IMG/VR virus record: IMGVR_UViG_3300037245_000765
Span: 1 to 40,007 of that record
DNA from: a virus
Strand: one strand, 5' to 3'
Length of the DNA stretch: 40,007 bases
The position numbers and the translations under genes are program-made. Shown one piece after another: positions 1 to 40,007 of the stretch (within the stretch, counting starts at the first letter, position 1; every line of letters starts with the position of its first letter). The notes under the pieces were generated by a model. It worked only from the letters and a program-made list of their open reading frames with translations, was not told where the DNA came from and made no database searches.

Positions 1-45
1 GTCTAGAAGCGACCCACTATCAGAATTTAGACCCCCTACCCGCAT
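1..45 (-). CDS. Possible start of a gene cut by the left window edge
   Basis: An ATG at 45-43 opens a frame that runs 15 codons to the edge without a stop (MRVGGLNSDSGSLLD). It follows an AAGGATAGGACT leader, a plausible ribosome binding site. In this gene order (HNH endonuclease upstream, large terminase expected downstream on a circular map) the expected gene is the small terminase subunit, but 15 residues are too few to recognise a family. The stretch 46-173 between this start and the previous gene holds only tiny frames and no clear gene. Confidence 0.3.
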   Translation of the reverse strand, partial: MRVGGLNSDSGSLLD

Positions 46-173
46 AGTCCTATCCTTAGGTTCCGCCCCATCGCCGCTGGTGTACCTTGCTGCCGCTCCC
101 TTGACACATCGTCATTCCGTTCCTACCGTTGGGACGGCGGGCGGTTCGCTACTCGCATCGTTCCACCTCACCC

Positions 174-272
174 CTACATACCCAGTAGCATGAGCGGTGC
201 CAGGCATGAACACGCCATGCAGCCACCGATGCCACACAGTACCATCAGTATCAGAAACAGTAGGAACTTCAT
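174..272 (-). CDS. 32-residue exported or lipoprotein-like peptide
   Basis: This short frame starts at an ATG two bases after the previous gene's stop, with a GGGGATGATGCG leader. The peptide begins MKFLLFLILMVLCGIGGC: a Lys, a hydrophobic core and then Gly-Gly-Cys, which resembles a signal peptide or weak lipobox. The remainder is short and hydrophobic. It could be a lipoprotein leader, a single-pass membrane peptide or a lysis accessory peptide. Its place at the end of a chain of coupled genes supports translation. No family is recognised. Confidence 0.5.
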   Translation of the reverse strand: MKFLLFLILMVLCGIGGCMACSCLAPLMLLGM

Positions 273-276
273 CGCA

Positions 277-540
277 TCATCCCCAGTCAAAATGGGCATC
301 AATTGCGGCACGCAACACCAGCCACTCCTTTTCGTTCAACAGCGTATGCGCCGTATAACTAACAGAGTCCGCTCCTTTCAATGGTTCATCCTCATACGTT
401 ATAGCCAGCCATGCGAACTCGTCATCGCCGCTTACGTCTATCCAGCTACGAGGCAGGTCGCCCACCATCGCAGACCCGATTCGGCACCAGTGATCCGGAG
501 TCCTATTGTCCGCGCCAAGACTTGAATGTGTTTCGCTCAT
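277..540 (-). CDS. Hypothetical protein, 87 residues
   Basis: I chose the ATG at 540, one base after the HNH gene's stop and behind a GAAAGGTGAGTGAG leader. A GTG nine bases upstream is a weaker alternative. The protein is acidic and soluble-looking, with several Trp residues (DHWCRIG, RSWID, EKEWLVL) and no membrane segment or signal peptide. No family is recognised. It sits between the HNH endonuclease and the expected terminase genes, so a packaging-related accessory role is possible but only suggested by position. Confidence 0.65.
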   Translation of the reverse strand: MSETHSSLGADNRTPDHWCRIGSAMVGDLPRSWIDVSGDDEFAWLAITYEDEPLKGADSVSYTAHTLLNEKEWLVLRAAIDAHFDWG

Positions 541-541
541 C

Positions 542-844
542 TCACTCACCTTTCACTGTTCGCTTGTCATGGCACGTCCGACACAGCGCCATGCAGTTCG
601 CTTCGTCGAGGCGCGGCCCGCCTGCGGCTATCTTCGTGATGTGATGTACGGGGTTCGCGGCATCACCGCACACCTCGCACAGCGGATGCTGCCGCAGGTA
701 CCATAGGCGGAAGCGTTGCCACCGTGCATCGTAGCCCCGCTGTCCGGCCGTGGGCCGATCGTCAGCCGGACGCTTACGCTTGGGCGGTCGGTGTAGCCTC
801 CGCACTTGGCGTATCGGCCTGTGGGTTTTGGGCTTACTTGGCAC
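542..844 (-). CDS. HNH endonuclease
   Basis: The protein has a very basic N-terminus (residues 1-45, Arg/Lys/Pro-rich) followed by an HNH fold. Visible are CEVCG (first zinc knuckle), the His-His pair in NPVHHI, an Asn in DEANCMALC and the CRTCHDK end (second knuckle plus final His). Phage HNH proteins of about 100 residues commonly sit beside the terminase and cooperate with it in cutting DNA during packaging. The place next to the expected terminase genes fits that role. The start is a GTG at 844, because the frame is closed by a stop just upstream and has no ATG before the conserved region. It is not an intron-homing enzyme on this evidence, since no interrupted gene is seen. Confidence 0.88.
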   Translation of the reverse strand: MPSKPKTHRPIRQVRRLHRPPKRKRPADDRPTAGQRGYDARWQRFRLWYLRQHPLCEVCGDAANPVHHITKIAAGGPRLDEANCMALCRTCHDKRTVKGE

Positions 845-876
845 GGCGACACTTCATCTCACAGTATCCTACCGCT

Positions 877-963
877 TCAGCGTTCATAAAAGCGCACGAC
901 CACGGCAACTGTCATTGTCAGGCACGACCCGCAAAACGCGCCAGCTATAAAACAGAACAGCAT
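877..963 (-). CDS. 28-residue single-pass membrane peptide
   Basis: The ATG overlaps the stop of the upstream gene in a TGATG junction, so it is probably translated by reinitiation. The peptide begins MLFCFIAGAFCGSCLTMTV and continues with a Val-rich stretch ending in RFYER, so one hydrophobic helix covers nearly all of it. No family can be assigned. It is one of several very small membrane peptides on this side of the genome. The short stretch between it and the HNH gene shows no further gene. Confidence 0.55.
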   Translation of the reverse strand: MLFCFIAGAFCGSCLTMTVAVVVRFYER

Positions 964-1409
964 CACGCATCCGCCTTCCCGTCGATCAGCGTGGCGAGGC
1001 GCTTGAGGATGGCCATTATGCGGAACTCGTTGTGGTTCAGCCGCTTGAAAGAATACTCCGCCACAATACTCGCCGCCGTATCGGGCATCTCAGGCTTGAT
1101 GTAGGGGCGGAGGGCTTCGGCACGGTGCCAGCCTTTGCCGCCTACTGACACGAGTTTTTGACCGCCCTCTATCACTTTCAAGGCCACAACTCGACATTCT
1201 CTGCCGAGTTGCGCCCCATCCACGTACTCCACCCGTTGCCCGAGCTGAAATGGGAACGTAACCGTCATTTGTTTGCCTCCGCCTTGTACACCCTCGGATT
1301 GTAGGAGCCTCTGTCCGGCAACCCAGCCCCGCAGCGACCACTTCTTCGCGTCTGGGCCGCATCCCGCGCAACCGTACGCGCCGTCCCACCATTCGTCGTG
1401 CGTTATCAT
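963..1409 (-). CDS. Shuffled-module protein 1 (MITHDEWW, small beta domain and TAASIVA modules)
   Basis: This 148-residue protein contains three modules seen separately in its two upstream neighbours. Residues 1-8 are MITHDEWW, as in 1406-1672. Residues 48-120 (MTVTFPFQLGQRVEYVDG onward) match the small beta domain of 1669-1980. The tail PDTAASIVAEY...LIDGK is a divergent copy of the C-terminal module shared by both. The start overlaps the previous stop (ATGA). An internal ATG at 1268, behind GGCGGAGGCAAACAA, could start the beta domain alone. Function is unknown. The beta part may be a KOW/SH3-like barrel, judging by its turn pattern. Confidence 0.72.
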   Translation of the reverse strand: MITHDEWWDGAYGCAGCGPDAKKWSLRGWVAGQRLLQSEGVQGGGKQMTVTFPFQLGQRVEYVDGAQLGRECRVVALKVIEGGQKLVSVGGKGWHRAEALRPYIKPEMPDTAASIVAEYSFKRLNHNEFRIMAILKRLATLIDGKADA

Positions 1410-1510
1410 GGCGTCACTCCCTTCCCGTCGGTTAGCGGAGCGAGGTGCTTGAAAGCTTCTAAATTCGACAGCCTGCCAGCTTCGAGATCCGCAACGATGC
1501 TCGCGGCCGT
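1384..1510. repeat. Direct repeat copy A of a gene junction
   Basis: This segment and 1647-1773 are about 125 bases long, lie 263 bases apart and differ at about five positions. Each copy contains the last 34 or so codons of one gene, its stop, the GGGAGTGACGCC ribosome binding site, the ATGA overlap and the first codons (MITHDEWW) of the next gene. It is therefore a duplicated gene border, not just a duplicated domain. Confidence 0.9.
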
Positions 1511-1672
1511 CATGGCTTGTGGCTCGTCGATTCGCGCCCGTAAGGCCTCCTGGCTAGATTCCCATCCGCAACGGCTATAGGCCTTGCAGATTGTAAGCAT
1601 TTCTTCCGTAAGCCCTCGTTTGGAAGCCGTCCCCTTGTAGTGCGCTTCCCACCATTCGTCGTGCGTTATCAT
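1406..1672 (-). CDS. Shuffled-module protein 2 (MITHDEWW plus TAASIVA modules)
   Basis: This 88-residue protein starts with MITHDEWW, as in the next gene downstream. It ends with TAASIVADLEAGRLS..LEAFKHLAPL.DGKGVTP, almost identical to the end of its upstream neighbour. The middle (residues 9-50) is unique, helical-looking and holds one Cys. The start overlaps the previous stop in ATGA behind GGGAGTGACGCC. No family is recognised. The near-identical ends suggest recent duplication followed by replacement of the middle. Confidence 0.72.
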   Translation of the reverse strand: MITHDEWWEAHYKGTASKRGLTEEMLTICKAYSRCGWESSQEALRARIDEPQAMTAASIVADLEAGRLSNLEAFKHLAPLTDGKGVTP

Positions 1673-1773
1673 GGCGTCACTCCCTTCCCGTCGATTAGCG
1701 GAGCGAGGTGCTTGAAAGCTTCTAAAATCGACAGCCTGCCAGCTTCGTAATCCGCAACGATGCTCGCCGCCGT
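1647..1773. repeat. Direct repeat copy B of a gene junction
   Basis: This is the partner of the segment at 1384-1510, with about 95 percent identity by eye. It carries the same C-terminal module, stop, ribosome binding site and MITHDEWW start. A third, much more divergent relative of the C-terminal module alone lies at about 966-1075. Confidence 0.9.
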
Positions 1774-1980
1774 ATCGGGCGCCGGGGGCTCTTGGTAGGC
1801 GCGGAGTTCAACCGGATCGACACTCCGGAGATCACAGTCCCTTTCAACCGCCACCAGGAACTTGCCGGCTTTCGCCAGCTTCAGCGAGTGGACTTGCCAT
1901 GCCTCACCGACGTGCTGCCCGCTCACGAACCCGACCCACTGCCCGATTGAGAATGGGAATGCAACCGTTACTTCCGCCAT
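1669..1980 (-). CDS. Shuffled-module protein 3 (small beta domain plus TAASIVA modules)
   Basis: The start is taken as the ATG at 1980 (MAEVTVAFPFSIGQ); an in-frame ATG lies one codon upstream. Residues 1-65 form a small beta-rich domain related to the middle of 963-1409 (VAFPFSIGQWVGFVSG against VTFPFQLGQRVEYVDG). Residues 68-103 are the shared C-terminal module (PDTAASIVADYEAGRLSILE onward, ending DGKGVTP). It lacks the MITHDEWW start found in the two downstream paralogues. Function is unknown. Confidence 0.75.
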   Translation of the reverse strand: MAEVTVAFPFSIGQWVGFVSGQHVGEAWQVHSLKLAKAGKFLVAVERDCDLRSVDPVELRAYQEPPAPDTAASIVADYEAGRLSILEAFKHLAPLIDGKGVTP

Positions 1981-1990
1981 CACTGTCCTC

Positions 1991-2176
1991 CTAGGAAATG
2001 GATTCGATGTCGTCTGGCCGGCTCCAGGTCTCCCGCTTCACGCCATTGGTGTCGAAATAGCGCACTCGAAACCACTGCGCACCATCCTCGTCAAACCAGA
2101 GCGCAATAACCTTGCCAGAATTGGGGCCGAGTTTCACCTCGTCGCCGATGCTGTACTTGAATTCTACCGCTTGCAT
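1991..2176 (-). CDS. Small beta-barrel-like protein, 61 residues
   Basis: This compact protein (FKYSIGDEVKLGPNSGKVIA, then alternating beta-type segments) resembles the size and turn pattern of KOW/SH3-like barrels: GDEV, GKV, a Trp-rich strand and RPDDI at the end. The start follows CTGAAAGGAACAAC, a good ribosome binding site. Such small barrels are common in phage early regions but have no agreed function. It is the first gene after a likely terminator at 2191-2248, so it may have its own promoter or depend on readthrough. Confidence 0.7.
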   Translation of the reverse strand: MQAVEFKYSIGDEVKLGPNSGKVIALWFDEDGAQWFRVRYFDTNGVKRETWSRPDDIESIS

Positions 2177-2190
2177 GTTGTTCCTTTCAG

Positions 2191-2248
2191 AAAAGGGGGC
2201 GCGGGGCTTTGCGCTGGCCTATGGCGGGAGAGAGGCCACCCCGCGCCC
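2191..2248 (-). terminator. Two-tier GC hairpin followed by a short T run (minus strand)
   Basis: The outer stem is a perfect 10-bp pair (GGGCGCGGGG at 2197-2206 with CCCCGCGCCC at 2239-2248). An inner stem pairs GGCCT (2216-2220) with AGGCC (2233-2237). Read on the minus strand, the structure is followed by CCCCTTTTCTG. This suits an intrinsic terminator after the membrane protein gene at 2310-2645. The T run is only four long, so termination may be partial. Confidence 0.6.
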
Positions 2249-2309
2249 TAAGGAGGTTTCGTTCATGCTTCACGTTGTACGGTCCCGCCATGACCATCCC
2301 GCCTTGATT

Positions 2310-2645
2310 CTACGTCTTCAGGCGCTTCATCTCGCGACGGTGGCTACACTCGACAAAGTGCCGCTGGAAAGCGAACAGCCCACGCACGATGAGCATGAGC
2401 CCGACCACCATCACAATCAGCGAGAGCAAAACGAGCGCCACGAGAACAATCGCCCCAGCGCCAGCAGCCGACTGGATCGAGACGCTGCCGATGTTCTGGG
2501 TAGCATCGTCGCCGAGGCGGTCCATGCGTGGCGTGAGACTGCAAGCCGTGAGACAGCACAGGCCCAGGACCGCGATGCCCACCATCAGCATCACCAGGAC
2601 GCCCCAGAACGTGCCGTTGCTGCGCCGCTGGCGGTGAGGGATCAT
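2310..2645 (-). CDS. Membrane lipoprotein-like protein, two hydrophobic segments
   Basis: The 111-residue protein has a basic start (MIPHRQRRSNG) and a hydrophobic segment at about residues 13-33 ending in LTAC, a valid lipobox pattern with Cys35. A soluble stretch follows (about 36-58), then a long second hydrophobic segment (about 60-90) and a basic tail (CSHRREMKRLKT). If the lipobox is used, the mature protein would be both lipidated and membrane-spanning. Otherwise it is a two-pass membrane protein. It overlaps the upstream exported protein gene by ATGA. A lysis or envelope role is possible, but no family is recognised. Confidence 0.72.
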   Translation of the reverse strand: MIPHRQRRSNGTFWGVLVMLMVGIAVLGLCCLTACSLTPRMDRLGDDATQNIGSVSIQSAAGAGAIVLVALVLLSLIVMVVGLMLIVRGLFAFQRHFVECSHRREMKRLKT

Positions 2646-3325
2646 TCCACCTCGTCCGTCAGCAGGTTGTCGGCCGACTCGCTTCCGAAGCCGATGGCGT
2701 CAGCGAGCGCGGCGTCGCTTGGCACCACTTCAATCCCGAGCGTGTCCAGCTCGTCGACGATGTTCCACCCGCCGTACTCGTCGTCGTAGACGCCAGCGAT
2801 GGTGTACTGATCGAACCAGTCACAAATCTCGATCGTGGTCTCGCCCACCGCGAGGGCCTCGAAGATAAAGGACGTGACGTAGCACCCTTCCGGGGTCGCC
2901 ACCGGGAGTGCCCCCCAGTAGTTCGGCCAAGCGTGGTAATCGCAGTCTCCGTCGTCGAAGGTGTTGTTCCAGCCGCCCATCCCTGAGTCATCGGGGAAAC
3001 CCGTGAACATCCACTCGTAACCCCCTTCCTCGCAGGGTTGCCCGTAACCGTCCGGGGGCCACACGGTCTCACAGGTCACGCCATGTAACTGGAGGATCGC
3101 CGGATTCCAGGTTAGCGGCGTAGTGACCATGCTGAAAACTTCGTCACCACCCTCGGGGTTGTCGGCCACCGCGTACAGATCGACGTAGACGATCTCGCCG
3201 ATCTGCACCACGGGTGTCTCGACGCGCAGGGAGAGGTCGATCGCCTTCCACGCCTGCCCCCAGGCGTCGCCAACAGCCCACAACCCACAAATAGCCAATG
3301 CAGCAATGGTCGCGCTATTCAACAT
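2642..3325 (-). CDS. Exported cohesin-like beta-sandwich protein
   Basis: Residues 1-23 look like a cleavable signal peptide (hydrophobic core, then VGDAWGQA). The rest has a cohesin-type pattern: LSLRVETPVVQIGEIVYVDL, TPLTWNPAILQL, an acidic Gly/Asn-rich loop (DDSGMGGWNNTFDDGDCDYH) that could bind calcium, then TPEGCYVTSFIFEAL and TTIEIC. In known proteins this fold mediates protein or cell-surface attachment and is frequent in planctomycete surface proteins. About six Cys residues suggest disulphides outside the cytoplasm. The last 18 residues (FGSESADNLLTDEVE) closely match the end of the adjacent lipoprotein at 3315-3620. The start has a strong AGGAGGTGCCAG leader. A role in altering the host surface or blocking superinfection is inference only. 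Confidence 0.8.
   Translation of the reverse strand: MLNSATIAALAICGLWAVGDAWGQAWKAIDLSLRVETPVVQIGEIVYVDLYAVADNPEGGDEVFSMVTTPLTWNPAILQLHGVTCETVWPPDGYGQPCEEGGYEWMFTGFPDDSGMGGWNNTFDDGDCDYHAWPNYWGALPVATPEGCYVTSFIFEALAVGETTIEICDWFDQYTIAGVYDDEYGGWNIVDELDTLGIEVVPSDAALADAIGFGSESADNLLTDEVE
2647..2695. repeat. Duplicated C-terminal coding segment, copy A
   Basis: This DNA encodes the FGSESADNLLTDE tail of the exported protein. It matches 3331-3381, which encodes FGSVSADDLLTSEE in the lipoprotein. I count 33 identical bases in a 40-base ungapped stretch starting at CGTCAGCAGGT. The copies lie about 690 bases apart, at the ends of two adjacent genes. Confidence 0.8.
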
Positions 3326-3620
3326 CTGGCACCTCCTCGCTCGTCAGCAGGTCATCGGCCGACACCGATCCGAAGTCGATGCTGCCGTCAAAGCTCAAGC
3401 TCATATTTTCGGCGCCGAGGAAGAACAGCGTTTTAGCGCCGGCCTGTAGTGGGCTGCCGCCGCCAGTGATGACGAGGTGGCCGGCGGCGTTGCCTTCCTT
3501 CAGCATCGTGAGGGTCTGGTCGTACTGCGCCGAGTCGCACCCGGCCGGCAACCACACCAGGCACAGCAGCACGACCCAGCCCAGCATCTCCAACACTCTC
3601 AGTTTCGTTTTTCTGCTCAT
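3315..3620 (-). CDS. Lipoprotein with a tail shared with its neighbour
   Basis: The ATG at 3620 overlaps the upstream stop (ATGA). The 101-residue protein starts MSRKTKLRVLEMLGWVVLLCLVW, then LPAGC: a basic region, a hydrophobic core and a textbook lipobox with Cys at about residue 28. It should be exported and lipid-anchored. The mature part is short (GGGSPLQAGAKTLFF, then AENMSLSFDG) and ends in IDFGSVSADDLLTSEEVPDVE. That tail is nearly the same as the tail of the exported cohesin-like protein encoded next. The two genes are coupled: the ribosome binding site of the next gene lies in the Glu-Glu-Val codons here. They probably act together outside the cytoplasm. No named family. Confidence 0.78.
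   Translation of the reverse strand: MSRKTKLRVLEMLGWVVLLCLVWLPAGCDSAQYDQTLTMLKEGNAAGHLVITGGGSPLQAGAKTLFFLGAENMSLSFDGSIDFGSVSADDLLTSEEVPDVE
3331..3381. repeat. Duplicated C-terminal coding segment, copy B
   Basis: This is the partner of 2647-2695. It contains the codons for FGSVSADDLLTSEE of the lipoprotein and the GGAGG that serves the following gene. Confidence 0.8.
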
Positions 3621-3802
3621 GGTGCACTCCCTATTAGGCAAGCGTTGCCCGTATTCACGTCTTGGCACACGATAACACCCTCGTACTCAATCCCTTGAAG
3701 GCGATCTAGTTCCTTGATTCGCTTGTCTATTAGCCGTGTTGTGAGCCGCTTCAAACACTGCTCAACTACTTCACACTTCGGGCACAGATACGGCTTGCTC
3801 AT
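3617..3802 (-). CDS. Small Cys-containing protein, 61 residues
   Basis: It begins MSKPYLCPKCEVVEQCLKRL: a CPKC knuckle and a third Cys close to the N-terminus, with two more Cys near the C-terminus (VCQDV, NACLIG). The middle is a charged helix (RLIDKRIKELDRLQG). It may bind a metal, though the spacing is not that of a standard zinc ribbon. It is coupled by ATGA to both the membrane protein upstream and the lipoprotein downstream. No family is recognised. Confidence 0.65.
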   Translation of the reverse strand: MSKPYLCPKCEVVEQCLKRLTTRLIDKRIKELDRLQGIEYEGVIVCQDVNTGNACLIGSAP

Positions 3803-3993
3803 GGCATCTCCAATAGCCGATCAAGCTTCTTTTCTATCCGGTCAAGCCCATCCCCGATATTGCTGATGTGCACGTCTTGGGCAGCGTTCTTGGACAGGTT
3901 GGCCCCAACCGCACCAGCCACCGCTATGATCGCAACGATGACGCCTGTCAGCACCCACCGTGTCCACGTTCCGCTGCCGTTGGCAGTCGCCAT
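3799..3993 (-). CDS. Small membrane protein, one helix plus coiled coil
   Basis: The 64-residue protein has a short polar start, a single transmembrane helix at about residues 12-32 (WVLTGVIVAIIAVAGAVGA) and an amphipathic tail with regular Leu/Ile spacing (IGDGLDRIEKKLDRLLEM). This layout is like holin-associated XhlA-type or spanin-like accessory proteins with the helix moved to the N-terminus. It follows two tiny membrane peptides (4006-4183), and together they are the best candidates for a lysis cassette. An ordinary phage membrane protein of unknown role is the alternative. Confidence 0.68.
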   Translation of the reverse strand: MATANGSGTWTRWVLTGVIVAIIAVAGAVGANLSKNAAQDVHISNIGDGLDRIEKKLDRLLEMP

Positions 3994-4005
3994 GTCGGCC
4001 TCCCG

Positions 4006-4122
4006 TTATTCCCGAATGTAGTCAAACCAAACCAGCCATGCCCCCACGGCCACGCAGAACACCCGCAGGCACGCCGCCATCACCGCCCCCACCTGTCGAT
4101 CAGAGACTTGTGCCAAGCGCAT
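4006..4122 (-). CDS. 38-residue single-pass membrane peptide
   Basis: The frame starts MRLAQVSDRQVGAVMAACLR and continues with a hydrophobic stretch rich in Val, Ala and Trp (VFCVAVGAWLVWF), ending DYIRE. One membrane helix is clear. It overlaps the upstream 27-residue peptide by 23 bases in another frame. The ribosome binding site is weak, so it probably depends on coupling. It may be a holin-like or holin-antagonist peptide, judged by size and location only. Confidence 0.55.
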   Translation of the reverse strand: MRLAQVSDRQVGAVMAACLRVFCVAVGAWLVWFDYIRE

Positions 4123-4183
4123 AATAGCACCACGTAGTAAGCAGTCGTCCAAAGATTTCGAGAATCACAATTGCCAAAGGCAT
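4100..4183 (-). CDS. 27-residue membrane peptide
   Basis: The ATG at 4183 follows GGCGACAGGAGAAACGAC, a strong ribosome binding site that argues for real translation. The peptide MPLAIVILEIFGRLLTTWCY plus seven more residues is hydrophobic with one Glu and one Arg. It is the first of three consecutive small membrane-protein genes. The stretch 4184-4275 between it and the previous gene contains a tandem CTGTCGCCAGT and no gene. Confidence 0.55.
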   Translation of the reverse strand: MPLAIVILEIFGRLLTTWCYYALGTSL

Positions 4184-4275
4184 GTCGTTTCTCCTGTCGC
4201 CAGTCTGTCGCCAGTTTCAACGCTTCAAAAGCGTACCGTCGGGATGCGGGGGATGCAACCTTAAATCGGCGGGAA

Positions 4276-4764
4276 TCAGCCGTCCGCGCTTCCCCGCCTT
4301 GCTACCCGCCTAACCGCGAGCACGCCACTCCGGTTGTGGAATTTCGCCAACTCTTCGACCGCTACGTCCGCCTCCGAGAACGTCAGCCGCAGACCGATGT
4401 CGTCCAGGCCTACCGAGATTCGAGACACCTCCGCGATCGCGTCCAGCTCGGTCGACGTATCGACCAGCGTAGCCTGCCCGCCGTCGTCACCGTCGGCCAG
4501 CGGATCGCAACGCATGATCGCCGTGAGCCGTGAATCGCAAAGCTCGGTGCGCAACTTGTTCAGGTCTGCCAGAGCGGAGCAATGGCCGTAAGCCGGCAGA
4601 TCGACTTTCACGCCAATGCCTACGCCCTTGGCTCCGACCGCAACGCTTCCGAATTCAACCGGCCGCTGCCAGTATCCGCGCGGGGCCTTCCACGGCTGCC
4701 CTTCCGTCGATTCCGTTTCGCCTTTCGCTTTGTCGTTGCTTTCGGTCTGATCCGTTTTCGCCAT
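4276..4764 (-). CDS. Conserved phage-type protein of unknown function, 162 residues
   Basis: I chose the ATG at 4764 (MAKTDQTESNDKAKGE); the frame is open further upstream, but that part lies over the methyltransferase end. The first 35 residues are acidic and disordered. The rest is a regular alpha/beta pattern with VEFGSVAVGAKGVGIGVKVD, a Cys-containing helix, and IGLRLTFSEADVAVEELAKF followed by RSGVLAVRR. The FGSVxxGxKxxxxGVKxD start and LTFSxxxxxVxxLxxFxxRSG end recall a small family seen in phage early regions, usually annotated only as hypothetical. It directly follows the methyltransferase gene, 12 bases apart. Confidence 0.72.
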   Translation of the reverse strand: MAKTDQTESNDKAKGETESTEGQPWKAPRGYWQRPVEFGSVAVGAKGVGIGVKVDLPAYGHCSALADLNKLRTELCDSRLTAIMRCDPLADGDDGGQATLVDTSTELDAIAEVSRISVGLDDIGLRLTFSEADVAVEELAKFHNRSGVLAVRRVARRGSADG

Positions 4765-4775
4765 CGGTACATCTC

Positions 4776-5678
4776 CTATGCCCCCTGCGGTACCCCCGCC
4801 ACGCTCCACAACGTCCGCTGTTCTTCGTTCCGTGCCCGAATCGCTTTCGCGAGATTCTTCAACGCAGCCTCATGGTAGGATTCTTTGATCTCAAATCCAC
4901 AGAACCGCCGGCCGCGTTTCAGGGCGACGTAGCCCTCGGAACCGATGCCCGCGAACGGGCTGAACACAATCTCGCCCGGATTCGAGAACAGCCGCACCAG
5001 CCGATCAATCACACCGAGCTGTAACGGGCAGATATGCTTCGTGTCTTTTTCGCTACGCCCGGCGGCGACGTTCAGAGTGTCTGTCTCGCGGATATCCGAC
5101 CAGCAGCATTCAGCCCACTCGATCCATTCGTCGCGACTGACCTCATTCTCGGAGGTGATCCGCACCGCGTTCTCGCCGGGAGCCACAAACTTGAGCAAGT
5201 AGTCCGGCAGGGCGCCGCGCGACCGTGCCCGGTCGGCTTCCAGCCCAGAGAATTGAAGCTCCCGCGAGTGCGTGCGGATCGCTTGGCCCTGCGGATTCTT
5301 CCGCACACACCAATCGTACTCAAAGACCAGTCCCGCCCGTTCGCCCAGTCGGATGTTCATCCCGCGAAAGTCGAACAACCCCTGCCCCCCGGCCCGCTTC
5401 ATGCGTGGTATCTGCGCGACATGCACCATCACCACCCGCCCCGGCTTCACGATGCGAGCGAGTTGCCGATAGAAAAACGACAGATGCAGCTTGCTTTCGT
5501 TCGCCGGATCGTCGCTGTTGCCGATGTCGCAGGCGTCTTCGGTATAGGCGTAGAGGCTGGGGAACGGTGGCGAGAACACGGCTAGATCGACCGCGTTCGG
5601 CGGCATCGTCGCCATGCCCTCGATGCAGTCGATCAGATCAAGCTGATACTCGCCTTCAATCTCGAATTGTGGAGGCAT
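4776..5678 (-). CDS. Beta-class site-specific DNA methyltransferase
   Basis: The 300-residue protein has catalytic motif IV SPPF at residues 36-39, early in the chain, and the AdoMet-binding motif I FSPFAGIGSEG at about 239-249 followed by GFEIKESYHEAA. The order IV, target recognition region, then I is that of beta-class amino-methyltransferases (N4-cytosine or N6-adenine). SPPF does not by itself settle which base is modified. The centre (about 110-220) would hold target recognition. The start overlaps the end of the helicase gene by 23 bases, so the two are translated together. With no restriction nuclease nearby, protection of phage DNA from host restriction is the likely role. Confidence 0.9.
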   Translation of the reverse strand: MPPQFEIEGEYQLDLIDCIEGMATMPPNAVDLAVFSPPFPSLYAYTEDACDIGNSDDPANESKLHLSFFYRQLARIVKPGRVVMVHVAQIPRMKRAGGQGLFDFRGMNIRLGERAGLVFEYDWCVRKNPQGQAIRTHSRELQFSGLEADRARSRGALPDYLLKFVAPGENAVRITSENEVSRDEWIEWAECCWSDIRETDTLNVAAGRSEKDTKHICPLQLGVIDRLVRLFSNPGEIVFSPFAGIGSEGYVALKRGRRFCGFEIKESYHEAALKNLAKAIRARNEEQRTLWSVAGVPQGA

Positions 5679-7143
5679 CGCGGAAGATCCTTTCTTGTTG
5701 CTCGGTGTCCTCTTGCACCCGCTTCGCTTTCACGAGCACTGTTTCGATCATGGGCCGCTCAAGTGAGGTCATCGGGATGTGTACGTTCAGCGGATGCGTA
5801 GCCCCGTATCGGTTCGATCGCTTCACGGCCTGGTAGTAGCTCTCGTACGAATCCTGTAGGCCGGAAAACACCTGTCGCGTAGCCCGATGCAGGTTCAGCC
5901 CGAAGCCGAGTATCTTCGGCTTGCTGATAAGCGTTTTGATCTCGCCCGCCTTGAACGCCTCGACTAGCCGCTGTCGCGCGTCGTGAGGTGTGTCGCCCTT
6001 GATGCTCGCCGCGTTGGGCAGCTCCCTTTCCAGCGTTGCCTGCTCGGCATTGTAAATGCACCAGACGATCGTGGATTCGCCCGGCCACGATTCGACCAGC
6101 TTCCGTATGAAGCTCGGTTTGTTCGTCGCAATCGGCTTGCCGCGATGGGTGCCTTTCGCGATCTGTGAGAGCACCGACCGCGACGTGATCCCGCCGACGT
6201 TCGTTGCGAACAACTGACCATGCTCCCTGTAGACTAGATCGCGTTGTGCCTCGGTTAGCGGGACATGGTGCATATGCACATTGATCGGCGGCAGCGGCTC
6301 CGTGTTGTCATGCCAGCCGTACACTCCCGGATTCGTTAGGAAGATGCACCAGTGCGACAACGCGCGATAGAACGGGCGCAGGGCGTGCGCCTTGAGCACC
6401 CACCGCTCGGTTGTCTGCCCACGATTCACGAAGTAGCGGGCTAGAAACTCGTTCACGGTTCGGGACGCATCGCAGAACACCGCATGATTTGCGTACTCGA
6501 TCCGGTCATTCGGCGCCGGCGTACCCGTCATCGCGAGCTTCCATCGCAGACCACATCCGAGCCGCAGGCAGACTTGCCCCCACTTGCCGTAGTGCGATTT
6601 CAGCATGGACGATTCGTCGAGCACCAGACAGGCCAGCCGGCCCTGTGGCGTATCATCTCGTAGTCCATTGTAGTTCGTAATGCCCACTTGCGTTTTACCA
6701 CTACGCAGCCACGTGGAAAGGTCGCAGGCTGCGATCTGCTCGATCGGGAAGTCGTCACCATAGAACCGATGCAGTTCACGGATCGTCTGCGGGATAACCA
6801 TCAGCGGCGACACGATCAGAACGCACTGGTTCGGCCGCAGGGTCGGAACGATGTGCCGGATGTACTCGGCCGCGATCAGTGTCTTGCCCAGTCCGCAGTC
6901 GGCGAAGATCGAGAACCGCCCCTTGTCCAACGCCATTCGCGTGATGTCAGCCTGGTAGTCGAACAGGAATGACGACGGGTTGTACGTGATTCGCTTCCCG
7001 TTGCGGGATGGTTGATCGAGTAACGCCGCATACTCATCGGGCACAATCGCAGTACACCCCTGGATGCGATACGCCGGCAGTTGCTTGATCCGCAGGAACA
7101 GCCGATAGTCTTCAAGCCGGCTGGGGTGTAGCGTGATTCGCAT
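5656..7143 (-). CDS. SNF2/DEAD-type superfamily 2 helicase
   Basis: With the start at the ATG that overlaps the previous stop (TGATG), the protein is 495 residues long. Helicase motifs are visible in order: Walker A ADCGLGKT at 81-88, VSPLMVIPQT (motif Ia) at about 111-120, LDESS (motif II) at 175-179, MTGTPAPND (motif III) at 205-213, and QAVKRSNRYGA (motif VI) near 438-448. This places it with phage SNF2-like ATPases, which remodel or translocate on duplex DNA. Residues 1-60 are a phage-specific N-terminus. The coupled methyltransferase suggests a shared job on phage DNA. A role in replication-fork handling with RusA is the other option. Confidence 0.9.
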   Translation of the reverse strand: MRITLHPSRLEDYRLFLRIKQLPAYRIQGCTAIVPDEYAALLDQPSRNGKRITYNPSSFLFDYQADITRMALDKGRFSIFADCGLGKTLIAAEYIRHIVPTLRPNQCVLIVSPLMVIPQTIRELHRFYGDDFPIEQIAACDLSTWLRSGKTQVGITNYNGLRDDTPQGRLACLVLDESSMLKSHYGKWGQVCLRLGCGLRWKLAMTGTPAPNDRIEYANHAVFCDASRTVNEFLARYFVNRGQTTERWVLKAHALRPFYRALSHWCIFLTNPGVYGWHDNTEPLPPINVHMHHVPLTEAQRDLVYREHGQLFATNVGGITSRSVLSQIAKGTHRGKPIATNKPSFIRKLVESWPGESTIVWCIYNAEQATLERELPNAASIKGDTPHDARQRLVEAFKAGEIKTLISKPKILGFGLNLHRATRQVFSGLQDSYESYYQAVKRSNRYGATHPLNVHIPMTSLERPMIETVLVKAKRVQEDTEQQERIFRDASTIRD

Positions 7144-7349
7144 CACTCTCCCTCCTTCGCGTCGAGGGCTTTGCGAATTTCTTCCCACAGAGTATCACCA
7201 TGCGTGGGGTCGTTGAGCCCCACCGTGGCACGGGTCGCTATACGTTCCAGCAACCCCCGCAGCCGCTCGGCCTCGGCCTTGAGGTCGTCGCGTTCGTCTG
7301 CGATTTGGCAGCATTCCACAGGCCAGTCGTCTGGGTAGCACTCAACCAT
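7143..7349 (-). CDS. Small coiled-coil protein, 68 residues
   Basis: The ATG at 7349 is preferred because GATGAAAGGAATGTG precedes it; the frame extends further upstream but overlaps the RusA gene. The peptide starts MVECYPDDWPVECCQIADER, then forms a long charged helix (DDLKAEAERLRGLLERIA). Three Cys occur near the N-terminus. It ends one base into the helicase start (TGATG). No family is recognised. Confidence 0.65.
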   Translation of the reverse strand: MVECYPDDWPVECCQIADERDDLKAEAERLRGLLERIATRATVGLNDPTHGDTLWEEIRKALDAKEGE

Positions 7350-7392
7350 CACATTCCTTTCATCGCCGGGCTGCTCGCCGGCCAGTCGCGTG

Positions 7393-7800
7393 TCATGTCC
7401 GCGCCGAGATCCATACGTCAACCCCCGGCACATCGCTGTATTTCTTGCTCGCGCCGAGCGCCACAACCTGCGAATCATCAACGAAACAGACTCCAGTCAG
7501 CGCATCGAGGATGCACCGCGCGAGCTTGTCAACGTCCGGTTTCACCACCGGACACGGGCGTCGCTTAGCTGATACGCTCCTGGGCCGCACGAGCCAGAAT
7601 CGCAGGTCGATGTCCACGGCAACATCCTTCGGCAGTGGCGGGCCGGTCCACGCCTGCGAGGCGAAGTGTTTCACGTCCGCCTGCCAGGGTTTAGTTTTCT
7701 TGCTATCGTTCGTCATCCCAACGCGACCGCCGGGGATTGCGTATGCCCGCATACTGCCCTTGGCTACAGGTATGCCGGGTACGAAGAAGTCAATGCTCAT
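7393..7800 (-). CDS. rusA: RusA-family Holliday junction resolvase
   Basis: The 135-residue length is typical. The N-terminus MSIDFFVPGIPVAKGSMRAY matches the family start, and the catalytic signature KPDVDKLARCILDAL is at residues 87-101 with VDDSQVV at about 107-113. Asp89, Asp91, Asp99 and Asp108/109 with Lys92 are the likely catalytic and metal-binding set. RusA cuts four-way junctions symmetrically as a dimer, which here would resolve recombination intermediates made by the exonuclease, annealing protein and SSB encoded at 14620-16621. The start overlaps the previous gene by ATGA. Confidence 0.93.
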   Translation of the reverse strand: MSIDFFVPGIPVAKGSMRAYAIPGGRVGMTNDSKKTKPWQADVKHFASQAWTGPPLPKDVAVDIDLRFWLVRPRSVSAKRRPCPVVKPDVDKLARCILDALTGVCFVDDSQVVALGASKKYSDVPGVDVWISART

Positions 7801-8030
7801 GCCGTCACCTCAATCCCCGCCGGGAACTCACGCACCCAGAACCAGACACCGCTTGAGTCGCGTTCCGTGCGTACGCCAGGGTCCTCGAAGGGGCAGGACA
7901 CCTCGGCAGACGAGCAGCCACACTGCCCCCCCCCACTGTTAGACAATGCCCAGCCGGTTGAACTGTACGGGCACATCCACACGGCCTCCCCGGCCGGTGG
8001 CTGCGGGTCCATGACCTGTCGCTCTGTCAT
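7797..8030 (-). CDS. Hypothetical Cys-containing protein, 77 residues
   Basis: This coupled gene (ATGA on both sides) encodes a protein with four Cys residues (WMCPYSS, QCGCSS, SCPFED) and several Trp residues near the end (SGVWFWVREFPAG). The Cys spacing (C, then CxC, then C) could bind zinc but is not a known motif. No signal peptide or membrane segment is present. Confidence 0.62.
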   Translation of the reverse strand: MTERQVMDPQPPAGEAVWMCPYSSTGWALSNSGGGQCGCSSAEVSCPFEDPGVRTERDSSGVWFWVREFPAGIEVTA

Positions 8031-8689
8031 TCTGTCATCCTCCCGACTTCCAGCACCCAGACCCAGGGATTGTTAGCCCAGGTGTACGGTCGATAGTCTG
8101 CTGGCCATGAGCCCATATCACCTTCAAGCAATTTTCGCTTGGCGTTGATGTTGTCCCAGAGTTTACTAAAATCAGGGATGCGCCGTGCCTCTCTGGCAGT
8201 CGGGGTGAGCCATTCCAACTCATAACTACCGGCGGCATAGCGGATACCCTCGGCCCGCGCATCAGCGCACGTAATCTCCTGCACCCGCTCGCCCCGCACG
8301 CCGACCAGGTCGCGCGCGATGCGGCTGGCCCACTTTGGCATGAATCGGCCTGACAGGTACGGCCGCTGCCATTCCCAGCGTCGCGACTCCCCATCAACCA
8401 TGACCGGCACGCCATCGGCCGCGTAGACGACTACGCCTGAGCCAGAACGGCGCAGGCCTTCCCGCACCCAGAGCCGGTCGCCGGGAACGCCGTAGGGGCA
8501 GCGTGGCGAGAGAATGTGTCGCCGCTCGCCGCCGAACGTGCATTCGTAGTAGGTGCCGTCCGTCGCTAGCTCGATCCGTTCACAAACAACTGTGGGCTGC
8601 GGCTTCATCACCCGCCGCGTCTGCGTCTTCGTGCCGTCAAGTATCGCGCGGACCATAGGGCCGCTGAAAAGGATCCCTCGCTCGCTCAC
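8027..8689 (-). CDS. ASCH-like phage protein
   Basis: The 220-residue protein opens with the typical phage ASCH-type signature MSERGILFSGPMVRAILDGT followed by KTQTRRV. Later come CPYGVPGDRLWVRE and a C-terminus with FSKLWDNINAKR and NPWVWVLEV, both also characteristic. ASCH domains resemble the PUA RNA-binding fold, and phage versions are widespread with no settled function. Nucleic-acid binding or modified-nucleotide recognition is the usual suggestion. The start is a GTG in a GTGA overlap with the upstream gene, behind GCGGAGGGCGAGTC. Confidence 0.87.
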   Translation of the reverse strand: MSERGILFSGPMVRAILDGTKTQTRRVMKPQPTVVCERIELATDGTYYECTFGGERRHILSPRCPYGVPGDRLWVREGLRRSGSGVVVYAADGVPVMVDGESRRWEWQRPYLSGRFMPKWASRIARDLVGVRGERVQEITCADARAEGIRYAAGSYELEWLTPTAREARRIPDFSKLWDNINAKRKLLEGDMGSWPADYRPYTWANNPWVWVLEVGRMTE

Positions 8690-8708
8690 GACTCGCCCTC
8701 CGCGATCT
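8686..8708. repeat. 23-bp gene-junction repeat, copy A
   Basis: This 23-base segment is identical to 8883-8905. On the minus strand it holds the IAEGES codons that end one gene, the GGAGG ribosome binding site inside them, and the overlapping GTGA that starts the next gene. Confidence 0.92.
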
Positions 8709-8886
8709 CGTCATCGTCAACCAGGTCCGCGCAGTAGCGCAAGACACGCCCACGGGCTTGGTCAGAAGGCAGCGCCGCTAGCACTCCCACGATCGTGACG
8801 AACGCGCGAACATCTGGCAACGCTAGCCCCTTACTGAGCAGGTCCGCCTCTTGCTGGGTGATGTCGGGCACGCTTATTGATATCAC
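8686..8886 (-). CDS. Hypothetical acidic protein with GTG start, 66 residues
   Basis: The start is taken as the GTG at 8886 (translated MISISVPDITQQEADLLSKG), which overlaps the previous stop as GTGA with GCGGAGGGCGAGTC upstream. The body is helical (ALPDVRAFVTIVGVLAAL, then SDQARGRVLRYCADLVDD) and ends IAEGES, the same as its upstream neighbour. No family is recognised. Both borders of this gene carry the same 23-bp repeat, so it looks like an inserted or excisable cassette. Confidence 0.7.
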   Translation of the reverse strand: MISISVPDITQQEADLLSKGLALPDVRAFVTIVGVLAALPSDQARGRVLRYCADLVDDDEIAEGES

Positions 8887-8905
8887 GACTCGCCCTCCGC
8901 GATCT
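8883..8905. repeat. 23-bp gene-junction repeat, copy B
   Basis: This is identical to 8686-8708 and forms the upstream border of the 66-residue gene. The repeat-to-repeat distance is 197 bases. Confidence 0.92.
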
Positions 8906-9251
8906 TCGCCAGGCACGCCGCGAGGGACCGCGCTTCCGGCTCGGTTGCAGCTACAGCTTGCACAGGTGGGCAAACCGTATTGCCTATCAGCCTTGCGATG
9001 TAGACGACCCAGCTACTCCCCGGTCGTTGCTTAATCTCCCACACATAATCCGGCAGCGCCCCCACGAGTTCGGCGGCGGCGGCGATGTCGGTGGTGGGGC
9101 GCCATTCATGGTAGAATCGCGCGCAGTGGGTGTTGCAACCACTCCAAACGCCATCAGCACGCTCCCATCCCATTACCAGTTCCGCCACCTTCGCATTCCG
9201 CTCACGCGGCGTCGCGGACTCCCACCACTTGCGGAATTCGTCGAGGGTCAT
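8883..9251 (-). CDS. Phage ABA-sandwich-like protein, 122 residues
   Basis: The protein has an N-terminal helix-rich part (MTLDEFRKWWESATPRERNA) with Cys39 and Cys43 in SGCNTHCARFYHEW. The segment RPTTDIAAAAELVGAL followed by a strand (YVWEIKQRPGSSWVVYIA) and the closing EARSLAACLAKIAE matches small phage proteins annotated as ABA-sandwich domains: helix, three-stranded sheet, helix. Their function is not known. It is coupled by ATGA to the membrane protein upstream and by GTGA to the gene downstream. Confidence 0.75.
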   Translation of the reverse strand: MTLDEFRKWWESATPRERNAKVAELVMGWERADGVWSGCNTHCARFYHEWRPTTDIAAAAELVGALPDYVWEIKQRPGSSWVVYIARLIGNTVCPPVQAVAATEPEARSLAACLAKIAEGES

Positions 9252-9415
9252 AGCCGGCCCCCCACGAGCACTACCGCCACCGTGCCAGCGAACACGGCGT
9301 AGCCCAGCGCCCCCAAGGCCGTCCAGGGCTTGCGCAATGCGAAAGACACAATTGCAAGCGCCACGCTAGCACCCGCCATAAACGCCATAATCAGAATCGG
9401 CCACGCGTTAGCCAT
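9248..9415 (-). CDS. 55-residue two-helix membrane protein
   Basis: The frame starts MANAWPILIMAFMAGASVAL and continues into a short basic turn (LRKPW) and a second hydrophobic segment (GYAVFAGTVAVVLVGG). Two membrane helices with an RK turn suggest a hairpin with the loop in the cytoplasm. The start lies two bases after the previous stop behind GAGTGGAGATGACG, and the stop overlaps the next start (ATGA). It could be a small holin-like protein or an early membrane modulator. Its early-region location favours the latter. Confidence 0.65.
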   Translation of the reverse strand: MANAWPILIMAFMAGASVALAIVSFALRKPWTALGALGYAVFAGTVAVVLVGGRL

Positions 9416-9417
9416 CG

Positions 9418-9846
9418 TCATCTCCACTCAGTGAGCCGGGCATCAATGTTGTCCTGCGTGTCCGGCCCCACTATCGGCTCGCACCAATCAACAACTTCGG
9501 CAGCATGCTCTAGCTCGGCTGCATCGCTTACCAGGATAGTGCCAGGCCGAAGCGGTGTTCCGCTAGGATTGTTGCAGATGCTTCCTGCCTGCACGGCTGT
9601 GTGGTACTGTGATTCGTCAACGCTGATACCAACATTGGCCAGAGGGCCGTAAGACCAGGAGCCCTTGATCGCATACTCATAGACACTCACGAAGATTGCC
9701 CCGCTATTCTTGTTATTCGGCCGGCGCAGGACAGCTCCGATGGGAAACATAGGAACCGGGACCGGAACAGATACGTCATGCGTCTCACGGTCGTCTGCGA
9801 GCCAGTTGACAACGTATTCTGTTGTAGCCACTCCCTGCTTAGCCAT
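9418..9846 (-). CDS. Hypothetical protein, 142 residues
   Basis: The start is the ATG at 9846 (MAKQGVATTEYVVNWLADDR), behind GGAGGTTGACG. This sits in a 20-bp segment that is identical at the next gene border upstream. The protein has a strand-rich centre (PMFPIGAVLRRPNN, then SGAIFVSVYEYA) and an acidic helical end (AAELEHAAEVVDWCEP). No family or motif is recognised. It overlaps the upstream gene's last codons by eight bases. Confidence 0.65.
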   Translation of the reverse strand: MAKQGVATTEYVVNWLADDRETHDVSVPVPVPMFPIGAVLRRPNNKNSGAIFVSVYEYAIKGSWSYGPLANVGISVDESQYHTAVQAGSICNNPSGTPLRPGTILVSDAAELEHAAEVVDWCEPIVGPDTQDNIDARLTEWR

Positions 9847-9857
9847 CGTCAACCTCC
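9838..9857. repeat. 20-bp gene-junction repeat, copy A
   Basis: It is identical to 10103-10122. On the minus strand it reads GGAGGTTGACGATGGCTAAG, combining ribosome binding site, EVDDG-stop codons and the ATG GCT AAG (MAK) start. A 13-base part recurs at 9408-9420. Confidence 0.92.
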
Positions 9858-10111
9858 TCTACCGTCTCTCGGTTCTTGTGTCCTTTCCCATGGTGCCCCC
9901 TCGCGCAGATCGGCGTTGCCACCTTTTCGCCGTCCCAGCCCTCAGAAACAGTCACCTTGCGAATCATGCTCACCCGCGGTTCATCCACACCAAGATCCCG
10001 CAGACCGTTACAGACCGCATCGCGAGTGTCACCTACTACGGAGACGGCCACACCACCATCCCGCAGAATGATCCCACCGTACAACCGGAACACCTTGCTG
10101 CCCTTAGCCAT
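9839..10111 (-). CDS. Hypothetical protein, 90 residues
   Basis: The start is the ATG at 10111 (MAKGSKVFRLYGGIILRDGG), behind GGAGGTTGACG. It has a predicted alternating strand-helix pattern (VAVSVVGDTRDAVCNGLRDL, then RVSMIRKVTV) and a His-rich end (CARGHHGKGHKNRE) that might bind metal. It ends EVDDG, like the gene upstream, because both stops lie in the same duplicated 20-bp junction. No family is recognised. Confidence 0.65.
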   Translation of the reverse strand: MAKGSKVFRLYGGIILRDGGVAVSVVGDTRDAVCNGLRDLGVDEPRVSMIRKVTVSEGWDGEKVATPICARGHHGKGHKNRETVEEVDDG

Positions 10112-10122
10112 CGTCAACCTCC
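10103..10122. repeat. 20-bp gene-junction repeat, copy B
   Basis: This is the partner of 9838-9857, at the opposite border of the 90-residue gene. The repeats therefore flank that gene exactly. Confidence 0.92.
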
Positions 10123-10424
10123 CTTTCGTTCATCGCCCTCGTTGCGTGGTACAACAAGCTGCGCTGGGCAGCCCCGCGGCGCCGAGCCAGCCGCCGATAT
10201 GCGATATGGAATCTCTGCCGGCGCAGACAATCGGCGCACCATTCATCGCGTGGCAGTGGATCGCCTTCGCGGTTGTACTCCATCCAGCATGGCGCTTCGT
10301 TTTCAGCTTCGGCTTCGCAACGATAATCGCCGCGCCGCGCCCTAGCCTTGTTCGCAGCGCGGTACAGTAGGCCCCAGCGCATCGCGGCGCCGATGATTTT
10401 TGCGCGCCTTACACTGTTCATCAT
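10104..10424 (-). CDS. Basic Cys-containing protein, 106 residues
   Basis: This very Arg-rich protein has four Cys residues (YRCEAEAE, APCWMEY, EWCADCLRRQRF). The CxxC near residue 63 and the two earlier Cys could form a small zinc site. The many Arg residues suggest nucleic-acid binding. The start overlaps the initiator's stop by ATGA. No family is recognised, and DNA or RNA binding is inferred from composition only. Confidence 0.65.
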   Translation of the reverse strand: MMNSVRRAKIIGAAMRWGLLYRAANKARARRGDYRCEAEAENEAPCWMEYNREGDPLPRDEWCADCLRRQRFHIAYRRLARRRGAAQRSLLYHATRAMNEREVDDG

Positions 10425-11494
10425 TCACCGTCCCTTTCCGCCCGCATGAGCCAAGCCGTCGACACCCATGCTGGCCGGTTTCGCCAGTCTTCGGGCGCTT
10501 GCGTTGCGTGTAGCCGACGTGTAGCCTGGGTCAGCAGCCCCGCCAGCTCGGGCGCCGGCAACTTGTCCAGCTCGGCCAGGTGCTCGGCTCGTTCGCGGTC
10601 AGCCTGCGATTCGGCCGCCCGCTGCTGGTCGCGGTGCTTGTCGGTCGCTGCTACGCTAACCTGCCCCGGCCCCAGCTCCGCACTCGGCTTCCCGCCGTGC
10701 CATTCCGCCGGATCGTCGTCGTAGCGACCCTGGTTAAACCACGTCGCGGGGTATGGCGTAAACTTCCCGGCCTGGCCAGCAGAGCTGCGAGCGTACATCT
10801 GAACACGCTCAAGCAGCCACGCGGCCGATTCGTTGTGTTCAACGTCAATGACCGTCAAGGCTTTGCGGATGGCGATGAAGGCCTTTTGCTTGCCGACCCG
10901 CCGAGGGTATGCGTAGTAAATTTCCTCGACCTGTTTTTTTGTTACGCTTGATACTGACATCGCACGCTCCCTGGGTCTAGTTCTCTTGGTCTTGTTCTCT
11001 TGGTCTAGTTCTGTTCGCTTAGCGGTACGGGGGTGTTCGCTTAGCGGTACGGTCGAACCAGCCTCAGCGAACGTACGCTTAGCGGTACGTTCGCTTAGCG
11101 GTACGCGATATCGGTTCGTTCGCCCTGCTGAATTGGAGCCCGCTCGCTGCACCGTAATCAGTCCCAACTTCGCGAGATGGCTGATGCACCCGCTCACGCC
11201 AGACAGCGACATGCCGCAATCTTGGGCGACCCGCCGTAGCCCCGGCCAGCACTCGGCATTATCCCCGACGCGATCCTGAAGACAGGCATACACCAGTTTG
11301 TCGCCAGGACTTAGATCTGTCCTGGCGGCGACATCCTTGTTAGTTTTCAGGAAAGCCACGACCGGGGTCTCCCGCTGGAGGAACCCCGTACGCCCTGACA
11401 TCCGGCAGGTCCAGCCGGGAGACCGTTCGCGGATACGACGGCTCGGGGATACGGGGCTCGTCCAAGGAGAGCAAGTTGGGTTGATTCGGACCAT
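10421..11494 (-). CDS. Winged-helix replication initiator (lambda O-like role)
   Basis: Residues about 45-125 form a winged-helix domain: PVVAFLKTNKDVA, DLSPGDKLVYACLQD, CWPGLRRVAQDCGMSLSGVS and HLAKLGLITVQR, as in phage replication proteins with HTH_36-like domains. Residues about 130-161 are encoded by four DNA iterons and read as repeated VPLSE and RTAKRT. The C-terminal part (about 185-357) contains YYAYPRRVGKQKAF and a Trp-rich end, a plausible loader- or helicase-interaction region. The ATG at 11494 gives the longest form. A second ATG at 11401 (MSGRTGFLQRE) lies nearer the conserved domain, but neither has a strong ribosome binding site. The gene is coupled to the downstream gene by ATGA. 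It probably binds the iterons inside its own gene and opens the DNA. Confidence 0.82.
   Translation of the reverse strand: MVRINPTCSPWTSPVSPSRRIRERSPGWTCRMSGRTGFLQRETPVVAFLKTNKDVAARTDLSPGDKLVYACLQDRVGDNAECWPGLRRVAQDCGMSLSGVSGCISHLAKLGLITVQRAGSNSAGRTNRYRVPLSERTAKRTFAEAGSTVPLSEHPRTAKRTELDQENKTKRTRPRERAMSVSSVTKKQVEEIYYAYPRRVGKQKAFIAIRKALTVIDVEHNESAAWLLERVQMYARSSAGQAGKFTPYPATWFNQGRYDDDPAEWHGGKPSAELGPGQVSVAATDKHRDQQRAAESQADRERAEHLAELDKLPAPELAGLLTQATRRLHATQAPEDWRNRPAWVSTAWLMRAERDGE
10971..11008. repeat. 14-bp tandem repeats, purine-rich on the minus strand, beside the iterons
   Basis: The plus strand reads TTCTCTTGGTCTTG (10981-10994) and TTCTCTTGGTCTAG (10995-11008), with a partial unit CTGGGTCTAG at 10971-10980. 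The minus strand is almost all A, G and C with very few T. It directly abuts the iteron block, in the position of the easily melted element of a lambda-type origin. Confidence 0.85.
11013..11105. repeat. Four 17-bp iterons, candidate replication origin
   Basis: Copies at 11013-11029, 11035-11051 and 11089-11105 are identical (GTTCGCTTAGCGGTACG). The copy at 11073-11089 differs by one base (GTACGCTTAGCGGTACG). Start spacings are 22, 38 and 16 bases. Each unit contains the near-palindrome CGCT-T-AGCG with GTAC to one side, so each could bind a protein dimer. They lie inside the initiator gene, between its DNA-binding domain and its C-terminal part, as in lambda gene O. Confidence 0.85.
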
Positions 11495-11538
11495 CTCATG
11501 TCACCCAAAGCATAGCACACGTTATCGGTCGGGGCAAA

Positions 11539-11850
11539 TCAATCTGCCGCCTCCAGCTTCGCCAGCGCCGCCCGCAGTCCCTCGACGCCGTGGCCGAGGT
11601 ACTCTGTGCTGAAGTTGGAAACCATCCGGCCGGCTTCTTCGCGGGTAAAGGCGCAGGGGTCTTCCACAGGTACTGCTTCGTGGTGATAATCGCCGTCGGC
11701 AAGGTTGATAGACGAGCATCCCGGGGGTCCCAAGTCGGCGACCACGTAGGCGCAACACGTTCTGGGTATCCACAGGTAGTCGCCCTGGCCGATAGCCTGT
11801 GGCAACTTCGGTTCCGTGCGATAGATGTCCTCTAGTGTGATCGGTTTCAT
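11539..11850 (-). CDS. Hypothetical protein, 103 residues
   Basis: It starts MKPITLEDIYRTEPKLPQAI, coupled by ATGA to the gene upstream. It has a strand-rich centre with a Cys pair (RTCCAYVVADLGPPGC) and a helical end (YLGHGVEGLRAALAKLEAAD). The 44-base gap before the initiator start holds no gene. No family is recognised. Confidence 0.65.
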   Translation of the reverse strand: MKPITLEDIYRTEPKLPQAIGQGDYLWIPRTCCAYVVADLGPPGCSSINLADGDYHHEAVPVEDPCAFTREEAGRMVSNFSTEYLGHGVEGLRAALAKLEAAD

Positions 11851-12119
11851 GTCGTCTCCTTTTCGAGCCTGCGTTTCTCGGCGATGAAACGCTTGGCTAG
11901 CATGTAGGCGTTCTTTGGTACATCTCGCAATGATTCGTCAAACTCTGTGGAGCTCTGGTTGTGGGCGTTATGCAATGCGCTGGTGAGTAGTGACTTCCCG
12001 AGCTCTTCCGCGAAGTGGTCCAGCAGGGTCATGCCGGAATTGACAGTTGCAACACCGGTACATCCCGCAACATCGGGGATGATTCTGGGGTGCGCATATC
12101 CGCCTGTGTCGGTTGGCAT
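11847..12119 (-). CDS. Small phage protein of a common early-gene type, 90 residues
   Basis: The start follows GAAAGGACTGAC. The region MTLLDHFAEELGKSLLTSAL together with the end PKNAYMLAKRFIAEKRRLEK matches a pattern common among small phage and prophage proteins (MTLRDxFA near the start, AYxxADxMLxxR at the end), which have no assigned function. The protein is predominantly helical. Its ATGA stop overlap couples it to the next gene. Confidence 0.72.
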   Translation of the reverse strand: MPTDTGGYAHPRIIPDVAGCTGVATVNSGMTLLDHFAEELGKSLLTSALHNAHNQSSTEFDESLRDVPKNAYMLAKRFIAEKRRLEKETT

Positions 12120-12120
12120 G

Positions 12121-12339
12121 TCAGTCCTTTCCTTTCAGCGGCACGAGTTCGGGCTTCAGCGAGAACCGCGATACCGTGACCAGCTCGTACGTGCCGACGA
12201 TGTAGCCGTCGGAGAAACCGTCGTACTCCTCCACTACGTCGTACGCGGTCCTGCCGGCGTCGCCTTCCCATAGGTACACGCGCGTCGGTAACGTGCTGCC
12301 CGGCTTCGGCTCCGGCTTCGGTTTCTTCTTCGTTGGCAT
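12121..12339 (-). CDS. Small protein with Lys/Pro-rich start, 72 residues
   Basis: The ATG at 12339 follows GAAAGGAACCGAC and is preferred over one five codons earlier that lies inside that leader. The first 17 residues are a Lys/Pro repeat (MPTKKKPKPEPKPGS), followed by a beta-rich part (TRVYLWEGDAGRTAYDVVEE, then FSDGYIVGTYELVTVSR). It may bind nucleic acid through the basic tail. No family is recognised. Confidence 0.65.
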   Translation of the reverse strand: MPTKKKPKPEPKPGSTLPTRVYLWEGDAGRTAYDVVEEYDGFSDGYIVGTYELVTVSRFSLKPELVPLKGKD

Positions 12340-12384
12340 GTCGGTTCCTTTCATACAACAGTGCCAGCCTCGTACTTGGTGCGG

Positions 12385-12603
12385 TTACGAGATGTTCTTG
12401 CTTGGCCATGTCGGAGTTTTTCGGCTCTCTTGATACAGATCACAGACGACCACCAGTTTCTTGCCATACCCAGGCAGCGTAGCCTTTACTACTCCGCGCT
12501 GGACGGCCGCCGCACAGCACGCCCGCAGCCGGTGGTGCTTGCAGTTGCGACAGGACTCGGTGTGACGGAAATTATGTGCTTTTTTGAACTCTGATCCAGT
12601 CAT
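12385..12603 (-). CDS. Small Cys-rich protein, 72 residues
   Basis: It contains SCRNCKHHRLRACCAAAV: CxxC, a His pair and CC, with a further Cys at VVVCDLY. This is probably a zinc-binding site. The start has a strong AGAGGAG seven bases upstream. A cloverleaf-like structure at 12620-12690 lies immediately before that ribosome binding site, so the structure may be in this gene's leader. No family is recognised. Confidence 0.65.
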   Translation of the reverse strand: MTGSEFKKAHNFRHTESCRNCKHHRLRACCAAAVQRGVVKATLPGYGKKLVVVCDLYQESRKTPTWPSKNIS

Positions 12604-12619
12604 CGTGCATCTCCTCTAA

Positions 12620-12690
12620 GGCGGCGGGCGGGGTTCGCACCCGCTTCCCAGATCCGTCCAGGCGCACACTCACAGTTGTGCCGCCGCCGC
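12620..12690 (-). ncRNA. tRNA-like cloverleaf of doubtful function
   Basis: Read on the minus strand, 71 bases can fold with a perfect 7-bp outer stem (GCGGCGG with CCGCCGC). A 5-bp T-type arm has the loop TGCGAAC (GCGGG and CCCGC). A 4- to 5-bp D-type arm is GCAC..GTGC, and a weak 5-bp anticodon-type arm has a six-base loop ACGGAT. It lacks U8, the D-loop GG pair, U33, a seven-base anticodon loop and a normal variable loop. It is not a working standard tRNA. It may be a decayed tRNA, a tRNA mimic or a leader structure. Confidence 0.3.
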
Positions 12691-12990
12691 TCTTTGGTTG
12701 TCAAAAAGCCCCGTCCCGGATTCCCCACTCGGGTCCCGTGTGCCGTCGCCACACCACTGCCAAGCAGCTTGCAGCCCACAACCTCTCTGGTTGGTTTGGC
12801 GGTACTGACTGAGCACTTACCGGGCGCTGCCACGCCCACGGGGCTATTCGGTTGTCAAACGCGGCCCGGCGCCGGTCGGGAACGTCCCGTACATCCGGAC
12901 ACCGGGCCACTCCCTGCATGTACAGATAAGGCGCGGCGCCTCGGGATGCCAAGCCCTCGTTTCGCCTGTCCACGGCAACTGGCACGCCGC
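12691..12990. other. GC-rich noncoding stretch with hairpins
   Basis: I see no convincing gene here; the frame at 12701-13057 lacks protein-like features and overlaps a better gene. The sequence contains two identical GGTTGTCAAA segments (12696-12705 and 12850-12859). It also holds a 7-bp stem GGCCCGG/CCGGGCC (12863-12869 with 12902-12908) that encloses the hairpin CGGGA-ACG-TCCCG (12877-12889). It could be a structured RNA, an origin-associated or packaging site, or a decayed gene. Confidence 0.5.
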
Positions 12991-13236
12991 TCAGATCCCG
13001 CACGCCTGCGTCATCAGCTTGACTTCCTTGCCACCTTTCGGGAACTCGCCATCCCACACATGAATCTTCAACTGGTCTGCCCCCTTCTTGTCACTAGCCG
13101 CCGGGTGGAAGGCCATCGTCAGTTCTGAGCCATCCTCCATTGTGATGTACAGCCGACGGTAATACTCAGGCCCATCGGCCAGCAAGCACGCGGTGCTCAC
13201 GTCTATCGAGACTACTCTGTGAAGTCCTAGATCCAT
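12991..13236 (-). CDS. Hypothetical protein, 81 residues
   Basis: The ATG at 13236 overlaps the stop of a 39-residue gene (TGATG). The protein is beta-rich: MDLGLHRVVSIDVSTACLLA, then YYRRLYITMEDGSELTMAFH, ending in a helix with KLMTQACGI. It shows no signal peptide or known motif. No family is recognised. Confidence 0.65.
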   Translation of the reverse strand: MDLGLHRVVSIDVSTACLLADGPEYYRRLYITMEDGSELTMAFHPAASDKKGADQLKIHVWDGEFPKGGKEVKLMTQACGI

Positions 13237-13355
13237 CACTTCACCTCCACGTCGTCGGTCCCCATGAGGTCCAGAAGCCCCGCCGCCCGTGTGAACTTGC
13301 CAGCGCCGCGATCGACCGGGGCGGGAAGGTGCGCTAGCGTCGGGCGACGGGGCAT
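13236..13355 (-). CDS. 39-residue peptide
   Basis: The ATG lies three bases after the previous stop, with AGGAGAGC spanning that stop as ribosome binding site. The peptide starts MPRRPTLAHLPAPVDRGAGK, continues FTRAAGLLDLMGTDD and ends VEVK. Its last codons (GTGGAGGTGAAGTGATG) give the next gene its ribosome binding site. Tight coupling on both sides supports translation. No function can be assigned. Confidence 0.55.
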   Translation of the reverse strand: MPRRPTLAHLPAPVDRGAGKFTRAAGLLDLMGTDDVEVK

Positions 13356-13358
13356 GGT

Positions 13359-13697
13359 CTAGCTCTCCTCCGCGCTCGGCTCGTCCGTTAGATTGATATC
13401 GCGAATACGTTTCGGCTCCTTCGGCGTACCGTATTTCAATTGCATCTCAACGATCTTCAACAGCTTGCCGCCTGCGTTGCACGCAGCATTACAGGTGCCA
13501 GCACTGATACGCCCCGCCACGGCATCGACCATCAGCGCTGACATAAAGCGTGCAAAGTCTTTCCCGGTCGAAATACTGCCTTGCGTCACTTGCAGGCATT
13601 GGGATTGCGGCACCATTTCCTTACTTTCATTAGCTCGCATTTCGCGTTTCGGAGTTCGCGCCGTTGTTGCTTTTCTCGTCTTTCTTGCCTTTGACAT
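13359..13697 (-). CDS. Basic-start phage protein, 112 residues
   Basis: The ATG at 13697 has AATGGAGCGAACG upstream. Residues 1-30 are rich in Lys, Arg and Thr (MSKARKTRKATTARTPKR). A conserved-looking helical core follows (FARFMSALMVDAVAGRISAG, then CNAACNAGGKLLKIVEMQLK). The core resembles small phage proteins of unknown role that occur near recombination genes. It overlaps the end of the upstream gene by 112 bases in another frame, which is unusual here, so a start further in (ATG at 13640) cannot be excluded. Confidence 0.68.
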   Translation of the reverse strand: MSKARKTRKATTARTPKREMRANESKEMVPQSQCLQVTQGSISTGKDFARFMSALMVDAVAGRISAGTCNAACNAGGKLLKIVEMQLKYGTPKEPKRIRDINLTDEPSAEES

Positions 13698-14242
13698 CGT
13701 TCGCTCCATTTGTTGATGCACTGTAAACAGACCGGTTCCGAGTTACGATTTCTCCGGATCATGTCCGGCGACGAATACAATTCCATCTCCGTGCTGCGTT
13801 CATTGCATACTACACAACGCCAGGGCTTGGGATATATCTTTACGCAATCACGCAAACAGATATACTGACTGCCATACCCACTAGATAGCGCGACCGGCGG
13901 TTGGATCTCCCACACTTCGGCATCGAGTTGTGCTTGAGAATATCGTTCGCGTCTGATCCAGGACAGCCTATCTCGTTTCACAATCTTCCAGCCGAGCAAC
14001 AATCCCAACTGGTGTGCCGCTTCGCGATAAGGTGCATTGTCCCACGGACCACCACGGTAGCATGGCGGGATCGCAAGCTCATATTCTGCACCATGTATCG
14101 TTGCCGTAAATATCTCCTGCCGCCACGCTATACATTCTTGAGCCCATCGATAGCCCGCTGGCGGTGGTGTCCTAGTGGCCAACTGAGCTTGAAGGCGGCG
14201 ACAGTCTTCAGTGTGCGGCATGTCAATACGCACCGCTGGCAT
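13586..14242 (-). CDS. Zinc-finger-like protein, 218 residues
   Basis: The start overlaps the previous stop (TAATG). The first 120 residues show helical and strand segments with many aromatic residues. Residues about 140-185 hold WRCVVCNERS and PVCLQCINKWSERC, two CxxC pairs about 35 residues apart, as in a zinc ribbon or HNH-like treble clef. The catalytic His-Asn-His of an HNH enzyme is not evident. The tail is very basic (RQERREKQQRRELRN). A DNA- or RNA-binding role is likely from composition. Confidence 0.7.
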   Translation of the reverse strand: MPAVRIDMPHTEDCRRLQAQLATRTPPPAGYRWAQECIAWRQEIFTATIHGAEYELAIPPCYRGGPWDNAPYREAAHQLGLLLGWKIVKRDRLSWIRRERYSQAQLDAEVWEIQPPVALSSGYGSQYICLRDCVKIYPKPWRCVVCNERSTEMELYSSPDMIRRNRNSEPVCLQCINKWSERCQRQERREKQQRRELRNAKCELMKVRKWCRNPNACK

Positions 14243-14550
14243 TAGCTCGCTTCCGCTTCGGGCGACGGTTTGCCGATGACTGCATCACCGGCAACACATA
14301 GCTTCGCAATCTCCGCCACTGTCGGCCCCGCCATTTGCACGGTACCGCCGTAACACTCAAGCAGACCCACGTCGCCGGTGCAAATCAACGTGCAGCCCGG
14401 CGGGACGGTGTATGCCGTTTTACCAATCACGCCGCGTATCTCGCCGAGCATCTTTCGCAGGCCATCGACCTCTTCGCACCATTCGCATAGATCATCTTCA
14501 CCCGGAGTGCCCGCCCGACATTCGACGGGGTGCTCGCAATTGACTGCCAT
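14242..14550 (-). CDS. Hypothetical Cys-containing protein, 102 residues
   Basis: I chose the ATG at 14550 (MAVNCEHPVECRAGTPGEDD); the codon before it is a GTG and also a possible start. The N-terminus holds C5, C11, C22 and C25 (DDLCEWCEEV), a plausible zinc-knuckle arrangement. A Gly/Val-rich part follows (YTVPPGCTLICTGDVGLLEC). It is coupled to a 14-codon reading frame upstream (TGATG) and to the next gene (TAATG). No family is recognised. Confidence 0.65.
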   Translation of the reverse strand: MAVNCEHPVECRAGTPGEDDLCEWCEEVDGLRKMLGEIRGVIGKTAYTVPPGCTLICTGDVGLLECYGGTVQMAGPTVAEIAKLCVAGDAVIGKPSPEAEAS

Positions 14551-14594
14551 CACTCTGCCTCCGCTTCGGGTCGAGATTTCATGTAATCTTGCAT
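14550..14594 (-). CDS. 14-codon micro-ORF after a hairpin
   Basis: The reading frame MQDYMKSRPEAEAE ends in a TGATG overlap with the next gene, and its GCGGAGGCAGAG codons supply that gene's ribosome binding site. The start lies one base after a 9-bp hairpin. It may be a leader peptide controlling the next gene or a chance frame. I can see no independent ribosome binding site for it. Confidence 0.3.
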   Translation of the reverse strand: MQDYMKSRPEAEAE

Positions 14595-14595
14595 A

Positions 14596-14617
14596 GCCGC
14601 CAGCACACGCTGGCGGC
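14596..14617 (-). promoter_or_regulatory. Perfect 9-bp hairpin after the SSB gene
   Basis: GCCGCCAGC (14596-14604) pairs with GCTGGCGGC (14609-14617) around a 4-base loop, starting two bases after the SSB stop region. No T run follows on the minus strand, so an RNA processing, protective or translation-control hairpin is more likely than a terminator. Confidence 0.6.
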
Positions 14618-14619
14618 GG

Positions 14620-15006
14620 TCAAAAGGGTATATCGTCACCAGTCGGCGGTGCATCCGCTGGTGTTGCCGCTGACGCCTGCGCGTCGCCCTTGCTCCCAAC
14701 AAACACGAATCGGTCGGCGACGATCTTGTGCTTCGATCGCTTCTGGCCTTCCTGGTTCGTCCAGCTTTCGAGCTTGAGCCGGCCCTCGATTAGCACCGGC
14801 CGCCCCTTGCTCATGTACTGATTGAATGCCTCGGCCTGCTTGCCGAACAGTACGAAGTCAACAAAGCAGACTTCTTCCTTGTCACCGTACCGATGGTTGA
14901 CGGCGATGCCGCACTCACAAACGGCGGTCTGCTTGTCGTTCGGTAGGTACTTGAGTTGCGGGTCGCGGGTCAGGTGGCCGCCAATGATGATTCGGTTGTA
15001 GTTCAT
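14620..15006 (-). CDS. ssb: Single-stranded DNA-binding protein
   Basis: The 128-residue protein has the classic OB-fold SSB start (MNYNRIIIGGHLTRDPQLKY), then VCECGIAVNHRYG, VCFVDFVLFGKQAEAFNQYM and KGRPVLIEGRLKLESWTN. A short Ala/Pro-rich linker leads to the acidic tip DDIPF, the partner-binding tail used to recruit repair proteins. It is coupled by ATGA to the exonuclease gene and closes the recombination set. A phage-encoded copy is typically used in replication and annealing recombination. Confidence 0.96.
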   Translation of the reverse strand: MNYNRIIIGGHLTRDPQLKYLPNDKQTAVCECGIAVNHRYGDKEEVCFVDFVLFGKQAEAFNQYMSKGRPVLIEGRLKLESWTNQEGQKRSKHKIVADRFVFVGSKGDAQASAATPADAPPTGDDIPF

Positions 15007-15863
15007 TCGTCATCCTCTCTCGGCACCGCCCACGCCGGCAGGGCAAGCGGCTGAATGTCCTCAGGGTAGCCAGGGTAGTGTCTATCAACACACGCTACCG
15101 CCCACGCCGCGAGAACGCGCTTGTACTCGTCACGCCCAATCGCGATCGACTCGGCGTCGGGTGCGAAGACGCACACGCCAAACGGCGGGTGGTTCTCGAC
15201 GGCGACGATTTCGGGTATGTGGTCGTCGCCTCTGATTGCCGCCAGGCCGTCGAGGTAAAATGCAATCTGCCTGTGATAGTGATACTTCGCAAACGAACGA
15301 ACGAAGCCGTCGGGGCTCGCGCTGATTGTCGTTTTCAGGTCGGCCAAAACGTGCGGAAGTAGCTTGTCTATTCGCGCCTTACACCGTACGCCCGTGTCCG
15401 CGTCATCCCAGGCAATCGACAACTCCACGTCACCGTCCGCGCCGATAATGGCGGCCGCCGAGCGGTGGGACTGAACGGCGTTGCGCATCGCCAGGCACCT
15501 ATCGTAGTCGGCACCGTCCATGATCTCGTGTTGACGGGCCAGCTCATCGAGCCGGGCCGCACCCTCTTTGCTGCGCCGGTTCAGCGGTTTAACCTCATCT
15601 TTGCTATTCGTGAACGTGTCGGGCTGGACGATGTACCGTCGCGGGAAATCGTCGGGCTCTAGTATCGCTGTGTGCCCCGCGCGGCCGAGCTTGAACGCGG
15701 GCGTATCTTTATGCGTGTCCGCCGCCCCCGTCATAAGCGCGTACATGAACCGCATGGACACCAACCCGCCGCCGATCTTGCTGTTGTTGACGTACGGCCA
15801 CGAGGTGTACACGTCGAATGGTACGCCGGGATAGGCACCGGGGCCGGGGGCGGGCTCGGTCAT
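15003..15863 (-). CDS. RecE-like PD-(D/E)XK exonuclease
   Basis: With the start at the ATGA overlap (15863), the protein is 286 residues. The nuclease signature is clear: GRAGH at 60-64, VELSIAWDD at about 147-154, ARID at 163-166, DLKT at 175-178 (Asp and Lys of the active site), and the QIAFY motif at 199-203. This matches DUF3799/RecE-type exonucleases, which resect one strand of a duplex end so that the annealing protein encoded just upstream can load. The small size, lacking long N-terminal extensions, is usual for phage versions. Confidence 0.92.
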   Translation of the reverse strand: MTEPAPGPGAYPGVPFDVYTSWPYVNNSKIGGGLVSMRFMYALMTGAADTHKDTPAFKLGRAGHTAILEPDDFPRRYIVQPDTFTNSKDEVKPLNRRSKEGAARLDELARQHEIMDGADYDRCLAMRNAVQSHRSAAAIIGADGDVELSIAWDDADTGVRCKARIDKLLPHVLADLKTTISASPDGFVRSFAKYHYHRQIAFYLDGLAAIRGDDHIPEIVAVENHPPFGVCVFAPDAESIAIGRDEYKRVLAAWAVACVDRHYPGYPEDIQPLALPAWAVPREDDE

Positions 15864-16621
15864 TTTTCCGCCCCCAGTTCTTTGCACGCCAACCAGAACG
15901 CTTCCGCGTGCTCGTCGGGTATGGTAGCCAGCTTGTCCACCGCTGGTATCTGTGCGCGGTCACATAGCGACTGCACTAGCTCGCCGATCCGCACGAAGTC
16001 GGCCTCGGCCCACTCGCTTGGTTGCGTGGCCAGCCCGCACGCCGCAGTTAACAGCGGTTTGCAGTTGGCGCGCATCTGGTCGGGTGTCAGGTCTGCCGGT
16101 TCCGGGCGGGCGGCGCTTGGCGGGTCAGCCGCGTTGCTGCCGTGCTGTAGCGAATCGACGTAGGCGCGGTCGTCGTGCTTGCCGAGGTACACGTCCGCCG
16201 AAAACCCGAGATAGCTCAGCGCCTTGCCGAGCGCGTCGGTGAAGCTCTTCTTAATGGCGTCCTCGTCAACGATTCGCCGCCCCTGCTTGCTGGTGTAGGC
16301 GGACTTCGTACCGCCGAACGCGGTAACGTGTCCGGCCTTGTCGCCGTCGGGGAACCAGAGCTTGATGCGAACGTGGCAAACCGTCACCTTGCCGGCCTTG
16401 GGGTCGTCGTCCGTGACGAAGCTAACGTCTTCCACTGACGCGCCCCAGGCCGAACCCATCGGCCCCCATAGAACAGTGGCCCGCTGCACATTGTACATGG
16501 TGCAGATTGCGGTTCCTTTGTACGAGCCAGCGTTAAACCGTGTTGTATGTCGCGCGTCGGTCTGCTCGACTTGGTTCCAAACAGTCATCGTGTCAGGTGT
16601 CGTCGCTTTAGTCTTGGTCAT
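15860..16621 (-). CDS. Single-strand annealing protein, Rad52-like type
   Basis: Characteristic segments are WNQVEQTDARHTTRFN, YKGTAICTMYNVQRATVLWG, GPMGSAWGASVEDVSF and AIKKSFTDALGKALSYLGFS followed by ADVYLGKHDD. In phages this combination marks a Rad52-like or Sak-like annealing protein, working with the exonuclease and SSB downstream. Residues about 165-253 form a Pro-rich linker and a helical C-terminal domain. The assignment to the Rad52 superfamily rather than ERF or another annealing family is by remembered pattern. The start is supported by CCGAAAGGCACGAC. Confidence 0.82.
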   Translation of the reverse strand: MTKTKATTPDTMTVWNQVEQTDARHTTRFNAGSYKGTAICTMYNVQRATVLWGPMGSAWGASVEDVSFVTDDDPKAGKVTVCHVRIKLWFPDGDKAGHVTAFGGTKSAYTSKQGRRIVDEDAIKKSFTDALGKALSYLGFSADVYLGKHDDRAYVDSLQHGSNAADPPSAARPEPADLTPDQMRANCKPLLTAACGLATQPSEWAEADFVRIGELVQSLCDRAQIPAVDKLATIPDEHAEAFWLACKELGAEK

Positions 16622-16660
16622 GTCGTGCCTTTCGGGTCAGCGGGTTGTGTCCGCGTAGGC

Positions 16661-17020
16661 TCATTCGGCGTCCACCTTGGTGAGAACGGTGCACATTTGT
16701 TCAAGTGCGCCCCAAACCGCTTTCGCGTCAGCGTAGTCGAGTCCGTTCGCGAGATCCCATTCAGCCATGCCGTTCATCGACAATTCCATTCGCTCGCACG
16801 CGGCCAGCAGGTCGTCGTGGGCGTTGACCGCGCGCTGGATGAACTCGCCGTTTGCCCATATCTCAGCAGCGGTTAGCGCTGTAGTCTCGGGCGCCGCTTG
16901 CGTCGGCAGAAGCGATACCAAATTCGCAATCATCAAGCCGTAGCCTTGGCGGCTGGCGCGCACCTGGTACAACGTACGATCCCACGTCCACGGTAACGGG
17001 CTGTGTTTCGTGTCGCTCAT
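16661..17020 (-). CDS. HSPLPW-type early phage protein, 119 residues
   Basis: The ATG at 17020 overlaps the previous stop (ATGA). The start MSDTKHSPLPWTWDRTLYQV, then WANGEFIQRAVNAHDDLLAA, is a familiar pattern in small phage early proteins (HTPxPW near the start; a NAHDDLLAACE helix later). Their function is not known. The NAHDDLLAAC segment recurs in the gene at 17259-17612, including an 18-base identical DNA stretch. The C-terminus is helical. The 39 bases before the annealing-protein gene hold nothing else. Confidence 0.77.
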   Translation of the reverse strand: MSDTKHSPLPWTWDRTLYQVRASRQGYGLMIANLVSLLPTQAAPETTALTAAEIWANGEFIQRAVNAHDDLLAACERMELSMNGMAEWDLANGLDYADAKAVWGALEQMCTVLTKVDAE

Positions 17021-17262
17021 GGCGTCGCCTCCAGTTCCTCGACCAGCTTGTCCGCTAGCGCACACGAACCGCGACGCTCCCAGTCTGCAAGCAGATCGCA
17101 CGCGATAGCCTGTGTTCGGCAGAGCCAAAACAACTGTTTGTGTTTCGCCGCGCGGTGCGCCGCCAGCAACGCGTCTCGCAGCTCCGCCATGATCGCGAGC
17201 GAGACGTGCACCGTCTGCTCGCTCATACGCTCGGCGTGGGTGGTTCCGATTAGTTCGCTCAT
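17017..17262 (-). CDS. Helical protein, 81 residues
   Basis: It starts MSELIGTTHAERMSEQTVHV and is almost entirely helical (VSLAIMAELRDALLAAHRAA, then LFWLCRTQAIACDLLADWER). It has no known motif. It is coupled by ATGA on both sides and sits between two genes that share the NAHDDLLAAC segment. No family is recognised. Confidence 0.62.
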   Translation of the reverse strand: MSELIGTTHAERMSEQTVHVSLAIMAELRDALLAAHRAAKHKQLFWLCRTQAIACDLLADWERRGSCALADKLVEELEATP

Positions 17263-17612
17263 GGCTTCGCCTTCGCGATCGCGGCGCGGGCTGCTTTAGC
17301 GGCAGCACACAGCGCCTTCGTGTCGTCGGCGTTCAGGGCCAATTCATAACCAACCGCGCCGAGGTCAAACCCGACATCAAGCGGATCAACGCGCGCGGCG
17401 CGGACAAGCCGCTTGCACGCGGCCAGGAGGTCGTCGTGGGCGTTGGTGTCGAGCTTCGGGCAATGGGTTTCCCGGTGAGCCTGCACCGCAATCTCGACGG
17501 ATGACCGTACCAACGAGGAATACGGTTTATCGTTATGGATCCGCACGCCGCACTGTTCGCACCGCCAGGTTGTTGGGCCAACCCAGCCGGAAGCAGCTTC
17601 CGGGTCGCTCAT
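17259..17612 (-). CDS. Zinc-ribbon plus NAHDDLLAAC protein, 117 residues
   Basis: Residues 16-53 contain WRCEQCGVRIH and an HRETHCPKL end, forming a C-x2-C...H-x3-H-C site that probably binds zinc. Residues 57-67 are NAHDDLLAACK, as in 16661-17020. A helical tail rich in Ala and Lys follows. It looks like a zinc ribbon fused to a module shared with the neighbouring gene. The ATGA overlap couples it to its neighbours. Nucleic-acid binding is likely but unproven. Confidence 0.68.
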   Translation of the reverse strand: MSDPEAASGWVGPTTWRCEQCGVRIHNDKPYSSLVRSSVEIAVQAHRETHCPKLDTNAHDDLLAACKRLVRAARVDPLDVGFDLGAVGYELALNADDTKALCAAAKAARAAIAKAKP

Positions 17613-17803
17613 GATCGTGCTTCTTTTGTCGAGTCTCGGGCTTGTGGTAAGATGGTCTCGTACTCATCGACTAAGGGCGGCCTGGCTGAAAAGAACTTGT
17701 GCTGCGCGGCAGGGTCCGCAAGGGGGTCGCGGTGCTCCCACACGTACTGTGTACGCCCCGTCTCGTTCGCAACCTTCTGCGCTTTTGCTCGGATGTCGCT
17801 CAT
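17609..17803 (-). CDS. Hypothetical protein, 64 residues
   Basis: It starts MSDIRAKAQKVANETGRTQY, then VWEHRDPLADPAAQHKFF, and ends acidic/basic mixed. The leader CAGGAGCACGAC before the ATG is identical to the leader of the gene at 18072, part of a 15-base repeated start context (17801-17815 and 18070-18084). No family is recognised. Confidence 0.62.
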   Translation of the reverse strand: MSDIRAKAQKVANETGRTQYVWEHRDPLADPAAQHKFFSARPPLVDEYETILPQARDSTKEARS

Positions 17804-17829
17804 GTCGTGCTCCTGCGTTCGGGTGGGGG

Positions 17830-18072
17830 CTAAACTCCGGCAGCCGTCGCGCCGACCACATTTACCCGACCCTCGCGAATCGGCTTGGCGTATTCGGCGG
17901 TCAATCGTGCCCAGTCACGAGCGGGTGCGCGGGCAAGTTCGTTGCCGCCTGCATCAGCCACAACGGCGTGAGTTACTACCGTTTCGCCACCGGCTTCGTC
18001 CAAATACACCACCTCGTTATGTCGTTGCTCAAAAGCGCCCATCGTCCGCTCCTCTAGATTTGTTGGTGGCAT
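17830..18072 (-). CDS. First early gene, 80-residue beta-rich protein
   Basis: The ATG at 18072 has CAGGAGCACGAC upstream. A second ATG at 18042 (MGAFEQ) has TAGAGGAGCGGACG upstream and fits as well, since the intervening ten residues include that ribosome binding site. The protein is beta-rich with VVYLDEAGGETVVTHAVVAD and ends VGATAAGV. It is the first gene after the long intergenic region, so it is probably transcribed immediately on infection. No family is recognised. Confidence 0.62.
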   Translation of the reverse strand: MPPTNLEERTMGAFEQRHNEVVYLDEAGGETVVTHAVVADAGGNELARAPARDWARLTAEYAKPIREGRVNVVGATAAGV

Positions 18073-18350
18073 GTCGTGCTCCTGATTTGAAATGCGGGCG
18101 ACGGCCCGGCCAGAGGTGGGTGAGCAAATACCGACCGGGACCGCCGCCACTGGGGGTTGTCGCGGCTCACAACGCGACGAGTTTGTTTGTCTGGGGTCAT
18201 GAATATACCCGTTCAGAATGTCAATTCAGGGTCCGGCACTTGCTCACACCTGTAAGCATCGCCCACGTTTCGCCATCGGGCAAGAAAAATCCGTCGAGAA
18301 TCTGCCCGATTTTCGGTGGGTTAAATGCTAATTGACGGCCGATAACCCAG

Positions 18351-18369
18351 AATCAATTGAGAATTGATT
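18351..18369. promoter_or_regulatory. AT-rich palindrome AATCAATT-GAG-AATTGATT
   Basis: Two perfect 8-base arms surround a 3-base centre. The low GC content and short spacer suit a repressor or activator operator better than a terminator. It lies upstream of the early genes and is the third dyad after the end of the late operon. Confidence 0.55.
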
Positions 18370-18373
18370 TCTT

Positions 18374-18390
18374 GCACAGCCGCCCTGTGC
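18374..18390 (-). terminator. Second hairpin after the late operon
   Basis: GCACAG (18374-18379) pairs with CTGTGC (18385-18390) around CCGCC. It has no T run on the minus strand. It may act with the hairpin at 18414-18432 as a weak or factor-assisted terminator. Confidence 0.4.
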
Positions 18391-18413
18391 GGCCCGCTGC
18401 GCCGGCGGCAACC

Positions 18414-18432
18414 CGATTCCGCATCGGAATCG
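18414..18432 (-). terminator. Perfect 8-bp hairpin just after the last late gene
   Basis: CGATTCCG (18414-18421) pairs with CGGAATCG (18425-18432) around a 3-base loop, 17 bases past the stop of the gene at 18449. Position and perfection suggest a transcript end or an RNA-stabilising hairpin. No T run follows. Confidence 0.5.
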
Positions 18433-18448
18433 CTCACGTCCGCCCTGG

Positions 18449-19078
18449 CTACCCGCTGCAAGCCTGCGGGCGAAACGCCGGGTTCGGGGCCGCTGGTGGG
18501 AACCCCAGCAGACCATTGCCTGTCGGAACAACCACCGTTAGCACCACCGCCCCGCGTTTGTACGAGCCCGCGTTCTCGATTCGGAACCGTAGCGGGCCGC
18601 TGCACCAGACCCAGCCATGCCCGGTCGAATCGAGCAGATTGTAGACGGCCGCGATTTCGGCAGCCAACGCGTCGCGGTTCGTGCCCACACCTTGCAGCAG
18701 ATCGCTGTCGATCCGATCGTACAGGCGCACGTCATAGTTGTCGGTCGGAATTGCGGATGCGTGCGGCACCGTCTGGATTCGATCGAGCCAGCCGACCGGC
18801 CCAGGCTCGTGGCCGTCACCGCACCGGAACTCGATTAGCCCCGGCCCGCCGGACAACCAGTCGAACACCCATCGCTCGATGCGCGGCGCTGTCTCGCTGG
18901 CCAGGACGGTTCGGCTCACGCGGACCCATCCATCGATCAGGTCCGCCCGGCGGTAGAGGTAGGCCAGATGCTGCCGATCGCCGCGATAGATGTTGCCATC
19001 GGGTAGGGGCAACTGGCAACGAAAGGGCAGGCCCATCAGCATGGCGGACGACCGCTTGTCCCTCGAATCAATCGCCAT
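18449..19078 (-). CDS. Structural-region protein, SRDKRSSA type, 209 residues
   Basis: The N-terminus MAIDSRDKRSSAMLMGLPFR, then LPLPDGNIYRGDRQHLAYLY, follows a pattern frequent at the end of phage structural operons (M-I-x-S-R-x-K-R-x-S, then LPxPDGxIxxxDR), of unknown function. The second half has YDVRLYDRIDSDLLQGVGTN and PLRFRIENAG, a layout shared in outline with 21741-22196. It starts two bases after the fibre-like gene upstream and is the last gene of the late operon. It is probably a minor virion or adsorption component. Confidence 0.7.
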   Translation of the reverse strand: MAIDSRDKRSSAMLMGLPFRCQLPLPDGNIYRGDRQHLAYLYRRADLIDGWVRVSRTVLASETAPRIERWVFDWLSGGPGLIEFRCGDGHEPGPVGWLDRIQTVPHASAIPTDNYDVRLYDRIDSDLLQGVGTNRDALAAEIAAVYNLLDSTGHGWVWCSGPLRFRIENAGSYKRGAVVLTVVVPTGNGLLGFPPAAPNPAFRPQACSG

Positions 19079-19080
19079 GG

Positions 19081-20346
19081 TTACGGTCCCGTTCCGAGTT
19101 TGCCATGATCGAACGTAGTGCCGTCGTCGGAAACCGCCGCCTTGTGGTCTACCGTTGTCGCGTCATCGGCAAATATCTGGAACTCTGTTGCGTTCAGAAT
19201 CTTCCTGTTTCGCAATGCTTTGAACAGATAGGACACCATCAGTTCTGCCGCGACGAGGGTTCCGGGGGCTTCCTGTCCCGGCAAGCTGAGGATGTGTTCC
19301 CAGACCGCATGTGCGATTTCGCCCGGCGTGATCGAGCCGAGGATTAAACCATCCACTTCGATGTGGTCTAGGTACAAGACGTCGCCGCCGGCAGTTGCAT
19401 CCCTGGTGCTCTGGAATCGGATCTTAACCAGTCCAGGGGTGCCGGCTGGGTCAGTGTGTTCAAACTCCAACGCGAATATGTAGTCGTTGTCGGACGAAGC
19501 ATCTCGCATTTCGGTCTCGGCCGTGCCCACCGAGAGCTTATCGTACGAAGCGGTCGTGAAGTTGTAGGCATAAATCTCAACAACGTAGCCGCCGCCGCCG
19601 CTGCGGTTGAAGTACCCATTGATCCGCAACTCACTGCCGACGCGACTGCTATCTAGGGTGAACTCACAAGTGACATCGATGGTGGGGCTGCCGTTCTCGT
19701 CGCCGATGGTCCAGTAGACCCCGTTGTCGAGCGCGGTATCGGCGAAGGTGCCGGAGTCCTGGTTGCCGACTGTGATTGCTGAGGCTGCGTTCGCGTGAAA
19801 GGCTAGCGGTGCCGAGGCTATGATGGCGTCCCGGATTGCCTTGAGTCCGTGCAGGGCCGGGTCGAAGGCACTAGTGTCGGCATTCGCGATGATCCGGCTG
19901 ATGACAGTGGCGTCCACGACCTCGGCGGTCATGTCGGCCGCAACGGTCGGCTCCTTGAGCAGGTGGTCGAGGTTGATGTCGCTCAGGGCCTCGGTCGGCT
20001 CCGCGGTCCTGAGTCGGATGTCCTCGACGCAGGGTTGGAGCCCCGCCCCGTTGACGTACAAGATTACCGAGTCTTCTCCTGTAGCTGAAAAGGCTGCATC
20101 CGGCCAGTCTACCCGATAGAGCCCCGGCATATTCGTCGCGTCTACCTCGACAGCCTTGTTATCGTCCCACGCCACAGCCGGGCCACCAAGCTCCGTAGCA
20201 TCCACCTTACCGGGCAGCGCTTCGCCAGACTTGACGTAGCTCAGATCTAAATCGGTGATCGTGTACCCGGTCGCCGGTGAGCCGCCCGTGTCGAACAGCA
20301 TGACGTACCGACTGACGCTGGTTGATCCTACTACAACCTGGGCCAT
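19081..20346 (-). CDS. Tail fibre or receptor-binding-type protein, 421 residues
   Basis: The N-terminus (VVGSTSVSRYVMLFDTGGSP, then TGYTITDLDLSYVKSG and MPGLYRVDWPDAAFSATGED) has the beta-rich repeat pattern of phage receptor-binding or BppU-like N-terminal domains. Residues about 190-330 form another beta-sandwich (SGTFADTALDNGVYWTIGDE, then VYLDH-like strand pairs). The end (HAVWEHILSLPGQEAPGTLV, then ADDATTVDHKAAVSDDGTTF) is a tail region common in fibre proteins of similar phages. It is coupled to the beta-helix gene (TAATG). It probably contacts the host surface. Confidence 0.72.
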   Translation of the reverse strand: MAQVVVGSTSVSRYVMLFDTGGSPATGYTITDLDLSYVKSGEALPGKVDATELGGPAVAWDDNKAVEVDATNMPGLYRVDWPDAAFSATGEDSVILYVNGAGLQPCVEDIRLRTAEPTEALSDINLDHLLKEPTVAADMTAEVVDATVISRIIANADTSAFDPALHGLKAIRDAIIASAPLAFHANAASAITVGNQDSGTFADTALDNGVYWTIGDENGSPTIDVTCEFTLDSSRVGSELRINGYFNRSGGGGYVVEIYAYNFTTASYDKLSVGTAETEMRDASSDNDYIFALEFEHTDPAGTPGLVKIRFQSTRDATAGGDVLYLDHIEVDGLILGSITPGEIAHAVWEHILSLPGQEAPGTLVAAELMVSYLFKALRNRKILNATEFQIFADDATTVDHKAAVSDDGTTFDHGKLGTGP

Positions 20347-21398
20347 TACTGCCGCCCTCCGTTCTTATTGGGTGTGCCCGGCCGAGATCCAGCTATGCCG
20401 AGTGAGTCATAGCCTGTCGTCAAACCGTCTGGGAAGACCCGTGCAATCCCCCGAAGCATGGCCCCGCCGCCAGCCAGACGGTTCAGCGAGAAGTCACCGG
20501 CGGCGGCGTTAAGAAACGCCGTCACTGTGTACTCGATGCCGTCCACGTCGATGTAGTTGTCGCCGCTGATGCGCCCCGAGGTGTTGGATTTAGAGGCCAC
20601 CCGCAGCAGATACGCAGTCGCATCCGCCGAGACGTTGGCCCCGAATGCACCATTAGCTTCGACGATGCTATCGACGATGATGCAGTTGGAGTCAGCCGCC
20701 GCTTCGATCCCATCCCCTGAGTTGCCGTAGGCCACAACGCGTAGAGCACCCAGACACTGTCTAAAGCCATCGGCGTTGTTGTCGGCCAGGCAATCCACGG
20801 CTACACCGCGATAGAACCCGTCGCCCCCGTTGTCGATGGCCTGAGAATTCGACCACAACGTAGTCAGGGCTCCGAGGAACCCGCCGCTACCGTTGTCGTG
20901 GGCGTGACAGGACAACACTCGGCCGTAACCAGAGGAGCCGCTAAATTCGATTCCCCGGTAACAGTCGGAAATCTCACAGCCATAGAATGACACATAGTCC
21001 GCGTTGGCACCAACGGTGAACCCGTTGTTGCCGGCCCCTTTGCTGGTGTTGTAGGCGTAAACCTGGCGGATCTCCCAGAAGTCGGCGGCTGTAAAGTTGA
21101 AGATCGGGAAGGCCCCGCCGCCGGCGTCAATAGTCACCTTGGCGTCCGCTGTGTCCCCAGCGTTGCGGCCCTGAATGATGATTTTGTGGGTGTCCGTGGC
21201 GTCTTGGGTAATTGTGCAGGTCGCGGTGATCGCGGCATCCCCGCAGAGCTTAACGGTGGTGTCGTCCGCCGGAGCACCAGAAGCGTTGATGATAGTCCAG
21301 ATGTCGTTGGCATCAGCGGGATCAGTAACAGCCGCGTTGCCGAGCGACGTGCCTGCCTTCGTGCCGGCTCCCGCGTTCGTGGCCCAATAGTTCACCAT
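20346..21398 (-). CDS. Right-handed beta-helix protein, tailspike-like
   Basis: The 350-residue protein shows the short repeats of a parallel beta-helix at about residues 65-300. These include a run of NGFTVGANADYVSFYGCEIS-type coils with stacked Cys, Asn and Gly (GIEFSGSSGYGRVLSC, HDNGSGGF, NGGDGFYRGVAVDC, NNADGFRQC, NSGDGIEAAADSNCII). The start MVNYWATNAGAGTKAGTSLG is a cap often seen on such phage proteins. Beta-helix tail proteins usually bind or cleave surface polysaccharide; no catalytic Asp/Glu set can be named from sequence alone. The start ATG is clear. Confidence 0.8.
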   Translation of the reverse strand: MVNYWATNAGAGTKAGTSLGNAAVTDPADANDIWTIINASGAPADDTTVKLCGDAAITATCTITQDATDTHKIIIQGRNAGDTADAKVTIDAGGGAFPIFNFTAADFWEIRQVYAYNTSKGAGNNGFTVGANADYVSFYGCEISDCYRGIEFSGSSGYGRVLSCHAHDNGSGGFLGALTTLWSNSQAIDNGGDGFYRGVAVDCLADNNADGFRQCLGALRVVAYGNSGDGIEAAADSNCIIVDSIVEANGAFGANVSADATAYLLRVASKSNTSGRISGDNYIDVDGIEYTVTAFLNAAAGDFSLNRLAGGGAMLRGIARVFPDGLTTGYDSLGIAGSRPGTPNKNGGRQ

Positions 21399-21407
21399 TG
21401 CAGGCCC

Positions 21408-21728
21408 CTACAGCGTGACGTCCAGCGGACGCACACACGCCTTGATGATCGGGTCCATGGCGCCAGCCGCTTCCAGGATACTCAGCAGCTCGTTGTAGCG
21501 CCCCAGCACGATCTGCCGAAACTCGGCGCCCGTGAGTTGGGCAACGCCAGGCTCTCGGTTGTCGTCGATCAGGTCATCGGTGTCGGGCACCTGGTCGAGA
21601 ATATTCTCGGCCAGCAGTTCGTCGCGGTCGTCCTGGAGTCGGTGCAGCAGCGCCCGAATCTGCTCGGCGCGGGGTCGTACACGGAGGGTGAGGTACGCGA
21701 TTACAACGGGGTCGGTGATATCAGGCAC
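21408..21728 (-). CDS. Helical structural-region protein, 106 residues, GTG start
   Basis: The start is a GTG behind TAGAGGAGTAATATC. The protein is helical and acidic: VIAYLTLRVRPRAEQIRALL, then LQDDRDELLAENILDQVPDT, ending AAGAMDPIIKACVRPLDVTL. It resembles small proteins in phage tail-fibre regions that lack an assigned role. It sits between a probable adsorption protein and the beta-helix protein, so a chaperone or adaptor for fibres is possible. Confidence 0.65.
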   Translation of the reverse strand: MPDITDPVVIAYLTLRVRPRAEQIRALLHRLQDDRDELLAENILDQVPDTDDLIDDNREPGVAQLTGAEFRQIVLGRYNELLSILEAAGAMDPIIKACVRPLDVTL

Positions 21729-21740
21729 GATATTACTCCT

Positions 21741-22196
21741 CTACGCTATCAGGTTCACCGCCGGGCATTGTACCGCAGCGGACCAGTACAAATCGAATAC
21801 GCCAACAATTTCCTTCGGAGCCGTCGCCGATCGATCGAATAATATCCGGCGCGGTCTCAGCGACAACAGCGGGCGCCGCCGGTCGGAGCCGTCGAGATCG
21901 AGGTAGAGCGGCCCGTCTTCGCTACCGTCGGGATCAAGCTGCGTACAGAGTCCATCCAACTGATCCACACCCCACTCGTCGATTAGCAACACCCGCACGA
22001 ACCCGGTCAGCGGAGATGCACGCGCCGGGCAACGCGACGAGAACCGGACCAGCGTGCCAACGATCGCGAACGGCAGAGACATCGAAGCGTATCCGTCGGA
22101 GTCCGTCTCGTAGTGGCATCGCAAGCGCGACATGCCACCGCCCGCTGAATCGCGGTGCATCCGAACTGTGCCAGAATCGCCATACATAGTTGGCAT
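21741..22196 (-). CDS. Structural-region beta protein, 151 residues
   Basis: The start overlaps the previous stop (TAATG). Strands dominate: SMSLPFAIVGTLVRFSSRCP, then TGFVRVLLIDEWGVDQLDGL, and VGVFDLYWSAAVQCPAVNLI at the end. The DEWGVDQLDGL segment aligns in outline with DRIDSDLLQGVG in 18449-19078, followed in both by a polar loop and further strands, so the two may be distant paralogues. Probably a minor tail or adsorption component. Function is not known. Confidence 0.62.
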   Translation of the reverse strand: MPTMYGDSGTVRMHRDSAGGGMSRLRCHYETDSDGYASMSLPFAIVGTLVRFSSRCPARASPLTGFVRVLLIDEWGVDQLDGLCTQLDPDGSEDGPLYLDLDGSDRRRPLLSLRPRRILFDRSATAPKEIVGVFDLYWSAAVQCPAVNLIA

Positions 22197-23056
22197 TAGC
22201 CCGGAACACCTCCCATCGGCGACTTCCGATCAGCCGAGCCATAGCCGCTGTATCTCGCGCCACCGAACAAATTAGCCGCGTTCGCCTCGACGATGTGCCC
22301 CCCGTACATCAATGTTGCTTGACTGTACGCATCGGCGTTCGTGACCGTAATCTTCTTGTTGCCCTTGCGACCGTCCACCGTGCCCGCCCAAGCATTGATC
22401 TTTGTGATTACAGAGAGCGGGCAATGCAGATAGAGCCTCGCTCCCGGCGATTCAAGATTGACCGTCACATACGTCTTGCTCGCACCAGTCAGGTACAGAT
22501 GCCCATTCCCGAGATGGCTCGTCGTGATAAGCGTTGCGCTGCGCGCAATGCCAACCGGGACGCGGATCGTCGCAATGGTATTGCCGTTCTCGATGTTCAA
22601 GTCCGCCGTCGCACCATCGACAATCACTGTCGTATACGTCCCAGCCGCCCGCAGCGTGGCCCCGGCCCCGCCGTGGCAGAACAACGCGGTAGTCGTCCCG
22701 CCCTCGATCGTGAAGCTGTCAGGATCGGGATGCGTGCCCAAGATATAGCACTCCGACATCGTGGCATTTATATGGAAATTCTTGCAGCCCGAACCGTTAT
22801 AGAACAGTGCCGTAGCTGTGCCGCCAATCTTGAGCGGCAGACTGCTGGTGCCGATCTGCCCGGTGAACTGCTCTTCAACGTGGATTGTGAGGTCGTTTAT
22901 TGACGCCGACAGGTCCATGTTGTCAGTAATGACGTAATCGCCATCCGAAATTATCAGCGTGTCGCCCGTCGTAAACGCGTTGCCGGTATCCCAGTTGGCC
23001 ACGTTCGTCAGATCATTGTCGATGTCGTTGACGAGCACTTTGGTTTCAGCAGGCAT
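22196..23056 (-). CDS. Beta-solenoid virion protein, 286 residues
   Basis: It starts MPAETKVLVNDIDNDLTNVA, then NWDTGNAFTTGDTLIISDGD. It continues with short beta repeats rich in Gly, Thr, Ile and Asn (FHINATMSECYILGTHPD, TYTTVIVDGATADLNIENGN) out to about residue 230. The C-terminus is Gly/Tyr-rich (GGARYSGYGSADRKSPMGGV), like small adaptor tails that allow another protein to bind. It is probably a second spike or fibre component beside the 350-residue beta-helix protein. The start overlaps the Cys-rich gene by 11 bases. Confidence 0.7.
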   Translation of the reverse strand: MPAETKVLVNDIDNDLTNVANWDTGNAFTTGDTLIISDGDYVITDNMDLSASINDLTIHVEEQFTGQIGTSSLPLKIGGTATALFYNGSGCKNFHINATMSECYILGTHPDPDSFTIEGGTTTALFCHGGAGATLRAAGTYTTVIVDGATADLNIENGNTIATIRVPVGIARSATLITTSHLGNGHLYLTGASKTYVTVNLESPGARLYLHCPLSVITKINAWAGTVDGRKGNKKITVTNADAYSQATLMYGGHIVEANAANLFGGARYSGYGSADRKSPMGGVPG

Positions 23057-24440
23057 CGCGTTTCCTTCGCAGTGAGCAGTCCTCTGGCAGAGGGCCGCGA
23101 CCTTGCACAGCGTCGGCCCATCGCAGATTGCATGGGCACGCCGTGTCTGTTTTCAATATCTGTCGGCACGCTGGCCAACCATAGTCTAGCGTCGTAAAGG
23201 CAGAACACCCAAGGCATTCACCTGGCACCGGCAACGACGGCGGCTGCGCGTCACTACTCCGGTTCGGGCCACAGCCGCGTGATGGCTTCCCCGGCACGAA
23301 GCGCTCCGGCTCGCCAGGCAATGCTATCTTCAGTGGGTCTACAATCTCGGGCGGGGATGGCCCGCTTCTATCAAGCGAACGAACCCGCATACCCTCGTCC
23401 GACCAGAACCACGCGCGAAGCTGCTCAGTTGTTACGCCACGCGGGATATCGATGGTGTCGATGACATGCCCGGCGCCTGGTCGCCAATTACCGCCACCAG
23501 AACCCAGCCCAGGCCCAGGCATCTTGAAAACATCGTCGGCAGGTAGTTGCGGGTGATCGAGTGATGCGCCAGTGAACCCCTCATGCACCAGCTCGGCAGT
23601 GATGGTGAGAGAATATCCACGATGCTCTGACGCTACCGGGTTCCAAGGCTGCCCCTGCCACCACCAGCGCTGATACCCGTCCGTGCAGTCGGGAAAATCA
23701 TCTCCCGGCGACCACTCCCACATGTCGATGACTTGATCGCAGTAGCGTACGGGAATCCACAGGTCGCGCGTACTTTCGGGGATCGGCCGCAACTGACAGT
23801 ACGGGTTAGGTTCGCTTACATCATGTCCCCAGAACGATTGATATATTTCGAGCTGGTCGCTGTACACGTCAACCGAACTGAATCGCAAGGCCACATCGTC
23901 GATGCCTGGCCCGCTTCCGTTCCATTTGCCGGCACGCGGAACAGAGCCGGATAGCCGAATGTGGATGACTTGTCCTACCTGGTCGATGATGCGTAGCAGA
24001 GGAACAACCATCCGCGTCGGCGGGCGTCCATTGCAGCATGGCTGGCACAACCACTCGCCGGAAAGGTTGTTATAACCCGGCCGATAGGTCGTCGGCATCT
24101 TGTAGCGATTCGTGAGAAGCCCGGTCATTGCGCCGGTTTCGTGGTCTATCGTGACCGGCATCAACTCATCAGCACAGATAACCTGATCGAACGTCCAGGA
24201 CGTTCCCCCGCAAGCGTGCTGCTCGGGGTCGTCCGTTTCCAGTATGAGTTCAATTCGGTTCTGGTGTTCCTCGGTGTATCGCAGAATGAACTTGCGGCGA
24301 TGCGCGTAGGTGGGTACGTTTGGCATCGGAATGACGTGATCACAATGCGGTGGTGCGCCGACGAATTCCCCCTGACAGTGCACGTTGGGGCCGTGAACAT
24401 CGGTATGCCCCTCCTGATGTATTGTGCTAACGCGCGGCAT
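23046..24440 (-). CDS. Large Cys-rich tail-region protein, 464 residues
   Basis: The ATG at 24440 overlaps the previous stop (TGATG). About 17 Cys residues are spread along the protein, with pairs such as WLCQPCCNGRPPTRM, GECLGCSAF and CPCNLRWADA and a final Cys. The middle has many Trp and Pro (YQRWWWQGQPWNPVAS) and strand-rich segments (RMVVPLLRIIDQVGQVIHIR). It has no signal peptide or membrane helix. Zinc binding is as likely as disulphides. It lies downstream of the tail-tip genes and may be a tail-tip or adsorption protein. No family is recognised. Confidence 0.7.
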   Translation of the reverse strand: MPRVSTIHQEGHTDVHGPNVHCQGEFVGAPPHCDHVIPMPNVPTYAHRRKFILRYTEEHQNRIELILETDDPEQHACGGTSWTFDQVICADELMPVTIDHETGAMTGLLTNRYKMPTTYRPGYNNLSGEWLCQPCCNGRPPTRMVVPLLRIIDQVGQVIHIRLSGSVPRAGKWNGSGPGIDDVALRFSSVDVYSDQLEIYQSFWGHDVSEPNPYCQLRPIPESTRDLWIPVRYCDQVIDMWEWSPGDDFPDCTDGYQRWWWQGQPWNPVASEHRGYSLTITAELVHEGFTGASLDHPQLPADDVFKMPGPGLGSGGGNWRPGAGHVIDTIDIPRGVTTEQLRAWFWSDEGMRVRSLDRSGPSPPEIVDPLKIALPGEPERFVPGKPSRGCGPNRSSDAQPPSLPVPGECLGCSAFTTLDYGWPACRQILKTDTACPCNLRWADAVQGRGPLPEDCSLRRKRDAC

Positions 24441-24868
24441 CAGCCTACACCGTACACAGGCGCCCGGCCCCGATACCTGTAATAGATCCACGTATCGTAG
24501 TCGCGGCGCGGTAACTCCACGTATTCAATGTCAACCAACTGTCCAGCGACGACGCGCGGCGTGCCACGTACGCTGCGCATGTTCGGGCCACACTTCGCGA
24601 CCGTCGCCACGTCTGTCTCGTTCTCTTGATACTCGGCTTCAAACTGTAGACATTCCCGCAAATGCACAAACGGACGGACGTACTGCCAGGGTGGCATCGG
24701 GTCCGGCCACGGCTCGCAGGAGCCAGCCAACGCCGTGTTGTACCCAGCCGCTAAAACAAAGAACTCCTCCGGTAGCCGTTCAAGCTGCCAGCACCTCGCC
24801 AGCGTGGGGAACGGGTCGGGCTCGGGTGGCGGCGGACCAATGGCTTCTTTGGGTGGTAGCTGCGGCAT
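24440..24868 (-). CDS. Tail-region protein, 142 residues
   Basis: The N-terminus is Pro-rich (MPQLPPKEAIGPPPPEPDPF). The rest contains a helical middle (LRECLQFEAEYQENETDVAT) and a strand-rich end (VAGQLVDIEYVELPRRDYDT, then WIYYRYRGRAPVYGVG). The start overlaps the previous stop (TAATG) and the stop overlaps the next start (TGATG). No family is recognised. The tight coupling to flanking tail genes points to a virion or assembly role. Confidence 0.62.
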   Translation of the reverse strand: MPQLPPKEAIGPPPPEPDPFPTLARCWQLERLPEEFFVLAAGYNTALAGSCEPWPDPMPPWQYVRPFVHLRECLQFEAEYQENETDVATVAKCGPNMRSVRGTPRVVAGQLVDIEYVELPRRDYDTWIYYRYRGRAPVYGVG

Positions 24869-25314
24869 TAGCTTACACCCACACAGTAACCATTAAAGGT
24901 CAAGTCCACAAACCACACTCGGTCGGCTGTGTTTAGGCCAGCATTCCAAACCAACTGGCGTGCGACAGGTACATCGCTGTCGCCTACAAAACCGAATGGA
25001 ATGCCAGGTACGCAAAACCGCAGATCCTTATATCCCGGCCACCGCCACGTATAGAGCGTCAGCCAATCATCCTCAGATGGAATCGGGTCCACGATTGCGC
25101 CAACCGCCGGGATGAGATACCCACGGAAGGCATAGTACGGCGGAATCTCTCCCAGGTATCCCGCGAGGCGAGCGGTAGTCGCAAGCGTGGGGGCATCCCC
25201 GCCCGACCGTGGCACCCGTCGCCGCTGGCGTGACTCCAGGCCATGGGCCTCTACCCACCGAGTCGCATCGGCGATCCGTCGCGCGTCTGGCATGGAGAAC
25301 TGGCCCAGTGGCAT
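24868..25314 (-). CDS. Tail-region protein, 148 residues
   Basis: It starts MPLGQFSMPDARRIADATRW, then VEAHGLESRQRRRVPRSGGD; an ARRIADATRWVE helix near the start is common in small phage tail-region proteins. The rest is beta-rich with many aromatic residues (YYAFRGYLIPAVGAIVDPIP, WLTLYTWRWPGYKDLRFCVP). Coupled by TAATG on both sides. No named family. Probably part of the tail tip or a partner of the 315-residue protein. Confidence 0.65.
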   Translation of the reverse strand: MPLGQFSMPDARRIADATRWVEAHGLESRQRRRVPRSGGDAPTLATTARLAGYLGEIPPYYAFRGYLIPAVGAIVDPIPSEDDWLTLYTWRWPGYKDLRFCVPGIPFGFVGDSDVPVARQLVWNAGLNTADRVWFVDLTFNGYCVGVS

Positions 25315-26261
25315 TATAACACCCTTATACCCATGCCAAGGAAGGCCGTCTCGTGGTACACGATAAACTGATGGTAATAGGGCTCGACCGTGTGATCCTT
25401 CAAGTCTTGTGGGTCGATTGCATGACCATCCCCGTCAAGTGGTACGGGGTTGGATATCTTGCGCCCATCTCCATCAACGATCGACCTGTACCACAATTTT
25501 TCGACCCATTCACCCGCGTGTTCGCCCCAACGCACGAAGACTCGATCTATCACCAACTCCTCGAAACCAGCATCGAGAATTCTGCCCTCTCGTTGCCAAC
25601 CACGTGCATCCTCTTCAAGTGAGTATTCGACCGCCCAGTACCAGATACCATTCTCGAAACGCTTACTCGCTCGCAACCGCACACGCAGCGTGCCGATGTC
25701 CGCGCCCAACCATGCGTCACTGTTGATCGTATTGTTGTAGCTCCAGAGTTTATGAGCCATGAATTCATCGGTTACGTGCTTTTCGTTTTGTGCAACCATC
25801 ATTCGGGCGCGGCTCACTGGTATCTCTAGGGGCGGATCATAATCCTGCATCGCCGAGTTGATAATCGGCCGCGGCGGATCGGATAGGTCTTCCTGCATCG
25901 GCACCATGTACACGGTCGGGTCAAACGATATCTCGGGGTTGCGTGACTCTGGCAGATCTACCTGCTCGTCGCTGCGTATACTGCTGTGCGTGTATTCACA
26001 GGTGAAATCAAAGGCAAAGCGTGTCCCCGCTCGCCGGGTTGCTGTAATTTTCGTGCAACGCACGAAGTCATCGTCGGGATGCTCAATGCCAATGCGGACA
26101 TTCTCGTCTGCAAGCGCGAGGCGTGCTTGGAGCGCCCCGAGGATGCCCTCGTTGGCATCTTCCTGAATCACCAGAAACGACCGATTGTAATTGCGCCCCT
26201 CCCTGGTCTTATCGGCTCGGTCCCCCTTGGTTGTCTCGTGAATCGCAATTGTATCAGCCAT
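25314..26261 (-). CDS. Tail-tip-region protein next to the tape measure, 315 residues
   Basis: It directly follows the tape measure with a TGATG overlap, the place normally held by a distal tail protein. Beta-rich segments include NRSFLVIQEDANEGILGALQ, FAFDFTCEYTHSSIRSD, GTLRVRLRASKRFENGIWYW and ELVIDRVFVRWGEHAGEWVE. No signal peptide or enzyme motif is visible. I do not recognise it as a standard Dit family member, but position, size and strand content fit that function. Confidence 0.65.
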   Translation of the reverse strand: MADTIAIHETTKGDRADKTREGRNYNRSFLVIQEDANEGILGALQARLALADENVRIGIEHPDDDFVRCTKITATRRAGTRFAFDFTCEYTHSSIRSDEQVDLPESRNPEISFDPTVYMVPMQEDLSDPPRPIINSAMQDYDPPLEIPVSRARMMVAQNEKHVTDEFMAHKLWSYNNTINSDAWLGADIGTLRVRLRASKRFENGIWYWAVEYSLEEDARGWQREGRILDAGFEELVIDRVFVRWGEHAGEWVEKLWYRSIVDGDGRKISNPVPLDGDGHAIDPQDLKDHTVEPYYHQFIVYHETAFLGMGIRVL

Positions 26262-27895
26262 CAGACCACCACCGTTCCAGGAACTTCCAGCGACTCGCGC
26301 ACCCGTGTGATTTCCTTTTGAATCTGGCTTAGCAGGTCAACCGACTGCTCTTCCGATTCGGCAATGCTGGTCAACTGGTCCTCACGCTCGCCACCCATCG
26401 TATGCCGAATCCGCATGGATATCTCTTCGGCCGATCCGGCGACCAGGGCACGCGGGGCGGTCGGGGCGCCCACCTCTTTCGGCACAACGCCTTCCAGTTG
26501 TCCACGAGCCTTGGCAACCGCCCGGCCGTACGTTTCCCAACTGATAACGCCAGCTTCCAGCATCGCGTTGTAGTCGGCCAGTGCCGCCGTGTATGTTTCC
26601 ATCGGCGTCCGCATCGCCTTAGTCAACGCCTCACCCTTACGCTGCATCTCTGCCGCCGCCTTCAAAGCGTCGAGTTGCTTGTAGAGTGCGGTGACCTGCT
26701 CTAGCAATGCTGCGCTCAGCCCCGCAGCCCCCCCGGCGGCCACCTGTTGCTCTAGTGTATACAGCCGGAGCGCTTGTGCCGACATTCCGAATGTGTCGAT
26801 CTGCCGCTGCAGCGTTGCGACCTGTTCTATCATCGAGGTCTGTAGTGGGGTGATCGCGTTCGCCTTTTGGTCTTTCAGTGCCGCCGTGAACTCCTCCGCC
26901 TTTTCCCGCACCCCGTCAAATGCGTGCTTCATGCGCTCATTCACCGTAAAGAACGTTGACGATACGGCCAACCATTCCTCTGTTAGATCAAGGTCTACCA
27001 GCGGGATCGCACTGATAGCTTTCTCCAACACACTAATCAATGTCAAAACCACCCGCCCCATTGCCTGGACTGCCCACCGGATCACCTTCTCGATACCACC
27101 GGCAATCTTGCCAACAAACTCAGCGATGTTCGCTTGACTCACCCACTTCGTTATCAGATCCGAAGTTGCCGCAATCAGCGGTGCAAGCTTGATAGCCGCC
27201 TGCTGCCCGATAGCAACAAAGCTTTGCTTCATTCGGAACAGTGCATCGTTAGCTATTTCTACTTGCTTGGCGTCGATGCGCGAGAACATTAGGCCTATAG
27301 CTTCGGCGTCGGCTCGCGCGGCATCTAGTCCCTCAATACCGCCAAGGACAAGATTAATCAATGCCTGGCCCTTGCGCCCAAACAGTTGATAGGCTCGCGT
27401 GCTACGCATCGTCGCGTTTTCGATCTTCCCCAATTCCTCTACAATCTCGCGGAACATCTCTGCGCCGCCGAGTTTCTTCAATTCGTTTGCATCGAGACCC
27501 ATTGCCTTAATAGCAAACGAAGCTGTCCCGGCCGTATCTTCTAGCTCCCCTATGCCCCGCATCAGTTTTTCGAGTGCCTTGTCCATGTCGCCCGCACTAA
27601 CCCCCGCCAACTCTGCCGCATGGCGCAGGCCAATGATAGACTCGGTGGTGCTGTTAATGCGATCCGCTAGCTTTCCGGTCGCGTCAATCATTGCCAGCGA
27701 CTTACGAACCATCAGCGTCATGCCGACAAGCGCCCCCGCCGCCGCTACCGCACCGAATGTCGCAATCGCTTTGCCGACCTTTTTAACGACGCTACCCAGC
27801 ATCCGCACGGGTTTCAGCGCACGCGTCATGACGCGATTAAACTTCGTCGCATTTGCGCTGAGGATTACTGCGAGCTTTCCGATGCTGGTGGCGAT
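26261..27895 (-). CDS. Tape measure protein with probable ATC start
   Basis: The chain is long and helical, with a hydrophobic stretch (AIATFGAVAAAGALVGMTLM) and Ala-rich segments such as ALEKLMRGIGELEDTAGTAS, typical of short tape measures. The first ATG in frame (27829) would remove 22 residues reading IATSIGKLAVILSANATKF..., which match the usual tape-measure N-terminus. Those codons run to a stop with no ATG, GTG or TTG. An ATC at 27895 lies nine bases after GGGGAGG, so an ATC start giving 544 residues is the best reading. It overlaps the chaperone frame by 31 bases. The length predicts a tail of roughly 80 nm at 0.15 nm per residue, a rule of thumb only. Confidence 0.82.
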   Translation of the reverse strand: MATSIGKLAVILSANATKFNRVMTRALKPVRMLGSVVKKVGKAIATFGAVAAAGALVGMTLMVRKSLAMIDATGKLADRINSTTESIIGLRHAAELAGVSAGDMDKALEKLMRGIGELEDTAGTASFAIKAMGLDANELKKLGGAEMFREIVEELGKIENATMRSTRAYQLFGRKGQALINLVLGGIEGLDAARADAEAIGLMFSRIDAKQVEIANDALFRMKQSFVAIGQQAAIKLAPLIAATSDLITKWVSQANIAEFVGKIAGGIEKVIRWAVQAMGRVVLTLISVLEKAISAIPLVDLDLTEEWLAVSSTFFTVNERMKHAFDGVREKAEEFTAALKDQKANAITPLQTSMIEQVATLQRQIDTFGMSAQALRLYTLEQQVAAGGAAGLSAALLEQVTALYKQLDALKAAAEMQRKGEALTKAMRTPMETYTAALADYNAMLEAGVISWETYGRAVAKARGQLEGVVPKEVGAPTAPRALVAGSAEEISMRIRHTMGGEREDQLTSIAESEEQSVDLLSQIQKEITRVRESLEVPGTVVV

Positions 27896-28236
27896 GGCTT
27901 ATCCCCTCCCCGCTTGGCCTGCACCATTGACTGGAAGAACACGGCTATCTGTGCGGCCGTCGTTAGCTTGTTGGACTCCCGCGGGTCGAAGCGCGGCATG
28001 AAGTCGATCGCCTTCACAGCCTTCGTTTGCTTGCCCCGCCAAGCGTTGACCATGATGGCACAGAGCTGCGCAATCATCAGGTCTGTTCGCACTTCCCCCC
28101 AAGGCTCGAGTGAGTATTCGGCGATCCATTCCGCGAACTCCCGGCTATCTATGCGTTCCTGCGCCTCGCGCACCGAGCAGTGCAACACCGTCCGCGCTAG
28201 GAAGTGCCAGAATCTTCGCTCGGGGCGCCCTCTAAG
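27865..28236 (-). CDS. Tail assembly chaperone, second frame (GpT/DUF4035-like), made by frameshift
   Basis: The frame contains REAQERIDSREFAEWIAEYS followed by LEPWGEVRTDLMIAQLCAI, the signature of lambda GpT/DUF4035-type tail chaperones. It has no good start of its own: only a GTG at 28188 without a convincing ribosome binding site, which would also remove conserved residues. The frame is open upstream to 28254 and is entered by a -1 slip at A AAA AAC (28237-28243) in the preceding gene. The fusion would be 245 residues. It should bind the tail tube and tape measure during tail building and is not expected in the finished virion. Confidence 0.85.
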   Translation of the reverse strand, partial: LRGRPERRFWHFLARTVLHCSVREAQERIDSREFAEWIAEYSLEPWGEVRTDLMIAQLCAIMVNAWRGKQTKAVKAIDFMPRFDPRESNKLTTAAQIAVFFQSMVQAKRGGDKPSPPASESSQ

Positions 28237-28601
28237 TTTTTTTCCAGCTCCTCAACATCTTCATCGGACAAGCCGTTGAGCTTGCGTGCGACCTCGAATA
28301 GGCGGCCAAGCACGTTTCCGGACTTGTCGCCCAGGGCCACGATGTCCGCCGGGTCGCCATTGAAGATCAGTTCACTATTCTCGTCGCGCAGGCACTTGAC
28401 CAGCAGCCGGGCACGCATGTTGTCGCGAACCATCTGTCCCTTTTGCCCACGCTTCGCCGGCTGCGTAACCAGCCCGATCTCGAAAGCGTCGCGATCCCTG
28501 CCCGTCATGGTGTGTACATAGACGATGCACTTCCATTCGGGCACATCTTCCTTCACAAACGGCCGATCATCAGCGGCGAGAATCTGGTCCCGCAAAGACA
28601 T
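28197..28601 (-). CDS. Tail assembly chaperone, first frame (GpG-like)
   Basis: The 134-residue protein starts MSLRDQILAADDRPFVKEDV, then PEWKCIVYVHTMTGRDRDAF, a usual start for the first tail chaperone. It ends in an acidic helix (NGLSDEDVEELEKNLEG) and a short tail after the slip site. The start has ACTGGAGGTTTT upstream. The gene lies between tail tube and tape measure, the standard place. Ribosomes that do not slip make this short form; the fraction that slips makes the 245-residue fusion with the next frame. Confidence 0.88.
   Translation of the reverse strand: MSLRDQILAADDRPFVKEDVPEWKCIVYVHTMTGRDRDAFEIGLVTQPAKRGQKGQMVRDNMRARLLVKCLRDENSELIFNGDPADIVALGDKSGNVLGRLFEVARKLNGLSDEDVEELEKNLEGAPSEDSGTS
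28236..28243 (-). promoter_or_regulatory. Slippery heptamer A AAA AAC for -1 frameshifting
   Basis: In the zero frame the codons are GAA AAA AAC (residues 120-122 of the first chaperone), so the heptamer has exactly the X XXY YYZ form. A -1 slip continues as CTT AGA GGG into the second chaperone frame with no stop before 27865. A small GGGCGCCC dyad follows nearby, but no strong stem or pseudoknot is obvious by eye. Confidence 0.88.
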
Positions 28602-28612
28602 AAAACCTCCAG

Positions 28613-29056
28613 TTAGCTACCGGGCGCCCACGTTGGCGTGCCGGACCACTTAATAGTAAAGGTGCCGGTCATGCGTTCTTCAATAACCGCACCCCACGAA
28701 AGATCTGTAACGAAGCCGAGGCACTCGAAGGATCCACCACTGCTGCCACCGACGGGCGTCGGGAACTGGATCTTGATCTTCGTTGTACTGGCTGGGTCGA
28801 ATGCGGCGCTATAGCCGGGTATGCGTGTCGTGGCAAATCCCGCATCCGCATCGATGGCGAATTCAACTTCCGTGGTGCCCGTGTCGTACAGGTCGCCCGG
28901 CATGAAGGTCCGCCCGCCAGTCGTGCCCATGTGGCTTGTATCGACGGACGGCCGCGAGATGCCGCTACCGCTTACGGCGAGAACATCTGCGGCGAACGTG
29001 CCGTTTATACCCAAGACAGACGAAATCACTACGCCAGTTCCTACATCGGCAGCCAT
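28613..29056 (-). CDS. Major tail tube protein
   Basis: The 147-residue protein lies just upstream of the tail chaperones, the standard place for the tube protein. It begins MAADVGTGVVISSVLGINGT, then FAADVLAVSGSGISRPSVDT, and continues with beta strands (TTEVEFAIDADAGFATTRIP, TTKIKIQFPTPVGGSSGGSF) and ends with TGTFTIKWSGTPTWAPG. Size, beta content and the late ...SGT/KxSGxP end all fit a phage tail tube fold. Many copies would stack in hexameric rings around the tape measure. Confidence 0.85.
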   Translation of the reverse strand: MAADVGTGVVISSVLGINGTFAADVLAVSGSGISRPSVDTSHMGTTGGRTFMPGDLYDTGTTEVEFAIDADAGFATTRIPGYSAAFDPASTTKIKIQFPTPVGGSSGGSFECLGFVTDLSWGAVIEERMTGTFTIKWSGTPTWAPGS

Positions 29057-29072
29057 ATCAGTCTCCTACCGT

Positions 29073-29492
29073 TTAGGCTTGATGCCACACGATGGCGTCA
29101 ATTAGCGCGCCATATCGCCAGTCGTCCGAGCCCGCTGGATAGATTTCGCGGGCGTCGGGTCCGTTGTCTACGATGATGTTGCTGATGAAGGTCTGAGCAC
29201 CGCTCGGCCCAGCCGTTCCCCGATAGCCCGACACCACCGAACGTACGGCCCGCTTCAGTGCCTCGGCCCCGCCCCGCGTACTGGCCCAGCTCTCTATCTG
29301 TATTCGTATGTCGTCGAGGCCGTCCTCGCCGCCCATGTGATAGCCGACCGCACCACCGATGTCGTGCATTACGATGTACGGCAACTCGTCTTTGGCCCAC
29401 GCAGTATCGATCCGTACACGCGTACCGACTATCGCAGACACGCCACCGTCACCGGCGAGCAAGGCAACCAAAGCTGTTTTCACGTCTGCCAT
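29073..29492 (-). CDS. Tail completion protein (gp17/DUF3168-like)
   Basis: The ATG at 29492 overlaps the previous stop (TAATG) and gives 139 residues. The start MADVKTALVALLAGDGGVSA followed by IVGTRVRIDTAWAKDELPYI and later GGAEALKRAVRSVVSGYRGT is characteristic of DUF3168/gp17-type tail terminators, which cap the head-proximal end of the tail tube. It lies between the HK97 gp10-like protein and the tail tube, as usual. Confidence 0.86.
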   Translation of the reverse strand: MADVKTALVALLAGDGGVSAIVGTRVRIDTAWAKDELPYIVMHDIGGAVGYHMGGEDGLDDIRIQIESWASTRGGAEALKRAVRSVVSGYRGTAGPSGAQTFISNIIVDNGPDAREIYPAGSDDWRYGALIDAIVWHQA

Positions 29493-30061
29493 TAACTCGC
29501 CACCTTGCGCAGTGCCGCCTTGCGCCCCTCTTCCGCTAACGCCTTCCACAAGACGCGACGCATGATCCGCGATGATCGATCCTTGTTCGCATCCCACGCA
29601 CGGCGCATGAAGCCACGCCCTTTCACCTCGCGGCTTCCCGCCTGGAAGCCAAACTCTACGAGGTGTGCGTAACGCACTGGCCGGTTTAGCCCTTGCACCT
29701 TCGCCTTGACAAGACTTCGTGCAACCTTGCCGGATGCGCGACCGGTCTTGTCGCCGGCCGCGAATTGCACGAAGTCCGAACGTGGCCCAATAGCAGCATA
29801 GGCCGTGTACTGTCGTCCGGTTGCCCCGCGTGCGCCTCGATTCTTGCCAGCGATAAACGTCTTGGCACTGATCTTCGTCGCGATGGATTTCTTAAGTGCT
29901 CCCGTGTCCACTGGCGCGCCCGCCTTCATTGACTTACTGATCGGCTTCGCACCCGCCCGCAATGCCCGCTTGATGCTGTTCTGCCACGCACGCGGCCCGA
30001 TGGTCTGCAACGCTACCTCTAGGGCCTTGATGCCTTTGATCTCGGCGCCTAACGTATCCAT
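29492..30061 (-). CDS. HK97 gp10-like neck protein
   Basis: With the ATG in the TGATG overlap (30061), the protein is 189 residues. Typical features are the start EIKGIKALEVALQTIGPRAW, then AKPISKSMKAGAPVDTGALK, and YAHLVEFGFQAGSREVKGRG near residue 140, all hallmarks of the HK97-gp10 family. These proteins take part in head-tail joining. It is very basic. A GTG/ATG seven codons earlier is a possible longer start but lies inside the upstream gene. Confidence 0.9.
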   Translation of the reverse strand: MDTLGAEIKGIKALEVALQTIGPRAWQNSIKRALRAGAKPISKSMKAGAPVDTGALKKSIATKISAKTFIAGKNRGARGATGRQYTAYAAIGPRSDFVQFAAGDKTGRASGKVARSLVKAKVQGLNRPVRYAHLVEFGFQAGSREVKGRGFMRRAWDANKDRSSRIMRRVLWKALAEEGRKAALRKVAS

Positions 30062-30390
30062 CACACCGCCTCCCGACACATCAGCTCAAGGTCGCGGTGA
30101 CGGTCGTCGCGGTCAACGATACTGACAATCGCTAATTCGCGGGTGCCGTGTAGAATGTGGTGATCGGTTGTCAAGCCTTTCCAGTATCGCATACTTACCC
30201 TGATCGTCGCTTCGGCGTTCACCTGCTGAGCGAGCAACAGCTCGCGTCCAGACAGCGGCGACACCGAAGCCCACACCACACCGTCCGGCTCGGCCACGGT
30301 CTGCCAGTTGTCCGACTGTTCGCCGTAGTCGCCGGCCGTACCGTTGTTCTTTTGAATCTTGACCCGATGTCGCAAGGTTCCCGCACGCAT
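30061..30390 (-). CDS. Head-tail stopper/closure protein
   Basis: The 109-residue protein begins MRAGTLRHRVKIQKNNGTAG and has EPDGVVWASVSPLSGRELLL followed by ATIRVSMRYWKGLTTDHHIL. This is the clear pattern of the phage head-tail joining (SPP1 gp16/HK97 gp9-type) family. The protein closes the connector channel after DNA packaging and provides the tail attachment surface. It is coupled by TGATG to the gp10-like gene. Confidence 0.92.
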   Translation of the reverse strand: MRAGTLRHRVKIQKNNGTAGDYGEQSDNWQTVAEPDGVVWASVSPLSGRELLLAQQVNAEATIRVSMRYWKGLTTDHHILHGTRELAIVSIVDRDDRHRDLELMCREAV

Positions 30391-30392
30391 GA

Positions 30393-30923
30393 TTAACCAA
30401 ACACTATCTGGATGGCATACTCTTCAACCCCAGTTCCCGAGATGTCAATTGTTTTATGTGTGCCGTCCACGACCTGGGCAATGCCATCTGCGGTATAGAA
30501 CTCGAAACTACCGCCGGCCGCAATCGTAATCGAGCCGCTTGTATCGCCGAGGATGGGATAGCCGTTAGACGCACCGTCGACAATGGTCATCGTATTCGTG
30601 CCGTTGTTTATGAACTTGAACAGGATGACTTCGAGGCCGCTCGCGTCCACCTCCGTTGCGCTATAGCTGCGCAGGTCTGCAAAGTCGTGGGTTTTTGCTC
30701 CGCCCGAAAGCGCAAATGCTCCGCTCCACGTCTTTGTGGCTGCTGGCGTCGTACCTGCATTCAGCGTGCCCGAGGTGCCAGTAATAATCTCGTCGAAGCT
30801 TGGATCTGCGTCGATCTGTGTAAAGTGCGTTGCGACCTCGCCCGTCACGCCCGTCACGTCCACATCAATAGTATGCGTCACTCGGAGCGCTATACTAAAG
30901 GCCGCGCTGATTGTATCAGCCAT
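30393..30923 (-). CDS. Virion-region beta protein, 176 residues
   Basis: The ATG at 30923 (MADTISAAFSIALRVTHTID) is preferred over an in-frame GTG two codons earlier. The overlap TGACGATGGCTGA with the upstream gene resembles the junctions at 9838 and 10103. The protein is almost all strand with Thr, Gly and Ser: VSGxTGEVATHFTQIDADPS-like segments, then LEVILFKFINNGTNTMTIVD and GSITIAAGGSFEFYTADGIA. This jelly-roll-like pattern occurs in phage proteins near the neck or tail. It may decorate the virion. No firm family. Confidence 0.65.
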   Translation of the reverse strand: MADTISAAFSIALRVTHTIDVDVTGVTGEVATHFTQIDADPSFDEIITGTSGTLNAGTTPAATKTWSGAFALSGGAKTHDFADLRSYSATEVDASGLEVILFKFINNGTNTMTIVDGASNGYPILGDTSGSITIAAGGSFEFYTADGIAQVVDGTHKTIDISGTGVEEYAIQIVFG

Positions 30924-31320
30924 CGTCACTTACCTCGCTTTCCAGTTTATTTTTGGCGATCTGCCCCGCCTCTACAATCGCCGCGTCGATACATCGCGCG
31001 GCCTCGGCGTGTGCCGCCTCGACGATAGCGTCTGCCCTTTGCTGGGCCGCCGCCAATATGTCCTCCCCGGCGGCGGCTATACTCGCATCATGTTCGCGCA
31101 AAGACCGGACGAATCGCCGGGTGGCTTGCAGTAGTTCTTGCCCGAGACTTTCGAGCGTTCCACGTTCCGCCAACTCGGTTTCGGATTCCAGCGTTGCAAC
31201 GTCCAGGCTGATAAGCTCTGATGCCAAGGCATCGGGTAGCAACAGCGCCGTCTCTTCCGGGATAATAACGCGAGTACGTCCCGGCTTCGGGGCTACCTGC
31301 GTTTCCACTTCATTGCTCAT
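30916..31320 (-). CDS. Helical coiled-coil protein in the head module, 134 residues
   Basis: The N-terminus is short and basic with VAPKPGRTRVIIPEETALLL. Residues 45-125 form a long, strongly helical segment with regular Ala, Leu and Glu spacing (LGQELLQATRRFVRSLREHD, then AAAQQRADAIVEAAHAEAAR). It may be an assembly chaperone or scaffold-like factor for the neck. No family is recognised. The start follows TTAGGTGAGAC. Confidence 0.62.
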   Translation of the reverse strand: MSNEVETQVAPKPGRTRVIIPEETALLLPDALASELISLDVATLESETELAERGTLESLGQELLQATRRFVRSLREHDASIAAAGEDILAAAQQRADAIVEAAHAEAARCIDAAIVEAGQIAKNKLESEVSDDG

Positions 31321-31327
31321 GTCTCAC

Positions 31328-31945
31328 CTAATGCGTGGGGTCCGTGGGGCCATCGTACCGAAACACACGTTCCATCCTGACCAGCGATTCGTAAGCCAAC
31401 GCTACCGGGCTCTGGGTTGTGCCGGTGATGGTTAGCTCGGGGAATTCGATCCAATGAGTACAAACCACCTCGATAGCCTGCCGTAGCGTGCGTGGCACGT
31501 TTGAGCCCGCAGTGCCATAACCACAGAGGTATTCGACTTCGACGGCACCGGTCATGTCGCGTGTTGCCGGCCACGTATGGCCGTACGCCTCCGTGATTCG
31601 GGCTGGCTCGCTGTCCTTGTCTACGCGGTACTCGCTGGCCGTCCAGGTCTGCTGAACCCCATCGCCGTCGTAATACTTGATCGTGGTTACGGACTGCAGC
31701 GGCGGGTACGGCATACGAATCACGCCACCACCCACTGGGAACCGATCCAGGTACAACTTCCAGGTTGCCGTGATGAGCTGCCGGCCGGTGTCGTGCTCCA
31801 CCATTAGACGGGCCGCTGTGATATTCTGCTTCACATCGGCATTGAGATCGGTGCCGCTGATACGGCCGCGACGCTTCACGTCGTCTACCGTTACCGGCTC
31901 GATCGTCGGTGCGGTGCCTAGCGTGGTTGTCCAGTCAATTTCCAT
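31328..31945 (-). CDS. Head-tail connector, gp6-like (phiE125 gp8 type)
   Basis: With the ATG at 31945 the protein is 205 residues. It has EPVTVDDVKRRGRISGTDLN, then NITAARLMVEHDTGRQLITA and TWKLYLDRFPVGGGVIRMPY, and PPLQSVTTIKYYDGDGVQQT. This is the well-known series of the gp6-like/phiE125 gp8 connector family, which forms a ring under the portal. The C-terminal half includes RTLRQAIEVVCTHWIEFPEL. It overlaps the upstream small gene by 11 bases. Confidence 0.92.
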   Translation of the reverse strand: MEIDWTTTLGTAPTIEPVTVDDVKRRGRISGTDLNADVKQNITAARLMVEHDTGRQLITATWKLYLDRFPVGGGVIRMPYPPLQSVTTIKYYDGDGVQQTWTASEYRVDKDSEPARITEAYGHTWPATRDMTGAVEVEYLCGYGTAGSNVPRTLRQAIEVVCTHWIEFPELTITGTTQSPVALAYESLVRMERVFRYDGPTDPTH

Positions 31946-32132
31946 GAGGCTTGTGTCCCATGCGCCGCTCGGTCGGAGACACCATCTGTGTTTCAATCGT
32001 GCCCCACGGGCGGCGATTGTCGCAGACGTAACGAACGACGCCCTTCTCCACTAGCATATCGGCCATCGTTTCCGGCATTGTCACCACGATCTCGATACTC
32101 ACCGCCACCCGAATCCTCGGCTCGTGTCGCAT
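31935..32132 (-). CDS. Small head-module protein, 65 residues
   Basis: The start is the ATG at 32132, three bases after the previous stop. The protein begins MRHEPRIRVAVSIEIVVTMP, then ETMADMLVEKGVVRYVCDNR, and ends basic. It is compact, with a strand-helix-strand pattern. It lies just upstream of the gp6-like connector. No family is recognised. Confidence 0.6.
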   Translation of the reverse strand: MRHEPRIRVAVSIEIVVTMPETMADMLVEKGVVRYVCDNRRPWGTIETQMVSPTERRMGHKPHGN

Positions 32133-32134
32133 GG

Positions 32135-32488
32135 CTATTCCCAAATGAAACGAAACGTGCCAGTGTGCGTAGAGCCGCCCGACGTAATCGAAATCTTGAT
32201 GCGTTCGTTCGGCAACGTGAGCAGCACGTAGCCATTCGTTACCGCGCCACCTGTTACCGTATGTGCCGCATAGGTCGGCGAGCGTTCCGCCGTGGCGTTC
32301 ACCGATGATTCTGACCATATAATTTGCTTGGTCGTCTCACCAGTAATCAGAAACGTCGAGCCATTGGCGAAGTCAGTTTTCGTGTAGCGTATGTGCATCA
32401 GGTGCCCGCGAATCCGCGACGTATATTCGGTCGCGGCACCGCTGCCGTCCGTTATCACTGTAACGGTTTCAACTCTCGGGAACGCCAT
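32135..32488 (-). CDS. Small beta protein in the head module, 117 residues
   Basis: I chose the ATG at 32488 (MAFPRVETVTVITDGSGAAT). The protein is all strand: YTSRIRGHLMHIRYTKTDFA, then STFLITGETTKQIIWSESSV, and VLLTLPNERIKISITSGGST, ending GTFRFIWE. This pattern is common for phage proteins between fibre/decoration and connector genes and may be a decoration or adaptor protein. No function can be named. It overlaps the 78-residue gene by 20 bases. Confidence 0.68.
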   Translation of the reverse strand: MAFPRVETVTVITDGSGAATEYTSRIRGHLMHIRYTKTDFANGSTFLITGETTKQIIWSESSVNATAERSPTYAAHTVTGGAVTNGYVLLTLPNERIKISITSGGSTHTGTFRFIWE

Positions 32489-32705
32489 CGCTGGCCTCCT
32501 TCGCTTCGGCATCGCCGTCGCATACGGCCGTCGTGCTCACCACGGCGGGTTCCTCAAGGTGCGTCAGCACCTTGCGTAGTATCCCCATCGCCGTGAATTG
32601 CCACAGCTCGCTGCTGGGATTGCTGGTCAGTCGCCAGCTACCATCGGGCATCAAGTCAACAATAAGCCGCACGACCGGCTGAACCTTGTCCATTGTCTCA
32701 GGCAT
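32469..32705 (-). CDS. Hypothetical protein, 78 residues
   Basis: It starts MPETMDKVQPVVRLIVDLMP, then DGSWRLTSNPSSELWQFTAM, and ends in an acidic, disordered tail (DGDAEAKEASDGVPES). It is coupled to the long fibre gene upstream and the small beta protein downstream. No family is recognised. Confidence 0.6.
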   Translation of the reverse strand: MPETMDKVQPVVRLIVDLMPDGSWRLTSNPSSELWQFTAMGILRKVLTHLEEPAVVSTTAVCDGDAEAKEASDGVPES

Positions 32706-32714
32706 GAAACCTCG

Positions 32715-35246
32715 TTATCCCCGGATATCCAGAAGGAACTGAACCAGCCCGATGTTGGCCTTGCAGGTGCCACTGCCGCCGGTGTCATTAACAATCGTCG
32801 TCAACTCTACGTCGAGGATGTCACCAGCAACCAGGGCGGTCGGCGTGATGGTAAAGTCTTGATCCGCCCAGCTCGTCGAGTTGATCGACTGCGCGACCGT
32901 GGCGCAAATCTCAGCTCCGATACTGGCCTCGGTATCAGACTCGCGACATTCCACGTCAACAGTCGCGGACGTGTTAGCCACAGCGTCAACTCTCGCGTGC
33001 AGCCGAAGCGTAACGGTTTCGCCCGCGTCATACTCGGCGGGCAACGCAAACGTGAAACGCGCCGTTTCGGTTTTGGTGTCGGTGTTCGCCCCGGCGCCCG
33101 CCAGCATCGGCGAGCCAGTGCCATGCGTGCCCGCGACAAGGCCGAGATTAGTGCTGTCGCCAGCAGCGGGCAGCGGCGTTAGCATGTCATTTTTCTTGAT
33201 GGCGTTCCAGGGCACGGTGTACTTCGCAAGGGCATCCTGGGCCAACTTGCTTCGGACGATCGCGGCAGACGCGCTGACGTCGGCGTTGACGATAGACCGA
33301 TACACCACGGTTGCCCCGCTGATATCCAGGTTGCCCGTGTGCGTATCAGTCCCGCCTAGCGCATTTGTGCCAGCGGACATGACGATATTCGCGCTGGTAT
33401 TCGCCATGTCGGGAATACTCAACGTCGCGGCGCCCGCCGTCTGGGCAGCGACGGCCAGTGTAATCGCCTGAGCCGTTGCGTCGGCAGTGGTGATTATCAG
33501 CGAGCCCGAAGTCTTGCCGTTGATCGTGAAGGTTCCGGTGTTCGTCTTCCCGGTAGCCAGGGCAATCGTCGGCGTGGTCGCATCCGCAACCGCGATGGTC
33601 GCGCAGGTGAACGCCCCATCCGTCGTGAGGGCGCCATTGAACTGACCGACGCCAGCGGTACTGATGGTGGCGCCCGTAGTGCCATACCCACCGCCGAAGG
33701 TTGCCGCGTTGGTGCATACGATGTTGTCGGTGGTCAATGCGCCATCGGTCGTTAGGGCTCCATTGAACTGGCCGACACCCGCATTCGAGATGCTGGCGCC
33801 TGTCGCTCCGTACCCGCCGCCGATCGCGGCGCTGTCGGCAGTCAATGCACCATCCGTGGTAATCGCACCGTTGGCCTGAACAACGCCAGCCGTGCTGATC
33901 GTTGCGCCCGTCGATCCGTAGCCGCCACCGAACGTAGCCCCGGCCGTGCAAACGATATCATCTGCGGTCAGTGTACTGTCCGTTGTAATCGCGTCGTTCG
34001 CTTGAATCACACCCGCAGTGCTGATCGTAACGCCGGTTGCGCCATATCCACCACCGAACGTCCCGGCCGCAGTACAGACAAGAGAAGCCAGCGTTGCAGC
34101 CCCGGACGTACTGAGCGTACTGAACGAACCATCCCGCGGCGTGCCGCCGCCGACGATGCCGTCCAATGTGCCGTTCGTGATGGTCTTGTTAGTAAGTGCT
34201 TGCGTCCCGGTCAGCGTAACGATCTCATCCGGCCCAGCCTCGTCGGGAAACGTAAACGTCGAATCCTGGCTAAGCCCGGTGCTGTCCAGCGTCGCTCCGT
34301 TGCCAGTCGTGTTGATCTCGTACGTAGAGTTGCTGGTGCCGGTCGAGGCCGTCGAGGCCGTAATCGTCCCGCCGCCCGCCGTGTTGCTGTGGTCGTGCGT
34401 CGCATTCGTCATGTCACCGATGGTCGGCGTGGTCAGCGTCTTGTTCGTGAGGATCTGCGCCGCCGCGATCATGCAGAACGTATCGGCGCCATCGGGGATA
34501 GTCACGTCCACGTTGCCCGTCAACGTCGCGGCCGGTTTGATGTTCAGCGTATAATCGCCCGTCGTACCTACGCCGAGCGACAAGGCCGGAATACTGCCGT
34601 CCGTGTCAATCTCGAATGACGTATGCGTGGTGCCCGTCAACCCGCCGACGCTGGACAGCGTGCCGCCGCCCGCGTCGTCCGCATGATCGTGGACCTGGAT
34701 GGATTCGCCACCCAGATCGACATGCACAACACCGCTGGCGCCGGTTGTCGCCAACGAACCGACGATACGAACAATGTCCGTCCCGGTCGGCTCGACGAGC
34801 GTTACGCCACCAGCAGCACTGTCGGACAGATACACCTTGTCGCCAGCGGTCCCGCTGAGCGCGGAAGTGAAGTAGCCTTGCTTCAATGCGTTACCAGCCG
34901 CACCGGCCGAGACTGCGGCATCGACCCAGTACAAATCCTCGCACGTGGCGGCTACGTCGGCTTGCGCCTTGTCCATCTTAACGCGGTTATTGCCTGCGTC
35001 GTGGCCGCTGACGTGCACGATATCATACTGAGACACGCCGCCGGTATCGGCCGTGAATGCCTCTTGCGTGCTGATGTTGTTGAGTTCAGCAGCGGTCGCG
35101 GTTACTGCGGTGCCCCCCAGCGTCCACGTCGCGCCGGATTCGATAGCAAGCGTGCCGCCTGATTCAATCGCGTATGTACCGCCGCTCGCAACGACCTGCT
35201 TGTCGCCGCCCCGTTCCCGATAAACCTTCGGCTGATATTGTGGCAT
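32715..35246 (-). CDS. Chimeric decoration/fibre protein, 843 residues
   Basis: Residues about 1-185 resemble a capsid decoration (DUF2190-like) region: GTLAIESGATWTLGG, then SQYDIVHVSGHDAGNNRVKM and GYFTSALSGTAGDKVYLSDS. Residues about 200-390 are fibre-type strands with ILTNKTLTTPTIGDMTNATH. Four near-identical repeats of 38-42 residues start at about 396, 438, 476 and 516 (GGGYGxTGxxISxAGVxQxN). The last 145 residues form a jelly-roll-like head (ARFTFALPAEYDAGETVTLR, then QSINSTSWADQDFTITPTAL). Such chains probably form a trimeric fibre with a binding tip. Its location right after the capsid genes suggests a head fibre rather than a tail fibre. Confidence 0.78.
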   Translation of the reverse strand: MPQYQPKVYRERGGDKQVVASGGTYAIESGGTLAIESGATWTLGGTAVTATAAELNNISTQEAFTADTGGVSQYDIVHVSGHDAGNNRVKMDKAQADVAATCEDLYWVDAAVSAGAAGNALKQGYFTSALSGTAGDKVYLSDSAAGGVTLVEPTGTDIVRIVGSLATTGASGVVHVDLGGESIQVHDHADDAGGGTLSSVGGLTGTTHTSFEIDTDGSIPALSLGVGTTGDYTLNIKPAATLTGNVDVTIPDGADTFCMIAAAQILTNKTLTTPTIGDMTNATHDHSNTAGGGTITASTASTGTSNSTYEINTTGNGATLDSTGLSQDSTFTFPDEAGPDEIVTLTGTQALTNKTITNGTLDGIVGGGTPRDGSFSTLSTSGAATLASLVCTAAGTFGGGYGATGVTISTAGVIQANDAITTDSTLTADDIVCTAGATFGGGYGSTGATISTAGVVQANGAITTDGALTADSAAIGGGYGATGASISNAGVGQFNGALTTDGALTTDNIVCTNAATFGGGYGTTGATISTAGVGQFNGALTTDGAFTCATIAVADATTPTIALATGKTNTGTFTINGKTSGSLIITTADATAQAITLAVAAQTAGAATLSIPDMANTSANIVMSAGTNALGGTDTHTGNLDISGATVVYRSIVNADVSASAAIVRSKLAQDALAKYTVPWNAIKKNDMLTPLPAAGDSTNLGLVAGTHGTGSPMLAGAGANTDTKTETARFTFALPAEYDAGETVTLRLHARVDAVANTSATVDVECRESDTEASIGAEICATVAQSINSTSWADQDFTITPTALVAGDILDVELTTIVNDTGGSGTCKANIGLVQFLLDIRG

Positions 35247-35270
35247 GTTCCATACTCCGTTAGTTGCCCC

Positions 35271-35297
35271 GGCGTGGGCCTATGCCAGGCCCACGCC
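35271..35297 (-). terminator. Perfect 11-bp hairpin between capsid and fibre genes
   Basis: GGCGTGGGCCT (35271-35281) pairs with AGGCCCACGCC (35287-35297) around a 5-base loop. No T run follows on the minus strand. It probably reduces transcription of the next gene, or marks an RNA processing or stabilising end after the highly expressed capsid genes. Confidence 0.6.
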
Positions 35298-35328
35298 GAG
35301 TAGCCATTCAAGGCACGGATTCAACTAC

Positions 35329-35763
35329 CTACTTCGTGCCCTCGGCGGGCGAGATGTGCGCCTCGCCGTAAATCGTCCCGGTGGTCGTGTTGTCCTGAGG
35401 GATGCTGCGCGCGCCGTAGCGGATGCACCAGATGTCACCGAGCGTGCTTGAGGTGCCACGCTCGTAGACCGCTCGCACCCACTGCTCAACTGGCGTGTGA
35501 ATCTCCGCCCACACATCCTCGTCGCTGCTGCCCACGCCGACTTCGGTACCCTCCAGATCTTCGTACGAATCGCCGCTGCCGTCGTCGTTCGATCCTTGCA
35601 GGTACGGCAGGTTGTTTGATGCAGCAGTACCGTATGAGCTAATGAAGTAGCAACCCTGATAGCCCGCCATGTCAACGCCGTCGGTGGTTACATCACCGCT
35701 TCCCGCCCCGGACACGTCCGCGACCTTGGTTACGAGATGCCGCTCGTGGAAAAGACTAGCCAT
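35329..35763 (-). CDS. Small virion protein downstream of the capsid gene, 144 residues
   Basis: It starts MASLFHERHLVTKVADVSGA and has a central beta part (YQGCYFISSYGTAASNNLPY, then DLEGTEVGVGSSDEDVWAEI), with WVRAVYERGTSSTLGDIWCI, then RYGARSIPQDN and EAHISPAEGTK at the end. The YxRxxxxR..YGxRxxP..SPxEGT sequence pattern is a familiar conserved set in phage proteins directly after the major capsid gene. It is probably a capsid-associated or stabilising protein; the exact role is unknown. It lies 12 bases after the capsid start region, in the same operon. Confidence 0.75.
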   Translation of the reverse strand: MASLFHERHLVTKVADVSGAGSGDVTTDGVDMAGYQGCYFISSYGTAASNNLPYLQGSNDDGSGDSYEDLEGTEVGVGSSDEDVWAEIHTPVEQWVRAVYERGTSSTLGDIWCIRYGARSIPQDNTTTGTIYGEAHISPAEGTK

Positions 35764-35774
35764 TGTGATTCTCC

Positions 35775-37100
35775 TTACGTTTGGAGCATGTGCTTAACCG
35801 GGTTCGTTCCCGCGTCGAGTAGGGCGCCATCGGCCCGCATGTACGCCAAGAACGCGATCTGATCGAATTCCGCATACCGCTCTTCGAGCCGCTTCAAACG
35901 AATGCTGCCGACCATCCGAATCTTGTACTTCGAGAGTTGGCCGAATAGCATCGTTTTCGTCGCCGTGGTCGGCGGGTCCGTCGAAGCCATGTCCTGGTTG
36001 ATGGTATACGGATACCCTTGCAGTGTGGCGGGTGCTACGCCGTTCGGATCGGCCAACCACAGCGACCGACCTTCACCATCAACGAGCTTCCGAATGTAGA
36101 GCGCGATGTTGTCGTGAAACATGAACCCCGCACCCATTCGGTAACTCGGATCGACGGAGTGAATCAGGTCGGTGATCTCGCTCCAGTCGATCGCAGCGGC
36201 CACGTCGGTCGTCTTACCAAGCGTGGACGCCGGGATGATGCCGTAAGCCGTACCGGCACCCGTGCCCGTAGTGAAGCGCGTGTTCAGGATGCGGGCGAGC
36301 CGCTCACCCAGCATGTCGCCGAGCAGGTTCGCAAGGTTGAAGGCTGAATCTTGTAGCAAGACGAACGGCACCTTGACCATCTTCGACGACCACTGGTACG
36401 CCTGCAATACCATCGCGCCGAACGTCACGTCTTGTTCGTTGACTTCCTGGTTCTCGCCGATCTGCTCACCGGCATTGCTGGTATCGTCCGTGGTCGGCCA
36501 CGGCAAGTCTTCGCCGGCGGTCGTGGTGATGATCTCTGAAACGGTCATCATGCCGCCGAATGTCAGCAGCGCCCGCTCAAGCCGGGGAACGAATCCCTCA
36601 GGGATGGTGGCGGCACCCGCACTGGGGATAGTCGCGCTTAGCGCCCGGGACTCCCGCGCCTGCGATGCAAAGTTGCGGCTCAGTGGTATGGTGAGATTCC
36701 GGGCCCGGAGATTGATGTTGCACAGCTCGGCCGCTTCCCGGTGTCGGTCCTCGATGTCCTCGCCCTGGCCGACACGCGCCCACGCCTGTAACGCAAGCGA
36801 GCGGTCTTCCTCGGTGACGGTCCGACTCTGCGTCGCCGTCTCCCGTTCGGGCGGAATCGTGTCGCGGCTGATCGGCGGGGCGACGGGTTCAGTCTGCTCA
36901 CGCTGAATCTCGGTAGCCCGTTCGCTGCGCTCGGCCTGCTCGATCTCGCCCGTCAGCTTGTCATAATCGCCGTTGGCCCCCGTCCAGCGTTGCTCGTCTT
37001 CCGCCGACCATTCGTGCTCGGCGTCGGCATTGATCTTCTGGAGTTCCGCAATTGCGGCTGCGGCCTTAGCGCGTTTCTCGCGCAGTTCCTTTAGGTCCAT
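35775..37100 (-). CDS. Major capsid protein, HK97 fold
   Basis: The 441-residue protein has an N-terminal coiled coil (MDLKELREKRAKAAAAIAEL, about residues 1-75), equivalent to the HK97 delta domain that acts as scaffold. A linker leads to LSATIPSAGAATIPEGFVPR (about residues 153-172), then the mature fold: IITTTAGEDLPWPTTDDTSN, LNTRFTTGTGAGTAYGII, YPYTINQDMAS and DQIAFLAYMRADGALLD at the end. The delta domain is probably removed by the protease encoded just upstream. The ribosome binding site TGAGGATTGAGAC is good. Confidence 0.94.
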   Translation of the reverse strand: MDLKELREKRAKAAAAIAELQKINADAEHEWSAEDEQRWTGANGDYDKLTGEIEQAERSERATEIQREQTEPVAPPISRDTIPPERETATQSRTVTEEDRSLALQAWARVGQGEDIEDRHREAAELCNINLRARNLTIPLSRNFASQARESRALSATIPSAGAATIPEGFVPRLERALLTFGGMMTVSEIITTTAGEDLPWPTTDDTSNAGEQIGENQEVNEQDVTFGAMVLQAYQWSSKMVKVPFVLLQDSAFNLANLLGDMLGERLARILNTRFTTGTGAGTAYGIIPASTLGKTTDVAAAIDWSEITDLIHSVDPSYRMGAGFMFHDNIALYIRKLVDGEGRSLWLADPNGVAPATLQGYPYTINQDMASTDPPTTATKTMLFGQLSKYKIRMVGSIRLKRLEERYAEFDQIAFLAYMRADGALLDAGTNPVKHMLQT

Positions 37101-37275
37101 GTCTCAATCCTCATGGGCTGGCGGGAACGACCGAAATGGAAACGGTGGGAACCCGTCAGCGAGTACAAACCAATCTCGCTTACAGGGCTTCCGCCGTCTG
37201 AGCAGCGATTCAGACCTGCTACCCATGCCGTCTGAGCGGCGTGGGGATGCTATCCGATAGAACTATGGCACCCAC
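37101..37275. other. Gap between protease and capsid genes with a 15-bp direct repeat
   Basis: These 175 bases contain two copies of GCCGTCTGAGCRGCG (37193-37207 and 37227-37241) and a hairpin GCGAG..CTCGC near 37160-37182. A 40-codon frame (37104-37226) starts MGSRSESLLRRRKPCKRDWF but has no ribosome binding site, so I do not count it as a gene. The gap may hold control signals for strong capsid expression. Confidence 0.4.
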
Positions 37276-38004
37276 TTATGGGCGTGTCAACCCCAATTCG
37301 ACAATGCGGGCACGATTTCTGCGGGCGATGCGAGCCAGTTCACGCCGGTCACTCTCGGCGCCGGCCCAATCCGCCTTGAGCAATTCAGCCCGTTCGCTGC
37401 GCACGCCATCAAGCGGATCTTCACCTAGCGTGTATGCGCGACCAACGGTCCCCATGTGGGTCACGTCAAGCACCTGCAAGGCGCGAATTCCGGCGCTTGT
37501 CGCTTCATAGGCCGCGAACGTCACCGGCCCAACATCGTAGACCCGTACGCCCCGAATCTCGCGGATCTCTATCTCATCTTCGACTCGCCATTCAACGTCC
37601 GTAATCGTGAACGAAAAGCTGGAACCGGTTACGTCGCCGCGTTCGATGCTCGCTGACACGTCGCGCCCCACGCCCGTGTCCGGCACGTCGTCCACATATC
37701 GGAGCCCGGTCGCATCGCTCGATAGCGTCAGCGTATTGGCTGCGGTTCGGCCGAGGACCTGGTTCGGATCATGGTTGAACAATCCACGCACGTCATCCTC
37801 GCGGATCGCCCGATCGAATGCCCCTGGCATGATCCGCTCGACGGCACCCTCCCACAGCACGAACTCGGTCTCCGGCGTCCCGTCATAGTACACGGCCGCA
37901 TAGCCCGCGATCTGGCTCGGCTGATCGTCGGCCCGCGACTCCACCGCGACAACCTGCGGTGTGTAGCGACGCTCCATTTGTGGCGTATCGGTCTTGTTCG
38001 GCAT
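37276..38004 (-). CDS. HK97-type prohead protease
   Basis: The 242-residue serine protease has the expected GYAAVYYDG and ERIMPGAFDRAIREDDVRGL segments, then the catalytic His78 in LFNHDPNQVLGR and the Ser in DVTGSSFSF (residues 128-129). The second half is helical, with the IRALQVLDVTHMG region and a basic tail. It processes the capsid protein's N-terminal domain and probably itself. It lies between portal and capsid genes, four bases after the portal stop. Confidence 0.94.
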   Translation of the reverse strand: MPNKTDTPQMERRYTPQVVAVESRADDQPSQIAGYAAVYYDGTPETEFVLWEGAVERIMPGAFDRAIREDDVRGLFNHDPNQVLGRTAANTLTLSSDATGLRYVDDVPDTGVGRDVSASIERGDVTGSSFSFTITDVEWRVEDEIEIREIRGVRVYDVGPVTFAAYEATSAGIRALQVLDVTHMGTVGRAYTLGEDPLDGVRSERAELLKADWAGAESDRRELARIARRNRARIVELGLTRP

Positions 38005-38007
38005 CGG

Positions 38008-39666
38008 TCAATCTCCGTCTAGTATCTTATCGAGCAGCGTGCTCGAGCGCAGTTCTAATGCCATCATCCCCGCTGCCAATCGCCTGACTAGTTCTGATTC
38101 GGCACATTCCGCTACCGTGAGTAGCTCCTGACGTGTCCATGACATAAACAGGTCACACGCTCGCGCAAGCATCTCTGGCGACGCCGCTCCACTTTCCTGC
38201 ATCACCTGCACCGGACCCGTTATCGCATCCATCACCGCCGACGCGTGCCGATCTAGGCCGTCGTTAATCCAGGCCATGTACACATCGCCGCCGCGCTTTG
38301 CGTTACGTTGTGCCGACTTCGCAATCCGCCGCACCATCCCCACCAGGGCATCGGCCAGCAGCGCCCGCTGCGCCGGCGTCACGGCTCGTGGCTGCTCGTC
38401 GTCTTTGTCTTCATCCGTCGGCTGTGGCTCGCCGTCGTCATCCCCGTCACCGCCCGCCGGCGCCATGTTCAGTGGCACCAAGTATTCCTCACCCTGCCCA
38501 TCCGGGAGCGGGTTCATGTTCTCGCGATCGCGTACTTCGTCGCGGTTCATCCACCCATCCTGTAATGCAGAATGGTAGGCACCGAAGCGGGTTTTTAGGT
38601 CGGCCCGAACGAGGGCGTTGCGCAGGAACTCGACCACGTGCGTATCGTTCCGTTTCTCGTCCTCGGTCAACAGCTTGTCCCAGCATTCGTCCTCGAATGC
38701 CACGAGCCAGCCGTCGAGAGCTTCGTTCAGGTAGGCTTGGTTTTCCTGCTCTAAGCTGGCGTAGCTGGTACGCACATCGTCGCCGAGCTTGTGCGGTGGT
38801 ACGCCCGTGATGTTCGATACGTCGCGTGCCGTGAACGGCAGAGCTTCCGCGAGCTGTGCGTCTTTCGCATTGGTTGTGAACGGGTGAACCTTGACGCCCT
38901 CTTCTAGGATTGCCGTCCGGTGCTGCTGGTCAAGCCCGCCGTACATCGTCTTCCACGATTTCGCGATGTTGTCGCGTGCTTTATCGCTGAGCGTCTGCGG
39001 GAACTCTAGCGCCATGCCGGGGCGTGCGTTGTTCGCAAAGAACTTGGAACGGTATTTCTGGATACCCAGGCCCAGCCCGATTGCGTCTTTCGCGATCTCG
39101 ATTATCGGGTATCCACTTAGGCCATCGAAGCCCAACCCATGAACATGCAACACGTCCGCTGCCGGCAGTTTATGCGGGTTGCCCTCAATCTGTGTCGTGT
39201 ACCAGAGCACGCCGTTCTCGCGAACGGGGAACGTCACGTCCGGATTCAGCGGCCAGAGTTCTTGGGGCGCACCGCTGCCAAGCCGCCGAATGTACGCATA
39301 CCCATCGCCCTTCAGCAACGCATGGCCGATCAGCGTCTGTATGAAAACGGACGCCGTTATCTCCGGCGTAGCCTTCCGACGTAGGATATAATATGCGGGA
39401 TGTTCGGGTGCCTTTTCCTTCCCGCCTTCAGGTAATCGCCTGTAGACAACGAGCGGCAGCTTGGCAACGTCGGTGCTGAGCAGCGTCACGGCTCGCAGTA
39501 AGGGCGGTAGTCCCAGAACGGTCTTCCGATTCACCTTGACGCCGGAATCTGACTCGCCACCGCCGAACATCTCGCTAAGCCAGGCGGCCGGATCGCTCAG
39601 ATTCGTGGCGGGATTCTCGAAAGAACGGGACGATGTACGCTCTACAAGGGCGCTAACCAGACCCAT
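38008..39666 (-). CDS. Portal protein, HK97 family
   Basis: The 552-residue protein has conserved portal features: LPPLLRAVTLLSTDVAKLPL, then VYRRLPEGGKEKAPEHPAYY, ITASVFIQTLIGHALLKGDG, AADVLHVHGLGFDGLSGYPI and DVSNITGVPPHKLGDDVRTS. The C-terminal part (about 400-552) contains an acidic low-complexity segment (DGDDDGEPQPTDEDKDDEQP) and a helical end, somewhat longer than usual. Twelve copies form the DNA entry channel. The start overlaps the end of the small membrane protein gene by 14 bases. Confidence 0.95.
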   Translation of the reverse strand: MGLVSALVERTSSRSFENPATNLSDPAAWLSEMFGGGESDSGVKVNRKTVLGLPPLLRAVTLLSTDVAKLPLVVYRRLPEGGKEKAPEHPAYYILRRKATPEITASVFIQTLIGHALLKGDGYAYIRRLGSGAPQELWPLNPDVTFPVRENGVLWYTTQIEGNPHKLPAADVLHVHGLGFDGLSGYPIIEIAKDAIGLGLGIQKYRSKFFANNARPGMALEFPQTLSDKARDNIAKSWKTMYGGLDQQHRTAILEEGVKVHPFTTNAKDAQLAEALPFTARDVSNITGVPPHKLGDDVRTSYASLEQENQAYLNEALDGWLVAFEDECWDKLLTEDEKRNDTHVVEFLRNALVRADLKTRFGAYHSALQDGWMNRDEVRDRENMNPLPDGQGEEYLVPLNMAPAGGDGDDDGEPQPTDEDKDDEQPRAVTPAQRALLADALVGMVRRIAKSAQRNAKRGGDVYMAWINDGLDRHASAVMDAITGPVQVMQESGAASPEMLARACDLFMSWTRQELLTVAECAESELVRRLAAGMMALELRSSTLLDKILDGD

Positions 39667-39817
39667 GACGACGCCTCATACCCAGCCACAACGCACCAGC
39701 GGCGAGGGCTGTCCCCAGAAAGATAAGCGCCACCGACAGATGAATCAAGTACAACCCGTAAGAAATCGCGGCAACGCCGCAGAGTAGGGACAGGTCAAGG
39801 GCAATGTCGCGTATCAT
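39653..39817 (-). CDS. 54-residue two-helix membrane protein between terminase and portal
   Basis: The ATG at 39817 overlaps the terminase stop (ATGA). The protein MIRDIALDLSLLCGVAAISY, then GLYLIHLSVALIFLGTALAA, ends with a basic tail (LGMRRRHGSG). Two hydrophobic helices with positive C-terminus predict a hairpin membrane protein. Small membrane proteins at this position are recurrent in phages with no assigned role. A holin-like function or simple membrane anchoring is possible. Confidence 0.72.
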   Translation of the reverse strand: MIRDIALDLSLLCGVAAISYGLYLIHLSVALIFLGTALAAGALWLGMRRRHGSG

Positions 39818-40007
39818 ACGAACGTAATCCCCTGCGTCTCGTAGATGCTTTCCCCCGGTTCCTCTTGTACCATTGCCCGCCCCAGGGCCATGATCGCACA
39901 CACAATACCGTCGATCTTCCCGCTGGACTTCGCCTTGTTCGGCTTCATGTTGCCCGCCTCGTCATACTTGACTGCCACGTTCGCAGCCATCCACCGAAGC
40001 ACCGGGT
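39814..40007 (-). CDS. terL: Terminase large subunit, C-terminal end only
   Basis: Only the last 64 codons lie in the window; the frame is open to the right edge, so the Met near 40002 is internal. The segment AKSSGKIDGIVCAIMALGRA is the typical end of the nuclease domain, with the last catalytic Asp in KIDG. It fits HK97/Terminase_1-type large subunits. The rest of the protein and the small subunit must lie outside the window. Its place before the portal gene is standard. Confidence 0.9.
   Translation of the reverse strand, partial: PVLRWMAANVAVKYDEAGNMKPNKAKSSGKIDGIVCAIMALGRAMVQEEPGESIYETQGITFV

Follow-up and report, generated by a model that had tools for sequence, protein, structure and literature searches.

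The window analysed here, the whole of a 40,007-base virus record that is possibly a fragment, carries a replication initiator gene on its minus strand. The neighbouring genes encode an SSB, an exonuclease VIII-like protein, RusA, an SNF2-type helicase, and a DNA methylase, and on these assignments they constitute a module for phage replication and recombination. The immediate neighbours of the initiator gene match no named family, and no DnaB, helicase loader, primase, or gene P homologue was recognisable among the open reading frames and families searched in this possibly fragmentary record. Helicase loaders diverge fast. The methylase and SNF2-type helicase reading frames are adjacent (4776-7188) and each matches part of phrog_16, so the two appear to be fused in other phages. 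The features of the initiator gene are listed below.

10421-11359, minus strand: replication initiator gene; reading frame open to 11494, predicted GTG start
11156-11317, minus strand: winged-helix (HTH_36) coding part; PF13730, E 3.9e-08, amino acids 60-113
11089-11105, minus strand: iteron 1, CGTACCGCTAAGCGAAC on the gene strand; frame 2, gene position 390
11073-11089, minus strand: iteron 2, CGTACCGCTAAGCGTAC on the gene strand, one base changed; frame 0, gene position 406
11063-11076, plus strand: degenerate half-iteron in inverted orientation, within the 38-bp gap that separates iteron 2 from iteron 3
11035-11051, minus strand: iteron 3, CGTACCGCTAAGCGAAC on the gene strand; frame 2, gene position 444
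11013-11029, minus strand: iteron 4, CGTACCGCTAAGCGAAC on the gene strand; frame 0, gene position 466
10974-11012, minus strand: purine-rich 14-bp tandem repeat, 2.8 copies of AAGAGAACTAGACC; TRF score 71
10907-10957, no strand: least stable 50 bp of the initiator gene; mean nearest-neighbour dG -1.28
10700-10924, minus strand: C-terminal module (C-module), amino acids 191-265, YPRRVGK...YPATWFNQGRYDDDPAEW

Profile comparison identifies the product of 10421-11359 as a replication initiator. Most of the protein (amino acids 52-300) matches phrog_270, 'replication initiation protein', with an E-value of 3.5e-33, and several O-like families in PHROGs match it as well. The Pfam search reported HTH_36 alone. 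The GTG at 11359 is probably the start codon, which gives a protein of 312 amino acids, and the first ~45 codons of the open reading frame 10421-11494 are probably untranslated, because a good candidate ribosome-binding site (GGGAG) lies about 9 nt upstream of this GTG. An imperfect inverted repeat, GGTCTCCCG ... CGGGAGACC, was noticed by eye just upstream of the proposed start (11365-11425) and is a possible operator or hairpin. An AlphaFold2 model based on 32 sequences (mean pLDDT 79) places a low-confidence stretch between a winged helix and a helical C-module that are both modelled with confidence. The low-confidence residues, 101-129 of the model, are predicted to be disordered and cover most of the part encoded by the iterons and the tandem repeat. 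In a comparison with the PDB, the best rows for the winged helix were staphylococcal plasmid RepA (4pql/4pt7, Z 10.6). Many other winged helices, at Z 9-10, nearly tie with RepA, the gap being about one Z unit. The winged helix is proposed to be the iteron-binding domain.

A preliminary description of this DNA had reported four 17-bp iterons, three identical and one with a single change, placed inside the initiator coding sequence between the winged helix and the C-terminal part. The four copies were recovered at 11013-11105, and the domain coordinates bear out their position. On the plus strand the iterons read GTTCGCTTAGCGGTACG (11013-11029, 11035-11051, and 11089-11105) and GTACGCTTAGCGGTACG (11073-11089). 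Their spacing is uneven at 16, 38, and 22 bp, that is, one 16-bp step, one 38-bp step (16 + 22), and one 22-bp step, and an inverted repeat, 11063-11076/11085-11098, is paired at 13 of 14 positions. No other copy of the iteron exists in the 40-kb record when up to two mismatches are allowed. In 20 simulated 40-kb sequences, 200 bp never held more than two copies of any 14-mer, so the clustering of the iterons is not due to chance. A search of IMG/VR for the exact iteron returned only two single-copy matches, both within unrelated structural-type genes, and by this measure the iteron sequence of this phage is new.

The purine-rich tandem repeat that had been described as following the iterons does lie directly 3' of them in the direction of the gene. 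Its TRF score is the highest of the window, and the iteron array and the 14-bp array are the two top-scoring tandem repeats of the window. Purines account for 73% of the gene strand over 45 nt at this repeat, which places it in the top 0.5% of the window. The 14-bp unit is not a multiple of three in length, and the reading frame therefore shifts between copies.

Duplex stability falls from 11020 downwards, directly after the iterons, with a trough at 10900-11030, so the easily opened part comprises the tandem repeat and the stretch beyond it. The 50 bp starting at 10910 have an instability z of 2.9 in nearest-neighbour stability and belong to the top 0.1% of the window. A low-stability stretch thus adjoins the repeats, as in an initiator-internal origin layout, and 10907-10957 is proposed as the first-melting site. 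The GC-skew switch near 11050 that had been suggested as a supporting sign does not appear; the cumulative curve declines over nearly the entire window and does no more than level off at about 10.5-12.5 kb. As the genes examined are all on the minus strand, GC skew is uninformative as an origin marker here.

The repeats can be separated from the peptide that they encode. Iterons 1 and 3 are translated to VPLSE and iterons 2 and 4 to RTAKRT; because identical DNA is read in these two ways, the iteron is a DNA element. The iterons and the 14-bp repeat cross shifting reading frames, which argues that selection acts on the DNA and not on the peptide. The initiator gene contains 41 out-of-frame pairs of 9-mer repeats; 300 synonymous-codon shuffles averaged 0.49 such pairs and had at most 6. 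Neither chance nor peptide repetition explains the repeats. Direct repeats under DNA-level constraint are thus present inside the initiator coding sequence, another property of an initiator-internal origin layout.

No close DNA relatives of this phage were found in the phage collection searched, and homologues were therefore surveyed instead. A profile scan of IMG/VR together with phage records yielded 65 open reading frames with both winged helix and C-module, 39 of which were kept at less than 80% identity. A genome-contig search for relatives gave just two distant C-module loci, and searches of viral contigs with the winged helix only and with EBPR gp8 gave no further relatives. Out-of-frame 8-mer repeats in the linker were significantly above synonymous shuffles in 24 of the 39 homologues, with a density of 6.8 per 100 nt in linkers versus 0.13 outside them in these genes (52-fold). 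Iteron sequences differ from phage to phage. The preliminary description had proposed a new version of the lambda arrangement; the novelty holds for the iteron sequence, whereas the layout is not peculiar to this phage but widespread among phages. Moreover, 87-90% of the genes show a G+C drop of 9-12 points over the 60 nt that immediately precede the C-module.

The spacing between adjacent repeat copies in the survey has a sharp maximum at 22 bp, and the double of this step appears at 44-45 bp. A spacing of 21-24 bp occurs in 20 of 28 clusters (50% identity or less), compared to a mean of 4.0 and a maximum of 7 in shuffles. In nine Arthrobacter phages, the iterons keep a step of exactly 22 bp and the frame rotates from one to the next, with cores at gene positions 313, 335, 357, and 379 (frames 0, 1, 2, 0) and with varying spacer residues; the cores of LittleTokyo lie three bases earlier. 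GAACC boxes follow 22 bp after these iterons at 11-13-bp steps. The phage studied here is compatible with the survey pattern through its 22-bp step, its 16-bp step, and its 38-bp step (16 + 22), in the middle of which the inverted half-iteron lies. No description of a 22-bp rule across phages was found in the literature searched, most subscription journals being outside it, and priority is not claimed. Strong dyad symmetry was seen by eye in the iterons of homologues L092, L045, L049, and L085 (for L045, GTCGCT-GTG-AGCGAC), and suggests that dimers may bind these iterons as in lambda.

The C-module is common to many phage initiators with different N-termini. A version of about 75 amino acids (YPRK.GK ... 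HPATWLNQGRW.DD) was observed at many loci (L001-L119). The module is mobile, and no fewer than two types of N-terminal domain are found combined with it. In the initiator studied here it gave no Pfam family above threshold and, in a structure search, no clear match to any PDB chain; we propose that it is the contact for the helicase or its loader. In genes with an N-terminus other than the winged helix, frame-shifting short repeats precede the C-module in 16 of 26 cases and are often polypurine, which suggests that a second repeat array may travel with the module. Purine excess in this C-module-only group is modest (0.805 vs 0.770 in synonymous shuffles), and a strong purine excess was not found in the winged-helix group. 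AACC is four times denser near the C-domain. GAACC was rejected as a universal second motif, much of its excess being reproduced by synonymous shuffles (11 vs 4.4 genes), and as a second motif it is no more than suggestive.

Lambda is among the closest known systems. Lambda ori and the Stx phage origins likewise have four iterons in the middle of the gene, between the N-terminal DNA-binding part and the C-terminal part, and an easily melted stretch after them on the gene strand (PMC7466680). The order of iterons followed by a melting region, attributed earlier to both systems, agrees with the annotated ori inside gene O (L030). As a positive control, lambda O gave 13 out-of-frame pairs, a number reached in 0 of 300 shuffles. 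The earlier label of a lambda-type origin is accurate for the layout but not for the protein, as lambda O matches PF04492 (Phage_rep_O) at 5.7e-36, whereas the initiator here belongs to HTH_36/phrog_270 and had no PF04492 match in the Pfam search. The iterons of lambda are spaced by 20, 24, and 23 bp, unlike those here, and where lambda has an A+T tract, this phage has the 14-bp tandem repeat (47% G+C) and, in addition, a stretch richer in A+T. The minimal unwinding unit of lambda consists of two iterons and the A+T tract, and O binds single strands (PMC7466680). Plasmid Rep proteins bind repeated elements of the unwinding region in single-stranded form, which provides a precedent for a repeat within the melting zone (PMC4081077).

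Other systems share parts of this layout. In the RepA_N plasmid pSK41, the N-terminus of Rep binds four Rep boxes located centrally in rep, and the ori encodes the linker (PMC5703833). The winged-helix N-terminus, the ori-encoded linker between two domains, and, for the proposed origin, the location within the initiator gene are points of likeness (PMC5703833), whereas the initiator studied here comes from a phage, has no RepA_N Pfam match, and carries a C-module without a detectable match to solved structures; in RepA_N initiators the C-terminal domain is DnaD-like. SPP1 oriL lies within gene 38, which encodes the origin-binding protein, and comprises direct repeats together with an A+T-rich unwinding element (PMC6316719); by this published description, it also has repeats and a melting element within the initiator gene, but SPP1 differs in its second origin and its known loader and helicase (gp39, gp40). 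EBPR podovirus 2 gp8 and the Arthrobacter initiators (Kepler, Renna12) combine the two domains found here with iterons and then short tandem repeats in the linker, in shifting frames. Both their iterons (AAACCCGGAAC; GGGGTGMAC) and their second repeats (GAACCATCA; GAACCGTCCTT) differ from those described here, and the Arthrobacter phages show a regular 22- and 11-bp phasing that is not seen in this phage.

Taken as a whole, 10900-11105 is very likely the replication origin of this phage, embedded where the phage's own initiator gene encodes the linker. The computed basis comprises the repeats, their position, DNA-level selection, low duplex stability, and recurrence in homologues and lambda O. 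Weighing against this reading are the irregular iteron spacing, the missing GC-skew switch, and the failure to recognise a helicase, loader, or primase in the families searched. Theta-type replication would start from this segment. The best reading is that the origin works like lambda ori and pSK41 ori, and that it may be called lambda-like by layout only.

The iterons could instead be operators, bound by the winged-helix protein or by a different regulator so as to repress or silence the gene. HTH_36 is a generic domain, and in the structural comparison transcription factors of the winged-helix type come close to RepA; however, the sites are located some 250-345 bp inside the gene with a melting zone adjoining, they recur in initiator homologues, and lambda O is a proven case of an origin. 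We regard a purely regulatory role as improbable. Replication slippage without function might also be considered, given that the linker is predicted to be disordered and that linkers generally accumulate repeats. Units of 14, 16, 22, and 38 bp all shift the frame, so that expansion alone would break the gene, and both the unique spacers between the iterons and the sharp 22-bp spacing across clusters in rotating frames argue against such products, which makes this explanation very improbable. That the repeats code for a useful repetitive peptide is hardly credible, even though the frame is open throughout and a few homologues (phiPsal1) have in-frame repeats only, since one DNA sequence is read here in two ways and the repeats of the survey are mostly out of frame.

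For the origin itself, a sequence of steps can be suggested. The N-terminal winged helix of the initiator would bind the four iterons, and the bound initiators would strain the DNA 3' of the array. Based on stability and on the lambda precedent, the tandem repeat and the least stable stretch (10907-11012) would then open. The initiator may hold the purine-rich strand in single-stranded form, and the C-module may recruit the replicative helicase or its loader.

A wider reading is tentative, and we consider it possible rather than probable as a whole: a large unrecognised class of phage origins would follow one spatial rule across unrelated DNA and combine it with a second array and a mobile C-module. 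According to this rule, iterons would lie about 22 bp apart, equal to two helical turns, a spacing that forces rotating reading frames. The iterons would be followed by short repeats at intervals of about one turn or of a few bases, and these by the melting zone; the whole layout would be written within the linker of the initiator. The C-module would recognise the second array as a strand-specific site for single-strand binding, and would take it along when N-terminal domains are swapped. The analysis provides a predicted origin for a phage without a close relative in the phage collection searched. The survey suggests that the position of the origin may be readable from sequence in many uncharacterised phages, the sign being frame-shifting repeats that are phased at roughly 22 bp and lie between the initiator's two domains. 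Recognition between initiator and iteron would become testable over dozens of natural pairs, and the uncharacterised mobile C-module is highlighted as the likely helicase-recruiting or single-strand-binding part.

Further repeats occur elsewhere in the window. A direct duplication of 127 nt (1384-1510 and 1647-1773) is 96% identical, with the copies 263 bp apart. An identical 20-nt sequence, CTTAGCCATCGTCAACCTCC, is present at 9838-9857 and 10103-10122, 265 bp apart, at the joints of two consecutive small genes, and a similar pair of 23 nt is found at 8686/8883.
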